Source: Rhodoglobus vestalii | Lineage (GTDB): Bacteria > Actinomycetota > Actinomycetes > Actinomycetales > Microbacteriaceae | Length of the DNA: 64,000 nt | Assembly (NCBI RefSeq): GCF_006788895.1 | Contig: NZ_VFRA01000001.1 | Coordinates: 1 to 64,000, forward strand | Direction: 5' to 3' | Shown: in pieces, positions 1 through 64,000 of the stretch | Position numbering within the stretch: position 1 is the stretch's first letter | Layout of the letters: every line of letters begins with the position of its first letter | Notes under the pieces: generated by a model | Database searches by the model: none | What the model was told of the DNA's origin: nothing | What the model saw: only the letters and a program-made list of their open reading frames with translations | Program-made: the position numbers and the translations under genes

Positions 1-5
1 GCTGG

Positions 6-2129
6 TTATTGCACTCCCCGAATTTGCGGATCGTGAAACGTTGTACCGAAGGCACGGTCGGAGGCTCCAGCACGATCGAGATACGGCGTGACACCGCCCA
101 TCTGGAAGGGGTAACCGGCGCCGAGAATGAGGCACAGATCGATGTCTTCTGCCGCCGCCACGACGTTGTCTTCAAGCATCCGATGAATCTCGTCTGCAAG
201 ACCGTCTTCGATGCGGATCTGAAGCTCCTGCGCCGTCATGGGGGAGTTGCCACCCTTAACGATCTCGACAGCCTTCTTCGAAACCCCCTTTGCTTTGCCC
301 TTACTGTCGCGGTCGAAGATGAAACCTAGCTCAGCGAGCTTGTGAAGATTTTCGCTTTCGAAGAACCGTTCGGGGAATGCGGCATGGTGGGTATCGAGCA
401 CGTGCGCTCCGACCTTCAGCCCCACGAGTTCAAGAAGCTCGAACGGAGTCATCGGTAGCCCGAAGGGACGAGTCGACTCCTCGACGACCTCAAACGGTGT
501 TCCGGTGTCAACCGCGTGCATCGCCTCGCCCAGCACCTTTGCGAGAATTCGGTTCACGACGAAACCAGGGGTATCAGTCGTGATGACCGCATTTTTTCGC
601 AGGTTCTTTGCGGTCACCATGGCGGTCGACAGCGTCTCGTCGTTGGTGTGCGGCGTCTTGACGACCTCAATGAGCGGCATCACTGCTACCGGGTTGAAGA
701 AGTGGAAACCGACCAGGCGCTCTGGGTGCTTCAGCTGTGAACCGATCTGTTCAACTGACAACGATGACGTGTTCGTGGCCAAGATTGCTTCGTCAGAAAT
801 GTGCTGTTCTACCTCTGCAAACACGGACTGCTTGGCGCCCAGCTCTTCGAAGATCGCTTCGATAACCCAGTCGCAGTCAGCGAAGTCGGCCTTGTTGGTG
901 GTGCCGGTGACTAACGCCTTCAGACGATTGGTGTCATCGGATGACAGTCGTCCCTTTTCGTGAAGCTTGTCGATCTCGTGGTGGATCGCAGTAACGCCGG
1001 CATCGGTCGCGGTCTGATCGAGGTCAGTGATGACAACGGGCACCTGCAGGCGACGCACAAAAAGCAGCGCAAATTGGCGTGCCATGAGACCAGCACCGAT
1101 CACCCCAACTTTGGTCACCTTGCGGGCGAGCTCTTTATCAGGGGCGCCTGCTGGGCGCTTCGCGCGCTTCTGAACGAGATTGAACGCGTAGATGCTCGCC
1201 TGAAACTGATCCCCCGAGATCATGTCTGCTAGGGCGTTATCTTCAGCCTCGAACCCGGCCTTCTTGTCGGTGTTCTTTGCGGCTTTGAGCAGTGCAAGCG
1301 CAGCATACGGTGACTTGGCAACGCGCCCAATGCGGTTACTCAACATCTTTTCTGCGATGCCGATCGCGACATCCCACTTGACGGTGCGTTCGATCTTGCC
1401 CGGCTCATTGGGGCGTTTCACCTTAGTAGTGCCGGCGATCACACCATCAGCCCAGCGAATTGAATGTTCAAGGAAGTTGGCTGGTCCGAACATCGCATCC
1501 GCGATACCGAGCTCAAAAGCTTCAGGCCCCTTGAGCATCCGGTTGTTCTTGAGTGGATTTTCGATGACGACCTTGAGCGCGTTCTCAATCCCGATCAGAT
1601 TCGGCAGCAACCATGCGCCGCCCCAACCGGGAATGAGTCCGAGGAAGACCTCGGGAAGAGCAAGCGCGGGCACCGAGCTATCAATCGTGCGGTAGTCGGC
1701 ATTGAGCGGAACTTCCACACCGCCGCCGAGCGCGAGACCATTGATGAACACGAACGACGGAACGCCGAGGTCGCTCAGTTTTCCGAGCGACCAGTGACCG
1801 AGCTGCGCCATCTGCTTACCCGTTTCGCGATCGGGGATCTCGCTCACCTTCGACAGATCAGCGCCGGCCGCAAAGATGAATGGCTTGCCGGTAACGGCCA
1901 CGCCGTGGATCTCGCCTGCGGATGCTCGCCTCTTCTGCTCGTCGAGAACCTTCGCGAATTCGAGCAGGGTTGCCGGGCCAAGCGTGTTGGGCCGGGTGTG
2001 GTCTTTGCCGTTGTCGAGCGTGATCAACGCGAGCGTGCGCCCCTGCGAGAGCGGTACATCCCGAACGAAGGAATGGGTGATGACCTCGTCTGTGGACAGG
2101 TCGGCCAATAGTGCGAACTGCTCGGTCAT
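6..2129 (-). CDS. fadB: FadB/FadJ-type fatty-acid oxidation multifunctional protein (enoyl-CoA hydratase / 3-hydroxyacyl-CoA dehydrogenase)
   Basis: This 707-residue protein hydrates trans-2-enoyl-CoA and then oxidises the 3-hydroxyacyl-CoA with NAD in fatty-acid beta-oxidation in the cytosol. Residues 1-190 are a crotonase fold: the oxyanion segments are around AAGADL and LALGGGVE, with the glutamates in GGGVEVPL and LPEVFLGLIPGWGG. From about residue 330 a Rossmann dehydrogenase begins (VGVIGAGLMA, then NTSSLSVEQI and HFFNPVAVMPLIEVV). The open frame runs further upstream, but the ATG at 2129 follows a clear AAGGGAG site and leaves 2 bp from the thiolase stop, so it was chosen. It forms an operon with the thiolase (fadA then fadB). 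The NAD motif reads GLMA where GxMG is usual, a small deviation. Confidence 0.93.
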   Translation of the reverse strand: MTEQFALLADLSTDEVITHSFVRDVPLSQGRTLALITLDNGKDHTRPNTLGPATLLEFAKVLDEQKRRASAGEIHGVAVTGKPFIFAAGADLSKVSEIPDRETGKQMAQLGHWSLGKLSDLGVPSFVFINGLALGGGVEVPLNADYRTIDSSVPALALPEVFLGLIPGWGGAWLLPNLIGIENALKVVIENPLKNNRMLKGPEAFELGIADAMFGPANFLEHSIRWADGVIAGTTKVKRPNEPGKIERTVKWDVAIGIAEKMLSNRIGRVAKSPYAALALLKAAKNTDKKAGFEAEDNALADMISGDQFQASIYAFNLVQKRAKRPAGAPDKELARKVTKVGVIGAGLMARQFALLFVRRLQVPVVITDLDQTATDAGVTAIHHEIDKLHEKGRLSSDDTNRLKALVTGTTNKADFADCDWVIEAIFEELGAKQSVFAEVEQHISDEAILATNTSSLSVEQIGSQLKHPERLVGFHFFNPVAVMPLIEVVKTPHTNDETLSTAMVTAKNLRKNAVITTDTPGFVVNRILAKVLGEAMHAVDTGTPFEVVEESTRPFGLPMTPFELLELVGLKVGAHVLDTHHAAFPERFFESENLHKLAELGFIFDRDSKGKAKGVSKKAVEIVKGGNSPMTAQELQIRIEDGLADEIHRMLEDNVVAAAEDIDLCLILGAGYPFQMGGVTPYLDRAGASDRAFGTTFHDPQIRGVQ

Positions 2130-2131
2130 TG

Positions 2132-3328
2132 TTACTCTGCTCCCTTGTAGTTGGGGTTTTCCCAGATAACGGAACCGCCTTGGCCAAGGCCGACACACAT
2201 TGCGGTGAGGCCATAGCGCACCTCGGGGTGTTGCTGGAACTGAGCCGCAAGTTGAATCATGAGTCGCACGCCTGATGATGCCAGTGGGTGGCCCATTGCA
2301 ATGGCGCCGCCCCACTGATTGACGCGGGGGTCTTCGTCATCGATTCCGAAGTGGTCAAGCAGCGACAGAACTTGCACGGCGAATGCTTCGTTGAGTTCGA
2401 AAAGACCGATGTCATTGATCGAGAGACCCGCTTTTTGAAGCGCTTTCTCGGTAGAAGGGATTGGACCAATACCCATAATCTCTGGTTCCACGCCGGCGTA
2501 AGCGAAGCTGACCATCCGCATCTTGGGCTTCAAACCGAATTCGCGTGCAGCATCACCACTCGCGATAATGCTCGCTGTTGCGCCGTCGTTGAGTCCCGAT
2601 GCGTTGCCCGCCGTGATGCGACCGTGTGGTCTGAATGGAGTCTTGAGCCCGGAGAGTCCCTCAAGGGTTGTTTCGGGTCGCAGTCCCTCATCGCGGGTTG
2701 CCATTCCCCAGCCAGCCTCGCTTTTTGTGGCAACCGGGATCAGGTCGGGCTGAATGTTATTGGCCTCGTAGGCGGCTGTTGCTCGCTGCTGGCTCCGCAA
2801 CGCGAATGCATCCGAACGCGCCTTCGTGAGGTGCGGAAAGCGGTCGTGGAGCTTCTCAGCCGTGTTGCCCATGTTCAGCGCTTCAGGGTCGACAAGCTTC
2901 TCGGAGAGGAACCGGGGGTTGGGGTCGACTCCCGAGCCCATTGGATGATGGCCCATGTGCTCAACGCCGCCGGCGATTGTCAGGTCGTATGCGCCGAAAG
3001 CGATTCCGCCAGCCACATTGGTGACGGCGGTCATGGCCCCAGCACACATGCGATCAATAGCGTAGCCAGGAACCGAGGTGGGGAGACCAGCTAGCAGCGC
3101 TGCGCTGCGGCCGATGGTGAGTCCCTGGTCGCCGGTTTGTGTCGTGGCAGCGATGGCTACCTCATCGAATCGCTCCCGGGGAATCGTGGGATTGCGTTCC
3201 AGCAGCCCAATCATCGCCTTGACGACAAGATCGTCAGATCTGGTGTTCCAGAACATGCCCTTCTCGCCAGCACGTCCAAACGGAGTACGGACTCCGTCTA
3301 CGAATACAATCTCGGTTTCCTTGGCCAC
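2132..3328 (-). CDS. fadA: Acetyl-CoA acyltransferase (3-ketoacyl-CoA thiolase)
   Basis: Thiolase that cleaves 3-ketoacyl-CoA with CoA, giving acetyl-CoA and a shortened acyl-CoA; it is the last step of the beta-oxidation cycle and partner of the adjacent FadB-type protein. The 398 residues are normal for the family. The nucleophilic cysteine is in DRMCAGAMTAVTN (about residue 94), the NEAFA motif is present, the catalytic histidine is in GGAIAMGHPLASSG and the second cysteine is in TAMCVGLGQGGS near the C-terminus. It is first in a two-gene operon. The family also contains biosynthetic acetyl-CoA acetyltransferases; the pairing with a hydratase/dehydrogenase favours the degradative role. Confidence 0.94.
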   Translation of the reverse strand: MAKETEIVFVDGVRTPFGRAGEKGMFWNTRSDDLVVKAMIGLLERNPTIPRERFDEVAIAATTQTGDQGLTIGRSAALLAGLPTSVPGYAIDRMCAGAMTAVTNVAGGIAFGAYDLTIAGGVEHMGHHPMGSGVDPNPRFLSEKLVDPEALNMGNTAEKLHDRFPHLTKARSDAFALRSQQRATAAYEANNIQPDLIPVATKSEAGWGMATRDEGLRPETTLEGLSGLKTPFRPHGRITAGNASGLNDGATASIIASGDAAREFGLKPKMRMVSFAYAGVEPEIMGIGPIPSTEKALQKAGLSINDIGLFELNEAFAVQVLSLLDHFGIDDEDPRVNQWGGAIAMGHPLASSGVRLMIQLAAQFQQHPEVRYGLTAMCVGLGQGGSVIWENPNYKGAE

Positions 3329-3405
3329 AATGCCTCCACTAAATCCTCGGATGTAGCACCGATCCTAGGTTGCCACCGATGCCAGTTGGAATCCTTTGAC
3401 TGTTC

Positions 3406-4662
3406 CTACGACTCGGTCTTGCCGGGCTCCTCCAGCGTTTGGTTGGCTTCGACAAAGGCTTTCGCAATTGACTGTGCAGAAACGTCAATTTGCCACGGTC
3501 GTGCTCCGAGATTCTTGAGCATTTCTGAGATAGCCTCCGTCGTCATGTCACCGGGAGGGGTCCAGGAAACTCGTCTTAAGTAGTCGGGGGTCAGAAGGTT
3601 CTCGATCGGGATTGAGAGCTCCTCGGACCGTTCGGTCATAGCCGCACGCGCGGCTTTGAGTCGAGCATCCGCCTCCGGATTCTTGTCTGACCACACGCGC
3701 GGAGGAGGAAGGGCATCACTCGAAACGCGGGATGCGGGGATATCCTGTGACGCTAATCCGGCGTGAATCGCGGCCCACCAGCGGTCAATCTGGGTGCGAC
3801 TGGCCCGTCCACTAAATTCCTTGAGCATTGAGAGGCCACGCTTGGTCTCCGGAAGCACTCGTGCCGCCGCAAGGAGTGCCGAATCGGGAACCAGCCGCCC
3901 AGGAGCTGTGTCGACTTCTTGCGCGTAGGCGTCGCGAGCCAACCACAGTTCACGTGCCACAGCAAGATTTTTTCCACCGCGGATCGAATGCACCCCGCTG
4001 AGACGACGCCACGGTTCCGCGCGCACATTGCTGAGATCCCGAGTCAACACTGAGTCGAATTCTTGTTGAGCGATGTCGTGCTTGCCAGCGGAATCAAGGA
4101 GTTCGCCGAGATTTTCGCGAAGATCGACCAACAACTCAACGTCGAGCGCGGCATAAACGAGCCAAGCTTGCGGCAGTGGGCGAGTCGACCAGTCTGCTGA
4201 TGAATGCTCCTTGGCAAGATGGATGCCCAGCAAATGTTCGACGACCGTTCCGAGCCCAACCCGGGGAAGCCCGGCAAGTCGCGCGCCGAGTTCTGTGTCG
4301 AACAATCGTGCGGGGTGGAGCCCGACCTCCCGCAGGCAGGTCAGGTCTTGTGTTGCCGCATGCAGTATCCACTCTTCGCCGGCAACAATGTCGTTGAGCT
4401 CGCTAAAATCACCGATCGCGGGTGGATCAAATAAGAACGTTCCCGCGCCGCGTCGAAAAACTTGGATGAGGTAGGCGCGCTGTGAGTACCGGTAACCGCT
4501 GGCCCGCTCAGCGTCGATACCGATGGGGCCATGGCCCTCAGCGATGGCCGCGACGGCGGAAAGATATGCATTCCGATCATCGATAACGACTACGGGGTCA
4601 TGAGGGGCTTGGGTGGCGGGCGACTCGCCCTCGGGGGCTGCACCTTCTGTAGCGCTACTCAC
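3406..4662 (-). CDS. rnd: Ribonuclease D family 3'-5' exonuclease with HRDC domain
   Basis: A DEDDy-type 3'-5' exoribonuclease expected to trim tRNA and other stable RNA 3' ends. The N-terminal exonuclease domain shows the D-x-E pair (IGIDAERASGYRYSQ), the central aspartate (HAATQDLTCL) and the Y-x3-D motif (YAALDVELL); an HRDC-like helical domain follows (ARELWLARDAYAQEVD). Start choice is open: a GTG at 4662 overlaps the upstream DUF3000 stop by 8 bp and suits a coupled pair, while an ATG at 4701 would lengthen the overlap. The GTG was preferred. The order DUF3000-RNase D is typical of actinobacteria. Confidence 0.88.
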   Translation of the reverse strand: MSSATEGAAPEGESPATQAPHDPVVVIDDRNAYLSAVAAIAEGHGPIGIDAERASGYRYSQRAYLIQVFRRGAGTFLFDPPAIGDFSELNDIVAGEEWILHAATQDLTCLREVGLHPARLFDTELGARLAGLPRVGLGTVVEHLLGIHLAKEHSSADWSTRPLPQAWLVYAALDVELLVDLRENLGELLDSAGKHDIAQQEFDSVLTRDLSNVRAEPWRRLSGVHSIRGGKNLAVARELWLARDAYAQEVDTAPGRLVPDSALLAAARVLPETKRGLSMLKEFSGRASRTQIDRWWAAIHAGLASQDIPASRVSSDALPPPRVWSDKNPEADARLKAARAAMTERSEELSIPIENLLTPDYLRRVSWTPPGDMTTEAISEMLKNLGARPWQIDVSAQSIAKAFVEANQTLEEPGKTES

Positions 4663-5251
4663 GTCCAGCTTTACGGGCCGACAACAGGGTGACTCCTTCA
4701 ATTGCGGGTGGTAGTCCGGCTAGCATGCAGACCAACTCACTCCAGCCTTCCACATGTGCGGCCATGTTGACGTCTTTGGGGCTCCACGAGGCGCGCAGTT
4801 CGATCTGTGCGCCATCCGGCTGTGATTCGAGTTCACCAAATCCGGTTGAGAGGATTCGGGTTGCCGTGCCCGAGACTTGATCGTAGGTGGCCGCGCGACT
4901 GTCTAGTGCGTCGACGAGCCAGGACCAGGTCACTTCGCTGAGGAATGGGTCGACACCGATTTCAGATTCAAGCGGCGCTTGCGCGAAGCAAATGATCCGA
5001 AACTCACTGCCCCAGGCATCCGGAATTTCTGGATCGTAGAGCAGAACAAAGCGACCAGTGCCAAGATCGGAATCTTCACCGTGTCTGGTGGGGGTGACAT
5101 CGCCAGCGAGAGCGAAGGACCACGGGGCGATCTGGGACGGGGCGGTTATCTCAGTGACGGCAAGCTCCGGTCGCAACACTGCAGCACGAAGAGACTCAAC
5201 CGCTGAAGCGAATGCCGCGGGTGGTGTTGGTCCAGCTGGCGAATCAGGCAC
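4655..5251 (-). CDS. DUF3000 domain-containing protein
   Basis: Conserved actinobacterial protein of unknown function (198 residues) recognised by the DUF3000 pattern: an N-terminal FASAVESLRAAVLRPEL segment, the APWSFALAGDV stretch, and a C-terminal part ending shortly after LVCMLAGLPPAIEGV. No catalytic motif is evident. It lies directly before RNase D and overlaps it by about 8 bp, so the two are probably co-transcribed and co-translated. That conserved pairing suggests, but does not show, a role linked to RNA processing. Confidence 0.85.
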   Translation of the reverse strand: MPDSPAGPTPPAAFASAVESLRAAVLRPELAVTEITAPSQIAPWSFALAGDVTPTRHGEDSDLGTGRFVLLYDPEIPDAWGSEFRIICFAQAPLESEIGVDPFLSEVTWSWLVDALDSRAATYDQVSGTATRILSTGFGELESQPDGAQIELRASWSPKDVNMAAHVEGWSELVCMLAGLPPAIEGVTLLSARKAGRE

Positions 5252-5330
5252 GACTGAAGATTAGGCTTTAGGTGAACGATCGCTGGTGAGGCACGCCGAA
5301 CGCTGGCGGCTGCGAGACGGAGGTGGCTGG

Positions 5331-6545
5331 ATGCGTCATTCACAGAGCCTCCGCGCAATCATTGGTTTCTTCACCGGCGTGACAATCGGTGCAGCCGCGG
5401 TTGGCGCCATCGGCTTCGCACTGGGAGCGGCAGTCTCGGTGCTGTTTGCTCGCCGAATGGTGACTCCTGGCGGTCGTTCGTTGAGTGAGTTGCGCGTGCT
5501 AGCCGTAGGGGAGTCGACCATTGTGTTGTCTACCTCGGTTGATAGCCGTGCACCAGGCCGATTTAGTCTGTGGTTTGCTGACCAATCCGGTCACGCCCGG
5601 ATCGGCGCGGTGGTCTCGCAGAGCGCGCACTGGGTCGCTCGAGAGCTAATCTCCGTGGATATCGGCGAGCCAGCCCCTGGAGACAATGCGCGCACCAGTG
5701 GTTGGTTTTATCTCACTCCCGCCGACCTCGACCTCACGTTCTCCGAAGTCTCAATCGCGACCGAGTTGGGCCCAGCACCCGCATGGTTAGTGCCTGCAGA
5801 CCAGCCGAGCTCAGTTTGGGCGCTACATGTTCACGGACGAGGGGTGCAGAGACCAGAGACACTTCGCGCACTTGGTGAGTTTTACGACGCGGGTGTGACC
5901 TCGTTGTCTGTTTCCTATCGCAACGACACGGAAGCGCCAGCGTCGGCCGATGGACGCTACGGACTCGGCTCGACCGAATATCGGGATGTGGATGCTGCAG
6001 TGCGCTATGCGCGTGCGGCTGGGGCTACGCGGATCATCCTCATGGGCTGGTCTATGGGCGGAGCAACGGTATTGCAAACGCTCATGCTTTCACCGAACCG
6101 CGACATGATTGTTGGTCTTGTTCTCGACTCACCTGTCGTGGATTGGGGGCCGACTATTGAACTGCACGGCGCGCTCAACCGCATCCCAGCCGGAATTCGC
6201 AGCGCAACACAGGCTTTGCTCGCAAGCGAGCAATCACAACTCCTTGTTGGTACCGATCGACCGGTAGATCTCGCTGCCATGAACTTTGTGCAGCGCGCAG
6301 CTGAGCTTGATCGGCCTATCCTGCTGATGCACAGCACAAATGACGTCTACGTTCCGGTCGAACCGTCACGAGCTCTAGCACTTTTGCGCCCCGACATTGT
6401 CACGTACGAAGAATTCGATACCGCGGGTCACGCTCGGCTCTGGAACTACGACAGTGACCGTTGGCTTGGTGCAATTCGCAGCTGGCTGCGCATCCAATTG
6501 TCCGAAAGATCTGATTGCACTTCGGCGGGCAAGTCAGCTACGTAA
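5331..6545 (+). CDS. Membrane-anchored alpha/beta hydrolase
   Basis: Alpha/beta hydrolase (404 residues) with one N-terminal membrane segment (AIIGFFTGVTIGAAAVGAIGF), so the catalytic part probably sits outside the cytoplasmic membrane. The nucleophile elbow is GWSMGGAT; a later aspartate is in HSTNDVYVPVEPS and the histidine in DTAGHARLWNY, completing a plausible Ser-Asp-His triad. The substrate is unknown; esterase or peptidase activity is possible. The ATG at 5331 was chosen because GGAGGTGG precedes it closely; the open frame extends 15 codons further upstream. Its 3' end overlaps the convergent sufE by 8 bp. Confidence 0.85.
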   Translation: MRHSQSLRAIIGFFTGVTIGAAAVGAIGFALGAAVSVLFARRMVTPGGRSLSELRVLAVGESTIVLSTSVDSRAPGRFSLWFADQSGHARIGAVVSQSAHWVARELISVDIGEPAPGDNARTSGWFYLTPADLDLTFSEVSIATELGPAPAWLVPADQPSSVWALHVHGRGVQRPETLRALGEFYDAGVTSLSVSYRNDTEAPASADGRYGLGSTEYRDVDAAVRYARAAGATRIILMGWSMGGATVLQTLMLSPNRDMIVGLVLDSPVVDWGPTIELHGALNRIPAGIRSATQALLASEQSQLLVGTDRPVDLAAMNFVQRAAELDRPILLMHSTNDVYVPVEPSRALALLRPDIVTYEEFDTAGHARLWNYDSDRWLGAIRSWLRIQLSERSDCTSAGKSAT

Positions 6546-6975
6546 TACTCTTCAAGCGAATCTGCCGTTTCGCGCGGGCAAGCATTCCCGTCATCCCGCG
6601 CAAGCGAAGTGGACTGACCGCTTTCGCAAGGCCAAGGGATTGCGGATATTCGTCAGACAGATCTAAAACCTCTTGGGTGCTGAGCCCAGAAAGTCCCTGA
6701 GCCAAAATTGACGCGAAACCGCGGGTGGTCGGTGCCTCAGGAGGTGCCGTAGCGAACATCTGCACGGTGTCGTTATCTACCTCAATGAATATAAATACCG
6801 GCGACTGACATTCTTCGACTCGCTCGAAAAGATCTGGGTGATCACGGTATCGCTCCGGAAGCTCAGGTAACTCGTTGGCGAACTCTAAAAGCAGTTGAAG
6901 TCGATTCTTCAGCTCAAGTTCGAGAAAATCGTCGCGAATTTCAGCCAACTGGGTCGGGATTTGCTGCTCACTCAT
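6538..6975 (-). CDS. sufE: SufE family cysteine desulfurase-associated protein
   Basis: SufE-type sulfur acceptor (145 residues), which takes persulfide sulfur from a cysteine desulfurase for iron-sulfur cluster assembly in the cytosol. The invariant cysteine is in RVEECQSPVF (about residue 55) and the fold signature continues through LAQGLSGLSTQEVLDL and SPLRLRGMTGML. It follows the rhodanese gene with a short gap and so probably shares its transcript, grouping two sulfur-transfer proteins. Its end overlaps the convergent hydrolase gene by 8 bp. Confidence 0.93.
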   Translation of the reverse strand: MSEQQIPTQLAEIRDDFLELELKNRLQLLLEFANELPELPERYRDHPDLFERVEECQSPVFIFIEVDNDTVQMFATAPPEAPTTRGFASILAQGLSGLSTQEVLDLSDEYPQSLGLAKAVSPLRLRGMTGMLARAKRQIRLKSIT

Positions 6976-6984
6976 CGCTTAAGC

Positions 6985-7884
6985 CTAGCGCGAAGGAACC
7001 TCGCCGGGCTCTTCGCCCGTGGCGATGGGAACGGCGACCAAAGAGCCCCATTCTGTCCACGATCCGTCATAGTTGCGCACGTTATCAAAGCCCATCAGAT
7101 AGTTCAGAACGAACCACGTATGGCTTGAGCGTTCCCCGATGCGGCAGTAGGCGACTATCTCGTCGCCATCCTGGAGCCCAGCACCCTTTCGGTAGATCGC
7201 GTCGAGTTCGCTGAGTGGGCGGAACGTGCCGTCGTCGGCAACCGCCTTCGACCATGGCACACTCTGGGCGCTGGGGATGTGGCCGGCTCGCAGCGCTCCC
7301 TCCTCGGGATAGGCGGGAGCTGTGGTGCGTTCTCCGCTGTACTCCTCAGGGGAGCGCACATCGATAAGCGGATTGCCGAGGTGCGTGAGAACGTCGTCGC
7401 GGAATGCGCGAATCGTTGAATCATTGCGCTCGACGATTGGGTACTCGGTGGCAGTTGGCGTCGGAGTTTCGAGGGTGTACTCGCGACCATCCGCTTCCCA
7501 TTTGGCGCGGCCGCCGTCGAGCAAACGGACATCGTCGTGACCGAAGAGGGTAAATACCCACAGCGCGTAGGCAGCCCACCAGTTGGTCTTATCGCCGTAA
7601 ATGACTACCGTCGTGTCGCGTGATATTCCACAGCGCGACATCAGCTCAGCAAACCGCTCGCCGTCAATGTAGTCCCGAGTCACGGGGTCGTTGAGATCGG
7701 TGTGCCAGTCGATCTTGACGGCTCCGCGGATGTGACCAGTTTCATAGAGCAAAACGTCTTCATCCGATTCCACCACCACCAATCCGGGGGTTTCCAATCG
7801 TTGCTCGAGCCACTCGGCTGATACCAACCGCTCGGGGTGGGAAAATTCGAGAAATTGGGGGGCTGGATCGCGTTCGATAGTCAT
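6985..7884 (-). CDS. sseA: Thiosulfate/3-mercaptopyruvate sulfurtransferase (two rhodanese domains)
   Basis: Tandem-rhodanese sulfurtransferase (299 residues) moving sulfane sulfur from thiosulfate or mercaptopyruvate to a thiol acceptor. The N-terminal domain has the structural [20 protein letters not shown] pattern and lacks the active cysteine, as is normal; the C-terminal domain has [13 protein letters not shown] and the active-site loop [13 protein letters not shown] with the catalytic cysteine. It lies 9 bp upstream of sufE in the same direction, consistent with a small sulfur-metabolism operon. Confidence 0.92.
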
Positions 7885-8024
7885 ATCTACCTTCGATAGT
7901 GGATGGAAAAAATTGGCGCGGGCTTCAAACTAAGCTTGATTAGTCCCTTGCTGAAGAGAATTACGAATTCGCCCCTGATTTCACTGCGTTGCCGTAAGAC
8001 TGCGAAACATAACCGAGGATGAGA

Positions 8025-9035
8025 ATGAGCGCTACTGCGCCTACGACTCCTGAGCGTCTAGTCGATCGTATCCCGTCGCTGACCGGAGCGCAGATGCTCG
8101 CCGAACTGGTGCCTCCGCGCCAGTTCACCAGCGCAACCCTTGAGTCATACCGGCCAGACCGTGATTACCAGTCTCAGGGTGCTGCGGTTGCGGCGATGAG
8201 AAACTTCTCTTTCGGCAGCAAACAGGTGAGGCTTTTCTCTCCCAAGAAGGCTCCGATAGCTAAGCCGGGGGTATATCTCGACGGCGGTTTCGGTGTCGGA
8301 AAGACTCATTTGCTTGCCGCATTGTGGCACCAGATGGCGGGACGAAAATATTTCGGAACCTTTATCGAGTACACCGCCCTCGTCGGTGCACTGGGGTATG
8401 CCCAAGCCGTTCAGCTTCTCAAGGGCGCATCATTGGTCTGCATCGATGAATTCGAACTTGATGATCCCGGCGACACACGCCTGATCTCGCGACTGCTGTC
8501 GGAGCTGGTTGCCTCGGGAGCAAAGATTGCGGCAACGTCGAACACACCACCCAATGCACTGGGTGAAGGTCGGTTCGCGGCGCAAGACTTTCTGAGAGAA
8601 ATTGACTCTCTTGCCGCCAAGTTCGAGACGATCCGAATCGATGGGCTCGATTATCGGCGTCGGGATTCTGGAGCACATGCCATCGCAATTGACGATGCCG
8701 CCGCGGCGATCGCACACGTTGCCGGCACGGTCACTCTTGATTCATTTGACGATGTGCTGAAGCACCTTTCTGGGGTGCACCCTTCGCGTTATGTGAAGCT
8801 GATCGAGGGTATTTCGGCGATCGGGCTGACCGGCGTGCATCCGTTTGGAAGTCAGACCGACGCGCTCCGGTTTGTGGCGTTCGTTGACAGGCTGTACGAC
8901 GCGCAAGTTCGCATTTATGCCGAGGGGACCCCGCTCGATGGTGTATTCCCTGAAGACATGCTCGCTGGTGGATACAGCAAAAAGTATTTGCGCGCCGTGT
9001 CTCGGCTCATCGCGCTTACGGCAAACAATAGTTAG
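8025..9035 (+). CDS. zapE: Cell division protein ZapE / AFG1-family ATPase
   Basis: AFG1-type P-loop ATPase of the ZapE family (336 residues). It shows Walker A in DGGFGVGKTHLLAALWH (about residue 88), Walker B in LVCIDEFELDDPGDTRL and a sensor-like ATSNTPPN. In Proteobacteria ZapE acts at the Z-ring; the role in actinobacteria is less clear. Two ATGs lie 6 bp apart; the second, at 8025, has GAGG at a better distance. It is monocistronic or leads into the membrane protein 89 bp downstream. Confidence 0.88.
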   Translation: MSATAPTTPERLVDRIPSLTGAQMLAELVPPRQFTSATLESYRPDRDYQSQGAAVAAMRNFSFGSKQVRLFSPKKAPIAKPGVYLDGGFGVGKTHLLAALWHQMAGRKYFGTFIEYTALVGALGYAQAVQLLKGASLVCIDEFELDDPGDTRLISRLLSELVASGAKIAATSNTPPNALGEGRFAAQDFLREIDSLAAKFETIRIDGLDYRRRDSGAHAIAIDDAAAAIAHVAGTVTLDSFDDVLKHLSGVHPSRYVKLIEGISAIGLTGVHPFGSQTDALRFVAFVDRLYDAQVRIYAEGTPLDGVFPEDMLAGGYSKKYLRAVSRLIALTANNS

Positions 9036-9124
9036 ATCAGTTGCAACGCGAGTTGGGTCTGGTCTTAGACGGTCCCGGTGAATTCGCTTTGTTGGCCAGT
9101 GAAACGATCAGCGAGAGGCTCACA

Positions 9125-10204
9125 GTGTCGCAAGTGTTCGTGGCCGCAACCATTGGGACAGTTGCCCTTGCGCTGCTGCTCGGCGCGCTAATTGTGTTGT
9201 ACGCTCAGATTCTGCCGGCGGCCCCGTGGAGGCGGGTGATCCTAGAATCCCTCGCCTGTGCGTCTCCAGGAATGGTTGTTTGGGCAATTCTTGCGCCGCT
9301 TGCGTCATCTTTATTGAGGCCTGTCATGATGCCCGCGATTGGGCTTTTGGCCGGAATTTGTTGCTACCTTGTGACCCTCGTGGCTCGGAGTGCAGGCGCC
9401 TCACTTCAGCGCAGTATGGTGTTCGCATTAATTTGGGCAGGAACGGTGTTCACCCCGATTGCGGTCCGAACGTTTGAACCCTTCGGTACCACTACACCAT
9501 TCGGGCTGAGCCCTATCGACTATGGCGGCGCGCTCGTCATGAGTGTGGCAGTCGGTGCCGGAATGCTTGCCGTATTGCTCGTGGAACGAAAGTTTCTTAT
9601 CCGTGGTGCTCGATTGTCTGTCTCGGTACCAGCGGGCACTATCTCGTTAGTCGTTGTCGTGCTGTCGTGGATTGCGTGGCTGGTCGGTGCTGAATTTGCT
9701 ATCGATGCCGCGGCGGGTTTGATAATTGTCAATAGTGCGGTGAGTGCCTGTGCCGGCGCGGTCGGCTGGATGGTTGTGCAGCTGATCGCCCACGGGGTGA
9801 TCAGTCTGCGGTCGGTTGCTGCAGGTCTCGTCTGTGGTTTGATTGCCGTCACGGCTGGAGCACCCCTGTTCACTCCTGTATCCGCAGCAGTGGTGGGGCT
9901 GGCGGCGGGAGCGGTAGCCTGTGTTTTCACCGTGAGACGAGGCTCGCCGCTGGGAAATCAGCTTCGTTTTCTTCTCAACACCCATTTACTCAGTGGGAGC
10001 ATAGGCGTGACTGCGTTGGGGATACTTGCGACCGGTTCTGGATTTCTCTTCACCGGGCAAACGGGTATCTTTGTAGAGCAACTTCTCAGTGTTGTCGTGA
10101 CCGCTGGCTGGTCGTTTGCCGTGTCGTTAGGATGTTGGTGGTTGCTCAGCAGGTCCGCCAGAGCCGCGCGAGTCGACCTCGCCCGAGTTCTCGCCGAGAA
10201 GTGA
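9125..10204 (+). CDS. Divergent Amt/Rh-fold (ammonium transporter-like) membrane protein
   Basis: Integral membrane protein with about eleven hydrophobic segments, the number typical of Amt ammonium channels. Several stretches can be aligned by eye with Amt signatures: DYGGALVMSVAVG matches the DxxGGxxVH region, LIIVNSAVSACAGAVGWM matches the segment after the first pore half, SVAAGLVCGLIAVTAG matches the AxxGxVAGLVAxTP helix, and THLLSGSIGVTALG matches the HGxGGxxG helix. In this alignment the first pore histidine is replaced (methionine or serine) while the second histidine remains. It may be a degenerate or repurposed Amt homologue; transport of ammonium is doubtful. The GTG at 9125 has GAGAGG upstream; a TTG at 9041 is possible. 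Its end overlaps the convergent EI24 gene by 78 bp. Confidence 0.62.
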   Translation: MSQVFVAATIGTVALALLLGALIVLYAQILPAAPWRRVILESLACASPGMVVWAILAPLASSLLRPVMMPAIGLLAGICCYLVTLVARSAGASLQRSMVFALIWAGTVFTPIAVRTFEPFGTTTPFGLSPIDYGGALVMSVAVGAGMLAVLLVERKFLIRGARLSVSVPAGTISLVVVVLSWIAWLVGAEFAIDAAAGLIIVNSAVSACAGAVGWMVVQLIAHGVISLRSVAAGLVCGLIAVTAGAPLFTPVSAAVVGLAAGAVACVFTVRRGSPLGNQLRFLLNTHLLSGSIGVTALGILATGSGFLFTGQTGIFVEQLLSVVVTAGWSFAVSLGCWWLLSRSARAARVDLARVLAEK

Positions 10205-10957
10205 CCGTGTCAACAGCGTCGCACCGGCCAGCGCGGCGGGCATTGCGATCACGGCTCCAAATGGGATGAGAAAAACAAGATAGGTGGCCGTGCCGAGTCC
10301 AAGAGACTTGGCTCGGGATGCTCTCAGCAATCGCCGCCGTGCCGTGAGATGCATGCCCCGTGATTCGAACGGAATGTTGGACAGTTCAACGACTAAGAGC
10401 CAGCCGCCTAGCAGAGCTCCGGCGGTGGCGGCAATGACCGCTCCGGCTATCGGCACAAAACCGAGTGCGAATACGAGAAGTGCGAGTCCCACCGTTGGAA
10501 ACAGCAGTCTCAGCCCCTCATTGAGACCGCGTCCGGCGTCTTTCCAAAAACCTTGCGGGTCACGCGCTTCTGGGGCACCGTGACGCGCATCAACGTGCGC
10601 CGCAATCTTGTGATAAAAAGCATCCCCAACCATCAGTGTTGCTGTCGTATAGATATTCACTACGATCAGAACGCTTCCCAAGACTACGGCGGTGCCGGCG
10701 ACGAAGCGGAGTGCCGCGCGCGGGATTTCATCCCACTCGTCCGCGAACGGGGTGAGCCACGCCACTAAGGGTCCGATGCCAACGATGAGAGCACCCAAGA
10801 TAACAATTGCGAGCGCTCCAACGATGGCCGCAGGAATCATGCCGAGGAACATTAGACGCGGTGCCGTAGCCCAAATGCGGAACCCGCGAAACAGGAATCC
10901 CATGCCGAGAAAGAAGTCGCGGATGGGAGTCGACGTGCGAAGTTGCCTGCGGATCAT
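10127..10957 (-). CDS. EI24 domain-containing membrane protein (CysZ-like)
   Basis: EI24/CysZ-family integral membrane protein (276 residues). The N-terminus (RDFFLGMGFLFRGFRIW) and the first membrane helix (MFLGMIPAAIVGALAIVILG) are characteristic, followed by further hydrophobic segments near residues 65-110, 155-190 and 230-250 and an amphipathic SNIPFESRGMHL segment. CysZ of Proteobacteria is a sulfate permease; most actinobacterial members are uncharacterised. It overlaps the convergent Amt-like gene by 78 bp, so one of the two reading frames shares its 3' end with the other. Confidence 0.82.
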   Translation of the reverse strand: MIRRQLRTSTPIRDFFLGMGFLFRGFRIWATAPRLMFLGMIPAAIVGALAIVILGALIVGIGPLVAWLTPFADEWDEIPRAALRFVAGTAVVLGSVLIVVNIYTTATLMVGDAFYHKIAAHVDARHGAPEARDPQGFWKDAGRGLNEGLRLLFPTVGLALLVFALGFVPIAGAVIAATAGALLGGWLLVVELSNIPFESRGMHLTARRRLLRASRAKSLGLGTATYLVFLIPFGAVIAMPAALAGATLLTRSLLGENSGEVDSRGSGGPAEQPPTS

Positions 10958-11195
10958 TGCACAAGGGTAGCGGCAACGTGATGGCTGCTTCTCGCAGGTT
11001 CCTCTGAGAAATTAGAGGGTGGAGCTGGGTGATTCCATGAAGAATTACGGGTAAAGAAGTGGACGATAGCGGACTCGATCCGAACTTTGGTTCCTCATCG
11101 CACCACGTTCCGCAGTCAACGATCTAAGCGCCGAGCGAGGAGCCAGACAACGCCCGAGGAACGATCTCCAACATTGCCCGTGCGCGTTCTGCCAG
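10958..11195. other. Intergenic stretch without a gene
   Basis: No convincing coding frame or RNA gene. It leads into a transposase remnant at 11196 and probably marks the edge of an old insertion. Confidence 0.5.
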
Positions 11196-11370
11196 TCACG
11201 AGAGCTGCCCCCGCGTCAGCGCCGCGACCTCGGCCGACTCAGCCCGCGACGCCGCAGACCGCGCACCCTCCTCGACCTTGGCCTGCACCATCCACCGGCG
11301 AAGCCCAGACTCGGAGACCCCGAGCTCTCTGCCGAGCTGGCCAACCGGAATATCGCCAGCGCGAGACACA
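11196..11370 (-). pseudogene. IS3-type transposase OrfA fragment
   Basis: Read on the minus strand, this stretch encodes a helix-turn-helix piece of an IS3-family OrfA: VGQLGRELGVSESGLRRWMV followed by QAKVEEGARS and a stop at 11196. Typical OrfA proteins have the same Q-L-A/G-R-x-L-G-V-S-E-S-x-L-R-x-W pattern around residues 20-45. There is no start codon and no leucine-zipper part, so only a remnant remains. It precedes the acyl-CoA ligase gene and suggests that the 11.2-14.9 kb block was shaped by insertion elements. Confidence 0.7.
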
Positions 11371-11532
11371 ACCCCACATCTTAGGAGTCAATACTCCGGG
11401 GGGTGGTCCCATACGCGCTCAAACTGCGGCACGTTTCCCTTTTCGCGCAGTGGCCCGTGCCCAGTTAGAATAGGGTTGTTTCACCACCGTCGGCGGATCC
11501 GCCGGGGGCCGAACCCTGGTGAAAGGTCAACG

Positions 11533-13275
11533 ATGACCGAACGTCCCTGGCTGTCGCACTACCCCTCCGATGTCGCCCATGAGATCGGCGACATTGCCTT
11601 CGCGCATTTACCGGCACTCGTGAGCGCGGCCAGTGCCACTTATCCCTCCATGATTGCCTTCACGCAGTGCATGCCGAACGGCATGAACGGTTCGCTGACG
11701 TACGCCGAAGTCGACTCCCTCTCGGATGACTTCGCGGCGTACCTGCGCGAGGTGATTGGCCTGAATCAAGGTGACCGCGTCGCGGTGCAAATGCCGAACT
11801 CACTTAGTTACCCGGTCGTGGCGTTTGGCGTCTTCAAAGCCGGCTGCGTGCTGGTGAACACGAACCCGTTGTACACCTCGGCAGAGATGGTGCAACAGTT
11901 CAGCGACTCTGGCGCGCGCGCGCTCGTCATCATAGACATGTTTGCCGATCGGCTGCCGGAGGTGCTACCGAAGACATCGATCGAGACCGTGATCGCCGTG
12001 CGCATTTCTGAATTCTTCCCACCGGTCATCGGGGGTGTCATCCGCGGCGTGCAGAAGTGGTGGAGCCGTTCGTTGCCGAAGATCACCGTCGATCACACGG
12101 GTCTGCAGGCGGCCCTGGCAGCCGGTCGCTCCCGCAAGACCTCCGCCGCTGCCGCGATCTATCTGGACGGCGTAGGCGCCAACACCATTGCCGCCCTGCA
12201 GTACACAGGAGGCACGACGGGGGTGTCGAAGGGTGCGATGCTCTCGCACGGAAATCTCGTGGCCAACACGCTGCAGATGATCTCGATGTGTGGAACATAC
12301 ATGCGCCCCGGCCACGAGATCGTGTTGACGGCTTTGCCGCTGTACCATATTTTCGCGTTCACGGTGAATCTCTTGGGCTTCTTCCACATCGGGGCCCGCA
12401 ACATTCTGGTGCCGACTCCGCGGCCCCCGAGCAATCTCAAACGCGCGTTCGAGAACTACCGCATTACGTGGGTGAGCGGCGTGAATACCCTATTCAACGC
12501 CCTCATGAACGAGCGTTGGTTTGCCGATAGCCCGCCGAAGCACCTTCGCGCTTCGGCCGCTGGCGGCATGGCCCTGCACGAGTCGGTGGCCACGCGCTGG
12601 CGCGAGATGACGGGTACGCCCATCGTCGAAGGCTACGGGCTCACCGAGTCGTCGCCGGTGCTCACCTTCAACCCTCTTGATGGCATGGGCAAAGACGGCA
12701 GCATCGGCATTCCTGTGCCGTCTACCGACGTCCGCTGCATCGACGATGCGGGTGAGCCGGTCGCAGTAGGCGCACCGGGGGAACTGCTCGCCCGCGGCCC
12801 CCAGATCATGCTCGGCTATTGGCAACGTCCCGACGAGACGGCACTTTCACTCGCCGACGGTTGGCTGCACACCGGCGATATTGCCGAGATGGATGCTGAC
12901 GGCTACTTTACGATCGTCGATCGCAAGAAAGACATGATCTTGGTCAGCGGGTTCAACGTCTACCCGAACGAGGTCGAGGAGCGTATCGCCGCGATGTCCG
13001 GTGTCATCGAGGTCGGCGTGGTGGGAATTCCCGATGACAAGGCTGGTGAAGCTGTGCGGGCGTACATCGTGGCGGAGCTGACGCCTCCCACCGAGGCTGA
13101 GGTGATCGCTCACTGCCGGGAGACGCTTGCGGCCTACAAGGTGCCGAGATCGGTGCGTTTTGTCGAGGAACTACCGAAGAGCCCGATCGGCAAGATTCTG
13201 CGCCGCGAACTCCGCGCTACCGCGGTCACGTCACCGACCGCCAGTATCGAGACTCAGGGAAGGGAGCTGTCATGA
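11533..13275 (+). CDS. fadD: Long-chain fatty-acid-CoA ligase (AMP-dependent synthetase)
   Basis: Acyl-CoA synthetase (580 residues) that activates a fatty or similar carboxylic acid with ATP and CoA through an acyl-adenylate. The AMP-binding P-loop motif is YTGGTTGVSKGAM (about residue 224), the adenylate motif is EGYGLTESSPV, the hinge region is GWLHTGDIAEMD, and the C-terminal lysine motif is PKSPIGKILRREL. The ATG at 11533 follows a GAAAGG site; the open frame extends upstream through non-coding-looking sequence. It ends in an ATGA overlap with the symporter gene, so the two are translationally coupled, which suggests uptake followed by CoA activation of an organic acid. Confidence 0.92.
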   Translation: MTERPWLSHYPSDVAHEIGDIAFAHLPALVSAASATYPSMIAFTQCMPNGMNGSLTYAEVDSLSDDFAAYLREVIGLNQGDRVAVQMPNSLSYPVVAFGVFKAGCVLVNTNPLYTSAEMVQQFSDSGARALVIIDMFADRLPEVLPKTSIETVIAVRISEFFPPVIGGVIRGVQKWWSRSLPKITVDHTGLQAALAAGRSRKTSAAAAIYLDGVGANTIAALQYTGGTTGVSKGAMLSHGNLVANTLQMISMCGTYMRPGHEIVLTALPLYHIFAFTVNLLGFFHIGARNILVPTPRPPSNLKRAFENYRITWVSGVNTLFNALMNERWFADSPPKHLRASAAGGMALHESVATRWREMTGTPIVEGYGLTESSPVLTFNPLDGMGKDGSIGIPVPSTDVRCIDDAGEPVAVGAPGELLARGPQIMLGYWQRPDETALSLADGWLHTGDIAEMDADGYFTIVDRKKDMILVSGFNVYPNEVEERIAAMSGVIEVGVVGIPDDKAGEAVRAYIVAELTPPTEAEVIAHCRETLAAYKVPRSVRFVEELPKSPIGKILRRELRATAVTSPTASIETQGRELS

Positions 13276-14240
13276 ATGCCGTAACTCTGATCGTTCTGAC
13301 CGAGACTGTGGTCAATGAGCAGGAGGTCGTCACCCCGTTCGAGCAGAACCTGCTCGTCGGACTCGTGTTTGTGATCATGTTTGGTCTCGGTGCGGGGCTG
13401 ACCCCTCGGGACTTTCGGCTCGCGATTCGCCGCCCATGGGGACTCGTCATTGGCTGGTTGACCCAGTTTGGCATCATGCCGTTGCTGGCATATGTTCTCG
13501 TGATAACGCTGCTGTTCCAGCTTCCACGGGAGTACGCGGCGCCGGTTGCTCTCGGTGCCCTACTGATGGGGTGCGTACCAGCAGGCACGACATCAAACAT
13601 TTTCACCTACTTCTCGAAGGGCAACTTGGCCCTCAGCGTCATCATGACTACCAACTCGACTCTGTGGGCCATACTCATGACGCCACTCGTCTTGGCGTTC
13701 TATGGCGGTTTGCTGTTCACCGAGGATTCCGACCTGCAGATTCCGATTACGAATATCGTAGTCACCCTTGTAATTCTGCTCGTGCCCGTCGTGCTCGGCA
13801 TGCTCATCCGACGCTTCAGTGCCAACATCGGTGCAGTCATGGAACTCATGGGCGGGTTCTTTGGACTGTTCTTCATCGTGTTCCTTATGGCCACCTGGGT
13901 GCCGCGCAATTGGGGCTTACTCGCCTCCACACCCTGGCAAACTTACGTCGTGGCCATTGGCCTCGGCTTGTTCGGAATCGCGGTCGCATACTTGATCGCC
14001 CGCGCCATTCGATTGCATCCGATGAATGCACGCACGATTGCACTGGAGACCGGGATCCAAAACGGGCCACTTGCGATCGCGATCGTGTTACTGACGTTCA
14101 GCGGCAACTCCGATATCGGGTTGATCCTTATTGTTCCGGCACTGTACTCGCTCTTCATCGTGATCGTGGCTACGTTTGTCACCTTCGCGTTTCGCAAGGC
14201 GAATCTGGCGGCTGAGCAGAAGATTCCCAGCCTCCTTTAG
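13272..14240 (+). CDS. Bile acid:sodium symporter family (BASS) transporter
   Basis: Membrane protein of the BASS/SBF superfamily (322 residues), with an N-terminal segment FEQNLLVGLVFVIMFGLGAGLT, the conserved LLMGCVPAGTTSNIFTYFSKGN segment and a late ALETGIQNGPLAIAIVLL segment; these match the two substrate/sodium-site core motifs (PxGxxSNxxT and ExGxQN). About nine or ten helices are visible. It probably imports an organic anion with sodium. The start overlaps the fadD stop (ATGA), so the ligase may process the imported acid; that link is inference. A strong hairpin follows the stop. Confidence 0.88.
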   Translation: MNAVTLIVLTETVVNEQEVVTPFEQNLLVGLVFVIMFGLGAGLTPRDFRLAIRRPWGLVIGWLTQFGIMPLLAYVLVITLLFQLPREYAAPVALGALLMGCVPAGTTSNIFTYFSKGNLALSVIMTTNSTLWAILMTPLVLAFYGGLLFTEDSDLQIPITNIVVTLVILLVPVVLGMLIRRFSANIGAVMELMGGFFGLFFIVFLMATWVPRNWGLLASTPWQTYVVAIGLGLFGIAVAYLIARAIRLHPMNARTIALETGIQNGPLAIAIVLLTFSGNSDIGLILIVPALYSLFIVIVATFVTFAFRKANLAAEQKIPSLL

Positions 14241-14244
14241 CTAC

Positions 14245-14296
14245 CCGAAACGACACTCGGGGCGCGACCACGCCCGCGCCCCGAGTGTCGTTTCGG
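14245..14296. terminator. Long-stem bidirectional terminator
   Basis: A perfect 22-bp inverted repeat (arms 14245-14266 and 14275-14296, 8-nt loop) lies between the convergent symporter gene and the remnant on the other strand. It begins CCGAAACGACAC. Its position and stability support a two-way terminator, although no long T run follows. Confidence 0.85.
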
Positions 14297-14301
14297 CATC
14301 A

Positions 14302-14706
14302 TCATCCGCGCAGGGCTTGGCGCGCGCCCGGCGCAATGTGCAGCACATCAGCCGGTGCAGCCTCCAGTGCCGCCGGCACGGCACCCGAGATGATGATGCG
14401 CACGGGGTCGAAAAGACTGGCGAACACCTCGGCAATGCGCGCGGTCGTGAGCCCGCCACGGTTCACGATGGTGGGTGCCCACGGGCCATCGGTTCGCACA
14501 GGCCCGAGCACATTGCTTCCGGTGAGATCGACGGCGTCACGACCCGTCAACGGATGCGCACCCGGGAGTACACCAGACGCGACGTCGTCACGCACCCAGG
14601 TCGTGGTCTGGGAACCGAGGCTTATTGCGCCTTGCACGCCCTCGAGCATAGCGAAGGCGGTCGCCTCGCCCGCCTCTCCGATGCACTCCTCGAGGCAGCC
14701 TGCCAT
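14302..14706 (-). pseudogene. Remnant resembling the C-terminus of a ROK-family protein
   Basis: A 134-residue frame ending just before the terminator. The part RIAEVFASLFDPVRIIISGAV resembles the C-terminal ROK pattern in which a helix leads into LDPxxVVLGG, but the N-terminal kinase, DNA-binding and zinc motifs expected of ROK proteins are absent, and sequence upstream on this strand gives no continuation. I therefore treat it as a truncated gene. An unrelated small protein is possible. It is flanked by transposase fragments, which fits decay by insertion and deletion. Confidence 0.4.
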
Positions 14707-14798
14707 CGCTGACCGTTCTCGCGTCTCGCATCAGAATGGTTGGCAGGGGTTGTTGGTTGCTGATGCAACGGGCGACACGACCTAGCTGAAAGGTCTGA

Positions 14799-14912
14799 AT
14801 GATCATGAGTTGTCCCCTGTCGATCCCGGCGGAGAAGAAACTCCGCATTGTGTTGAGTGTGTTGCAGGGTCAGGTCACTGTGGCGGAGGCCGCCCGCCGG
14901 GAGAGCGGGTAG
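14799..14912 (+). pseudogene. IS-type transposase N-terminal fragment
   Basis: A 37-residue frame with PAEKKLRIVLSVLQGQVTVA and AEAARRE then a premature TAG. This is the N-terminal helix-turn-helix of a transposase of the IS3/IS481 style (K-x-R-I-V-L-x-V-L-x-G-x-x-x-V-A-E-A-A-R-R). The rest of the gene is missing. Together with the fragment at 11196 it brackets the fadD/BASS block. Confidence 0.7.
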
Positions 14913-15225
14913 GGTCACCCCAGCGCTTCGAGGGCCTTGAGGTGTCCCGCGCTGAAAAGAGCAGTGTGGTGTACCTGCTCCCGGTGCCGGCTTTCCGGGG
15001 TCTTCCGCTTCTTGGGTAAGCGAAGAAAGCCAATCTGCGTGGCTGAGCTCCCCGCCACGTGCATTTTGGCTGTGACCGAATAACACCACGAATCTGGCAG
15101 GAATGTGAGGTGAGCGTCGTGCAGAGATTTTCCCCGTAAGATCCCCAGCGAGAGTGAGTGGTTCCAGGGGAGTGTGTGGTTTCAGGGGTGTAGATGAACC
15201 CCCGAATCTCAGGCGGATTCACGAG
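14913..15225. other. Non-coding stretch before the tRNA cluster
   Basis: No supportable gene. Short frames exist on both strands but none has a family signature or a ribosome binding site. Confidence 0.5.
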
Positions 15226-15298
15226 TGGGCGATACCGGACTCGAACCGATGACCTCTTCCGTGTGAAGGAAGCGCGCTACCAACTGCGCCAATCGCCC
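15226..15298 (-). tRNA. tRNA-Val (anticodon CAC)
   Basis: Minus-strand cloverleaf with acceptor GGGCGAT paired to ATCGCCC, T arm GGTTCGAGTCC, and anticodon stem CTTCC/GGAAG enclosing loop TTCACAC. The anticodon CAC reads GUG valine codons. CCA is not encoded. Confidence 0.93.
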
Positions 15299-15414
15299 GC
15301 ACTGCAATCTTCGCATAACTTTTCGATGCGGTCGCGACCGAATTGGCTCTCTGCGAAGACTTCGTATACAGTCATCTAGCACGCGAAAAAGGCTTACTAT
15401 TTCGTGTACTGAAT

Positions 15415-15486
15415 GCGGATGTGGCGCAGTGGTAGCGCATAACCTTGCCAAGGTTAGGGTCGCGAGTTCGAATCTCGTCATCCGCT
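15415..15486 (+). tRNA. tRNA-Gly (anticodon GCC)
   Basis: Acceptor GCGGATG pairs with CATCCGC; the anticodon arm is ACCTTGCCAAGGT with GCC in the loop, and the T loop is TTCGAAT. It is the first of three plus-strand tRNA genes. Confidence 0.94.
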
Positions 15487-15494
15487 CGAGTGAG

Positions 15495-15520
15495 AAATGT
15501 CAGCCTCGCTGACATTTTTC
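15495..15520 (+). terminator. Rho-independent hairpin after tRNA-Gly
   Basis: Stem AAATGTCAGC (15495-15504) pairs with GCTGACATTT (15508-15517) around a 3-nt loop and is followed by further T residues. Because tRNA-Cys begins shortly after, this may attenuate rather than fully stop transcription, or be a processing signal. Confidence 0.75.
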
Positions 15521-15526
15521 ATGTGC

Positions 15527-15597
15527 GGTGGAGTGGCCGAGAGGCGAGGCAGCGGCCTGCAAAGCCGTATACGCGGGTTCAAATCCCGTCTCCACCT
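15527..15597 (+). tRNA. tRNA-Cys (anticodon GCA)
   Basis: Acceptor GGTGGAG pairs with CTCCACC; the anticodon loop CTGCAAA contains GCA, and the T loop is TTCAAAT. Confidence 0.93.
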
Positions 15598-15626
15598 CGG
15601 AGTGAGTATCTATAATTGAATAGCAT

Positions 15627-15698
15627 GAGCGATTGGCGCAGCGGTAGCGCGCTTCCCTGACACGGAAGAGGTCGCTGGTTCGATCCCAGTATCGCTCA
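15627..15698 (+). tRNA. tRNA-Val (anticodon GAC), island integration target
   Basis: Acceptor GAGCGAT pairs with ATCGCTC; the anticodon loop CTGACAC contains GAC. Its last 24 nt plus two following bases recur at 45854-45879, so the 3' half of this gene is the attachment site of the genomic island. The gene itself stays intact because the island end restores the 3' sequence. Confidence 0.95.
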
Positions 15699-15700
15699 CT
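15675..15700 (+). repeat. attL: 26-bp direct repeat in the 3' end of tRNA-Val(GAC)
   Basis: The 26 bases starting CTGGTTCGATCCCAG are identical to 45854-45879. The repeat covers the T arm, acceptor arm and discriminator of the tRNA, the usual crossover zone of tyrosine integrases. Confidence 0.93.
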
Positions 15701-15702
15701 GA

Positions 15703-15730
15703 AAAACCCTTGAGTAATCAAGGGTTTTTT
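15703..15730 (+). terminator. Island-borne terminator after tRNA-Val
   Basis: Stem AAAACCCTTGA (15703-15713) and TCAAGGGTTTT (15718-15728) with GTAA loop and more T residues. It lies just inside the island and replaces the original tRNA terminator, now at 45881-45910. Confidence 0.85.
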
Positions 15731-15935
15731 CATGTCCGGGGGCACTTTTCGACACTTAAGCACTATCTCGGCGTTATCTGTTTCAGCCTTTGCCTGGGAT
15801 TCAGGTGTCTCTTACCAGTTCCAGCCATGTCCACTGATGTCCCGAAATTTTCGAGCGGATTGCAATATCTGCCCTGAACCCGCCCGGAATGCCGCACGGG
15901 TTCACCACTGGCAGATGGCCGCGCATAGAGGTGAT

Positions 15936-16376
15936 ATGGGACAGGCGATCAGTAGTATGGGAGACATGAAGACCGAGGCCAGGTTTATCTCCGCGGCAGA
16001 CACCGCCGCCACGGTTGAGCGCGCCCTGGAACTCGGTGATGAAGCTGCCGCCATCCGCCATCTGACAGAGGCCGTTAGCCGCCTCATCCAGGCATCCGCA
16101 GATTCGAAAATACCCCAAGCTATTCTTGAAGCTCCCGACCCGATTCGGGACTCACGATATGAGACCCTGATCGCGACCGCTTTCGCCTACGCGATGTCTC
16201 GCCGAGGGGAAATGCCTTTGGCGTGGATGACAGACGCAAAGCCTGTGCCTACGGAATGGCTGTGGGGTGGCGATGGTGCGTCTAAGCCGTTCCGAGACTT
16301 CATCCGCAGTCACACACCTGACATCTTCCGCGACAAAAACATCCTCACCCGGGAGCGGGACTGGACCACTCTTTGA
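15936..16376 (+). CDS. Putative antitoxin partner of the downstream nucleotidyltransferase
   Basis: A 146-residue soluble protein of no named family. It has an alanine-rich helical N-terminal half (AATVERALELGDEAAAIRHL, then LTEAVSRLIQA) and a C-terminal half with SRYETLIATAFAYAMSRRGE and WMTDAKPVPTEWLWGGD. The same C-terminal pattern (RWDAALAQVIEFR, then MPAWLRSSG) occurs in the helix-turn-helix protein at 17351, so both appear to share a domain. The stop overlaps the nucleotidyltransferase start by 4 bp, which supports a coupled two-gene module. The ATG at 15936 follows AGAGGTGAT; ATGs at 15957 and 15966 are alternatives. The antitoxin role is inferred from position. Confidence 0.6.
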   Translation: MGQAISSMGDMKTEARFISAADTAATVERALELGDEAAAIRHLTEAVSRLIQASADSKIPQAILEAPDPIRDSRYETLIATAFAYAMSRRGEMPLAWMTDAKPVPTEWLWGGDGASKPFRDFIRSHTPDIFRDKNILTRERDWTTL

Positions 16377-16969
16377 GCGGCGAATATCGTGAACTCAACG
16401 GCGATGAAATTCGTGAGCTGCTTGGCGAGCTGCTTGAGCGCCTCGCCGCCCGAGGCGTGGAAGTCGAAGTCTACATAATCGGTGGCGCCGCGATGGCGTT
16501 GCATCTCGGTCGGCAACAGCTCACCCCCGATGTTGATGGCCTGTTTCGTCCGAGAGATGAAGTCTTCGCGGAAGCCACACTGATGGCTGAGGAAAAGAAC
16601 CTTGACCCTGACTGGGTGAACGACAGAGCAGTCTCGTTCATGGCTTTCGACCCGGCAGGTGACGTAGAAGCGAAACAGATAATGCTTCACGGTCACCCTG
16701 TCACGATCGCATCGAAGCGGACACTTCTCGCCATGAAGATCGCGGCGTCCCGGGTCAAAGACCACGAGGACACCAGCCGGCTTATCGTCGACCTCGGGAT
16801 TACTGATGCCGAAGAGATAGTGGATCTCGCATTCGGCGTTTTCGGAGAGGACGGGATGACCCTTCCAAACGACCGTGGAGAGGTTCGCCTGATGGCGGAA
16901 GAGGCCATCAGGCGCGCCAACGCCTATGCCGCTCGCAAAGAATTCCTGCCAGATACACCCGCACAGTAA
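16373..16969 (+). CDS. DUF6036-type nucleotidyltransferase (AbiEii-like toxin candidate)
   Basis: Predicted nucleotidyltransferase (198 residues) beginning with TTG. The family motif is visible: VYIIGGAAMALHL followed by TPDVDGLF, giving the hG-G-x(n)-D-x-D metal site at about residues 40-60. Later TLLAMKIAASRVKDHEDTSR matches the lysine/aspartate-containing helix seen in AbiEii and DUF6036 proteins. Related enzymes act as type IV toxins or RNA-modifying toxins. It overlaps the upstream gene by 4 bp. The pair sits next to attL, a common place for stabilising toxin-antitoxin cargo. Confidence 0.75.
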   Translation: MSGEYRELNGDEIRELLGELLERLAARGVEVEVYIIGGAAMALHLGRQQLTPDVDGLFRPRDEVFAEATLMAEEKNLDPDWVNDRAVSFMAFDPAGDVEAKQIMLHGHPVTIASKRTLLAMKIAASRVKDHEDTSRLIVDLGITDAEEIVDLAFGVFGEDGMTLPNDRGEVRLMAEEAIRRANAYAARKEFLPDTPAQ

Positions 16970-17064
16970 CCGCGCGCAGGTCGGCACACGCGGATGCTTG
17001 GGCGAGAGCCTAGAAGGCATTGGCGACGCATAGCCCAACGCCCTAAGAGTTAAGAGGAGCGCCG

Positions 17065-17283
17065 CTACTCGTTGTCGCGGTAAGCCATCGTTTCGCCCAT
17101 GTTCTCAAGGGAGTTGGCATCAATCCGAATCAGGCGGGGGCCGATGCGCTTCGCCTTGATGAGTCCGTCATAAATCCAGCGGCGAATCGTCTTCGTCGAG
17201 CATCGGTATCGCTCGGCGGCTTCCTGGACGGTAATCCATTCGGTCGCGTCGGTCGGGGCTGGGGTAAGGGTTGCTGTAGTCAT
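17065..17283 (-). CDS. Excisionase-like helix-turn-helix protein
   Basis: A 72-residue MerR/Xis-type winged helix-turn-helix: EWITVQEAAERYRCSTKTIR, RRWIYDGLIKAKRIGPRLIRI. Such proteins direct excision or act as small repressors in integrative elements. Its place near the left end, opposite the integrase at the right end, fits an excisionase once the island closes to a circle at the att sites. It is divergent from the regulator at 17351. Confidence 0.75.
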   Translation of the reverse strand: MTTATLTPAPTDATEWITVQEAAERYRCSTKTIRRWIYDGLIKAKRIGPRLIRIDANSLENMGETMAYRDNE

Positions 17284-17350
17284 GTCGGCTCTATGCGCGG
17301 CCGCCCATGTCCACTTGTTATTCTTGGCGTATTGACCATAAAGGGGTCCG

Positions 17351-17881
17351 ATGCCAAATACCGCTCACCAGCTTCGCGCCGCACGCCTGACCTCGGGAAT
17401 GAGTCAGGTCGAACTGGCGAAAGCATCGTCCACAGACCAATCACTCATCTCCCATGTGGAGTCAGGAAGCCGCGACACCCGCACCAGGACGCTCGACAGG
17501 CTGATGTCGACAATGGGACATCAAATGGTCGCCATCGACTCAGTGGAGCTCACAGCGCTTGACACAGCAATCACAATGCGGAGATGGCTTGCCCGCCAAC
17601 GCCCAGACGAAGCCGGGAAAGCGCTCCAAGAATTCAGTGCCGGACTGCACCGCGTCGACGCAGCCACAATGGTTGCACTCACACACTCACAACCGCTGTC
17701 CACCGAGCATCGTCGATGGGATGCGGCGCTTGCGCAGGTTATTGAATTCCGACTTGATGCGGTGAGTGCACCCATGCCGGCATGGCTTCGATCCTCGGGC
17801 CTTCTAGGTGACGAGGTCGCATGGCTGGACGTTGCCTCTCAGCACAGCACCACAAGCCCACATCCGGCACATAACCAGTAA
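17351..17881 (+). CDS. XRE-family regulator with C-terminal antitoxin-like domain
   Basis: A 176-residue protein with an N-terminal Cro/CI helix-turn-helix (LRAARLTSGMSQVELAKASS, TDQSLISHVESGSRDTRTRT) and a C-terminal region (RRWDAALAQVIEFRLDAV, APMPAWLRSSG) that resembles the C-terminal half of the putative antitoxin at 15936. AAAGGGG lies just before the ATG. No nucleotidyltransferase gene follows, so it may be an orphan antitoxin or repressor left by rearrangement. It is divergent from the excisionase-like gene, which it may control. Confidence 0.75.
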   Translation: MPNTAHQLRAARLTSGMSQVELAKASSTDQSLISHVESGSRDTRTRTLDRLMSTMGHQMVAIDSVELTALDTAITMRRWLARQRPDEAGKALQEFSAGLHRVDAATMVALTHSQPLSTEHRRWDAALAQVIEFRLDAVSAPMPAWLRSSGLLGDEVAWLDVASQHSTTSPHPAHNQ

Positions 17882-18009
17882 GGGCGTTCGCCGGATCTGG
17901 CGACTTCAAGGCGGCGCATGCAGCCGAGACAGTTAGGCGCGTCATCCTCCACGATCTGAGGCTACCCGCATCTGAGCTTCGGGCTACTCGACCACCCACA
18001 GGGCAAAGC

Positions 18010-18048
18010 AAAAGACCCCGACCAGCTCAATGCCGGTCGGGGTCTTTT
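18010..18048. terminator. Bidirectional terminator
   Basis: AAAAGACCCCGACC (18010-18023) pairs with GGTCGGGGTCTTTT (18035-18048), loop 11 nt. The A/T ends make it usable from both sides: for the XRE gene on the plus strand and for the small peptide gene on the minus strand. Confidence 0.88.
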
Positions 18049-18064
18049 CTGTCGCGCTAGCTGC

Positions 18065-18145
18065 CTACTGGCAGGAGTCGCACTGAAGCAGGTCCATCGG
18101 ATCGACTGGTACGGCGCAGCCACCAACGTTTTCGCCGTCGTCCAT
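18065..18145 (-). CDS. 26-residue cysteine-containing peptide gene, divergent from the type I RM operon
   Basis: A complete small gene: AGAGGAG is 9 nt before the ATG, there are 26 sense codons and a TAG, and the hairpin at 18010-18048 follows. The peptide begins MDDGENVGGCAV and ends DLLQCDSCQ, with cysteines at 10, 22 and 25, acidic overall, with a C-terminal CxxC. Function unknown. It could be a metal-binding or redox peptide, a leader peptide, or a regulator of the neighbouring hsd genes. A strong ribosome site plus its own terminator argue that it is made. Too short for usual gene callers. Confidence 0.6.
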   Translation of the reverse strand: MDDGENVGGCAVPVDPMDLLQCDSCQ

Positions 18146-18366
18146 ATTTCTTCACTCCTCTTCTGAGGGCCTGCTGTCGAGTGCTCAAACGGTGAAGCTG
18201 AGCTTGGGTTGTCTGCCGATATTGTGTGCGACGCTGGCGCCGCGTCTCGCTTTGCCGGGTCAAGCTCCTCAGGTTGGCTATTTGTCCGAGCAGGAGGTCA
18301 CGCGCATCGCCGGGTCCACTCTTCGTAATGTCGCTCAAGCCCAATAGAGTCGAGGAAGCGTCGTAG

Positions 18367-20361
18367 ATGACGGCGCGACTCCCGCGGAAAGTAGCAACCA
18401 CACGCATGTCACAGCAGCAGAACAACGCCAACTTCATCTGGTCGATCGCTGACCTGCTCCGCGGACCTTATAAGCCTCATCAGTATGGCGCGATTGTGCT
18501 CCCGTTCACTATCCTGCGCCGCCTCGATGCGGTGCTGGAGTCGACGAAGCAAGCAGTGCTGGATGAGGCGGCTAAGCGCGGCGACTCACCCGCCGCATCC
18601 GTGTTCATGGCAAAGGCGTCCGGACAGAGCTTCTACAACACGTCCGCTTTCACTTTGCAATCGCTGATGGGTGACCCGGCCGGCATCAAGGCGAATCTCA
18701 CGGATTATTTGCTCGGCTTCTCCGATAACGTGCGAGACATCTTTGACCGTTTTGGGTTTGCGGATCAGGTAGAGAAGCTTGACGCAGAGGATCTGCTGTT
18801 TCTGCTGACTCAGAAATTCAGTGCGGTCGACCTGCACCCGAACCGGGTGTCGAACATCGAGATGGGTCTCATGTTCGAGGAACTCATCCGCAAGTTCGCG
18901 GAGAATTCCAACGAGACCGCAGGGGAGCATTTCACCCCGCGCGAAGTGATCAGGTTGATGGTGTCGTTGCTGTTCATCGCGGATGACGAGGCACTCAGCG
19001 AGAAAGGTGTCGTGCGTTCTATCTATGACCCGACTGCGGGCACCGGTGGAATGTTGTCTGTGGCGGATGAGTACCTTCTGGAACACAATCCTGACGCTCG
19101 CCTGGTCATGTATGGCCAGGAAATCAACGGGGAGTCATACGCGATCTGTAAAGCAGATCTGGTCATCAAGGGCCAAGATATCAACCATATTATTCACGGT
19201 GACACCCTCACCGACGACGGTTTGATTGGGGAAACGTTCGACTACTGCCTTTCCAACCCACCGTTCGGAGTGGACTGGAATAAGCAGAAACCTGCCGTGC
19301 TTAAAGAACATGAGCAGCAAGGCTTCAACGGTCGGTTCGGCCCCGGACTTCCCCGTGTATCCGACGGGTCGCTGCTCTTCCTGTTGCACCTTGTGAAGAA
19401 GCTGCGGCCGAAGGCTAAGGGCGGGGGCCGTGCAGGAATCGTGCTTAACGGCTCGCCGCTGTTCACCGGAGGTGCAGGGTCGGGGGAGTCAGAGATTCGC
19501 CGTTACCTGTTGGAAAACGATCTGTTGGAAGCAATCGTCGCGCTCCCCACAGACATGTTCTACAACACCGGTATTGCCACCTACGTGTGGATTATCGACA
19601 ACGACAAACGCCCCGAACGCCGTGGCACCGTGCAGCTCATCGACGGAACCGGGTTCTCACAGAAGATGCGCAAATCATTGGGATCGAAACGTAAGGAGCT
19701 TGGCTCCAACGACATCGACGCGATAGTCAACCTTTATGGCGCTGCCGAAGAATCGGATGTTTCCAAGACCTTCAAAAACCAGAACTTTGGCTACCGCACA
19801 ATTACGGTCGAGCGTCCACTGCGCCTGAACTGGACGCTCACACCAGAGCGCGTCGAAGTCGCCCTCGCGGCCAGGTCGCTGGCGAAGCTCCCGGACACAG
19901 ATCGTGCCTCGCTTGTTAACGAGGCCGCTCGCGACAGTCTCGAATCCATCCCGACTTCAGATCAAACGGGGTTTGCCAAGCAGGCCAAAAAGTTCCTCGC
20001 ACGCGCTGGCGTTACTCTCACCGCCCCTCAACTCAAAGCGTTCATCGCGGGGCTCTCCGAGCGCGACAAAACCGCGGCGGTTGTGACTGACAGTAAGGGC
20101 AGCCCACTGCCAGACACGGATGCCCGCGACACCGAGAATGTTCCTCTGAGCGAAGACATCCAAAGCTACTTCGCCCGCGAAGTACTCCCTCACGTCCCAG
20201 ATGCCTGGATCGACGAATCCAAAACCAAGACCGGCTACGAGATTCCATTCACTCGTCACTTCTATCAATATGTGCTTCCGCGTCCGCTCGAAGAGATCGA
20301 TGCGGATCTCAATAAGCTGGTCCGTGAGATCACGGAGCTGCTAAACGAGGTGGAGGCATGA
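18367..20361 (+). CDS. hsdM: Type I restriction-modification system DNA methyltransferase subunit HsdM
   Basis: N6-adenine DNA methyltransferase subunit (664 residues from this start). The HsdM N-terminal helical domain (NNANFIWSIADLLRGPYKPH) is followed by SAM motif I DPTAGTGGML at about residue 220 and the catalytic SNPPFGVDW at about 296. A long C-terminal region contacts HsdS. GAGGAAG lies upstream of the ATG at 18367; the ATG at 18406, which begins MSQQQNN, is the usual family start and may be the real one. The stop overlaps hsdS by 4 bp (ATGA). Confidence 0.95.
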   Translation: MTARLPRKVATTRMSQQQNNANFIWSIADLLRGPYKPHQYGAIVLPFTILRRLDAVLESTKQAVLDEAAKRGDSPAASVFMAKASGQSFYNTSAFTLQSLMGDPAGIKANLTDYLLGFSDNVRDIFDRFGFADQVEKLDAEDLLFLLTQKFSAVDLHPNRVSNIEMGLMFEELIRKFAENSNETAGEHFTPREVIRLMVSLLFIADDEALSEKGVVRSIYDPTAGTGGMLSVADEYLLEHNPDARLVMYGQEINGESYAICKADLVIKGQDINHIIHGDTLTDDGLIGETFDYCLSNPPFGVDWNKQKPAVLKEHEQQGFNGRFGPGLPRVSDGSLLFLLHLVKKLRPKAKGGGRAGIVLNGSPLFTGGAGSGESEIRRYLLENDLLEAIVALPTDMFYNTGIATYVWIIDNDKRPERRGTVQLIDGTGFSQKMRKSLGSKRKELGSNDIDAIVNLYGAAEESDVSKTFKNQNFGYRTITVERPLRLNWTLTPERVEVALAARSLAKLPDTDRASLVNEAARDSLESIPTSDQTGFAKQAKKFLARAGVTLTAPQLKAFIAGLSERDKTAAVVTDSKGSPLPDTDARDTENVPLSEDIQSYFAREVLPHVPDAWIDESKTKTGYEIPFTRHFYQYVLPRPLEEIDADLNKLVREITELLNEVEA

Positions 20362-21674
20362 CGCTCAAGCCTTACCCGGCGCATGAGGACTCAGGGATCG
20401 AATGGGTTGGGAGGATACCGCTGGGTTGGGAGGTGCAGCCATTCTTTGCGGCTGTTCGTGTGCGTCGTGAAAAGAACGCAAGCCTGACAGAAGACAACCT
20501 GCTATCGCTTAGCTATGGAAATATCGTTCGGAAGGACATGAATTCGAACGACGGTTTGCTCCCCGAGTCGTTTGCGACTTATCAGATCGTCCACCCGTTC
20601 GACATGGTGTTTAGACTCACTGACTTGCAGAACGACAAGCGGAGTCTTCGGTCGGCGCTTGTGCAGGAAACAGGCATCATCACATCTGCCTACCTCGCAG
20701 TGAAGCCGCTGCATCATCACCCGAGGTATTTCGCTTACCTCATGCGTGAGTATGACGCCCAAAAAGTCTTCTACTCGATGGGCGGGGGCCTAAGGCAGTC
20801 GATGAAGTTCGATGATGTCAAGCATCTTCCTGTTGTGATGCCGCCGCGAGCCGAACAAGAGCAGATCGCAAACTATCTCGACAACCACACGGGAAAAATC
20901 GACGCGATAATCGGTAAGCAGCAACAACTGATCGAGACGCTGGCGGAGCGGCGGCAGGCCGTCATCAGCCACGCAGTCACCAAGGGGCTTGACCCGGATG
21001 CGCCGATGAAAACCTCCGGCGTCAGTTGGCTTGGTGAAGTTCCTTCCAATTGGGTGGTGCAGAGACTTCAATACATCACGGATGTACTAACCGGATTTCC
21101 GTTCAAGAGCGATGACTACTCGTCCGACGAAAACGACATTCGCCTCCTGCGTGGGATCAACGTGAGTCCTGGGCGTCTTGCCTGGGGTGAAGTCGCCTAC
21201 TGGCCGCGCGCAGAAGCTGACGCCTACTCGGACTACCACCTCCACGAGGACGACCTGATTCTCGGCTTAGATAGACCAATCGTTTCGGCAGGAACTCGGG
21301 TGGCCCGAGTCCAATCTGAGGATCTTCCGGCACTTCTATTGCAGCGCGTGGCACGTATTCGACCTCGACGCGGAACCAGCGCCTGCTTTATTGAATATTT
21401 GCTCTCAGGCCCAGAATTCAGGGACTATTTGGCACCGATCTTTACGGGCGTCAGCGTTCCTCATATGAGTCCGGATCAACTGGATAATTTTCAAGTCGCT
21501 TTGCCCACGGCGGACGAACAGGCTGAGATCGTCACGTATCTTGACCGCGAGACTTCGCAGATCGACGGGCTGTCGGCGAAAGCGCGCGAGATGATCGTCG
21601 TGCTCAAGGAACGTAGACAAGCATTGATCAGTGCCGCGGTAACCGGGAAGATCGATGTGAGGGGACTGTCCTGA
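20358..21674 (+). CDS. hsdS: Type I restriction-modification system specificity subunit HsdS
   Basis: DNA-recognition subunit (438 residues) with two target-recognition domains, each followed by a conserved coiled-coil arm: IANYLDNHTGKIDAIIGKQ at about residue 170 and IVTYLDRETSQIDGLSAK near 390. The repeated arms set the spacing between the two half-sites of the bipartite target. It is coupled to hsdM by ATGA and to hsdR by a 1-bp TGATG overlap, so the three subunits are made from one message. The target sequence cannot be read from the protein. Confidence 0.95.
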   Translation: MTLKPYPAHEDSGIEWVGRIPLGWEVQPFFAAVRVRREKNASLTEDNLLSLSYGNIVRKDMNSNDGLLPESFATYQIVHPFDMVFRLTDLQNDKRSLRSALVQETGIITSAYLAVKPLHHHPRYFAYLMREYDAQKVFYSMGGGLRQSMKFDDVKHLPVVMPPRAEQEQIANYLDNHTGKIDAIIGKQQQLIETLAERRQAVISHAVTKGLDPDAPMKTSGVSWLGEVPSNWVVQRLQYITDVLTGFPFKSDDYSSDENDIRLLRGINVSPGRLAWGEVAYWPRAEADAYSDYHLHEDDLILGLDRPIVSAGTRVARVQSEDLPALLLQRVARIRPRRGTSACFIEYLLSGPEFRDYLAPIFTGVSVPHMSPDQLDNFQVALPTADEQAEIVTYLDRETSQIDGLSAKAREMIVVLKERRQALISAAVTGKIDVRGLS

Positions 21675-24600
21675 TGGGCAAGCACAACGAGTACTGGTTC
21701 GAAGACGAACTCTGCGCCCACTTGAGCGCGAACGGGTGGGAGTATTCAGCTGATGACGCCGGCTATGACCCGCAGCTCGCTGTGTTCCCGGAGGATGTGC
21801 TGTGGTGGTTGCAGACCACTCAGCCGGACGCGTATGACCAGAAGGTTAAGGCATCCGACCCGCCTGCGGTTCGCGCGAAAGCGGAAGCCCAGTTACTCAA
21901 GGTGTTGGTCCAAACATTGGAGCGTCCGTTCGCGCAGGGTGGTGGCACCCTGAACGTGTTGCGGCATGGCTTCAAGGATGTGGCGACATCGTTTGACCTC
22001 TGCCAGTTCAAGCCCGCGCAGAACCTCAATCCGGCAACCCTTGAACGATATGGTCAGGTGCGGCTGCGGGTGATGCGGCAGGTTCACTACTCAACATCGA
22101 ACGCGAAAAAGTCGATCGACCTGGTGTTCTTCGTCAATGGTCTGCCGGTGGCGACGATGGAGGTCAAGACTGACTTTACCCAGTCGGTCGAGGACGCAGT
22201 CATCCAATACAAGAAGGACCGCACACCGCGGGACCCCTCCACTAAGAAGACCGAACCACTGCTGGGCTTTGGCACTCGGGCGCTAGTGCACTTCGCTGTC
22301 TCCAATACTGAGGTGTGGATGACTACCCGCCTCGACGGGGCGGCGACGCGCTTTCTGCCATTCAATATGGGCAACGACGGTGGCAAAGGAAACCCGGCCA
22401 ACCCGAACGGGTCGCCGAGCGCCTACCTGTGGGAGCGGGTGCTGCAACGCGATGCGTGGTTGGAGATCATCGGCAAGTTCCTCCACGCTGCCACTGAGAA
22501 GAAGACCGATCCGGTCACCGGTGAGGTGACGGTGACCCAGTCGCTGCTGTTCCCTCGTTACCACCAGTGGGAGTCTGTGACGCGTCTGGTGGCCGCAGCG
22601 CGGGAGGAAGGTCCGGGACATCGTTACCTGATCCAGCACAGCGCCGGCTCAGGCAAGACCAACTCGATCGCCTGGACTGCCCACCAGTTGTCTTCCCTGC
22701 ACAATGACGCCGGGAACAAGGTCTTCGATTCGGTGATTGTCGTCACCGACCGCACTGTGCTTGATGATCAGTTGCAGGATGCGATTTATCAGATCGACCA
22801 CAAATCAGGTGTGGTGGTGCCGATCACCCGTGGTGGTAGCGATTCGAAATCGACCGCGTTGACAAAAGCGTTGACTGACCGCGCGCAGATCATCATCGTC
22901 ACGATTCAAACTTTCCCGCACGCGCTCAAAGCCATCCGCACCTCAGGCGCCTTGGTCGGTCGTAGTTTCGCGATCATTGCCGATGAAGCCCATTCTTCGC
23001 AGACTGGCAGTACGTCGGCAAAGCTGAAGCATGTGCTCTCCCCGGAAGAACTTGCCTCGGTTGAGGATGGTGGCGACATTGACATTGAGGCCGTGCTTGC
23101 CGCCGAGATGGAAGAGAAGGCTGAGACGAAGAACATCAGCTTCTTCGCCTACACCGCCACCCCCAAAGGGAAGACGTTGGAGCTGTTCGGCCGGCGCGGT
23201 GACGATGGCCTGCCGCACGCCTTCCATGTGTACACGATGCAGCAGGCGATCGAGGAGAAGTTCATTCTCGATGTGCTGAAGAATTACACGCCTTATATGT
23301 TGGCGTTCAAGCTTGCCCACAACGGCCGCGAGTATGACGACACAACACCTGTGTCCGCCATTGCGGCGGCAGATCCGTTAGTGGATCGGACTGAGGCGTC
23401 CAAAGAACTAATGAGGTGGGTGCGGCTACATCCGCACAACATTGCGCAGAAAGTTGCGATCGTCGTCGAGCACTTCCGCGACAACGTCGCTTGGCGTCTG
23501 AACGGGCAAGCCAAAGCGATGGTCGTCACTGGTAGCCGGCTCGAAGCCGTACGTTACAAACGCGCCTTCGACGCCTACGTCGCCAAACGCGGCTATGCAG
23601 GCATGGCCGCTCTGGTCGCGTTCTCTCGCGAGATTGCCGACCCGGATGTGGGCGAGAGCTCTGTGACCGAGGTCACCCTGAACCCGGGGCTGCGGGGCCG
23701 GAGCCTGCCGCAAGCGTTCGCCACCGAAGAATTCCAGGTGATGCTTGTGGCCAACAAATTCCAGACCGGCTTCGACCAGCCGCTGCTCGTGGCCATGTAT
23801 GTGGACAAGAAACTTTCCGGCGTCACAGCCGTACAGACGCTGTCGAGACTCAATCGGATGGCGACAGGCAAGGACCAGACATTCGTGCTGGACTTCGTGA
23901 ATGAACCAGCCGAGATTCTGGCTGCGTTCCAGACGTATTACAGGTCGGCAAGTTTGGCCGACAACTCCGACCCGAACCTCATCCATGCACTGCGCGCCAA
24001 ACTCGACCAGGCCGTCATCTATGAAGAATCTGAGGTCGACGGGGCTGCCGCAGCGTATGTGCGCGATGAAGGCAACAACGCTTACTCGAAGTGGCTGACC
24101 CCAGCACAGCAACGCTTCTCCGTCCAATACACGAACGCGCTTAAAGCCGGAGACACAACACGAGTCGAAGAGCTGGAACTGTTCCGCGCCGACGTGAACG
24201 CATTCATTCGCGCCTACGACTTCCTCGCCCAAATCGTCAACTTCCACGACGTTGGGCTAGAGAAACGATCCATCTTCTACCGGCTACTAGTGCCGCTGAT
24301 AGGTGACCCGAACCCCGACCGCGGCGTCGACCTCGCCGGGGTCGACCTCACCCACTACAGCTTGCCCCCGGGAGAGGCCGAGAACCTCCAACTATCCGGA
24401 GATGGCGACCCGTTGTCGGGGTTCAAAGGTGCCGGTTCAGGGGCCGCGAAAGACCCGGAGCTCGTGCGGATGCAGGAGATCATTGACATGATGAACACCC
24501 TGTTCGAAGGCGACGGCCTCACCGACAATGACATGCTCGGCTTTACGGGCTACCTCGGCGGGAAGTTCGATGAGAACAACACGCTGCGGGAGCAAGCCAA

Positions 24601-24793
24601 AGCAAATAGCTTCGAACAATTTATGGGAAGCCCCGACCTAGGCGCCGCATTCCAAAATGCTGTGATTGAGTCGGACACCAATTTTCAGTCAATGAGTGAG
24701 CAAGTCCTGGGCAGCAAGAACATCCAGAAGACGATTCTTGAACTACTTGCGCGGGAATTCTACAACAAGCACGGTGGGGGAACGGCAGCATAA
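21674..24793 (+). CDS. hsdR: Type I restriction-modification system endonuclease/translocase subunit HsdR
   Basis: Motor and nuclease subunit (1039 residues). The N-terminal PD-(D/E)xK nuclease is seen as VFFVNGLPVATMEVKTD (E-x-K), Walker A is IQHSAGSGKTNS at about residue 322, and the DEAH box is IIADEAHSSQTG at about residue 435; helicase motif III appears as FFAYTATPKG. Full length with no breaks, so the hsdMSR operon should give a working enzyme. The island thus carries its own restriction barrier and matching methylation. Confidence 0.96.
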   Translation: MGKHNEYWFEDELCAHLSANGWEYSADDAGYDPQLAVFPEDVLWWLQTTQPDAYDQKVKASDPPAVRAKAEAQLLKVLVQTLERPFAQGGGTLNVLRHGFKDVATSFDLCQFKPAQNLNPATLERYGQVRLRVMRQVHYSTSNAKKSIDLVFFVNGLPVATMEVKTDFTQSVEDAVIQYKKDRTPRDPSTKKTEPLLGFGTRALVHFAVSNTEVWMTTRLDGAATRFLPFNMGNDGGKGNPANPNGSPSAYLWERVLQRDAWLEIIGKFLHAATEKKTDPVTGEVTVTQSLLFPRYHQWESVTRLVAAAREEGPGHRYLIQHSAGSGKTNSIAWTAHQLSSLHNDAGNKVFDSVIVVTDRTVLDDQLQDAIYQIDHKSGVVVPITRGGSDSKSTALTKALTDRAQIIIVTIQTFPHALKAIRTSGALVGRSFAIIADEAHSSQTGSTSAKLKHVLSPEELASVEDGGDIDIEAVLAAEMEEKAETKNISFFAYTATPKGKTLELFGRRGDDGLPHAFHVYTMQQAIEEKFILDVLKNYTPYMLAFKLAHNGREYDDTTPVSAIAAADPLVDRTEASKELMRWVRLHPHNIAQKVAIVVEHFRDNVAWRLNGQAKAMVVTGSRLEAVRYKRAFDAYVAKRGYAGMAALVAFSREIADPDVGESSVTEVTLNPGLRGRSLPQAFATEEFQVMLVANKFQTGFDQPLLVAMYVDKKLSGVTAVQTLSRLNRMATGKDQTFVLDFVNEPAEILAAFQTYYRSASLADNSDPNLIHALRAKLDQAVIYEESEVDGAAAAYVRDEGNNAYSKWLTPAQQRFSVQYTNALKAGDTTRVEELELFRADVNAFIRAYDFLAQIVNFHDVGLEKRSIFYRLLVPLIGDPNPDRGVDLAGVDLTHYSLPPGEAENLQLSGDGDPLSGFKGAGSGAAKDPELVRMQEIIDMMNTLFEGDGLTDNDMLGFTGYLGGKFDENNTLREQAKANSFEQFMGSPDLGAAFQNAVIESDTNFQSMSEQVLGSKNIQKTILELLAREFYNKHGGGTAA

Positions 24794-25980
24794 CCATCCC
24801 TGGGATAGAGGCAGAATTCGGCGGCTCGGATGAAGCATAACCGCGCTCTTCGGGCACGACCTCTAAGTGATGCGGGGTCGTGTGGGGTGGGGGAGGGCCC
24901 CTTCGAAAAACCTTTCGGACTGACCGATGTCCCGGTTTTGTGAAGCTTTGATTGGGAGGGTGCACTCTTGTCAGGCTGGCACGCCCAGCGTGTACGCCAC
25001 CGTGGAGTGAGACCGGTCGACCCAGATTCCTCTTGGCGAACAGGGCGTGAATCGTCCTGAGGCGGAGCCTGAAGATTGAGGGCCAGCCAGTCTCCACGTG
25101 CTCGGTAGAATTTCGCGCCCTTTCGCTCAACGCCCGCACAAGCGCCGTGAGCACTCGATTTGAGGAGCGGAGCAGTTGAGACGCGATGCGTCGTTTCCAT
25201 CGTCTTAGAAGCGAACTGATGGCGTTAGGCGGCGAGATTGGGGCATGGTCTGTCGTGCAATCTGCGTTGAGTTGTCGGGGCATGGGCTGTAATAGCTTTC
25301 GGTTCATCGCGTGCTTCCTCTCAGGTTGTTTTCGCCTCGCGGGGGAGTCGAGGCGCCTTCACTGAGATGGATATGCGGCGAAAACCGGAGGCTCGGAAGA
25401 ATTCGCGAAACAATTTTTTGCCGAAGCCGTCACGAGTCCAGTCCGTCGGGAACGCGGGGTTGGTGCGGCCAGCGAACGTGTCGACAGAAAGTGCTCGCGG
25501 GCGGGTGTCCTCGTTCGAGTGCTAGAACCAGTTTTCATCATTGGCCACGAAGGTGAGAGGGTGTTGCGGCGCTTCACAAGCTGGATGAGGCGGGGCCCGG
25601 AGATGAAGCCCCGCCGTCCACCGCCGCGAGAATCTGGCCGGCCGGTGATGACGGTCTGGGTCTGATCCTGTGGGCTCCGCGAAGCAGTGTCCGGATGATG
25701 ATTGGCGCGACGAATGGGGTGCGGATTCTCTGCTCGCAGAGCCCCGGCAGGGGAGGCTGAAAACTGAGTGCTGAGGATGTTGGGAACACCATCCTGGCGG
25801 AACGCGATTCTGGCGAAATCGATGTGCATAAAATGGGTCTGGCCGGAGGCTGACAGGACACCTGCGGCAGCCTCAATCCATTGGTCGATTATGGTGCCGG
25901 GGACGGTGTCGGGGACATCGCGATTTTCGGACTCGCCTGACGGATGACTTGAGCGCACAAAACCTCTGTGCGTGGCATCG
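24794..25980. other. Non-coding or decayed stretch after hsdR
   Basis: About 1.2 kb with no gene I can support. Open frames occur on the minus strand (25359-25958 and others), and one minus-strand phase around 25340-25550 reads smoothly (FAGRTNPAFPTDWTRDGFGK), which may be a gene fragment, but I recognise no family. Confidence 0.45.
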
Positions 25981-25996
25981 GGGTACGGATTTGGGC

Positions 25997-26302
25997 TGTA
26001 CCAGGTTGCTTTTTCTGTACCAGATTGGGTTTGGTACAGAAGTTCCCAGTGTTTATATAGGATTTTGGGCCCAAAACGGGTCTGTACTCGTGTACCAGGT
26101 TTGCACAGTACCCCTATAGAGAGAAAACCTATTGATATATATGGATACCTAGGCCCCTATATATATATACCCTCTGCCTCGTAGTGTATATATCTCTCTT
26201 AAGTACAAAGGTACAAGTAGTAGTAGAGGGCCCCCTTCCCAGCAAACAACTGGGCACTTCTGTACCAAACCCAATCTGGTACAAGGAAAGTAGTCGAGTA
26301 CA
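25997..26302. repeat. TGTACCA array with 28-bp perfect inverted repeat in an A+T-rich zone (origin or regulatory candidate)
   Basis: The heptamer TGTACCA occurs at 25997, 26016, 26091 and 26261 on the plus strand and, inverted, at 26032 and 26277. The arms 26016-26043 and 26256-26283 are perfect inverted copies (28 bp), extendable to 35 bp with one mismatch. Inside each arm TGTACCA and TGGTACA face each other across 9 bp, like a dimer site. Between the arms is an A+T-rich core with runs of TATATA (26134-26193). Clustered sites plus an A+T-rich core resemble a replication origin or partition-type centre; no Rep gene is adjacent. Confidence 0.6.
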
Positions 26303-26441
26303 GATTTTCGGCAACTTCCGCGGAATCCCGGTGATTTTTATTTGACCTTGGGTTTTTGGCCCAAATTGGTGCTCATCGCCAAAAACACATTCCGACGATT
26401 TTTTGCTCTCCGAAGCTCTCGAACGTCGACCGGAGGTGACC

Positions 26442-26496
26442 GAAATCTTCCCCAAACGGTCGACGCCGATGCAAGATCTTCCCCAAAAGGGTCGAC
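26442..26496. repeat. Short direct repeats near the TGTACCA array
   Basis: AATCTTCCCCAAACGGTCGAC (26444) is repeated as GATCTTCCCCAAAAGGGTCG (26475), a 31-bp period. A further TGGTACA lies at 26563, and GTACAGATTTTCG occurs both near 26299 and 26565, tying this segment to the array upstream. It may be part of the same regulatory or replication region. Confidence 0.45.
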
Positions 26497-26569
26497 CGAT
26501 CGACGAAATTTCCCCCGAAAACACCTCCAAGAGGTCAGTTCCTGGCCCCGAATGGCACCTTCTGGTACA

Positions 26570-27348
26570 GATTTTCGTCCCCAAGGGCGGCAACCGGGGT
26601 ACAAAAATGCGGGCCAAAAACGTTAGATCACCCCCGGATGCGGAACAATTATCATGCCCAGAACGCCCCCACCACACCGATCCCCACCCTGCCACTAGGG
26701 CACACTTTCCAGCCTGATCAAACCCCTATTTCCACACCTCGAAACCACCCCGAAACCACCGGGATTCCAGCCTCCGAATCGGCGCCGCCGAGAGCCCTTA
26801 ACGCGGTCGTCAGATGGCTTCATTTTGACCTAGCGGCAGGGGTCGTTTTGTCACCATTTGGGGACCGGATAAAACCCCTTCGGGTGGGTGATTCCCACGG
26901 TGGGTGGAGCCGCTCTGGCAGGCGCCGGCAGAGCGGCTGTGAGGATGTTTTGACGCCGGGTGGTAGCCCTGCGGGTCAGGGCGGTCAGCGTGTGTGGTGG
27001 GCCGGCGGTGGAACTGAGTGACATCCGCCTGGACCGGGTTGAACCCGCCGCACATGTCTAGTTCAACATCACCTAATTAGTGGGGCGGCGGATGCCGCAT
27101 CCTCGGGTCAGGAGGACGTCGACTGGACCGAGGAGCTCAGCAGCGTAGCCTAACGTCGCTGTCGCTGTGCGTTATCGACTTTTTGCCAGATAATGACCAG
27201 CGTGACCGACAGTATTTGCACAGCGGTGGAGCGGCAGGCTCACACCGAGTATTAGCCAATTGCTGATCCGAAATTATGACACCAGATGATAGCTATAGAT
27301 TCCAATATGGCATATCATGGCACTTGTGACTATCAGAAAGGGGTTCCC
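26570..27348. other. Stretch without a recognisable gene
   Basis: About 780 bp containing only short or compositionally odd frames. No RNA gene or family motif was recognised. Confidence 0.45.
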
Positions 27349-27648
27349 GTGGTTCAGCGTGCTTCATCCCAGCAGAAACGACTCCTGAGAGACTTCGGCG
27401 CTAACATCCGACGGTGGCGCAAGGTCAACGGTATGAGCGCGGTGCAGGTTGCCGAGCGGGCATTCATTACCCGCCAAACGCTTCGGAACATCGAGAACGG
27501 CACCGGCACCGCACGTATGGACTCGCTGTTCGCCGTTCTCATGATTTTGGGAGTTGACGGCACCGTCGTCGACGCGGCAGATCCGTACAACAACAACGCC
27601 GGTCGAAGTCGAATTGACGACATTCTCAGCGCCGGCGGCACCATATGA
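27349..27648 (+). CDS. XRE-family (HipB-like) helix-turn-helix regulator
   Basis: A 99-residue Cro/CI-type protein: FGANIRRWRKVNGMSAVQVA, ERAFITRQTLRNIENGTGTA, then a conserved tail DPYNNNAGRSRIDDI. GAAAGGGG precedes the GTG at 27349, which was chosen over an ATG at 27286. The stop overlaps an ATG (27645) that opens a frame stopping after 16 codons, so the partner gene has been lost. A second, 5'-truncated copy of this gene lies at 30442. The intact HipBA pair at 28733 sits between the two copies. Confidence 0.8.
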   Translation: MVQRASSQQKRLLRDFGANIRRWRKVNGMSAVQVAERAFITRQTLRNIENGTGTARMDSLFAVLMILGVDGTVVDAADPYNNNAGRSRIDDILSAGGTI

Positions 27649-27695
27649 AATCAGCGGACATCATCGAAGCAGGGATGCTGCTGGCCGCCACTTGA
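27645..27695 (+). pseudogene. Start of a lost partner gene
   Basis: An ATG overlapping the upstream stop (ATGA) opens MKSADIIEAGMLLAAT and stops at once. The copy at 30635 opens with the similar MKPTDIAEVAIG and runs 49 codons. Both look like stubs of the same former toxin or partner gene. No product is expected. Confidence 0.45.
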
Positions 27696-27840
27696 GTTGC
27701 GGATCCCGGACCTGATGGACTGCGGATCCCGATTCGGGCCGGTGTGTTCTCGATGACGGGGAGCTGGTTGAGGCAACTATTAACTCAGAGTTAGTCGTTC
27801 GGCAGGAAGGCGACCGCCGGCAAGTTGGACAAGGGGTTGT

Positions 27841-28455
27841 CTACGCGGTGAAACGCAGCATAAGTCGATCAGCGATGATGGCTTTCACCTCGGCGAATGG
27901 TTGCTCGGCGTCAACGACCAGGAACCTCTGCGGATCCCGTCGGGCGATACTGAGAAAACTGTTGCGGAGCTGCTGATGGAATTCATGTTTTTCGGCTTCG
28001 TCGCCTGAGCTGTGGGATTGTGCGACTGCGAATTCGGCGGTGACGTCGAGGAGGATAGTGAGGTCGGGAAGCAACCCCGATGCCGCCCACATGCCGAGGT
28101 CGCGGACCTCGCGTGGGTTGAGTATCTGGGTGGCTTCGGTCCATGCCACCGATGAGTCGATGTATCTCTCTTGGAGGACGGTGACACCGCGGGTCAGTGC
28201 GGGCGCGACGTGCGTGTTGATGTTCTGGGCTCGATCGGCGGCGAATAGTAGGGCTTCGGCTTGTGGGTCGATGTAACCGCCGGAACGCAGAACATGTTCG
28301 CGGATTTGGTCACCAATTTCGGTGCCGGCAGGTTCGCGGGTGCGAAGCGTTTCCGCACCGAGTTCGTTGAGTAGCTGCTGTGCTGCGTCGGCGTGGGCGG
28401 TTTTTCAACGCCGTCGCTGCCCTCAAAGGTGATGAAGAGTCCGGGGGTGGGGTTC
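27841..28455 (-). pseudogene. tmk: dTMP kinase (thymidylate kinase) with frameshift
   Basis: The minus strand shows a broken thymidylate kinase. The first part reads GLFITFEGSDGVEK, where FEGxDGxGKTT is expected, and then shifts frame near 28400 into QLLNELGAETLRTREPAGTE, followed by LLFAADRAQNI, VLQERYIDSSVAW and PDLTILLDV. These match the dTMP kinase P-loop, the R-E-P-G-G/A-T loop and the D-R-Y/F motif. The frameshift falls in the phosphate-binding loop, and the lysine/threonine segment is degenerate, so the enzyme should be inactive. It lies between the XRE gene and hipBA. Confidence 0.8.
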
Positions 28456-28680
28456 CATGGGGGTTCTATGTGGTGGGGATCCGCACGGGTGGTTGTCGGT
28501 TCCGGGCATTCGGTGGTGGTACAGGGAACTCTGGGGCTGCTGCGGTCCCGCCGCTTGTGCGGAGCGTCGCACTCACGATCGCTTTCGGTCCAGGCACCAT
28601 CCTGTGGTGGAAATATCTTCCCGCCGCGCGCGAGGTCATCCGAATTGTTCAGGCCACACTGACAGGCGGCGCGTTTGTCC

Positions 28681-28732
28681 TTGACCATAATATTGACCAT
28701 TAAATCCCAAACATCGTATAATGGTCACAATT
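28681..28732 (+). promoter_or_regulatory. hipBA promoter with TGACCAT operator half-sites
   Basis: TTGACC (28693-28698) and a consensus TATAAT (28717-28722) are 18 bp apart. Transcription would begin at about 28729, only a few bases before the hipB ATG at 28733, so the message is probably leaderless. TGACCAT occurs at 28682 and 28694 and inverted at 28721-28727, overlapping both promoter boxes; this is where HipB would be expected to bind for autorepression. Confidence 0.72.
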
Positions 28733-29053
28733 ATGAATATTAGCCAGCGAACAACCGACGAGTGGGAGACCGGCATCGGCGAGCAGTTCCGCGCGCTTCG
28801 CATCCAGCGGGGTCTCGACCAGGAGACGTTAGCCACAATGGCATCAATCAGTAGGGGCGCGGTCCGAAACCTCGAAACGGGTGCTGGCTCGACTCTCAAA
28901 ACGATTGTGAAGGTCACCCGTGCGCTAGACCGCACCGACTGGCTCGACACTCTCGATGATACCGGCGGGGAGATCAGCCCGATCGAGATGCTCCGTCAGC
29001 AGCGGCGCGAGCCGAAGCCCCACCAGCGGGCCCGGCGCAGGACGGACGCCTGA
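28733..29053 (+). CDS. hipB: HipB-type antitoxin, XRE family
   Basis: A 106-residue Cro/CI protein with helix-turn-helix IGEQFRALRIQRGLDQETLA, TMASISRGAVRNLETGAGST and a basic C-terminal tail (QQRREPKPHQRARRRT). It should bind its own promoter and neutralise the HipA kinase. The ATG at 28733 was chosen because the strong promoter places the transcript start beside it; an ATG at 28721 lies inside the -10 box. The stop shares one base with the hipA start (TGATG). Confidence 0.88.
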   Translation: MNISQRTTDEWETGIGEQFRALRIQRGLDQETLATMASISRGAVRNLETGAGSTLKTIVKVTRALDRTDWLDTLDDTGGEISPIEMLRQQRREPKPHQRARRRTDA

Positions 29054-30366
29054 TGGCGTTCGTGCCAACGGGGCTGATCGAAGTGATCGCCTGGGGCCGG
29101 ACAGTCGGGGCTCTCGCCCCCGGCCGGACCCGGAACGCCTACGTTTTTGAGTACGACCCGGCGTGGGTGAGATCCGGTATCGAGATATCGCCAATCCACA
29201 TGCCGACCTCCCGCCGCCAGTACACCTTCCCGGGCCTGCCGTTGGAGACGTTCCAAGGCCTCCCGCCGTCGATCGCGGACGCATTGCCCGACAAGTTCGG
29301 CAACGGGATCATCGACGCGTGGCTTTCGCGCGAGGGCGTACCGACGTCAAGCATCACCGCTCTCGACCGCCTCGCCTACCTCGGAGACCGCGGGCTCGGC
29401 GCGCTTGAGTTCCGTCCCGACACCGGCGCGAAGGACCTACCGCCGAGCGCCCTCGACATGCAGATGCTTGTGCAAAGCGCGCGCGATGCTGTCGCCGGAA
29501 CGTTGACCTCTGACAGTGAGTCCGAGCGGGCGCTCCAACAGATCATCACCGTCGGAACCAGCGCCGGCGGCGCCCGGGCGAAAGCGGTCGTCAACTTCAA
29601 CTCCGCCACGCAGGAGATCAGGCCGGGCCATGTACTCCCTGCCGAGGGCTTCGAAGCGTGGCTGCTGAAATTCGACGGAGTTGGCCTCGATTATCAGCTC
29701 GGAGCCGGCGCAAACTACGGCCGCATCGAGTACGCCTATTCTAAGATGGCGCGAGCCGCCGGCATCACGATGACGGAAACGCGGCTACTCGAAGAGAACG
29801 GTCGAGCGCATTTCATGACCAAACGCTTCGACCGAACGTCAGATCGTCAGAAGCTGCACACCCAGTCGCTGTGCGGGATCTCCATCCTCGACTTCAACGC
29901 CACCGGCACACACGACTACGCCCAGTACCAGGGATCGATCGGTGAGCTCGACCTCGGACTCGACGCGCGGACCGAAGCGTTCCGCCGGATGGTCTTCAAC
30001 GTCGTCGCAGCGAACTGCGATGATCACACGAAGAACTTCGGCTTCCTGATGGACCAGTCCGGGCAGTGGTCCATCGCGCCGGCGTATGACATCACCCATG
30101 CTTTTAACCCGGACGGAGAGTGGACCCACCAGCACCTGATGAGCGTCAACGGTGAGTTCGGCAGGATTCAACGGAAGGACTTTCTGACCTTCGCTGAACG
30201 GCACGGCATCGAGCGAGCCGCGTCGATTATCGGTGAGGTGAATGATGCGGTGCACTCCTGGCCGCAGTTTGCTGTCGAAGCCGGGCTGCCTGCGGCTGTC
30301 ACGGATCTCGTCGCGAAGGACCACCGTGAGGTCGCGTCGGCCCGGAAGAAGCCAGTCCGCCCCTAA
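29053..30366 (+). CDS. hipA: HipA-family serine/threonine kinase toxin
   Basis: HipA-like kinase (437 residues); in E. coli HipA phosphorylates glutamyl-tRNA synthetase and causes dormancy. The N-terminal HipA subdomain (VGALAPGRTRNAYVFEYDPAW) is followed by a nucleotide-binding part (GTSAGGARAKAVVNF, then WLLKFDG with the ATP-binding lysine) and the catalytic loop NCDDHTKNFGFL at about residue 321 with the metal segment APAYDITHAF. All key positions look present, so activity is plausible. Co-translated with hipB. Confidence 0.92.
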   Translation: MAFVPTGLIEVIAWGRTVGALAPGRTRNAYVFEYDPAWVRSGIEISPIHMPTSRRQYTFPGLPLETFQGLPPSIADALPDKFGNGIIDAWLSREGVPTSSITALDRLAYLGDRGLGALEFRPDTGAKDLPPSALDMQMLVQSARDAVAGTLTSDSESERALQQIITVGTSAGGARAKAVVNFNSATQEIRPGHVLPAEGFEAWLLKFDGVGLDYQLGAGANYGRIEYAYSKMARAAGITMTETRLLEENGRAHFMTKRFDRTSDRQKLHTQSLCGISILDFNATGTHDYAQYQGSIGELDLGLDARTEAFRRMVFNVVAANCDDHTKNFGFLMDQSGQWSIAPAYDITHAFNPDGEWTHQHLMSVNGEFGRIQRKDFLTFAERHGIERAASIIGEVNDAVHSWPQFAVEAGLPAAVTDLVAKDHREVASARKKPVRP

Positions 30367-30441
30367 ACCCAACACCACTTAGTTAGTCTCAGTGCTCGGT
30401 TCGGCGGGGAGGGGTCGTCGTTTCCGGGGTTCCGTCTGGGC

Positions 30442-30638
30442 GGTCATTCATTACCCGCTAAACGCCTCGAAATATTGAGAACGGCACCGGCACCGGCACC
30501 GCGCGTATGGACTCACTGTTTGCTGTGCTCGCGGTGTTGGAGGTTGAGGGCATCATCGTCGATGCGGCAGATCCGTACAACAACAACGCCGGCCGAAGCC
30601 GAATTGACGACATGCGCACAACCGGGGGCGCGGCATGA
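30442..30638 (+). pseudogene. 5'-truncated second copy of the XRE gene at 27349
   Basis: Nucleotides 30442-30638 closely repeat 27456-27648, including the tail DPYNNNAGRSRIDD. The first third of the gene is missing and an early codon is a stop (CGCTAAACG against CGCCAAACG). An overlapping ATG at 30635 opens a 49-codon frame (to 30784) like the stub after the first copy. The two copies are in direct orientation around the tmk remnant and hipBA. Confidence 0.8.
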
Positions 30639-30926
30639 AACCGACGGACATCGCTGAAGTTGCGATCGGCACCAGGGGACCGCCAATATTGGACGACACA
30701 ACCGTGTACCAGCGATTCATCATCGACAGTTGGACGGAGATTAGGTTGCCACCGGCCGTTTCGTCGGCAGGCAGAGGGCGTTGACGGTTGCAACATAAGC
30801 CGCTACTTGAACATAGTTGCGCAAGTTATCGGCGCAGTAAGCTGCCGCGAGCCCTCCATAAGCAAGCAGGTCCAGACCTTACCTATTCGCGCAGCACGCC
30901 ATGAGCGCAATGCTGAAGTTGTCATG
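30639..30926. other. Non-coding stretch
   Basis: Apart from the 49-codon stub to 30784, nothing recognisable. Confidence 0.4.
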
Positions 30927-31229
30927 TTAAAGGCTTTGATAGGAGAAGGAATGCAGGTCTCCTTGGTTTGAACTGACAAATGAGCGGACGGCATGCCCGA
31001 GCTGCGTGCGGGCTTCAAAAATGTCATCGGCGCGATTCTGAATCTGCTCGGGCGAAGCTCGTGGGCCTAGCTTGGGAACGCTCATGACCAGGTTGAGCGT
31101 CTTCTGAGCTTGCTCAATCGCAGGTGTACGGAACGTGCGTCGGCTGCCGTCTGGCCAAACCAGTTCTGATCGACTCTTGCTGATCCGAATCAATGGATTG
31201 TTCGCGGGGGCTTGTCGTTCCGACGTCAT
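30927..31229 (-). CDS. Hypothetical protein
   Basis: A 100-residue protein of unknown family: ANNPLIRISKSRSELVWPDG, SRRTFRTPAIEQAQKTLNLV and a C-terminal part with NRADDIFEARTQLGHAVRSF. GGGAGAC lies 8-9 nt before the ATG at 31229. Predicted helical and soluble. It is divergent from the HNH endonuclease gene; a regulatory or immunity role is possible but unsupported. Confidence 0.55.
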   Translation of the reverse strand: MTSERQAPANNPLIRISKSRSELVWPDGSRRTFRTPAIEQAQKTLNLVMSVPKLGPRASPEQIQNRADDIFEARTQLGHAVRSFVSSNQGDLHSFSYQSL

Positions 31230-31342
31230 TTGTGTGTCTCCCATCAGCATTCGGCACCGATATTTTCCGCACCGATCACCCTGTGCGCGGCAATTCAGAC
31301 CGCAGGAGCCAACTTCAATTTGATGCCGCGCACAACCCTTGC

Positions 31343-32047
31343 ATGCATAAAAACAAAGGCCGATACGGGCCAATACGTAGAGCCGTAATAAATAGGGATG
31401 CAGCTCTTCTCACAGCAACTATTCGAGCTCGCTGCGCCATCGACGAAAGCGAGGACTCCTGCTGGATTTGGACAGGTGCTCGCGTGCCAGCCGGCTACGG
31501 TTTTGTCGGACGGGACTCTTCGAGGTGCTTCACGCATCGGCTGCATTTTTGGGCCTCCCGGTCTTTTGTAGGCAAACTCTCGGATCTAGAGAGCATTCAT
31601 CATCTTTGTGGAAATCGGGCGTGCGTCAAAATTAGTCATCTAGCGGAAATCAGCTCTTTCATGAACACCATCGAGGCGGGTGCACGCGGAGTCCTTTTGA
31701 ATCGCATCAAAATCCTGCAAAACGCACTTCGAACAGTCGACCCCCACCACCAACTTTTGCGTGATAGCTGGGCGGTGTCGAGCTCGACGCTAAAGGCGAG
31801 GTACAACACGCCCTCGACAAATTTCAGTGACAGGGAGCGGCTTCGTCTCGCCGCGAAACGGGAAGCACTTCGTGCGGCAGCGCAAACGCACCGTGACTTT
31901 CGATTCAGACAGGTCCTCGCTGTCCGAGCCTTCAGGAAGTCGGGCGTCTCCTCGGTCGAGGCACTATCGAGAGTCGGCATAAGTAGGTCGGGGTTTCACG
32001 ACTGGGGCGTCAAGCTTGATCTCACTTTCAATGCAGAGGAACTGTAA
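31343..32047 (+). CDS. HNH endonuclease
   Basis: A 234-residue protein with the HNH_3-type core: CWIWTGARVPAGYGFVGRD (start of the fold), THRLHFW, then ESIHHLCGNRACVKISHL with the H-H, N and C-x-H residues at about 90-110. The C-terminal half has a resolvase-like helix-turn-helix (VSSVEALSRVGISRSGFHDW) that could bind DNA. The ATG at 31343 was chosen because the conserved part begins soon after; there is no clear ribosome site. It could be a homing or restriction-type nuclease carried by the island. Confidence 0.78.
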   Translation: MHKNKGRYGPIRRAVINRDAALLTATIRARCAIDESEDSCWIWTGARVPAGYGFVGRDSSRCFTHRLHFWASRSFVGKLSDLESIHHLCGNRACVKISHLAEISSFMNTIEAGARGVLLNRIKILQNALRTVDPHHQLLRDSWAVSSSTLKARYNTPSTNFSDRERLRLAAKREALRAAAQTHRDFRFRQVLAVRAFRKSGVSSVEALSRVGISRSGFHDWGVKLDLTFNAEEL

Positions 32048-32621
32048 AAGTGTTGCCTAACTAGGCGAAGATGTCAGCGGTTGAAATTGGTTCGGAAAAG
32101 ACGCGGAGGCGCGCTTTGGTGCGACACATAATGCTGATTCCGCAGCGAAAGCAGGACATTGCAGTCTGCGCAACTGACGCGCCCACTACCTTCACAAAGC
32201 CGTTGAGCTGCCGACGAATGCGCAGCATTCTGGGTGCTTGATTTCGTCGGCAATTACAGACACAGTCCTGAACATTAATGCCTGCACGCAGGCGTCCCAT
32301 GTGCGACGGATTTTTCTCCCCCAAAGGGCTCGGAATACGCCGCAAAATGGGCCATGAAGGTCATTTCCCAGCCCCGCAAAACCCCCAAGCCGTCACCCGC
32401 CGCCGCTCCGATCTCCCTCCGTATAACCAAGGCTTCGCCCATTTTGGTCAATAAACTGCGGGACATCGTTACGTCGATGTATCTCTGTGGAGGCTGCTTC
32501 GCATCCTCGTTCCGTTGTCGTCCCGGGTTCGCTGCGCTCACTCGTCGACTTCGCTACGGAACTGGCACTGCGTGCGCTCACTGCGTTCGCCGGTGGTCCG
32601 GTGTTCTCCGATGTGACGGTC

Positions 32622-32700
32622 ACCGGTCTGGTAACCCCACATGCTCCCGCCGATGTCACCCATTGGCTCATCTGCCTGACCGGTCTGGTGACCCCACATG
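32622..32700. repeat. 22-bp direct repeat, 57-bp period
   Basis: ACCGGTCTGGTAACCCCACA (32622) recurs with one change at 32679 (ACCGGTCTGGTGACCCCACA), each followed within about 10 bases by a TGTCACC or CGTCACC word. Function unknown. Confidence 0.65.
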
Positions 32701-32968
32701 AACTACATGACGTCACCCTTACCTGGTCAACGAAACGTCAACGTGGCGACCACGATTCGTTGCGTAGCCCACACAACCCCACCGATGCCGAAGGCCGCCC
32801 CCGGCAGGGAAACCCCACCCAGAACTAGGCGTCGACAAAGAGGCTCCGCACCGTTGCGCAACGGAACAGGGGGAGTCCACAAAAATAGACGACCGTCCAC
32901 TTAAATGAACACAGACCGGTGGAGGTGGAACAGCAGACATGTTGCGGCGAACCGACAGACACACCGAA

Positions 32969-33144
32969 ACACACGCGAAGCGGGGGCGAGCGCAGCGAGC
33001 ACCCAGCAGACATCACGCCCCATCACGACCTCCGGACAGAGACACACGCGCAGCGGGGCGAGCGCAGCGAGCACCCAGCAAACAACACGCCCCACACAGA
33101 ACCACACACCGCCGCGAAGCGGGCGAACGAAGAGAGCCCCACAC
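32969..33144. repeat. Tandem repeat of about 53 bp, 73-bp period
   Basis: ACACACGCGAAGCGGGGG at 32969 through CACGCCCCA at 33022 is repeated at 33042-33093 with few changes, and a shorter third copy lies at 33112-33144. Each unit contains GCGAGCGCAGCGAGCACC, which can fold on itself. The surrounding strand is rich in A and C. It may be a protein-binding array, a transfer-related site or simple expansion. Confidence 0.7.
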
Positions 33145-33435
33145 AAGTCGCAACCTGTCGCACAACTTCGACGCCCCCATCGACCTCAACGGTCCATGGT
33201 GACATCTCGTTGCACGACAGGTTGCTCCCCGAAACAGTTGCGCAGCAACCAAGCAGACATCACGATGCATACAGGAAGACAAGACGGAGTCACGCGAGGC
33301 GCCCCGGCGCCGAGCTCTTAATATGGGCGAGACACCAGCGCAGATAATGTTCGGGCCAGGCTTCGGCTACCGCCGCGAGGGCAACCGTCGGCTATCGCCG
33401 CCGGGTTTTTGCGTGGACGCACGGACGGGCTGCGG

Positions 33436-33651
33436 CTACCGCCGGCGGTTGTTCCAGTCGATGCCATCGAAGATGGGTTCGATGAGGTCGCCGGTCATCA
33501 GATACTTCTTCCGGCGACGGCCGACCACATTGACCTGACGGAGTTTGCGTTGAACCAGCTTGTGCAGCTTCGTGTTGAGCTGACGACTGACGTTGTCGTA
33601 GGAGGGGTCGCCAGTCTTCTCATTGACGCCGGGCCAGCGTGGATGTCCCAT
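33436..33651 (-). CDS. Small basic hypothetical protein
   Basis: A 71-residue basic protein (SYDNVSRQLNTKLHKLVQRK, LRQVNVVGRRRKKYLMTGDL, ending GIDWNNRRR). The pattern suggests a small winged-helix or other DNA/RNA-binding fold, but I recognise no family. Its last codons overlap a set of CGGCTACCGCCG repeats (33361-33444). Confidence 0.45.
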   Translation of the reverse strand: MGHPRWPGVNEKTGDPSYDNVSRQLNTKLHKLVQRKLRQVNVVGRRRKKYLMTGDLIEPIFDGIDWNNRRR

Positions 33652-33975
33652 TGGTCATTCTTTCTGTCGGTGGAGGCACGCCGATTGGGGCGCCTGGCGG
33701 ATTAGCTGTGCGCGGCAGCCGCAGGGTCATTGGCAGCTACACTCGTTCTCGCGTTGGCCGGATGTCAGTTCTCAAGCTAGTTGAGATTATTCTCAACTCT
33801 TATGAGACTGATGCACCGACCGTCATTTAATATCCGCAGTCATTCGCTACCGGAGTTGGTCAGGATTGTTGGGAGACTGCATCTCGACGCCCGTCCATTA
33901 CTCGCATTCGGCAGCTCGGAATGCAGCAAAGAGCAAGTGGCAAACTAGCTCGGCCCGCCTGAGTCGGCCGCTGTC

Positions 33976-34791
33976 TCACGATTCTTCTGCTGAATAAGCT
34001 TCCAAATAGAAGGTGGCGAGCGCTACTGCTGACGATACAACGAGGTGTGCCGTGGCGACATCGAGTTCGGGCCTTTGAACGCCGCCGTTCCCGGTGCCGA
34101 ATCCCGCATTCCGCAACTCTGCGGTAGAAGAGACAATCGAACTCAGAGAGCCAAACAGTTTTCGCCGCTGCTCGGCACCATGTTCGGCACCGCGATGACC
34201 AGTCGCATCCAAACCAAGACGCGCATTGACGTCCTCGACTAGCTTGGGAATGTCGACCTTGGTTTCAGCGCCATTCCCATGTAGCCCGAGAATCGCCTTG
34301 AGTACCGTCTTCAGAAGTTCCTTTGACGCGCCGATTGCAAGCTCGGGGTCATCGCGTAGTCCGCGACGAATCCGTCCGGCATGAATTTCGACGTACTCAA
34401 GCTCTAGCTCCTGTGAAGTAACCTGAAGCTCGTCAACGATCGTATGTGCCTCGCCTGCATATAGCTCACCGTACAACACGGGCTCTTCTCGTTGCAGGAA
34501 GTCTTCCAGGTGCAAATAGTCCTCGACCAAAGAGAGGTTCACAAAGCCATAGGGCCACTGGCTTTGCTTGGTTCGCGTCTTCCCCAGGATGACCGGAACA
34601 GTCTCAATGACGTGCGATAAGTAGTCGCCGTCCCCCCAGTCCAAGCTGCGCAAGAGACGCGCATGCGAGGTGATGTAGTCGAGTTTCCCAGTGATGAGGC
34701 CCAACTCCATCCAGCTGCTGCGGTCAAAAGTGGCTCCGATCGCTTTGACGACAGCCTGTACGATCCTTCCCTCACCTGCGGATTTTCTCAT
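33976..34791 (-). CDS. Abortive infection family protein (Abi-C-like)
   Basis: A 271-residue protein whose C-terminal half matches the Abi C-terminal domain pattern: DPELAIGASKELLKTVLKAI, a variable linker with VDIPKLVEDVNARL, then ELRNAGFGTGNGGVQRPELD and ATAHLVVSSAVALATFYLEA. Such proteins are found in abortive-infection and defence loci, where the C-terminal domain is often HEPN-like. The N-terminal half (about residues 1-120) is not recognised. It stands downstream of the DprA-like gene on the same strand, so it may be part of that defence cluster. Confidence 0.72.
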   Translation of the reverse strand: MRKSAGEGRIVQAVVKAIGATFDRSSWMELGLITGKLDYITSHARLLRSLDWGDGDYLSHVIETVPVILGKTRTKQSQWPYGFVNLSLVEDYLHLEDFLQREEPVLYGELYAGEAHTIVDELQVTSQELELEYVEIHAGRIRRGLRDDPELAIGASKELLKTVLKAILGLHGNGAETKVDIPKLVEDVNARLGLDATGHRGAEHGAEQRRKLFGSLSSIVSSTAELRNAGFGTGNGGVQRPELDVATAHLVVSSAVALATFYLEAYSAEES

Positions 34792-34937
34792 TCGTTCGGT
34801 TTGCCCGAAACACGCGCTTACCAGTGCACTTGCATATGCCGGAACAGCGTAGTTGGATACGCGGCGTCAATGGTTAGCGCTCCCTCAAGGGCTTTTGAAT
34901 TCGCGAGCGCCACTCGACGTGCGGTAGCCACACGCGA

Positions 34938-35795
34938 CTAGAACAAGGAGAGGTTCGTATCGGGTTCGTCCGCCACATTGGCAAGGGCTTCTTGCAATTC
35001 CTTTGGAGTTGCAATCGCGGTGGCGCCTTGCAGCAATAGCTTCTTGTTTCCCTCGGGGGTGCGGTCGCCGAAGTCGACAACAAAAACCGGACGACCGAGC
35101 TTCATTGCTCCTTCGCCGGCAGCCAAGGTACCTCCTTTTTCACCGGCCTCGATTACAACGAGGGCCTTTGATAGACCGTAGATAATGGCGTTTCGGGCCA
35201 TCGCCGCGTACGCTTGCCAAGTTTGCGTCGGCGCGAATTGGGATAGCACTAGTGTGCGTTTTGAATCGAAGTCGCTAGTGAACTCTCGCTTTATTCGAAA
35301 GTGGTCGATCCCCTCGGCCAACGCAATCACCGTTCGCCCACCACTCCGAAGGGCCGCGAGGTGAGTGGCAGCGTCGACTCCTTGGGCGTACCCAGAAATG
35401 ATGGTCAGATCGTGTTGGCTGACGGCCACCCCGCAACGCTCCGCAGCGCTGAGGCCCTGCGGAGAGACGTGACGAGAACCGCACATACCAACCCCGTCGG
35501 CGTAGAGCAGATCTTTGTTGCCTTTGTAGAAGAGGATCGGCATGAGGGGTTTGCCGTCATGGACCAGCGATTTGGGGAAATCCTCCGCACCGAAAATCAC
35601 CGCCCCAATACCGTCACGCTCCATCATCTTGGCCTTGGCTTCGACATCGGTTCTGGTCGCGCTGTCCAATTCCTCGAACGCGTCCTGAAGAGCACCGTCC
35701 CCGCCTGAACGAAGGGCAGAGGCGATCCTGCCGGGGCTTCGAAGGGATTCGAAGGCTGCGAGCGCGTGGATTAACGTCTTAGTTGCAGTCATCAT
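34938..35795 (-). CDS. DprA/Smf-like Rossmann protein (ShosA/PsyrA-like antitoxin candidate)
   Basis: A 285-residue DprA-type protein lacking the SAM-like and winged-helix domains of competence DprA. The LOG/Rossmann core is visible as VGMCGSRHVSPQGL, IISGYAQGVDAATHLAALRS, GGRTVIALAEGID and VVIEAGEKGGTLAAGEGA. Its start overlaps the upstream phosphoribosyltransferase stop by 4 bp. A phosphoribosyltransferase next to a DprA-like protein is the arrangement of the ShosTA/PsyrTA toxin-antitoxin defence systems, in which the DprA-like protein is the antitoxin. Assignment to that system here is by domain content and order, not by alignment. Confidence 0.75.
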   Translation of the reverse strand: MMTATKTLIHALAAFESLRSPGRIASALRSGGDGALQDAFEELDSATRTDVEAKAKMMERDGIGAVIFGAEDFPKSLVHDGKPLMPILFYKGNKDLLYADGVGMCGSRHVSPQGLSAAERCGVAVSQHDLTIISGYAQGVDAATHLAALRSGGRTVIALAEGIDHFRIKREFTSDFDSKRTLVLSQFAPTQTWQAYAAMARNAIIYGLSKALVVIEAGEKGGTLAAGEGAMKLGRPVFVVDFGDRTPEGNKKLLLQGATAIATPKELQEALANVADEPDTNLSLF

Positions 35796-36613
35796 TTTCG
35801 GATGGTCCTAGCCACTACCAACAGTAATACGGTCGCAGCGCCTGCCCGGCGAGCGGCGGCGGCGGCGCCAGTCGCGCTACCGCCCGTGTGGAAAACGTCG
35901 TCCAGCACGATGATCGTGCCAGCCAGCGGACTCGCAACCGTGAAGATGTCGCTTAAGTCTTGCGGCGTCTCCTTCTGGGCAGGACGCGGTCCCGGTGATG
36001 TCGACTCTACAAAAGGAATCCCAGCTCGATTCGCGACTTCTCTCGCCAATACCTCCCCGAAGCCTTGACCATCGGCATTGTGCCCAGGTGCGGTGACTAT
36101 CGCGCTTGCTGACGCGAATAGTGGATGGCGTGCGATGAAATCGACTAGAGCAGTGATGATTTGCCGGCGCGAGTGTTTCGAGTTGTTGTATTCCGGATGC
36201 GAGGCATACTTGGTGGTCCAAATCCAATACCCCGCTTCGGTCTTAACGATCTCTCCGTCATCGTTGGGCTGGTTATACCAGTCGAGAGCCATCGCATGAT
36301 CGACTTGATCAGGTGAGGGGATACTCAGGCAATTCTGGAGCAGCTCCGCCAAGTCCGTAATGAAAGTAGGGACACCATTAGGGAAGTAGATTCCGTGGGT
36401 GAACGTTTTCTTGGTCTCTCGATCCAACCTAGCCTCACCGCAGAAACCTCCAGCGGATTGCCTAATCTGGTCGGCCACCTCGTTCGGGCCGCAGAGAAGG
36501 AGGAACTCTCCTTGGACCCACTCCATCGTTGCGATCTGGAAGTGGTCGAGCTTTCCGCCACGTTGATCGGGCGTGAACGGAGGCAGGAGCGCTCCCCAGT
36601 CGATATCAGCCAT
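35792..36613 (-). CDS. Phosphoribosyltransferase-domain protein (ShosT/PsyrT-like toxin candidate)
   Basis: A 273-residue protein with a C-terminal type I phosphoribosyltransferase domain: the PRPP-binding loop is GTIIVLDDVFHTGGSATGAA at about residue 235, preceded by SAIVTAPGHNADGQGFGEVL. The N-terminal 130 residues are not recognised. AAGGGAG lies before the ATG at 36613; a TTG at 36619 is possible. It precedes and overlaps the DprA-like gene. In ShosTA/PsyrTA the phosphoribosyltransferase is the toxin released during infection; that role is inferred here. Confidence 0.75.
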   Translation of the reverse strand: MADIDWGALLPPFTPDQRGGKLDHFQIATMEWVQGEFLLLCGPNEVADQIRQSAGGFCGEARLDRETKKTFTHGIYFPNGVPTFITDLAELLQNCLSIPSPDQVDHAMALDWYNQPNDDGEIVKTEAGYWIWTTKYASHPEYNNSKHSRRQIITALVDFIARHPLFASASAIVTAPGHNADGQGFGEVLAREVANRAGIPFVESTSPGPRPAQKETPQDLSDIFTVASPLAGTIIVLDDVFHTGGSATGAAAAARRAGAATVLLLVVARTIRK

Positions 36614-36751
36614 CGGCAATCGCTCCCTTCATTGGGATAAGGCTATCGCTGACCATCGACATCGGCCATTGGGGCGACAAAACCACAACTTGGAATGAAT
36701 TTAGGAATATTTTATTAGATAAATGTCGGCACTTCGTGTAGGTTGTCAATC
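36614..36751. promoter_or_regulatory. Divergent control region between two defence-type modules
   Basis: 138 bp separate the phosphoribosyltransferase and ImmA/IrrE genes, which point apart. An A+T-rich segment (AATATTTTATTAGATAAAT, around 36706-36724) lies before the XRE-ImmA start and could hold its promoter and operator. Confidence 0.45.
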
Positions 36752-37765
36752 ATGATCGATTCCACAGGCGCAACACTGGGTACCATCCGAGTCGCGCGCG
36801 GGCTCAGCCAAAAGGACTTGGCCGTTGCCGCTGGAATCACACAGGGTTTCCTCTCCAAGTTGGAGGCGGGTGCAGTCCCGCTTGATTCGGAGAAGGCTCG
36901 CGTTCTGGCCGAGGCACTCGGGGTTCGCCCAGGGATATTTGGCGTTAACATTTCCCATGATGCCCGCATTTTCCATCGAAAGTTGGCCTCGCTGCCAATA
37001 AAGGCGGACAAGCGGCTTCGCGCCGAATCCGCGCTGCTCCAAAGCCAGGTCTCATCGCTTTTGGGCGGAGACCTCCCCTCGCTCACGCTGGAAAGGGATC
37101 CCCTCCCAGACGATGACATGTATACCCCTAGCGACATCGCGCGCCGCTTACGCAGTAGGTGGAAGCTGGGTACCGGGCCAATCGATGACTTGGTTGCGGT
37201 CGCCGAGAGCCATGGGATCCTCGTAGTCATCCACGACATGCAGACCTTGCGTCTGGACGCCATCGCAACATGGCCAGCCGGTGGTGCGCCCGTGATATTC
37301 CTCGCCGACCACGCGCCCGCGGATCGCCAGCGCTTCACCATGGCCCATGAAATCGGCCACGCGGTTATGCATGAACTTCCGACGATCGAACAGGAGTCTG
37401 AGGCGGACCAGTTCGCCTCAGAGTTCCTCATGCCGGCGGCGACCATCAGATCCGAACTCTCTGACGTTTCACTCAAGAATCTCGCCGCCTTAAAACGGCG
37501 TTGGGGCGTCTCCATTGCGGCACTCGCACGACGAGCTCGCGATCTTAGCCTCATGAGCGACAACCAGTACAAGAATTTCAATATCTACATGTCTTCGAGT
37601 GGGATGAAGAAACGTGAGCCGGTGGAATTGCCCGTCCACGAACCGAGGCTCATCCATGACCTGCTCGACCAACGCCTCGCAGAAGGCAGAACGATCGACG
37701 AACTCGCTACCGCCGCGTGGATGACGGAAAACGAACTAAAAACCCGATTTCTGGAGCACCGCTAA
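36752..37765 (+). CDS. XRE helix-turn-helix plus ImmA/IrrE metallopeptidase regulator
   Basis: A 337-residue two-part regulator: N-terminal Cro/CI domain (LGTIRVARGLSQKDLAVAAG, ITQGFLSKLEAGAVP) and an ImmA/IrrE zinc peptidase domain with AHEIGHAVMH (HExxH, about residue 202) and downstream ESEADQFASEFLMPA providing the third ligand. Family members cleave repressors after a stress signal or act as repressors themselves. The ATG at 36752 was chosen; TTG at 36743 is an alternative. The stop TAATG overlaps the next start by 1 bp, so the pair is translated together. Confidence 0.85.
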   Translation: MIDSTGATLGTIRVARGLSQKDLAVAAGITQGFLSKLEAGAVPLDSEKARVLAEALGVRPGIFGVNISHDARIFHRKLASLPIKADKRLRAESALLQSQVSSLLGGDLPSLTLERDPLPDDDMYTPSDIARRLRSRWKLGTGPIDDLVAVAESHGILVVIHDMQTLRLDAIATWPAGGAPVIFLADHAPADRQRFTMAHEIGHAVMHELPTIEQESEADQFASEFLMPAATIRSELSDVSLKNLAALKRRWGVSIAALARRARDLSLMSDNQYKNFNIYMSSSGMKKREPVELPVHEPRLIHDLLDQRLAEGRTIDELATAAWMTENELKTRFLEHR

Positions 37766-38856
37766 TGACAACCGCAAACCCGACACGTTCAACCCGGACC
37801 GCGCGAGACCTACTCGACAGCCGCCTACTCACCGTTGTTAGCGGACACGCTTTCCCCGCCGCTGCCGCGGGACTCGGCGACACAGGCATGATCATCACGG
37901 GGGCTGTCGGGCTCACCAAACTGAACCACCTCCGTCATGCCCACCCAAACGCACTCCTGATCGCCGAGCCTCGCACGCTAAGCACTTGCACCTCTACTGC
38001 GATTGAACCCTTCGTTCTATCAGAGCCGGGTGCACTTTTCGAGGACACCTTAGAAGACGTTCTCCAGCGGCAACGCGATGCAGGGGCAGACGTTGCCCTT
38101 CTCCCTACTGGATACATCCCTGTCGCGGAGAACGAGACCCTTCGAGAAGTTGTCCGACGCGCGAATCTGATCGAGCGTGACGACACCGCACTTGTTCTTT
38201 CTCTTGATGCGAGCTGGCTGCGTACAGAGCACATCAACTTCGTTATCGCAGTCCTGAAAACGTCATTACTGCCGGTTCTTATCGGATTCGCCCACAACCA
38301 ATCTCCGCTCGGCACCCAGTGGGCGCTGCGCGGATACCGCCAATTGTTCACGGCCGTGCCCGGTCTGTTCGCTCACCGGACCGACATCGCCGGCTTCGAC
38401 GCATACGCGCATGGCGCTTCAGGCGCCAGCATCGGCTCGATCCCCTCCCTTCGACGGTTTACACCGCCCGACCAAAAGTCTTGGTCCAGCAACCCCACTG
38501 ACCGGACACCCCATGTCTTAGTCGGCTCCATGCTCCGATACGTTCGCGGCAGCGTTCTCCACACCTCGTACTACCAATCGACTCCAGCACCCAACTGCTC
38601 TTGTGTGATTTGTGATGGACGCCCGATCGACCGGTTCATTACCGACAGCGCCGAACAAAAGCGGGACGCAGCACTACATTCAGCGTCCGTCCTTACAGAA
38701 CTTTGGGATCGGGTCGACCCAAGCAACCCACGAGCATGGTGGCGGAACGCCCGGGAAGAGACTATGGCCGCCAACGCCACTCTCGCCACGCAGATCGGCC
38801 GTCCAATAAAAGACGACTACCTGAGCTCCTGGGAAAAGTTCGATTCACTGCGATAA
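37765..38856 (+). CDS. Uncharacterised protein with a TGT-like zinc motif, coupled to ImmA/IrrE
   Basis: A 363-residue soluble protein with alternating strand and helix segments (NALLIAEPRT, GADVALLPTGYIP, ALVLSLDASW, LLPVLIGFAHNQSP, HGASGASIGSIPSLRRF) that could form a TIM-type barrel. Near residue 275 lies NCSCVICDGRP, a C-x-C-x2-C motif, with a histidine 22 residues later (AALHSASV). The same C-x-C-x2-C-x(~25)-H arrangement forms the zinc site of tRNA-guanine transglycosylases and their DNA-modifying DpdA relatives. Catalytic aspartates could not be assigned. A base-exchange role in nucleic-acid modification or defence is a hypothesis. Confidence 0.55.
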   Translation: MTTANPTRSTRTARDLLDSRLLTVVSGHAFPAAAAGLGDTGMIITGAVGLTKLNHLRHAHPNALLIAEPRTLSTCTSTAIEPFVLSEPGALFEDTLEDVLQRQRDAGADVALLPTGYIPVAENETLREVVRRANLIERDDTALVLSLDASWLRTEHINFVIAVLKTSLLPVLIGFAHNQSPLGTQWALRGYRQLFTAVPGLFAHRTDIAGFDAYAHGASGASIGSIPSLRRFTPPDQKSWSSNPTDRTPHVLVGSMLRYVRGSVLHTSYYQSTPAPNCSCVICDGRPIDRFITDSAEQKRDAALHSASVLTELWDRVDPSNPRAWWRNAREETMAANATLATQIGRPIKDDYLSSWEKFDSLR

Positions 38857-39405
38857 GAGCCACTCGCGGTAGACCTGCTCGGCGAACAACCATGAGGCCA
38901 GCGAGAACCGCTCCGGTTCGAACGGCGCCGGCGCCGCCAATATTGTTTCGTTTACCCCTTCACCCACGACTAAACCGACGCCGTAGAAGGAAGCCTCAAG
39001 TAAAGCGGCGGAAGATTCACGAGGCTCTGTTCTTAGCACTACGGTTCTCTCGGTGTATCCGGCGAACTTGCTGGCCCGCGAAAGCCCAGCTCCCCACGAG
39101 CCCGCGTTGATGCGAGCCCCGCAAACCGTCACCGGCGGAGCGATCGAGGGCACACACCGGTCCTGGTCTTCGGCAAAGCCCGAGAGCCACAATTGCCCTC
39201 TAGCAGGTGGTGAATCAAAATCGGTCTCTTCAAAAGCTGCAAGCAACTGCCCCACAGAAACGAATGCGCCAGCTCCTCGCGACTGTCGCGACGCGTGTTC
39301 TAGTACATCAACTGAGAACAAGAGACTAGCGCTGACTCCTCGCACCTTTGCAGTCATCGCCTGAATCACTTGTCGATCAGCAACCAACTCAGAGTTGACC
39401 CACAC
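38845..39405 (-). CDS. Hypothetical protein
   Basis: A 186-residue protein of unknown family, starting at a GTG preceded by GGAGG. Notable stretches are AGAFVSVGQLLAAFEETDF, SPPARGQLWLSGFAEDQDRC and GARINAGSWGAGLSRASKFA; no catalytic motif, signal peptide or membrane helix stands out. It is convergent with the TGT-like gene and overlaps its end by 12 bp, so it may be an accessory or later arrival. Confidence 0.5.
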   Translation of the reverse strand: MWVNSELVADRQVIQAMTAKVRGVSASLLFSVDVLEHASRQSRGAGAFVSVGQLLAAFEETDFDSPPARGQLWLSGFAEDQDRCVPSIAPPVTVCGARINAGSWGAGLSRASKFAGYTERTVVLRTEPRESSAALLEASFYGVGLVVGEGVNETILAAPAPFEPERFSLASWLFAEQVYREWLLSQ

Positions 39406-40210
39406 GAGGCCTCCATCCTGCCGTTAAGTAGACCTGATGCATCGAATCTCGCCTTCATGCCATTGCTTTGAAACAACTCCGCGGACAGCAGCGAGTAGGC
39501 GTATTCGAGTCCTGAACATGTTGCTCTCGCCATGCTTGTTTGTATGGCCATATACTACGCGGCAATCACTTTTGTGGTCACTAAAGAGTAGGCGAAAATC
39601 GCGAGCGGATCGAGAGGGGGATGAGCTACCGTCTGCAATCAGAGTCGTCCTCTTACAGGAGATAAGCAGGATCGCCCGGTAAATCGTGCAGGATCCACAT
39701 CTCGCTCGCGGCACCTCGCTGCCGCCAGAACCCGGCCCCTCATGGTGAGCTTCAGTGCGTAGCCGCGACATGGTTGCGTCTCGCAACCTTGCCGGACACA
39801 CACTCATCGACTTTTCCGGTCGGGAACCAAAGAAGACCTTGCAGCGTGAAGCATTCCCACGACACCCCGGCGCCCGCCCGCTCTGCCTAACTGACGAACG
39901 TTCGTATCGGGGCTTTACGGTCATGTAGTTACGTCGCGCCAGCAGATTCAACCGGGTCATCTCGCGATCGAATTGGCGACCAGCAGACAGGGGTCGTTCG
40001 ATGCGACCGCATTCCATGGCGGCAATGTGGAGCAATAATTCGCAGAGGATTGAGAAGTAGCGGTCGCAGCGTCATTTAGCACCTGAGAGGCGCAGCCCGC
40101 CGGTGAACGACCTTGGATCGATGGCGCCTTTCAGCCAATCGAGAACGTCCGCTCGAAGGCAATTCGATTGCTGCTCAGCTCAGTCTGCAATAGAGGATAA
40201 GCAGGCTCGC
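39406..40210. other. Stretch without a recognisable gene
   Basis: About 800 bp. A minus-strand frame (39424-40035) and a short plus-strand frame exist, but their composition (many R, S and C residues) looks like chance translation, and no ribosome site or family motif supports them. Confidence 0.45.
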
Positions 40211-40639
40211 TCAATCTTGCTTTACGCTACTTTGCGGAATAAAGAGCTCGCCGAATTTCTGTGCCGAGCTAGCGTCGGTCGCTAAGATCACCACAGCGCC
40301 ATCTGTAAAGACGGCATCCCTCGCGCCGATCTCCAACTTTCCAGACCTGAGCCAATCTGCGGCTTCGTCCGCGGAGGGAAGTTGGTAGAAGAACACAAGC
40401 TCCCCGCCCTCGTATGGTGTGCACATCCCGGTGTGATCGACTGGAGGGTTCGGGGCGCTGACATCAAGTCTTCCATCGTCGTCACAGCCAATTTTTGCCC
40501 AAACTTCCTGGATAGTGGTCGCTCCTGCTGCTGCCGATGACGCCACCGTTCCAGTAACTTCGGGGTCCGGCGATACAGTCGTGCACCCTGCCAGCAGCAT
40601 TACGGAGGAAACGGAGGTCAGAACTAGAAGGCGATTCAT
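40211..40639 (-). CDS. Small lipoprotein
   Basis: A 142-residue exported lipoprotein: short basic start MNRLL, hydrophobic LVLTSVSSVMLLAG and lipobox LLAGC at residue 19. The mature part includes TIQEVWAKIGCDDDGRLDV and GGELVFFYQLPSADEAADWL with two further cysteines that could pair. No family recognised. Outer face of the membrane expected. Confidence 0.75.
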   Translation of the reverse strand: MNRLLVLTSVSSVMLLAGCTTVSPDPEVTGTVASSAAAGATTIQEVWAKIGCDDDGRLDVSAPNPPVDHTGMCTPYEGGELVFFYQLPSADEAADWLRSGKLEIGARDAVFTDGAVVILATDASSAQKFGELFIPQSSVKQD

Positions 40640-40730
40640 GTGGCGAGCCTAGCGCTAGTGAGTTCTTCTCGCGCACCCAATGCGAGTCGCGAGCTCGCCT
40701 CCGTTGCAGTCAGGATCGACAAGATCAAAG

Positions 40731-41300
40731 CTAGATTCGCTCCGCAAGAAATGCTCTCGAACTCCACGTAGGGGGAGCGTCCCGCCACGGGTGCTGCCAC
40801 GAGTAGTTCGGGTTGCGAGCAACTCTGTCGAGTAGTGATGCATTTTGCATCCATTTCGGTAGCACCACAGGGCAATCGGTGGTGGGAGACAGAAGTAGAT
40901 CCCAGCGATCTTCGTACCGAGCCCACCCGTCGACGTTCACGCGAGACCTGCTCGGCCCAGCATTACGTGTTCCCGGCTGAGCATCAGGCTCTGTCAACCA
41001 GTGCACATGAGCTAACCAGGCAGCGGCTGCAACATGATTCCGAGGAACAATAAAACTTCGCGGAATCTGAAACGGTGCAGCTGGCAGAACTACCATCACG
41101 AACCATTCCCGGGTGCTGAGTTCCGGCTGTTGCGACTTAGTGGAGAGAGGCCAATTCGTATTTCCCCCGACGTAGTTCGCAGTTTTCACCTGAACTTCGA
41201 TCATTGGCCCTTGCTCTGAAGTGTGCACAGTCAAAATATCAGTTCGCTCTAGCCTGACCTGACCTGACCTATGGTTTTGTTTCCAGCTTGACCGGACCAT
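40731..41300 (-). pseudogene. N-terminally truncated PD-(D/E)xK-like nuclease
   Basis: The 189-residue frame begins abruptly near the IS3 insertion and quickly reaches ERTDILTVHTSE and MIEVQVKTANYVGGNTNW, a D-x(n)-E-V-Q-V-K pattern typical of PD-(D/E)xK nuclease folds. The rest (SFIVPRNHVAAAAWLAHVHW, WARYEDRWDLLLSP) looks intact. The expected N-terminal helix is missing; sequence upstream is a short GGTCAGGTCAGGTC repeat and then the IS. I judge it broken, but a short functional form cannot be excluded. Confidence 0.55.
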
Positions 41301-41455
41301 AGGTCAGGTCCAGGCATCAACTAAACCGAAAGCGGGCCCATCGACTAACCGCGTCCGAATCCGAGATGAGCAACACAGAGGCCGCTCACACGGCCTAAAA
41401 CCCCAAACAAAACCTGACGTGCCCCACGGCCTGGTTACCCGTTCGGGTCTGAAGG

Positions 41456-42328
41456 TCAGGCGGGGATGGATGTTTGATTGAAGCGTAGCTCGTGCTCGAT
41501 AGGGGTTGAATATCCGAGCTGAGAATGGCGGCGTTGGCGGTTGTAGAAGATCTCGATGTAGTCGAATATCGCGTTCGCCAGGTCGAGACGGGTGCGCCAT
41601 TTCTTCCGGTTCAGCAGTTCGATCTGCATCGATGACCAGAACGATTCCATCATGGAGTTGTCGTAGCAATCGCCGATGGTTCCAAATGAGGGCATCAGGC
41701 CTGAAGCTCGGATCTTGTTCGTGAACGCCCAGGCGGTGAATTGGACACCGTGATCAGCGTGCACGATTCCGCCGGCGACGGGTTGACGGTTCTTGATTGC
41801 CATGTCGAGGGCGTTGACGACGAGGTTCGAGTCTTGCGCGTTGTCGATCGACCAGCCGACGATCTTCCGGGAGAAGGTGTCCATCACGGCGCAGCAGTAG
41901 ATTTTCCCTTCTCTTGTCGGATGATCCGTGATTTCGGTGACCCAGAGCTCGTTCGGTGAGAGCCGATGAAACTTGCGATGGACGAGATCATCAGCGGTCG
42001 CGACGCCGTGCAGCCGCTTCACCTTCGCCGACCCGGGAAGCCCGGCAATCTGGGCCTGGCTCATCAGCACGGCGACGAGCCGCTCACTGACCCGAACGCC
42101 CATGCCAAGGGTGAGTTCAGCATGAACTCGCCTCGAACCATAGGTTTGCCGGGACGCCGTGTGAACTTCGCGGATCAATCCCGTCAGCCACTGCCGCCTC
42201 ATCTGCGTAGCTGACAGCGGCCGGTTCCGATATCGGTAGTAGCCGGGGCTGCTGACACCAAGAAGCCGGCAGCAAACTTTGGCCCGGTAGCCGGCTTCAA
42301 TAAGAGCGTCGACTACCGGGTGAATCCT
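41456..42328 (-). CDS. IS3-family transposase OrfB (DDE integrase domain)
   Basis: Catalytic part of the transposase. It starts by -1 frameshifting from orfA near CCAAAAG (about 42330), reading IHPVVDALIEAGYRAKVCCR before the first ATG at 42202. The rve domain shows the DDE residues in CAVMDTFSRKIVGWS, HADHGVQFT and DNSMMESFWSSMQIELL. An independent product from the ATG would lack the HTH_21-like segment (RQTYGSRRVHAEL remains). Confidence 0.88.
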   Translation of the reverse strand, partial: RIHPVVDALIEAGYRAKVCCRLLGVSSPGYYRYRNRPLSATQMRRQWLTGLIREVHTASRQTYGSRRVHAELTLGMGVRVSERLVAVLMSQAQIAGLPGSAKVKRLHGVATADDLVHRKFHRLSPNELWVTEITDHPTREGKIYCCAVMDTFSRKIVGWSIDNAQDSNLVVNALDMAIKNRQPVAGGIVHADHGVQFTAWAFTNKIRASGLMPSFGTIGDCYDNSMMESFWSSMQIELLNRKKWRTRLDLANAIFDYIEIFYNRQRRHSQLGYSTPIEHELRFNQTSIPA

Positions 42329-42609
42329 TTTGGGGCCGGACGATCCTCCCCAAGCAGCTTCGCTGCGACCTTCAGAATCTCGACCTCTGTTTCCAGCTGG
42401 CGGATCCGTTTCTTCGCCTTCGCCGACTCCATGCTCTCCGGCGTCGTTATTCCGGGCCGTTCCCCTCGATCGATCTGGTCTTGGCGAACCCAGGCGTGGA
42501 TTGCCGCCGCGCTCACCCCCAACTCGACGGCAGCGGTAGTGATCGGCTTACCGGCACGAACGAGCGCGACAGCTCGTATACGAAATTCAGCGGGAAACGG
42601 TCTGGGCAT
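42313..42609 (-). CDS. IS3-family transposase OrfA
   Basis: A 98-residue OrfA: helix-turn-helix in ITTAAVELGVSAAAIHAWVR followed by a leucine-zipper type helix (KKRIRQLETEVEILKVAAKL). It binds the element ends and is fused to OrfB by frameshifting at the A-rich CCAAAAG just before its stop. Confidence 0.9.
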   Translation of the reverse strand: MPRPFPAEFRIRAVALVRAGKPITTAAVELGVSAAAIHAWVRQDQIDRGERPGITTPESMESAKAKKRIRQLETEVEILKVAAKLLGEDRPAPKGFTR

Positions 42610-42933
42610 GGAAGAAGCCTCTCAAAGAGAGCCCGATCCACACACCGTTCCGGGTAACTAAACCGTGGGGCACGTCAACCAGTCAACTGAACCAACAGCA
42701 GACCCTTGTCGTGCATAGGAATTGTGAGGTGGGCAGGTAGGCGGACTGCAAGGGGAACCTATGCCCGTCTAGACCTTCACTAGGATCTTCATCCGATGTC
42801 AGGAGTCGATGTCATTGCTAAGTACGGGCCAAACTTAGATACGCTCATCTGTAGACGGTTTGCAATAAGTCGACGCCTACGCAAAAAAGAACTACGAGCA
42901 GGGTCTCTCATGCCCCGCTCGATTTCTTATGCT

Positions 42934-43830
42934 TTAGAAACCAGTTTCGAGCAGCGTCTGCGCTTGAGAATTGAGTGCGAGAACTTCCGCAGTCTCAACG
43001 ATGTAGCGAAAGACGGGCATTCGTGCGAGTTCTGAAAATTCTAAAGCGGCGGGAGTCAACGAACCGCTCGTGAACAACATTGGTGCCAATTCCATTACGA
43101 CGCCAACGCCGAGAATTTCGCGAACTTCTTCGATGGGAACTGTTCCAGAATAGTTTTTGACGCTCACCGCGTATTTATCGGTGATTACATCGACGCCGCC
43201 ATCTCCACTCGCTTGAGTAACTACCGCGTCTTCTTGGGAAAGCCACCGAAGCATCTCTGCCGCCCATACCTCTGCACCCCGAGGCGACACACCGTACGGC
43301 TGGGGAGCGGGCGCTGGATACCTGCCATCTAACGGTGGTGCAGGCATGAGTGCTCCGACAGTGTCAATTGCCCGGGCTTCCGCCGCATCCCAAATCGGCT
43401 GCAACTTCGCTGCAAGCTTTTCTGCTGCAGCCTCTTGCTGCCGCTCACGCTCGACGAGCCGCCGTTCTTGTTCCAGCTTCCTCGCGGAAATTCCCTTTGG
43501 CAGCGGCGTCGAGAAGATTGGTTTTCTTAGAAAATCCGTTCCTGCGATGAAGAGCCTACTCATGTAGAGATTGTGGAGACGCTCAACGAAAGCTTCGTCG
43601 TCATCGATGCCCGTAATGAGAGTGAGCGCGCCGACTAAGTTCTCGCCAATGGACTCGACTTCTTCAGGCATCCCGCCGTAAAGAGGGGAGTCGCCTATGA
43701 AGAGCCCTTCCACTACGAATGGCGCAAGAGCAGTGGCAGCCTTATTCACGACGAATTCGAGGTCGTCGAGCGTGATCGATGGATCGTCGGCAGCGATTCG
43801 AATCGCGAGATCACCAATTTGTCTATTCAT
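42934..43830 (-). CDS. Mrr-like restriction endonuclease
   Basis: A 298-residue protein with a C-terminal restriction-endonuclease (Mrr_cat-like) domain: WAAEMLRWLSQEDAVVTQAS, GDGGVDVITDKYAVSVKNYS (the D and x-V-K of a PD-(D/E)xK site, about residues 213-230), then VPIEEVREILGVGVVMELAP. The middle part is a charged coiled coil (KLEQERRLVERERQQEAAAE). Mrr-type enzymes cut methylated or otherwise modified DNA, so this would complement the type I system. The usual Q-x-K is S-V-K here. Confidence 0.78.
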   Translation of the reverse strand: MNRQIGDLAIRIAADDPSITLDDLEFVVNKAATALAPFVVEGLFIGDSPLYGGMPEEVESIGENLVGALTLITGIDDDEAFVERLHNLYMSRLFIAGTDFLRKPIFSTPLPKGISARKLEQERRLVERERQQEAAAEKLAAKLQPIWDAAEARAIDTVGALMPAPPLDGRYPAPAPQPYGVSPRGAEVWAAEMLRWLSQEDAVVTQASGDGGVDVITDKYAVSVKNYSGTVPIEEVREILGVGVVMELAPMLFTSGSLTPAALEFSELARMPVFRYIVETAEVLALNSQAQTLLETGF

Positions 43831-43911
43831 CCACTCCCGCTCAATCGCAATAAACCTTGATACAAACTATAGGTGAGCGACTGTCGAAAAGTAGATCGTG
43901 CATGGTCGAAG

Positions 43912-44300
43912 CTAGCTCATGCCCGGATCGTCTTCGCCCAGGAGAACATCACCGTGGTCATCAATGTGGACACGCGTGCCGATGCTGTTGACTCGCATCC
44001 GCTCACTAAATTCGGAGCGCCAGGGGTGATCAGCCCGGTCGGACCAGCCAACGAATGTGCCATCGAATCCGTCTTCGTCCTCGTTGAAGATTCCGCGGCA
44101 TTCACCGCACTGCTCGCTGCCGACAACAATGGATGCATTACAAAGTTCATCTGTTCCTCAACGTCCTCGGACGAGCCACAGACTCGGCAGGCGGGCGGGC
44201 CGATCGCGGCCGCGAGTTCAATGAGAGCTTCGTCGCGACCTTGTGCGGCAAACTGGCCGCCGGTGGGTTGTCCGGCGGGGGTTCGGGAATCTGTGGTCAT
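43912..44300 (-). pseudogene. Zinc-ribbon protein gene with frameshift
   Basis: It opens MTTDSRTPAGQPTGGQFAAQ, a start common in proteins of actinobacterial mobile elements, and continues to PPACRVCGSSEDVEE. Around 44155-44170 the reading shifts: another phase then gives ELCNASIVVGSEQCGECRG, IFNEDEDGFDGTFVGW and ends DVLLGEDDPGMS at 43912. The joined product would hold two C-x2-C pairs. No start codon serves the second part, so this is a frameshift or a sequencing error. Confidence 0.65.
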
Positions 44301-44370
44301 GGTCGGTATGGGGTGCGGCGACGGGACCAAACGCATACGCGCTGATCCGGTTGGCCCCGTCGAATTTTTG

Positions 44371-45684
44371 CTACTTGGTTTTCGGGCTCTTCTTATCGTC
44401 TCCCTTGCCCTTATTGGTCTTTGGAGATTTCTTATCCTTCTTCTTGCCACCTGTCTCGTCGGCCTTTTCTCCACCGAAGTGTTCACTCATCTTCGCGGCG
44501 AGTTCGGCACTGCGGCCGGTGGTGTGCTGATAGCGCATTGCGACGTTGGCGGTGGTGTGGCCGAGGCGGTCTTGGAGTTCTTTAATTGTCGCTCCGGTTT
44601 GGGCGAATGCGGTGGCGCCGAAGTGCCTGAGTGCATGGAAGTGGAGGTCGCCGCGTCCGGCGGCTTCTCTGGCTGGATACCAGTAGTCGGTCCAGGTTGA
44701 CGCGGCAAGATGAAGACCCCCTCCCGTCATCGCTTCGTAGACCAGAGATTCTGGGTCTTCACCGACTCGGTCGCGGAGATGGTCGAGGACGATGTCGTTG
44801 ACGTGGGGTGGGAGCGGCACGATACGGATACCGGCTTTGGACTTTGGCGGTCGGAGAATGAATCCCTCACCGGCAACATGGGTGACACCGCGGGAGACAT
44901 CTACATAGATGGTTGTCCGAGGTCGTTTGGCTGTTCCTTCATCGACGATGAGGATGTCCTTGCGGCGCAGCTCGGTGATCTCACCGAACCGCAGAGCAGC
45001 CCACGCACCGAGGACGACCATCGCCTTGAATCTGGGGTCGATGACTTCCAAAATCGTTTTGAGTTCTGTGGCTGTGGGTGGCTTCACCTCAACTCCGGTG
45101 ACGGCGTTGCCGGCTCCTCTTACTTTGCAGGGGGAGACCTGGATAATCCCGTCGTGGACTGCCTGGTCCATGATCGAACGCAGCACCGTGTAGACGCGGG
45201 CTGATTGCGTGACTTTGCCGGTAGCGCGCTGCGCCTTATTCCATTCCCGGACGTCGGTTGGGGTGATCATTGCGATGCGCTGCTCGGACAGCGGAGGGAG
45301 CAGTCTCCTGACCATGCTCAGGTAGTCTTTCCGGGTTCGTGGCGCAAGTTCGCCACCATCTGTCTTCACCCGCGCCATAACCCACTTTTCAGCATACGGA
45401 CCCAAGACTTCTGCTCGCCCTGCTTTGGCTGCACCGTCAGCAGAGGCGGATGCGTAGTTCCAGTCACCGCTGTCGAGCAGGACTCTGACGCGGGCAAGCC
45501 AGGCGCGAGCTTCCGACTTGGTTGGGTAGCTTTTGGGTCCCCGGTATCGTTTACCATCAGGGCCCATGTAGGAGGCGACGTAGCGCTTGCTTGATGATTC
45601 TCGAACAGTTCCGAAGGATTCACGCTTCTTGCGCTTCTTCGCAGGTGGCGTATTTTCGGCGGGTGGAGCTGATCCAGCCATCAT
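44371..45684 (-). CDS. int: Tyrosine-type site-specific integrase of the island
   Basis: A 437-residue phage-type integrase. An N-terminal arm-binding domain (RYVASYMGPDGKRYRGPKSY) and core-binding helix bundle (ARVYTVLRSIMDQAVHDGI) precede the catalytic domain with R232 (AALRFGEI), H350-x-x-R353 (HALRHFGAT), H376 (RLGHTTANV) and the nucleophile Y385 (MRYQHTTG). The C-terminus is an unusual lysine-rich tail with a repeated KKSPKT motif. It reads inward from just inside attR. It should insert and, with the excisionase-like protein at 17065, remove the island at tRNA-Val. Confidence 0.95.
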   Translation of the reverse strand: MMAGSAPPAENTPPAKKRKKRESFGTVRESSSKRYVASYMGPDGKRYRGPKSYPTKSEARAWLARVRVLLDSGDWNYASASADGAAKAGRAEVLGPYAEKWVMARVKTDGGELAPRTRKDYLSMVRRLLPPLSEQRIAMITPTDVREWNKAQRATGKVTQSARVYTVLRSIMDQAVHDGIIQVSPCKVRGAGNAVTGVEVKPPTATELKTILEVIDPRFKAMVVLGAWAALRFGEITELRRKDILIVDEGTAKRPRTTIYVDVSRGVTHVAGEGFILRPPKSKAGIRIVPLPPHVNDIVLDHLRDRVGEDPESLVYEAMTGGGLHLAASTWTDYWYPAREAAGRGDLHFHALRHFGATAFAQTGATIKELQDRLGHTTANVAMRYQHTTGRSAELAAKMSEHFGGEKADETGGKKKDKKSPKTNKGKGDDKKSPKTK

Positions 45685-45853
45685 GGCCTCTCAAGGGTGG
45701 GCCGTTGAGTTAAGCACTAAAAAAGCGTTATCTCATCGGGAACTATGTCCACTAGAAATCCCCAGTGTCGCTACGGTTTTTCATAAACCCCGTAAACAAG
45801 CCCAAGTTTGACATATTTCCCACGAGATTGCTGACCACCCAGTATCGGATAAT

Positions 45854-45879
45854 CTGGTTCGATCCCAGTATCGCTCACT
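45854..45879 (+). repeat. attR: copy of the 3' end of tRNA-Val(GAC)
   Basis: Identical over 26 bp to 15675-15700. The preceding 5' tRNA part is absent, so this is a duplicated end rather than a gene. It marks the right boundary of the island. Confidence 0.93.
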
Positions 45880-45880
45880 C

Positions 45881-45910
45881 GAAAAAGTCCGGCAGTAGCC
45901 GGGCTTTTTC
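45881..45910 (+). terminator. Displaced terminator of tRNA-Val
   Basis: GAAAAAGTCCGGC pairs with GCCGGGCTTTTTC around AGTA, one G-U pair. Before the island arrived it would have followed tRNA-Val directly. Confidence 0.85.
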
Positions 45911-45935
45911 GTTTAACCGAGAGTCACACCTCGAG

Positions 45936-46826
45936 TCAGGCAGGGGTTCTCTTGTCGGAGCATGCGAGTGTGGCAGAGAAGTCCTTCGCTACCCGGGCGA
46001 CGAAGATACCTGCTTCATCAAGGTGCCCACCGAGGCGAGCTTTTGGTGCGCTGATATTGAGCGCCGCAACGAGATTCCCCCGAAAGTCATAGACGGGGGC
46101 CGACACCCCTACGACACCAATTTCGAATTCCTCATCTACCGTTGCATAACCCTGTGAGCGGATAAGTTCGATCTCGCGGACGAGACTCGTGGCATTCGTG
46201 ACTTTGAGGTTGGATGCTGGCACGCTGTCACCACGTGTTGCGCTGCCAATCTGAGGAATGGGAGACGTGACGAGTGCACGATTTGTATTCGTTTCGAACA
46301 CCCGACTGAGTTCTGTATTGCCCCAGGTGCTGACTAGTACGCGACCAGCGGATGTTCGCCAGATTGAGGTACTAACACCCTCCCAACCGAGTCCACGGAA
46401 CGCGTACTCGCTCAACTCGCTCGACAGGGTGAGGACACTTCCGCCGCGCAGAACGCAGAGGTGAGTGGTCTCGTGCGTTGCTGAAACTATTCTGCGGAGA
46501 AATGGCACCGCGATGTGGGCGAGCTGCGCTTCCGCGGTGCGGGCGGCCATTGCATAAAGCTGATGACCTAGTCGGTAGGCGAGAGTGTACGGATCGCGTG
46601 AGACAAGTCCCGCGTCGGCGAGCGTTGCGAGGGTCCGCGAGACTTGCCCCTTATCCCTGTTTGAGATCTCGGCGAGGCGCACCACTCCGAGCCCCTGAGC
46701 TGAGACTGCTTCTTGAGTGCTGAGTGCCTCAAGCAACTCAAGGTCGCGCCGGAGCCCGGAGGAATTGCGCCTCTTCACTGGCAGAGCCAACTCATTCATT
46801 GCACGAGCATAGCGTTTGGTTGACAT
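45936..46826 (-). CDS. IclR-family transcriptional regulator
   Basis: IclR-type regulator (296 residues): winged helix-turn-helix (VVRLAEISNRDKGQVSRTLA, TLADAGLVSRDPYTLAYRLG) and a C-terminal GAF-like effector domain (AHIAVPFLRRIVSATHETTH to GVVGVSAPVYDFRGNLVAAL). It is divergent from the transporter and catabolic operon at 46930 and is the likely regulator of it, responding to a pathway metabolite. ATGs at 46826 and 46799 are both possible; neither has a clear ribosome site. Confidence 0.88.
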   Translation of the reverse strand: MSTKRYARAMNELALPVKRRNSSGLRRDLELLEALSTQEAVSAQGLGVVRLAEISNRDKGQVSRTLATLADAGLVSRDPYTLAYRLGHQLYAMAARTAEAQLAHIAVPFLRRIVSATHETTHLCVLRGGSVLTLSSELSEYAFRGLGWEGVSTSIWRTSAGRVLVSTWGNTELSRVFETNTNRALVTSPIPQIGSATRGDSVPASNLKVTNATSLVREIELIRSQGYATVDEEFEIGVVGVSAPVYDFRGNLVAALNISAPKARLGGHLDEAGIFVARVAKDFSATLACSDKRTPA

Positions 46827-46929
46827 GTGAACAACCGAAGTTGCGCTAATTATCAACAACCCCTTACTGTCAGTCCAACGGTATTAGCCGTCAATAGCGC
46901 GTTCTCGACGATGAGAGGAGCACCTGCCC

Positions 46930-47595
46930 ATGACACCGTTCGACCTTGACGGACTCTTCATCTTCTGGGGTCGACGATGGGACGATATTCTCGAACTCGT
47001 ACTTGAGCACATTTCTGTTGTTGCGATCTCATTGATCATCGCGACGCTGGTCGGCGTTCTGATCGGTTTTCTTGTATGGAATCGGCCAGTGCCGCGATCA
47101 ATTGCCATCGCGTCCGCCGGTGTTGCGCTGACAATTCCGTCACTCGCCCTGCTCGCACTGATCACCCCCATTTTTGGCCTTGGCTGGACCCCGACAGTCT
47201 TGTCGTTAGTGTTTTACTCGCTGCTGCCGATAGTCAGGAATACCGTCGTCGGCCTTCGCGATGTGGCACCCGAGATCATGGAATCCGCTCGCGGCGTAGG
47301 AATGAGCAACCTGCGAATTCTGATCTCGATTCAGCTGCCGATCGCCTGGCCGATCATCCTGACCGGCGTCCGCGTCGCCGCACAGCTCACCATCGGTATC
47401 GCGGCAATCGCCGCGTACGTTGCCGGCCCCGGACTTGGACAATACATCTTTCAGGGTCTCTCGTCGCTGGGATCTAAGAATGCTCTCAACCTTGCTTTGA
47501 CGGGGACGTTGGGTGTGATTCTTTTGGCGCTCATCGTCGATGCGCTTTTTGTTCTCATTACCCGCTATACAACCTCGAGGGGTCTCCGTGCCTGA
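46930..47595 (+). CDS. ABC transporter permease, OpuB/glycine-betaine type (first copy)
   Basis: Permease of 221 residues with about five or six membrane helices and the binding-protein-dependent transport loop APEIMESARGVGMSNLRILI before the ATPase contact. It is related to OpuBB/OpuCB permeases for choline, glycine betaine and similar quaternary amines. GAGAGGAG stands before the ATG. First gene of the operon and overlaps the ATPase gene by 8 bp. Confidence 0.9.
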   Translation: MTPFDLDGLFIFWGRRWDDILELVLEHISVVAISLIIATLVGVLIGFLVWNRPVPRSIAIASAGVALTIPSLALLALITPIFGLGWTPTVLSLVFYSLLPIVRNTVVGLRDVAPEIMESARGVGMSNLRILISIQLPIAWPIILTGVRVAAQLTIGIAAIAAYVAGPGLGQYIFQGLSSLGSKNALNLALTGTLGVILLALIVDALFVLITRYTTSRGLRA

Positions 47596-48631
47596 ATCAA
47601 CTTCCACCGGTGTCACCGCGATTCCCGACAAGACCACCGGCGTTTCTATCGCCCTTGATAACGTGGTGAAGACGTACCCGGGACAGGTCACTCCCGCCGT
47701 CGACCAGTTTTCTATGAATGTCTCTCCTGGCGAGCTCATCATGTTTGTTGGACCAAGCGGTTGCGGTAAGACAACAACGATGAAGATGATCAACCGGATC
47801 ATTGAACCAACCTCGGGATCAATTGCGATTGACGGACGCGATGTACTCTCTCTGGATCCGAACGAACTTCGACGCCACATCGGCTATGTGATTCAACAGG
47901 TTGGCCTTTTTCCTCACATGACGATCGCCGAGAACATTGGCGTTGTCCCGAAGCTGCTCGGTTGGTCTAAAAAGAAGATTTCTGACCGGGTGGATGAACT
48001 ACTCGAGACGGTGCAGTTAGACGCTCGCGAGTTTTCCGGCCGGTACCCCAAGCAGCTTTCGGGCGGTCAACAACAACGCGTAGGCGTAGCCCGCGCATTG
48101 GCCGCTGACCCCCCAGTGATGCTGATGGATGAGCCATTTGGAGCAACCGATCCCATCACGCGCGAAAAACTTCAGGCAGAATTTTTGCACCTACAAGCGA
48201 CCATCGGCAAGACGATTATCTTCGTTACCCATGATTTTGATGAAGCCGTTCTGCTGGGAGACCGTATTGCGGTGTTGAGCGAACGCAGTCAGATCGAACA
48301 GTTCGATACTCCAGCGAAGATTCTCGCGGCGCCCGCGAACGACTACGTATCTTCCTTCATTGGTAGTGGTGCTGCCCTCAAGCGCTTGGTATTGATCCCC
48401 GCGACCGAGGCGAAGTTGGGGGCAGCATCCTCAGCCAGCGGCACTCCAACCATCGATGCCGCACGTAATCTTCGGGACGCACTCGACCTGCTCATCGTTA
48501 CTGGGGCTCCGCTCGTCAACGTCGTCTTAGGCGATGGACGTGCAGTCGGTTCGCTAACCGTCGCGAGTATTTCTGCAACGCTCGGGGTCGAGGTTCTGGG
48601 CGCTAGTGCATCCTCTGCGAGTGCACTATGA
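47588..48631 (+). CDS. ABC transporter ATP-binding protein, OpuB/ProV type
   Basis: ATPase (347 residues) energising quaternary-amine uptake. Walker A GPSGCGKTTTMKMIN, signature LSGGQQQRVGVARAL and Walker B VMLMDEPFGATDP are present. The C-terminal part after residue 250 has one CBS-like repeat (DALDLLIVTGAPLVNVVLGD), where OpuA/OpuC proteins usually have two that sense ionic strength. The GTG at 47588 follows GAGGGG. Confidence 0.92.
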   Translation: MPESTSTGVTAIPDKTTGVSIALDNVVKTYPGQVTPAVDQFSMNVSPGELIMFVGPSGCGKTTTMKMINRIIEPTSGSIAIDGRDVLSLDPNELRRHIGYVIQQVGLFPHMTIAENIGVVPKLLGWSKKKISDRVDELLETVQLDAREFSGRYPKQLSGGQQQRVGVARALAADPPVMLMDEPFGATDPITREKLQAEFLHLQATIGKTIIFVTHDFDEAVLLGDRIAVLSERSQIEQFDTPAKILAAPANDYVSSFIGSGAALKRLVLIPATEAKLGAASSASGTPTIDAARNLRDALDLLIVTGAPLVNVVLGDGRAVGSLTVASISATLGVEVLGASASSASAL

Positions 48632-49419
48632 CCGTCACCACGGAGACCCAATTCTTAGCAACAGTGTCTGCTACGGACGCGAGCGCATTTCACCAGCGTT
48701 TTTGGACGTGGAAGCGTTTTGTGACTCCGCTGGTTGTCGTGGTTATCCTTGCCGGTCTACTCGCGTGGGTCTCAGTACTGCAGCTCGACTCGATTGAAGA
48801 GCGCACCCTGAACTGGCCGTACATCGTGTTGCGGGTCAGAGAACACCTCCTTTTGGCAGTTTCCGCATCAGGACTCGTGGCAGTGCTGGCAATTCCCCTG
48901 GGAACGGTGCTAGCCAAGACCAAGTCCAAAATCCTCAAGGGCGTCGTGCTCACGCTGGCCAATATCGGCCAAGCGACCCCCGCCGTCGGCGTCGTGATCC
49001 TTCTCGCGATTGTTTGGCAAACTGGCTTTACGACCGCGCTGACGGCGCTCGTGATCTACGCCTTCCTTCCGGTTCTGCGAAACACGATGATCGGCATTCA
49101 ACAGGTCGACGTCAGCGTCAGAGAATCAGCGCGCGGAATGGGTATGACACCGCGTCAAGTACTCTTCCGCATCGAACTTCCGCTCGCCGTTCCGGTCATT
49201 CTTGCGGGGCTGCGCACCGCTCTCGTCTTCGCCGTCGGAGTTGCCACAATTGCGACCTTTATTAATGCCGGTGGACTCGGTGACATGATCGTCAACGGCC
49301 TCAAACTGCAGCGCTATCCGGTGCTCGTGGTCGGCGCGGTGCTCGTCGCCTGCATCGCCCTACTTATCGACTGGGTTGCGAGCTTGGCCGAAGATTTCCT
49401 CACGCCCCGCGGTGTTTAA
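48628..49419 (+). CDS. ABC transporter permease, OpuB/glycine-betaine type (second copy)
   Basis: Second permease (263 residues) with an N-terminal extra helix (FVTPLVVVVILAGLLAWV), the transport loop VRESARGMGMTPRQVLFRIE and about six helices. It overlaps the ATPase stop by 4 bp (ATGA). Two different permeases suggest a heterodimeric channel, as in OpuB and OpuC. Confidence 0.9.
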   Translation: MTVTTETQFLATVSATDASAFHQRFWTWKRFVTPLVVVVILAGLLAWVSVLQLDSIEERTLNWPYIVLRVREHLLLAVSASGLVAVLAIPLGTVLAKTKSKILKGVVLTLANIGQATPAVGVVILLAIVWQTGFTTALTALVIYAFLPVLRNTMIGIQQVDVSVRESARGMGMTPRQVLFRIELPLAVPVILAGLRTALVFAVGVATIATFINAGGLGDMIVNGLKLQRYPVLVVGAVLVACIALLIDWVASLAEDFLTPRGV

Positions 49420-49485
49420 CACCACCACAGCAACCTGGCTTTGTTACCCAACTACAGCAATCAACCAACACCATCAGGAGAAACT

Positions 49486-50418
49486 ATGAACAAGAGAATT
49501 CTGCCAATCGTCGCCATTGCTGCGGCCGGAATGCTCGCCCTCACGGCGTGCTCCTCCGCTGAGACCACGTCAGGCAGCCAAGGAACTGAACTGGACGGAC
49601 TTACCGGAGATGTCGGCGCAAAAGACTTTTCGGAGCAATTTATCCTCGCCCACATCACCAGCCAACTGCTGAACGCTTACGGTGCCAACACCGAAGCAAA
49701 CACGAAGCTGGTCGGGTCAGCCAATGTCCGTCAAGCTCTCGAGAATGATGAGTTCATCGGCTACTGGGAGTACACCGGAACCTCGTGGATCACGTACAAC
49801 GGAAATACCTCGCCGGTGCAGGGCACCGAAGCGCAGTTCGAAGCGACGAAAGAAGCTGACGCTGCCAACGGAATCGCCTGGTTGAATCCTGCGCCGCTCA
49901 ACAACACGTATGCCTTCGCAATTCGAGCAGAAAAGGCAGCCGAGCTTGGAGTGAAGACTCTGAGTGATATTGCAGCGCTGCCGAAATCAGAGCAAACGTT
50001 TTGTATCGAGAGCGAGTTTTCGACCCGCGATGATGGCTGGCCCGGACTCAAAGCAGCCTATGGTCTCGACATTCCCGACTCGAGCGTTGCTCTTCTCGAC
50101 ACCGGTGTGATCTACACCGCAACGCAAAAGGGTGACGACTGCAACTTCGGTGAAGTGTTTCAGACTGATGGACGCATTCCCGCCCTCGACCTCGTGGTGA
50201 TGGAAGATGATGCACAATTCTTCCCCGCATACCAGGGGGCCTTCACTCTGAGCCAAGCAACCCTTGACGAGTACCCCGAGATCGCCGACGTCATCGACCT
50301 TATTTCGCCCCTGCTCACTACCGAACAAATGCAGAAGCTGAACGCTCTTGTCGATGTTGACGGCGAAGACCCCGAAGATGTAGCGACCGACTGGCTCACT
50401 GAACAGGGCCTTATCTAA
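49486..50418 (+). CDS. Substrate-binding lipoprotein, quaternary-amine ABC transporter
   Basis: OpuC/ProX-type binding protein (310 residues) with signal peptide and lipobox LTAC at residue 22. The mature part has the family pattern GAKDFSEQFILAHITSQLL, ending with TEQMQKLNALVDVDGEDPED. The ATG at 49486 follows CAGGAG; an upstream ATG is in frame but non-conserved. Its stop TAATG overlaps the Fae-like gene, linking uptake to the catabolic genes. The ligand is unknown; a betaine-like compound is expected. Confidence 0.9.
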   Translation: MNKRILPIVAIAAAGMLALTACSSAETTSGSQGTELDGLTGDVGAKDFSEQFILAHITSQLLNAYGANTEANTKLVGSANVRQALENDEFIGYWEYTGTSWITYNGNTSPVQGTEAQFEATKEADAANGIAWLNPAPLNNTYAFAIRAEKAAELGVKTLSDIAALPKSEQTFCIESEFSTRDDGWPGLKAAYGLDIPDSSVALLDTGVIYTATQKGDDCNFGEVFQTDGRIPALDLVVMEDDAQFFPAYQGAFTLSQATLDEYPEIADVIDLISPLLTTEQMQKLNALVDVDGEDPEDVATDWLTEQGLI

Positions 50419-50927
50419 TGTCGCAGGCCGTTCAAATCGGCGAGAGTTTCATTGGCGACGGTGTCAATGCAGCTCACGTCAACACAGTGTTCGGCCACCG
50501 CGATGGACCAACGGGTGTGGCGTGGGCGACAGCTCTCGCCACACCCAGCGCAGGACACGTGCCGTTCATGGCCGTTTTGCGGCCATCGTTGCCGGTCAAA
50601 CCACTGACGTTATTCGTTACAAAGGCTGCCCCGGCATCCGATGCACACGGACTCAATATTTGGGGCCCGGCGCAAGCAGGAATCGCTGCCGGTGTTGCGG
50701 ATGCGCTTGCCGACGGAGTGATAACGCCAGGGCAAGCAGACACCCACGTGGTTATTGCTGCAGTCTGGGTAAATCCCGCCGCCGACGATGCTGACATCGT
50801 GTACCGCAACAACCGTGAGTCGGTTCGGACTGCTCTCTTGAACGGACGGGATTCGCTCCCGTCGACAGATGCAGTGCTCTCCGCCCGACATTCACCTACC
50901 AACCCTTTTTATACTCCGAAAGTCTGA
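50418..50927 (+). CDS. Formaldehyde-activating enzyme (Fae)-like protein
   Basis: A 169-residue protein with the Fae pattern: GESFIGDGVNAAHVNTVFG (with the active-site histidine), GVAWATALATPSAGHVPFMA, VLRPSLPVKPLTLFVTKAA and IWGPAQAGIAAGVADALADG. Fae joins formaldehyde to tetrahydromethanopterin in methylotrophs. Actinobacteria of this type normally use mycothiol or tetrahydrofolate, so the partner cofactor or true substrate is unclear. Embedded in an operon between a transporter and oxidising enzymes, it may handle formaldehyde or another small aldehyde released from the imported compound. Confidence 0.82.
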   Translation: MSQAVQIGESFIGDGVNAAHVNTVFGHRDGPTGVAWATALATPSAGHVPFMAVLRPSLPVKPLTLFVTKAAPASDAHGLNIWGPAQAGIAAGVADALADGVITPGQADTHVVIAAVWVNPAADDADIVYRNNRESVRTALLNGRDSLPSTDAVLSARHSPTNPFYTPKV

Positions 50928-50930
50928 CCG

Positions 50931-52037
50931 ATGAAGATCACGTCAATCTCCCTCACTCGGCTACGACTGCCGCTTGATCCGCCCTTCAATGCGGCCTGGG
51001 ACCCTAACCCGCGCATTGAGTTCACCGCAACACTCGTCGCGGTAAAAACGGATGAGGGCATCACCGGGTACGGCTCGGGTGACACCATGGACGGATTTGC
51101 AGCCTACGAGCACCTGTTCATCGGCACAGATCCGATGCAGATTCTCAATCAAGTTCGTCGTATCGAGACGATCAACTTTCACGGCGGACGCTACTGGCCG
51201 CTTGAAGCAGCGTTGTGGGACATCATTGGGCAGGTCTCAGGGCTGCCCGTCAGCGTTCTGTTTGGCGGCGCACGTGACCGGCTGCCGGCGTATGCCTCTA
51301 GTGGAGAGCTGAAGCCGCCTGCGGCTCGCGCTGAATCAGCCGTTGCCGCGAAAGAGCGCGGTTTCAAGGCGATGAAAATCCGCATTGCACGTGACAGAAT
51401 CGCGGAGGGTGTGAGCTCGGTTCGTGCCGCGCGTGAGGCGGTCGGGGATGATTTTGATCTGATGGTTGACCTTAACCAGATGTGGCGGATGTCGGGAGAT
51501 ATCACTGCGGCACTGCCGTTGGCTAAGGTGCAGAATCTTGCTGCCGAACTGCATGACCTGGGTGTCTTGTGGCTTGAGGAGCCGCTGCCACAGGTTGATG
51601 TTGCCGGTGCTCAGCGCGTGCGGCAATCAACGGGACTCCAGATTTCGGGGGGCGAGATGGTTCGTAGTGCGCCTGAGATGATGGCATTGATTGAAGCCGA
51701 TGCTTTCGATATTTACCAACCCGATGTTGCTCTCGCTGTAGGAATGTATCGGGCCCGTCAGGTCGCGGAGTCGGCAAACCTGCGACATCGCCTATTCACA
51801 CCCCACACTTGGAGTAACGGGCTTGGCCTTCTGGCGAACCTTCATGTTGCTGCCGGGGTCGATGCTGGACCGTACCTAGAGTTTCCCTACGACCCTCCCG
51901 GATGGACGCCAGAACGGCGCGATTTCTTTATGAATCCGCTCCATATCGATAGCCATGGTGACCTGATCGTGCCTCAACGCCCCGGCCTTGGGGTCGAGGT
52001 CGACTGGGATGCTGTGTCTCGTTTCACAGTCGATTAG
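50931..52037 (+). CDS. Mandelate racemase/muconate lactonizing enzyme family protein (enolase superfamily)
   Basis: Enolase-superfamily enzyme (368 residues). The capping domain precedes a barrel with a KxR-type base (FKAMKIRIA, about residue 148), metal ligands in LMVDLNQ, LWLEEPL and ISGGEM, and a histidine in LFTPHTWSNGLGL paired with the aspartate of DIYQPDVALAVG. The His-Asp dyad places it in the mandelate-racemase-like group rather than the muconate group. It should abstract a proton beside a carboxylate: racemase, epimerase or acid-sugar dehydratase. 3-bp spacing from the Fae-like gene. Confidence 0.88.
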   Translation: MKITSISLTRLRLPLDPPFNAAWDPNPRIEFTATLVAVKTDEGITGYGSGDTMDGFAAYEHLFIGTDPMQILNQVRRIETINFHGGRYWPLEAALWDIIGQVSGLPVSVLFGGARDRLPAYASSGELKPPAARAESAVAAKERGFKAMKIRIARDRIAEGVSSVRAAREAVGDDFDLMVDLNQMWRMSGDITAALPLAKVQNLAAELHDLGVLWLEEPLPQVDVAGAQRVRQSTGLQISGGEMVRSAPEMMALIEADAFDIYQPDVALAVGMYRARQVAESANLRHRLFTPHTWSNGLGLLANLHVAAGVDAGPYLEFPYDPPGWTPERRDFFMNPLHIDSHGDLIVPQRPGLGVEVDWDAVSRFTVD

Positions 52038-52068
52038 TTGCTTCACCACGAGAATGGATACACGCTTT

Positions 52069-53577
52069 ATGAATAATTGGATCGATGCAGCAGCCGCGCT
52101 GAAGCCACGGACACAACTCTTCATCGATGGATCGTTCCGTTCGGCTCTCGATGGCTCGAGCTTCGAGAGCATAGCGCCGCGGAACGGAGCCGTGATCCTT
52201 TCGGTCAGCGCCGCCGGTGAAGAGGACGTCGATGCAGCGGTTGTGGCGGCATCGCGTGCCTTCGATGCTGGCTCATGGTCGCGTGCCGATCGAAGCCATC
52301 GGGCACGCGTACTGCTGAGGCTGTCGGAGCTGATGCTGGAGAATCTTGATGAACTTGCACTCTTAGAGTCACTGGATTCCGGTCATCCTATTTCGGATGC
52401 CCGCAGTGCGGATGTGCCAACGGCTGCTCGCGTTTTTCGCTGGTATGCCGAGTCAATCGACAAGGTCTACGACGAGGTAGCTCCGACCCCGCAGAATGCG
52501 TTGGCATTGGTCACGCGCGAGCCCCTCGGAGTAATCGGCGCAGTTGTGCCGTGGAATTATCCACTCATTATCACGGCGTGGAAAGTTGCTCCCGCACTGG
52601 CTACAGGCAACTCGGTCGTGCTTAAACCCGCTGAATTGACAAGTCTGTCGGCGCTTAAGCTGGCAGAGCTGGCCTCGGAGGCAGGAATTCCCGACGGAGT
52701 ATTCAATGTGGTTCCCGGTCTCGGCGCTGTGGCCGGCAGAGCTCTGGGAATGCATCCGCTCGTGGACAAGGTGACGTTCACCGGATCACCCGCGGTTGGT
52801 CGCGCATTTCTGCGCTATGCAGGAGACTCCAACGGCAAACAGGTCGCGCTTGAACTCGGTGGAAAGTCACCCCAGATCGTACTTTCGGATGCCGAAAATC
52901 TCGAGGCTGCTGCATCTGCCATTGCCTGGGGAATCTTCTACAACGCAGGGCAAACCTGTCACGGAGGTAGCCGATTGATCGTTGATGAGAAAGTGCACGA
53001 TGAGTTGGTGGAGCGCGTGTTGGCAGTGGGCGCAAGCCTGACCTTGGGCGATCCCTTAGACGAGTCGACGCAAATCGGTGCCATTGCGAGTGAGGTGCAA
53101 CTCGATCGCGTGCTCGGCTATGTCGACGTGGCTCGTAGCGAAGGCGCGACGGTGCACGGTGGCGAACGTCAGCATCCTGTCGGCGTTGTCGATGGCTTCT
53201 ATGTTGAGCCGACGGTATTCGATGGAGTTGATAATGCTGGCCGTGTCGGGCAGGAAGAAATTTTTGGCCCCGCGCTGTCAGTCACTACGGTTAGCGGTGC
53301 TTTCGAGGCCGTGCGCGTGGCAAATGAGTCTGCGTATGGCCTCGCCGCGAGCGTATGGACTGCTGACATCACTGTCGCGCATCGTGCAGCCCAGCGGCTG
53401 CGGGCGGGAACCGTGTGGATCAACACTTATGACGCTGCAGACGTGATTACACCCTTCGGCGGTTTCAAGAATTCCGGATCAGGTCGCGACCGCTCTTTGC
53501 ACGCGCTCGATTCCTACACCGCACTAAAAACCACCTGGATCAACCTCGGCGACGACTCGCTCGAGACACAATCATGA
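52069..53577 (+). CDS. Aldehyde dehydrogenase family protein (first of two)
   Basis: NAD(P)-dependent aldehyde dehydrogenase of about 500 residues. The cofactor fold has VPWNYPLIITAWKVAPAL and FTGSPAVGRAF, the general base is in LELGGKSPQIV and the catalytic cysteine in GQTCHGGSRL. Similar in type to betaine- or gamma-aminobutyraldehyde dehydrogenases. ATGs at 52054 and 52069 both fit. The stop overlaps the next start (ATGA). Confidence 0.92.
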   Translation: MNNWIDAAAALKPRTQLFIDGSFRSALDGSSFESIAPRNGAVILSVSAAGEEDVDAAVVAASRAFDAGSWSRADRSHRARVLLRLSELMLENLDELALLESLDSGHPISDARSADVPTAARVFRWYAESIDKVYDEVAPTPQNALALVTREPLGVIGAVVPWNYPLIITAWKVAPALATGNSVVLKPAELTSLSALKLAELASEAGIPDGVFNVVPGLGAVAGRALGMHPLVDKVTFTGSPAVGRAFLRYAGDSNGKQVALELGGKSPQIVLSDAENLEAAASAIAWGIFYNAGQTCHGGSRLIVDEKVHDELVERVLAVGASLTLGDPLDESTQIGAIASEVQLDRVLGYVDVARSEGATVHGGERQHPVGVVDGFYVEPTVFDGVDNAGRVGQEEIFGPALSVTTVSGAFEAVRVANESAYGLAASVWTADITVAHRAAQRLRAGTVWINTYDAADVITPFGGFKNSGSGRDRSLHALDSYTALKTTWINLGDDSLETQS

Positions 53578-54527
53578 GAGAAAGCAGCAACACCATGCAC
53601 TCGACTTTGCCCACGGTCGGATTCATTGGGCTCGGAAACATGGGATCGGGTATGACCCGAAACCTGCAAGCCGCCGGCTACCCGCTAGTCGTCAACGACA
53701 TCCGTCAAGAAGCCGCAACTGAGCTGCTTGCCCACGGTGCGATTTGGGCGAACACGCCCGCAGAGGTGGCGGCATCAAGCGACCTCGTGATCACGATGCT
53801 TCCCACGCCACGCCATGTGGATGTGGTCGTCAATGGCCCAGACGGTCTATTAGTGGGGATGGCCGATGGCGGTACTTGGATTGATATGTCGACCTCGGTG
53901 CCAGAAGTCGCAGAGGGTGTTCGCGCTCGACACGCAGCCCGCAATCTTCATATTTTGGATGCTCCAGTGAGTGGAATGTCCGTGGGGGCTTTCAGCGGGA
54001 TGCTCCAAATATTCATTGGGGGAGAGGCCGAGGATGTAGTTCGGCTTCGTCCTGTGTTTGAGGCGATGGGGGACCCAGAGCGGATTCTGCATGTCGGTCC
54101 CGCTGGGACTGGATACGCTGTAAAATTGATGATCAATCAATTATGGTTCTCTCACCTCGTCGCGACAGCGGAAGTGCTTGCTGTGGGTGTGAGAGCTGGT
54201 GTGAATCTCGAAGTGCTTCGCGCATCGATCGTCGCGAGTCCTGCGAACAGCAACTTCGTGCAAAACGATGTACTCGCGATCCTCGACTATGGGGACTACG
54301 ACGAGGGATTCGCGATTGCCTTGGCGTGCAAAGACCTCGGCCTGTCGATGGATTTGGCTCGTTCTGTCGGAGTACCGACGGAGCTTTCAGCCGTCGTCGA
54401 ACAGGTATTCCGTCGTGCGAAAGCCCAATACGGTGACCTCGCAGGGGAAATGTCCCCCGTGAAGCTCTATGAGGACCTCATCGGCACACCTCTTCGCCGT
54501 GAGCCACAGCTGGAGGTGGTGGTGTGA
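53574..54527 (+). CDS. NAD(P)-dependent beta-hydroxyacid dehydrogenase (3-hydroxyisobutyrate dehydrogenase family)
   Basis: A 317-residue oxidoreductase with N-terminal Rossmann motif GFIGLGNMGSGMTRNLQAAG, the substrate loop LDAPVSGMSVGAFSGMLQIF and the catalytic lysine region GPAGTGYAVKLMINQL. It oxidises a 3-hydroxy acid (or reduces the semialdehyde). Overlaps both neighbours by 4 bp. An ATG at 53595 is an alternative start. Confidence 0.92.
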   Translation: MRESSNTMHSTLPTVGFIGLGNMGSGMTRNLQAAGYPLVVNDIRQEAATELLAHGAIWANTPAEVAASSDLVITMLPTPRHVDVVVNGPDGLLVGMADGGTWIDMSTSVPEVAEGVRARHAARNLHILDAPVSGMSVGAFSGMLQIFIGGEAEDVVRLRPVFEAMGDPERILHVGPAGTGYAVKLMINQLWFSHLVATAEVLAVGVRAGVNLEVLRASIVASPANSNFVQNDVLAILDYGDYDEGFAIALACKDLGLSMDLARSVGVPTELSAVVEQVFRRAKAQYGDLAGEMSPVKLYEDLIGTPLRREPQLEVVV

Positions 54528-55717
54528 GCGGCGCGATGCTGGCGCCGCTGCCCACACCAATGGCAGAACTGTCTCTCACGCTCGATCCGAAGCCAATCAG
54601 CCATTTTGGGCGTGGCCGAGTCTCCGAGGTCGGAGCAGTTGCGGCATCGCTGGGATCGAAGTCTGCGCTTATCGTCACTGACCCGTTTTTGGCGACATCG
54701 TATATCGTCGCCGCTGTTCGAGCGTCGCTTGAGGCCGCCGGGATCGTCGTGGCCGTCTACGGCGATGTGACCCCAAATCCCACGACGATCAACCTGAACG
54801 ATGGCAGCGATCTCGCCGTGTCGGTTCACGCGGATGCGATTGTCGCGGTGGGTGGTGGCTCGTCATTAGACGCTGCCAAGGGTATTGCAATCGGAGCAGT
54901 GAATCCGGAACGGGGAATGCACCTCGATTGTTCAACGCTGTTCGCTAACGAAGCACTCCCGATCGTCGCCGTACCGACAACTTCAGGTACGGGCGCCGAG
55001 GTAAACGCGTTCGGTGTTATTACTGATGTCGTTGGCCATCGAAAATTTTATGTTGGGCACGAATCTGCGCTGGCGAAGGCGGCGATTCTGGATCCAGAAC
55101 TCACCGTCGGGCTGCCAGCCTTCGCAACCGCGGCGACCGGGTTCGATGCGCTGACCCACGCACTGGAGTCGTACCTGTCCATTCGAGCGAATCCATATTC
55201 TGACGGGATCGCCCTGCAAACTATTTCGACGGTCGCGACCTATCTTCCCCGTGCCGTGGCTGACGGAACGGATATTGAGGCGCGCAGCGAGTTGTTGTTT
55301 GCTAGTCACGTTGTCGGTGTCGGCTTCTCGCACACGGGGTTGGGGTTGGTGCACGGTGTTGCGCATCCTCTCGGTGGTCAGTTCAATATTCCTCATGGTT
55401 TCGCCCTCGCACTTGTGATGCGCGCAGTGCTTCGCTTCAACCGGCAGCACCGAGAAGACCGGCTTGCACGAGTGGGGTTTGCGCTGGGCGTCGCCGATAC
55501 GAACGCGAGCGAAGCGGTCAACGCAGATGCCGCCGTCGAGCGAATCTGCAGCCTCGCTGTCGAGGTGGGGCTTGGCGGCTCTCTCAGCCAGTTCGGGGTG
55601 ACCGAGAGCGCGCTGGAATCCCTTGCCCGGGACACCCTTGCCGATGCCGTGACGGCAAACAATCCTGTATTTCCCACTTTCGAAGATGTTCTGTCTGTAC
55701 TCAAGGAGTCTCTATGA
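54524..55717 (+). CDS. Iron-containing alcohol dehydrogenase
   Basis: Group III (Fe-type) alcohol dehydrogenase of 397 residues, start GTG. NAD loop IVAVGGGSSLDAAKGIAIG; the metal-binding aspartate and histidines are in ATGFDALTHALESYLS, GLVHGVAHPLGGQFNIPHG. It would interconvert an alcohol and aldehyde of the pathway. Overlaps the previous and next genes by 4 bp. Confidence 0.92.
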   Translation: MSGAMLAPLPTPMAELSLTLDPKPISHFGRGRVSEVGAVAASLGSKSALIVTDPFLATSYIVAAVRASLEAAGIVVAVYGDVTPNPTTINLNDGSDLAVSVHADAIVAVGGGSSLDAAKGIAIGAVNPERGMHLDCSTLFANEALPIVAVPTTSGTGAEVNAFGVITDVVGHRKFYVGHESALAKAAILDPELTVGLPAFATAATGFDALTHALESYLSIRANPYSDGIALQTISTVATYLPRAVADGTDIEARSELLFASHVVGVGFSHTGLGLVHGVAHPLGGQFNIPHGFALALVMRAVLRFNRQHREDRLARVGFALGVADTNASEAVNADAAVERICSLAVEVGLGGSLSQFGVTESALESLARDTLADAVTANNPVFPTFEDVLSVLKESL

Positions 55718-57201
55718 AAATCTCGGTTGAGCGAGAACGCGAGCTGCTCGCAGTCGTACCGACTGACCTGCTCATTAATGGCGAGTGGCGCTCGGCGAGC
55801 GACGGTGGATCCCTCGATGTTAACGATCCGTCGACCGGCGAGGTACTGCTGTCGATTGCGAGCGCGACGCCTGAAGACGGGCAAGACGCTCTTGCGGCCG
55901 CGGATGCCGCGCAGCGGGGGTGGTCAAGAACGGCTCCACGAGAACGCGCCGAGATTCTTCGCCGCGGCTTTGAGGCAGTGACCGCACGCGCGGCGGACTT
56001 TGCCTTGTTGATGACGTTGGAGATGGGAAAGCCGCTTGCGGAGGCACGCGGCGAAGTTGCCTACGGGGCTGAATTCTTGCGGTGGTTCTCCGAGGAGACT
56101 GCGCGAATTTCTGGTCGATACGCTCAGTCACCCGACGGCAGTAGCCGGTTGATCGTCATGAAGCGTCCGGTCGGGCCTTGCTTGTTCATCACCCCATGGA
56201 ACTTTCCGCTTGCGATGGCGACCCGCAAAATCGCTCCGGCAATCGCGGCGGGTTGCACGATGGTGCTAAAGCCTGCAACCCTGACTCCGCTAACGGCGTT
56301 GCTCTTCGCCCAGGTAATGCAAGAAGCTGGTCTTCCGGCTGGGGTTCTCAACGTGATCCCGACGCGCAAAGCTGCTGCAGTCACGGGGCCGCTCATAAAG
56401 GATTCGCGACTCCGTAAGCTTTCCTTCACCGGATCTACTGAAGTTGGGCGTCGACTCATCGCCGATGCTGCTGACCAAGTTCTTCGGGTCTCGATGGAAC
56501 TCGGTGGCAACGCTCCGTTCCTGATATTCGAGGATGCAGACATAGACCGTGCTGTTGAGGGTGCACTCGTCGCGAAGCTGCGCAATGGAGGAGAGGCATG
56601 CACCGCCGCGAACCGTTTTTTGGTTCACGAATCGGTAGCGGAGCAGTTCTCGGAGAAGTTTGCTCAGCGTGTGGGCACGATGACAGTCGCTCGGGGCACG
56701 GAACCGGAGTCGAAGGTCGGACCGCTGGTCGACGAACACACTCGCAGTAAGGTTCATGAGCTCGTCGAGTCTGCGTTGGCTGAGGGCGCGACTGCGGTAG
56801 TGGGCGGGCACGCAATTGATGGGCCTGGCTACTACTATGCACCGACGGTGCTGACGAACGTTCCTGCGAATGCGCGCATCCTGTCTGAGGAAATCTTTGG
56901 ACCGGTTGCGCCGATCACAACTTTCGTCGATGAAGCCGAAGCGATTCGCTTGGCCAATGCGACCGAATATGGCTTGGTTGCCTACGCGTTCACCCGTGAC
57001 CTCAACCGCGGCCTGCGACTCGCCGAAGAATTGGAAGTAGGGATGTTCGGACTCAATACAGGAATGGTCTCTAACCCGGCAGCGCCGTTCGGTGGAGTCA
57101 AACAGTCGGGACTCGGACGAGAAGGTGGCTTTGAGGGAATCGATGAATATCTCGAAACACGCTACGTCGGAATCGCTGATCCCTTCACCGACGTCGTCTA
57201 G
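55714..57201 (+). CDS. NAD(P)-dependent (succinate-)semialdehyde dehydrogenase family protein
   Basis: Second aldehyde dehydrogenase (495 residues), close in style to succinate-semialdehyde dehydrogenases: TPWNFPLAMATRKIAPAIAA, FTGSTEVGRRL, LELGGNAPFLIF-type base (MELGGNAPF) and the cysteine in NGGEACTAANRF. It ends the operon and would deliver an acid to central metabolism. The C-terminus GGVKQSGLGREGG is normal. Exact substrate unknown. Confidence 0.92.
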   Translation: MKISVERERELLAVVPTDLLINGEWRSASDGGSLDVNDPSTGEVLLSIASATPEDGQDALAAADAAQRGWSRTAPRERAEILRRGFEAVTARAADFALLMTLEMGKPLAEARGEVAYGAEFLRWFSEETARISGRYAQSPDGSSRLIVMKRPVGPCLFITPWNFPLAMATRKIAPAIAAGCTMVLKPATLTPLTALLFAQVMQEAGLPAGVLNVIPTRKAAAVTGPLIKDSRLRKLSFTGSTEVGRRLIADAADQVLRVSMELGGNAPFLIFEDADIDRAVEGALVAKLRNGGEACTAANRFLVHESVAEQFSEKFAQRVGTMTVARGTEPESKVGPLVDEHTRSKVHELVESALAEGATAVVGGHAIDGPGYYYAPTVLTNVPANARILSEEIFGPVAPITTFVDEAEAIRLANATEYGLVAYAFTRDLNRGLRLAEELEVGMFGLNTGMVSNPAAPFGGVKQSGLGREGGFEGIDEYLETRYVGIADPFTDVV

Positions 57202-57397
57202 TGAGTGGTTTGCGCGGTCGAATAGTCGGCTCGGCTACCTCGTAGCGATTGTTGACCTAGCGACTTTGCTGACCCCTTTGATTGGGGTGCGACCGATGGC
57301 CCACGTTTCCCGCGTGGCATAGCCACAAGTGCTCTCGATGGACAACGATGTCTAGACGAAGCATTTGACAGAGCCGTCCTAGCAGAGCGAAGCGTTT
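57202..57397. other. Short non-coding or decayed stretch
   Basis: No gene supported; leads into the pseudogene downstream. Confidence 0.4.
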
Positions 57398-58880
57398 GTG
57401 CAACTCTTGCTCGACGAGGGGCTGGCAACGGCTGAGCAGATCGTCGAGGCTCGCGCAGTTAAGGCCCGCTCTGGTATGCACATTGATCAAACTCTGGCCA
57501 GTCGGGGCTACCTAGATGATGCGACTCTCGTCGATGTAATTTCGCGCGCCTGGGACATCAAACGTGCGGTGATGTGCGAGATCGATGGTGAATTCGCGAG
57601 GCAGTGCAGTGGCCAGCTTTATATTGCAGAGAACTGGATGCCGCTGCGGGAGCTTGCCGGTGGTCGAGCTCTCGTAGCCACGGCGCGTGTGCCGGATGAC
57701 GAGCGCAGCCAACGGATTTGAGAGGCCCTTGGCCGCGACGTGGTCTTTGTCGCCGCAACGTCCGCGCAAATTTGGCATGCGATTCTCGATGTCTTCGGTC
57801 GTCGCGCTCATTTTGTGGCCAATCACGAGGATTATCACGATAATCGCGATCACAAGTCTCGTCTTTCTTGCGGGCACTGCATTCAAATTTTCATCTCTTC
57901 GCGCGGTGCGCGCGTTGATCTCGTCGAGCGTGTGTCACAGAGTGAAGTGGAAGCCCTCAGTGATGACTAGTTGCCTCGCTACACCTTTCTTGTTCCGGTG
58001 TTCAAAGAAGCAAATATTGTCGCTCAGCTGGTCAGAAACCTTAGAAGTATCGACTGGCCCACAAACCGCCTCGTCATCTTCGATGCTGAGGACACTCCTG
58101 AATCAGATCAGCTCAATAAGGCATGCATCTCTTTTCAGCGCGGTGGTGAAAAGACGGTGTGTCCAAGCTGCATTGAACTATTTTAACGCCCGCGAAAATG
58201 TGCTGACACGAATGTTCTCGCTCGAGTATGGCTACTGGTTCGACTACATGTTGTCTGGGCTCGACTCGCTCGACCTGCCGATCCCTCTCGGCGGTACGTC
58301 AAACCATTTCCGCACCGAGGCGCTCGAAAGTCTCGGAGGTTGGGACCCCTACAACGTGACAGAAGATGTTGACCTGGGCATCCGTGCAAACGCGTTGGAC
58401 TACCGAGTCGGTGTGGTGAATTCGGCAGCGGAGTCGATGGATCACGGGCTATATGCAGACAACGTTGGTCCACGCGCGCCGACCGCTGGCGTTACTTCGC
58501 GAGATTGGTTTTTGGCAATTTAGTGGTTTTGTTCTTCGTATCGCAGGAACGCCGGCCATATTCTTGGGAGTGCTGCCCCTTTATATTTGGACGGTGCTCT
58601 CGTTGGCGTTGCCAATGGGCTTTGTCGCGCAGTTCTGCCCGGTCTGGCTTTTGTGGCTGTGTTTTCTCAACTTCATTATCGGCAGTTCGATCATGGTCTA
58701 CCTATCTATGATGGGGCCTTTCAAGCTCGGAACATTTGCCCTAGAGCCGTGGGCACTACTCAACCTGCTGTACTGAATTCTTCACTCGATTGCGTCGTAC
58801 AAGGCACTCTGGCAACTCACCACGGAGCCGCACTGCTGGGAGAAGGCGGAGCATGGCCTGACAAGCCAGAGCAACCATGA
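57398..58880 (+). pseudogene. Glycosyltransferase family 2 with GspE-type N-terminal domain, heavily disrupted
   Basis: Pieces of one gene lie in order. The first has a GspE N-terminal-like domain (LATAEQIVEARAVKARSGMH). In-frame stops follow at 57719 and 57968, then YTFLVPVFKEANIVAQLVRN and LVIFDAEDTPESDQLNKA appear, separated by a loss of sequence. A frame change near 58160 gives ALNYFNARENVLTRMFSLEY, GGTSNHFRTEALESLGGWDP and NVTEDVDLGIRANALDYRVG, and another near 58445 gives YMQTTLVHARRPLALLREIG plus C-terminal membrane helices. Stops, frameshifts and internal deletions show a dead gene, formerly a membrane polysaccharide synthase-like enzyme. Confidence 0.88.
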
Positions 58881-59524
58881 GTGAGCCACTGACCAATACC
58901 CGGGTACTTCGCATCGCGACCCGTCCGCCTCGTACCCGACTTGATAAGTGGGCTCGACGCACACCGAGACGGCGGCTACTGCTGGGTCTGTTTGCGTTTC
59001 CCTACGTCCTCTTCGCCGTTGTCGTGGCGTCACTTGGTTCAGCTAAGGCGCCGAATGGGGCACTTGTCGAACGAGCTTCGCAGATCGAGTGGGATCGTGC
59101 ATACGTTCAATGGTTGGGGGAAATTTTCCCGCCGGTCAGCACGCTCAGCGCGCGCATTTTTTTGCAGAAGCTTGTAGCGATCATGGTGCAGCGATGTTTC
59201 CCGCGGTCAACCGTTGTGATCCTGATGGTTGCCCTCGCACTCAACCCCCTTTCCTTTTATAACGCGACACAAAACTTTGCGGCGTTCTTCGGGCTCTTAC
59301 TCTTTGGGTTGGGTCTTTCGCACATCGTGCGTTTCATCACGTGGGGTAACACTGAGTCGGGGTTTCGCGTCGGACTCTATTTCATGGTGGCGGTTCTTAC
59401 CGATGCGACCGCGCTCGTCTGTGTGGCCGCGGCCGCAGTATCCGCACCGTTGCTCAGTCACTACAGACTGGGCCAAACGGGTGTGCGGCGCGCAATCGTG
59501 ATGGCCGCTAAAGTTGTGCTGTGA
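58877..59524 (+). CDS. Truncated membrane protein (decayed glycosyltransferase locus)
   Basis: A 215-residue frame with membrane helices [60 protein letters not shown] and further ones. It overlaps the pseudogene upstream and ends exactly at the thrS start, after the helix [20 protein letters not shown]. The abrupt end against thrS and the decay next door suggest a C-terminal deletion fused the locus to thrS. Probably non-functional. Confidence 0.5.
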
Positions 59525-61482
59525 GTAAGACTGGATTTGATCTGTACACCGACCGCAACGTCGTCGCACTGCGCGTCAACGGTGAGCTGAAAGACCTCGC
59601 CACCACCGTGACCGACTCGGATGAGGTCGAGGCCGTAACTATTGATTCTCCCGACGGTCTCAACATTCTTCGCCACTCAGCAGCGCATGTTGCGGCTCAA
59701 GCGATCCAGACGATCAATCCTGAGGCGAAGCTTGGTATTGGCCCGCCAGTGACCGATGGTTTCTACTACGACTTCGACGTGGAAGAGCCTTTCACTCCCG
59801 AGGATCTCAAAGCGATCACCAAGGCGATGGATCGCATCATCCGACAGGGTCAGCGATTTCAGCGACGTGTCGTCACCGAGACCGAAGCTCGCGCGGAACT
59901 CGCCGATGAGCCGTACAAGCTAGAGCTCATCGGTATTAAGGGTTCTGTTGGCGAAGGCGGTTCTGACGGCGATAACGAATCAGTTGAAGTCGGCGGCACC
60001 GAGTTGACTATCTACGACAACGTCGATGGCAAAACGGGCGAGGTTTATTGGAAAGATCTGTGTCGCGGACCGCACCTGCCCAACACTCGGATGATCGGTA
60101 ACGGCTGGTCGCTTACACGCACGGCCGCGGCATACTGGCGTGGCTCGGAAAAAAACAAACAGCTGCAGCGCGTCTACGGTACAGCGTGGCCGACGAAAGA
60201 TGAGCTTCGCGAATACCAAGCACGTCAGGAAGAGGCGCTCAAACGCGACCATCGCAAGCTCGGTGCTGAGCTTGACCTGTTCTCCTTCCCCGATGAAATC
60301 GGCTCCGGACTAGCGGTGTTTCACCCCAAGGGCGGCATCATCCGTCACGAGATGGAAGATTACTCCCGCAAGCGCCACTTGCAAGAGGGCTACTCGTTCG
60401 TCAATACGCCCCACATCACCAAAGAGGCACTGTTCGAGACGTCTGGCCATCTCGGCTGGTACAAGGACGGCATGTTCCCTCCGATGCACCTCGATGAGGC
60501 GCGCAACGAGGAAGGCGAGATCACTCGTCAGGGGGCTGACTACTACCTCAAGCCCATGAACTGCCCCATGCATATCCTTATCTACCGTTCTAGCGGGCGC
60601 TCCTATCGCGATCTTCCGATGCGTTTGTTCGAATTCGGTACGGTCTACCGCAACGAGAAGTCTGGCGTAATTCATGGGCTAACTCGCGTGCGCGGGCTCA
60701 CGATGGATGATGCCCACATCTTCACGACCAAGGAGGGGATGAAACAGGAGTTGACGAGCACCCTCAACTTCGTGCTCTCGCTACTCCGCGACTATGGACT
60801 CACCGACTTCTACCTGGAGTTGTCAACGAAGAATCCCGAGAAGTACGTCGGCGACGACGATACCTGGGATGAAGCAACCCAGACGCTCGCCGAAGTAGCG
60901 GCTGAGTCAGGTCTCGAGCTTGTGCCCGACCCGGGCGGAGCCGCGTTCTACGGCCCCAAGATTTCGGTCCAGGCCCGCGATGCCATTGGCCGTACCTGGC
61001 AGATGTCTACCGTGCAGCTCGACTTCAACCTGCCTGAAAGATTCGATCTCGAATACACGGCTGCCGATGGTTCGCGCCAGCGCCCGGTGATGATCCATCG
61101 CGCGTTGTTTGGATCGATTGAGCGTTTCTTTGGAGTTCTTACCGAGCACTATGCCGGCGCGTTCCCCGTGTGGTTGTCGCCGGTTCAGGTCGTTGGTATC
61201 CCCGTGGCTGAGGCGTACGAGGAGTACTTGGGCGGTGTTATCGACCAGTTGAAGGCCTTGGGCGTGCGTGCCGAGCTCGATGCGTCCAGTGAGCGGATGC
61301 AGAAGAAGATTCGCACCCACACGAAGTCGAAGATTCCGTTCCAGTTGATCGCAGGAGAGCAGGATCAGGCTGCTGGCTCAGTGAGTTTCCGTTTTCGTGA
61401 TGGCACTCAAGAGAACGGCATTCCCATTGCGGATGCTGTTGCGCGTATTACTGACGCGATCGCGACGCGAGCTCAGGTTTAG
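59521..61482 (+). CDS. thrS: Threonyl-tRNA synthetase
   Basis: Class II aminoacyl-tRNA synthetase (653 residues) charging tRNA-Thr. A short TGS-like start, the editing-type SAD domain ([14 protein letters not shown], then [14 protein letters not shown]), class II motif 2 [20 protein letters not shown] and motif 3 [17 protein letters not shown] are present. The zinc cysteine is in [11 protein letters not shown]. It starts with GTG overlapping the upstream remnant by 4 bp, so its promoter must lie within decayed sequence. Heads a run of plus-strand housekeeping genes. Confidence 0.96.
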
Positions 61483-61485
61483 CCC

Positions 61486-62049
61486 GTGCGCGATTACGAC
61501 GGGTCCGAGCTGCCTGTGGGGGAGTCGAGCACGGATTTCGCGGCGGTGCCCGACTCTTTTCAGCGTCTGTGGACCCCTCACCGCATTGCCTATATCCAAG
61601 ACCAGACTCAGCCAGACACCGACGATTGTCCATTCTGCATAGCACCGACCCTTGATGACGAGAAGGCACTCATTGTTGCGCGCGGAAAGACTGCCTATGT
61701 GTTGCTTAATCTCTTTCCCTATAACAGCGGGCATTTGCTCGTCTGCCCGTTTCGCCACGTGCCGCTTTATGACGAAGCGACGGATGCCGAGGTTGCTGAG
61801 ATCGCGGCGCTCACGCAAACAGCGATGCGAGTGCTCCGCGAAACCTCCCGATCCCACGGTTTCAACATTGGGATGAATCAGGGTGTTGTGGCCGGTGCCG
61901 GAATTGCGAATCACTTGCACCAGCATGTGGTTCCGCGGTGGGCGACTGACTCGAATTTCTTTCCGATCGTGGCGGGTACAAAGGCGATTCCCCGACTTCT
62001 TGGCGAGGTGCGAGACGAACTCGCTGTGGCGTGGCCGAGGAACCACTGA
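61486..62049 (+). CDS. HIT domain-containing protein
   Basis: Histidine-triad nucleotide hydrolase (187 residues), GTG start. Features: FCIAPTLDDEKALIVARGKT, LFPYNSGHLLVCPFRHV and the triad NHLHQHVVPRW. In actinobacteria this gene commonly follows thrS. Likely AP4A phosphorylase- or hydrolase-like; substrate not shown. Confidence 0.92.
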   Translation: MRDYDGSELPVGESSTDFAAVPDSFQRLWTPHRIAYIQDQTQPDTDDCPFCIAPTLDDEKALIVARGKTAYVLLNLFPYNSGHLLVCPFRHVPLYDEATDAEVAEIAALTQTAMRVLRETSRSHGFNIGMNQGVVAGAGIANHLHQHVVPRWATDSNFFPIVAGTKAIPRLLGEVRDELAVAWPRNH

Positions 62050-62099
62050 GTATGAATTGGCTGCATTCTTTGTAGCTGTATCGCCGTAGGTTTGTAACT

Positions 62100-63002
62100 A
62101 TGAGCGAGAACACATCATCAAACGACTTTGGTACCAATCGAGTTAAGCGCGGGCTTGCAGAGATGCTCAAGGGCGGCGTCATTATGGATGTCGTGAATGC
62201 TGAGCAAGCCAAGATTGCCGAAGATGCCGGTGCCGTTGCGGTCATGGCGCTCGAGCGTGTTCCTGCCGATATTCGGTCACAGGGGGGAGTCGCCCGCATG
62301 AGTGATCCCGACCTGATCGATGGCATCATTGAGGCCGTGTCGATCCCGGTTATGGCTAAGGCACGCATCGGTCACTTCGTTGAGGCGCAGATTCTGCAGT
62401 CGCTCAAGGTGGACTACATCGATGAGTCTGAGGTGTTGAGCCCCGCAGACTATGTCAACCACATCGACAAGTGGAACTTCGACGTTCCCTTCGTTTGTGG
62501 CGCAACGAACCTGGGTGAAGCGCTTCGGCGCATCACGGAGGGCGCTGCCATGATTCGCTCAAAGGGCGAAGCTGGCACCGGCGATGTTTCGGAGGCGACC
62601 AAGCACATCCGCACCATCAAGGGTCAAATCAACGCACTCCGCTCAAAGACTACCGATGAGCTCTATGTGGCGGCGAAAGAACTTCAGGCGCCCTACGATC
62701 TTGTTCGTGAGATCGCTCAGACTGGCAAACTCCCCGTCGTGCTCTTTACGGCCGGCGGAGTCGCAACTCCCGCTGACGCCGCCCTCATGATGCAACTCGG
62801 TGCCGATGGGGTGTTTGTCGGCTCCGGAGTATTCAAGTCGGGTAACCCGATCCAGCGTGCCGCAGCAATCGTCAAGGCGACGACATTCTTCGACGATCCC
62901 GACGTGATCGCGGAGGCTTCGCGCGGGCTCGGTGAGGCCATGGTCGGCATCAACGTCTCCGATCTTGCAGCTCCCCACCGTCTCTCCGAGCGTGGCTGGT
63001 AG
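62100..63002 (+). CDS. pdxS: Pyridoxal 5'-phosphate synthase lyase subunit PdxS
   Basis: PdxS/Snz1 barrel (300 residues) that makes PLP from ribose 5-phosphate, glyceraldehyde 3-phosphate and ammonia from PdxT. Lysine residues of the active site are in [12 protein letters not shown] and in [28 protein letters not shown] and [11 protein letters not shown] complete the family pattern. Nearly universal length. pdxT overlaps its end. Confidence 0.96.
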
Positions 63003-63606
63003 TAGTTCAGCAGTCGGTCCGCGGCCTATCGGAGTACTGGCTCTCCAGGGTGATTTTCGTGAGCACCTTCAGGTGCTTCAACAACTGGGAGAAACCGCAA
63101 TAGCGGTCAAAACTCCCGGACAGTTGGAGCACATTGCGGGGCTCATCCTCCCCGGTGGCGAATCGAGTGTGATCGACAAGCTATCCCGCCTTTACGGGCT
63201 TGCTGAGCCCATAAAAGCGGCGATTGCCCATGGGCTGCCGGTCTACGGCACCTGCGCCGGACTGATCCTGCTCGCCGACACCGTGCTCGATGCAATTCCG
63301 GGTCAGCAGTCATTCGGCGGTCTCGATATTGTTGTGCGACGCAACGCTTTCGGCTCGCAATCCGAATCGTTTGAAACCGCCCTCAGCGTTCCCGAATTGG
63401 GTACGACACCGGTAGAGGCAGTGTTCATCAGGGCACCCGTCGTGGAGTCCATAGGGCCGCGGGCTCGCGCACTTGCAACGCTTGATGACGGTCGGATCGT
63501 TGCCGTTGAGCATGGCGCGCTTATGGGCACGTCATTTCACCCCGAGATCACAGGCGACACCCGTTTTCATGAGTATTTTGTAGCGCGAGTGCGCGCTAGC
63601 AAATAA
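62992..63606 (+). CDS. pdxT: Pyridoxal 5'-phosphate synthase glutaminase subunit PdxT
   Basis: Class I-type glutaminase (204 residues) supplying ammonia to PdxS. Motifs: [28 protein letters not shown], nucleophile cysteine in [10 protein letters not shown], and the His-Glu pair in [16 protein letters not shown]. The GTG at 62992 lies within the pdxS end (11-bp overlap), so translation is coupled; longer starts in this frame would lie deep inside pdxS. Confidence 0.93.
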
Positions 63607-63624
63607 GTCCTGCATCATGGATGG

Positions 63625-64000
63625 ATGCAACTCTACGCAGACTATGCGCCCCGTCGGGCCCGCCAGGTGACGGGCGACATCGTCGCCCTCGTTTTCATCG
63701 TTGTGTGGATCGCACTGGGAGTGTGGGTGTACCAATTGATCGCCGCGTTTCAGCAGCTGGGAATCCAGATGCAACAGGCGGGCGCCGGGTTCCGGTCAAC
63801 CATGGTCGAGCTGGGAGACACACTCGGGTCAGTCCCGCTCATCGGTACTGGCATTCGCGTACCTTTCGACGGAGCGAGCGACGCCGGTGCGGCGCTAGAG
63901 ACTGCGGGGCAAAGCCAGCAGGCTACAGTGCTCGCTGCCGCTACTGCGGTCGGAGTGATAATTTCCGTTGTACCGATCGCCCTGATCCTTCTGCTGTGGT
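63625..64000 (+). CDS. Membrane protein, partial (cut by window end)
   Basis: An open frame from ATG 63625 runs off the window. It has a first membrane helix (DIVALVFIVVWIALGVWVYQ), a periplasmic-looking middle part (QLGIQMQQAGAGFRSTMVEL, with VPLIGTGIRVPFDGA) and the start of a second helix (AVGVIISVVPIALILLLW). Co-directional with pdxT, 18 bp apart. Family not recognised from this part. Confidence 0.75.
   Translation, partial: MQLYADYAPRRARQVTGDIVALVFIVVWIALGVWVYQLIAAFQQLGIQMQQAGAGFRSTMVELGDTLGSVPLIGTGIRVPFDGASDAGAALETAGQSQQATVLAAATAVGVIISVVPIALILLLW

Follow-up and report, generated by a model that had tools for sequence, protein, structure and literature searches.

The window, by which we mean the whole stretch of 64,000 nucleotides of Rhodoglobus vestalii DNA that was analyzed, holds a gene for an ImmA/IrrE-type protein coupled to a gene for a protein with the zinc site of a tRNA-guanine transglycosylase (TGT). 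The question raised by this locus is what a TGT-like protein does next to an ImmA-type regulator. A preliminary description interpreted the locus as a two-gene unit in defence-type surroundings that serves as a nucleobase-exchange module. As detailed below, the zinc site and fold, the linkage to ImmA and the defence-type context are supported, whilst the two-gene unit and base exchange are not.

Layout and surroundings of the cassette

The ImmA/IrrE gene and the 363-residue gene are joined by the 1-bp TAATG overlap that was described initially (Table 1). The helix-turn-helix and HExxH motifs ascribed to the first gene are intact, and its product matches both HTH_3 (PF01381) and Peptidase_M78 (PF06114) of Pfam above cut-off. 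The best PADLOC match of the ImmA protein is RmrA (E 2.9e-59), and it also matches PHROG 2439, a transcriptional regulator, at E 5.6e-72. By these profile matches, the ImmA half of the cassette is of a known kind, the RmrA of RosmerTA. In addition, a third gene lies tail-to-tail with the TGT-like gene, its 3′ end being located inside the latter with an overlap of 12 nt.

Table 1. Positions of the cassette genes and of neighboring features in the window
Feature	Position	Strand	Evidence
HTH + ImmA/IrrE (Peptidase_M78) protein, 337 aa, RmrA-type regulator/antitoxin, HEIGH motif	36752..37765	+	Pfam, PADLOC, PHROG
TAATG stop/start overlap coupling genes 1 and 2	37763..37767	+	Sequence
TGT-fold protein (predicted), 363 aa, zinc site C278/C280/C283/H305	37765..38856	+	30-member alignment, model, structural matches
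Third protein, 186 aa, PD-(D/E)xK-like predicted fold without catalytic E-x-K	38845..39405	-	Homologues, model
DprA-like + phosphoribosyltransferase-like pair (PsyrTA/ShosTA-like), context, not cassette	34938..36619	-	PADLOC PsyrA E 4.6e-48, ShosA E 3.2e-41, ShosT E 2.2e-5
AbiJ-like abortive-infection protein, context	33976..34791	-	Pfam AbiJ_NTD5 E 4.2e-15, Abi_C E 3.8e-11; PADLOC AbiJ E 2.3e-10
HipA-like gene	29053-30366		
HNH endonuclease gene	31193-32047		
Mrr-type restriction enzyme gene	42934-43830		
Phage-type integrase gene	44371-45684		

The DprA-like and phosphoribosyltransferase-like genes overlap by 4 nt, and the pair is divergent from the ImmA gene. With its HipA-like, HNH, Mrr-type and integrase genes, the region looks like an island. 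The defence-type surroundings originally claimed are borne out by the PsyrA/ShosA-like and AbiJ-like proteins in the window, and by PglW (1224 and 1396 bits), which adjoins two relatives of the TGT-like gene (L039 and L044). Elsewhere, L038 adjoins a gene for a TIR-type protein, and L043 and L052 have a Type I methylase and a helicase-type protein nearby, respectively; these neighbors, PglW included, come from a scan of seven proteins chosen from five of 27 loci, which does not amount to a rate. Among the selected neighbor genes scanned, weak PADLOC matches to DpdF and DpdJ fell on the phosphoribosyltransferase-like protein and a helicase-type protein.

Relatives and partner genes

At E ≤ 1, neither Pfam, NCBIfam nor PHROGs assigns the TGT-like protein to a family. 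Protein searches returned three close relatives (68–83% identity) and, with a profile built from six sequences, eight further ones. As a single query, the protein found a match in 3 of 296 phylum genomes, its own included, and the profile did so in 25 of 394 class genomes, likewise with its own, one of the 25 (G478) being judged false. One relative is located on a plasmid of Arthrobacter agilis, a few genes away from zeta-toxin and RES genes. The plasmid search gave one relative, as did a scan of genome contigs, in the latter case on the contig of G036; the viral contigs and phage records searched contained none.

Flanking sequences were compared for 27 loci (the window, L004, L005, L007, and L034–L056), all of which were picked for having a TGT-like gene: two came from the phylum search, one from a tblastn search of plasmids, and the rest from the class search. 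The locus from G478 (L057), with an E-value of 3e-5 and a frame that by eye is alcohol-dehydrogenase-like, was dropped before counting, as was a second weak frame in L050. The near-identical L046 and L047 are counted twice in the locus counts. A further relative, in G306 (L085 4707-5831; E 6.4e-34), has by eye lost part of its zinc cysteines, with C-x2-C left; its gene is convergent with a third gene, and an ImmA-like gene lies ~2.2 kb away on the opposite strand.

The most constant partner is the third gene, homologues of which occupy the same place in 22 of the 27 loci, with 3′ ends that overlap those of the TGT-like gene in 16 loci and abut them in 2. The supposed two-gene unit was therefore too narrow, as this convergent gene is a commoner partner than ImmA (11 of 27). 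A search with a single branch of the third-gene family matched 23 of 394 class genomes; the divergent third genes of L045–L048, L052, L053, and L056 escaped it. Twelve of the 23 genomes have an adjoining TGT-like gene known from the class search, a 13th (G306) was found on inspection, and ten have no TGT-like match. Seven of the 11 third-gene loci without a TGT-like match in the class search were fetched; the one in G306 had a TGT-like gene and six did not. Four genomes of one genus (g266) carry a distant third-gene homologue without a TGT-like neighbor (L086, L089, L090, and L091), a few kb from a gene that by eye resembles glutamate racemase.

Immediately upstream of the TGT-like gene, the window, L007, L036, L040, L042, L045, L046, and L047 each have a complete ImmA gene, and in L005 a complete gene for a more distant ImmA protein overlaps the TGT-like gene. 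Together with broken copies in L037 and L050, ImmA is thus found directly upstream in 11 of the 27 loci, 2 of the 11 being broken. In the other 16, neither an ImmA-like frame (HMM search of the fetched stretch) nor an upstream HExxH frame was found. A tree of 34 TGT-like proteins (excluding L050, L053, and L057) spreads the ten ImmA-linked rows that could be placed over four lineages, namely the window; L036/L037/L040/L042; L007/L045–L047; and L005. Linkage to ImmA/IrrE is hence recurrent. The ImmA label requires 7 changes on the tree against a shuffled mean of 7.0 and is no more clustered than expected by chance, which fits an old association followed by losses, or repeated gain. The broken ImmA frames (L050 1-2267, in which the TGT-like frame is broken too, and L037 5879-7291) suggest ImmA loss in progress or assembly errors.

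When the window ImmA protein was the sole query, some match was obtained in 153 of 394 class genomes. Of its best 7 foreign places, six immediately adjoin a TGT-like gene; G489 and G620, which are among the six, have near-identical loci. The exception (G443, ranked fifth) and the next four (G576, G390, G338, and G514) have a different gene, encoding ~200 amino acids, directly upstream of ImmA. Consequently, one RmrA-like branch goes with the TGT-like protein, and its near kin with another partner. By BLASTP, every one of the five ~200-residue proteins finds a match among the other four (E ≤ 2e-5), and neither PADLOC and NCBIfam (five proteins tested) nor Pfam (two tested) has a model that names them. 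Their genes (L125 861-1472, L128 875-1468, L129 2481-3164, L130 1891-2511, and L131 2520-3149) overlap the RmrA-like ImmA gene by 4 nt in four of five cases, and possibly represent an unlisted RmrT-type toxin family. The cassette of the window was rejected as a RosmerTA of this kind, given that its partner gene is the TGT-like one.

Pairwise distances between the cassette proteins are correlated, with r values of 0.85 for TGT-like and ImmA proteins (8 loci; 0 of 5000 permutations as high), 0.78 for third and ImmA proteins (8 loci; 4 of 5000), and 0.89 for TGT-like and third proteins (19 loci; 0 of 5000). These values exclude L047, L050, and L053, and ignore host kinship.

Zinc site, predicted folds and substrate supply

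The C-x-C-x2-C motif with a histidine 22 residues on, from which the likeness to TGT was first drawn, is present, and none of its four residues varies across the 30 aligned proteins. P181, G224, R230, and W326 are also kept in all 30, and R205, D207, G217, and W151 in 29. The same motif, with a downstream histidine, occurs in 18 of 18 PF01702 proteins that were cut out (for a further two, no in-frame cut was possible). Structure prediction gave a modest model (pLDDT 61) of a TGT-type barrel with a zinc subdomain. The solved structures that it resembles are tRNA-guanine transglycosylases, over most of the model length (50 of 50 among the matches listed), and the fold suggested by the preliminary description is thereby upheld at the level of the model. 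DpdA structures do not figure among these 50, which Tgt entries fill, and their absence carries no weight. The TGT profile of Pfam (PF01702) does not match the protein at E ≤ 1, and the sole PADLOC match is to DpdA at E 0.033, over 46 residues around the zinc site; eight relatives gave no match to the DpdA profile at E ≤ 1. A sequence search of the PDB with the TGT-like profile returned no TGT and two weak matches, to maleylacetate reductase, and hhalign against 18 true TGTs aligned the zinc region only.

Catalysis by TGT depends upon two aspartates, Asp102 and Asp280 (Z. mobilis numbering), the latter of which precedes its arginine by six residues; Asp156 binds guanine. A conserved counterpart of this aspartate pair, for which the preliminary description proposed a check, did not emerge: among the 30 aligned proteins, no acidic column but D207 reaches 80% conservation. 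The column matched to Asp102 has D or E in 22 of 30 proteins and Q in 8, and the residue six before the invariant R230 is glycine in all 30, a match of Asp280 to Gly224 that rests on strand order and spacing rather than on a scored alignment. Sub-alignments gave another register, of low confidence, that places AHGASGASIG of the window protein on IGGLSVGE of TGT. Judging from the aligned residues, the two catalytic aspartates are not both conserved, whatever the register. The residue matched to the guanine-binding Asp156 is not conserved in the 30-protein alignment either.

The third protein has no match in Pfam, NCBIfam, PADLOC, or PHROGs. Its model (pLDDT 81, pTM 0.75) gives middling matches to solved structures with PD-(D/E)xK folds. 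It differs from proteins of that fold, such as SPO1766 (3dnx), YaeQ, and PaqCI, in lacking the E-x-K column of the catalytic D…E-x-K: no column has [DE]-x-K in more than one of the 13 aligned members, and the window protein is itself without E-x-K. The most distant homologue (L056 4729-5577), which lies outside this alignment, has by eye a VEAK motif and an upstream PD, and perhaps is an active PD-(D/E)xK enzyme.

With regard to substrate, PF01702 finds nothing in the own genome (99.99% complete), whereas it matches in 14 of 14 control genomes and in 34 of 60 phylum genomes that served as a further control; the matches of the own genome to QueC are partial and below cut-off. QueC was searched for in 27 genomes (24 with a TGT-like gene from the class search, own included, the false-positive G478, G036, and G042), and a near full-length QueC (E < 1e-57) was found in just four, G511, G537, G571, and G661; a count of nine would include short partial matches. 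Since so few genomes encode a near full-length QueC, host-made 7-deazaguanine is not a general substrate of the family; salvage or phage-made bases are still compatible with these data.

Candidate functions

RosmerTA is among the closest known systems and offers a precedent for the function that we infer. According to the parts of PMC10440598 drawn upon here, RmrA is paired with different toxins, so that ImmA acts as a hub with varied partners, and one RosmerTA protects against phages; the words "transglycosylase" and "TIM barrel" are absent from the main text. The cassette shares with RosmerTA a constant half, formed by a helix-turn-helix and an ImmA protease, and an adjoining and overlapping partner gene. 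It differs in that the partner is a downstream TGT-fold protein rather than a known RmrT (none of the cassette genes has a PADLOC match to RmrT at E ≤ 1), and that a third, convergent gene is included. Our tentative preference, to which we give somewhat less than an even chance, is for a defence or toxin-antitoxin cassette on the RosmerTA pattern in which the partner has been swapped: the effector has a TGT fold, and the third protein is PD-(D/E)xK-like. The ImmA protein would repress the operon and restrain the TGT-fold protein, and the metalloprotease domain of the ImmA protein would respond to infection or stress. Once released, the TGT-fold protein would dock on nucleic acid, most likely tRNA and possibly phage DNA, via its zinc subdomain and barrel face, and would act with an active site rebuilt around D207, R205, and R230. 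Its action would probably be base removal or blocking, rather than a swap for host-made 7-deazaguanine. The third protein would probably serve as a binding partner or inhibitor of the TGT-fold protein, and antisense control could come on top, through the overlap of the convergent transcripts.

The known activity of TGT-fold proteins is base exchange in tRNA and DNA. A more specific and rather doubtful version of the partner-swapped cassette makes the effector a nucleic-acid N-glycosidase, in which the standard nucleophile is lost and D207, one strand earlier, excises rather than exchanges a base in tRNA or phage DNA; the RmrA-type protease-repressor would be the trigger and a dead, convergent PD-(D/E)xK protein the restraint. 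Whichever version applies, the family combines a retained zinc site and predicted fold with changed catalytic residues, RmrA-type coupling and hosts that mostly lack a full QueC; as such it would bring another kind of effector to ImmA-controlled defence, and a novel chemistry or role to the TGT scaffold. The tail-to-tail third partner makes for a compact, directly testable three-gene unit. Our searches of the open-licence PMC literature found no description of the combination of ImmA, TGT-like and third genes, nor any paper on tRNA-guanine transglycosylase, phage defence, and actinobacteria.

It is unlikely, in our estimation, that the TGT-fold protein is instead a pseudo-enzyme that recognizes the modified base of phages with 7-deazaguanine in their DNA, leaving restriction to the third protein or a host nuclease. 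A precedent exists in GrwAB, another system, which in the parts of PMC12137116 used here restricts such phages in a modification-dependent manner. The modeled TGT pocket with altered catalysis would suit binding, and the third protein resembles PD-(D/E)xK folds, with VEAK kept in the distant L056. However, the missing E-x-K in the window and the 13 aligned members, and the lack of conservation at the position of Asp156, argue against it.

QTRT2 is a non-catalytic subunit of TGT. That the TGT-like and third genes form a non-defence accessory unit, which for example binds tRNA as QTRT2 does, with ImmA as only a local regulator, seems distinctly unlikely. Such a role would be in keeping with the 16 of 27 loci in which ImmA is not beside the TGT-like gene, and with a zinc site retained despite altered catalysis. 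Against it stand the patchy distribution among class genomes, the plasmid copy near toxin genes, the defence-type neighbors, and an own genome that has no TGT to assist.

Modification of the Dpd type, in which the TGT-like protein inserts 7-deazaguanine into DNA or tRNA and so marks self or damages phage, is very improbable and was rejected as the main reading, along with the base-exchange module originally proposed: the zinc motif, the predicted barrel, the weak DpdA match at the zinc region and the D/E at the Asp102 column speak for it, but the catalytic aspartate pair is not kept and D207 stands alone as a conserved acidic column, PF01702 gives no match, the eight relatives lack a DpdA match, the host has neither TGT nor full QueC, and just four genomes have QueC near full length. 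A true DpdA from the phylum (L112) shares the C-x-C-x2-C motif and downstream histidine.

TGT homologues in defence operons are described in the parts of PMC12839542 drawn upon here as components of Dpd and of BRC (BREX-related capture), the latter with HerA/FtsK, PglZ, DUF6079, and DUF4007; its main text has 0 occurrences of ImmA. None of these four was among the genes scanned in part of the window, which sets the cassette apart from BRC as described there. It resembles BRC in having a TGT-like protein in a putative defence operon, and in the PglW that adjoins two of the TGT-like relatives.
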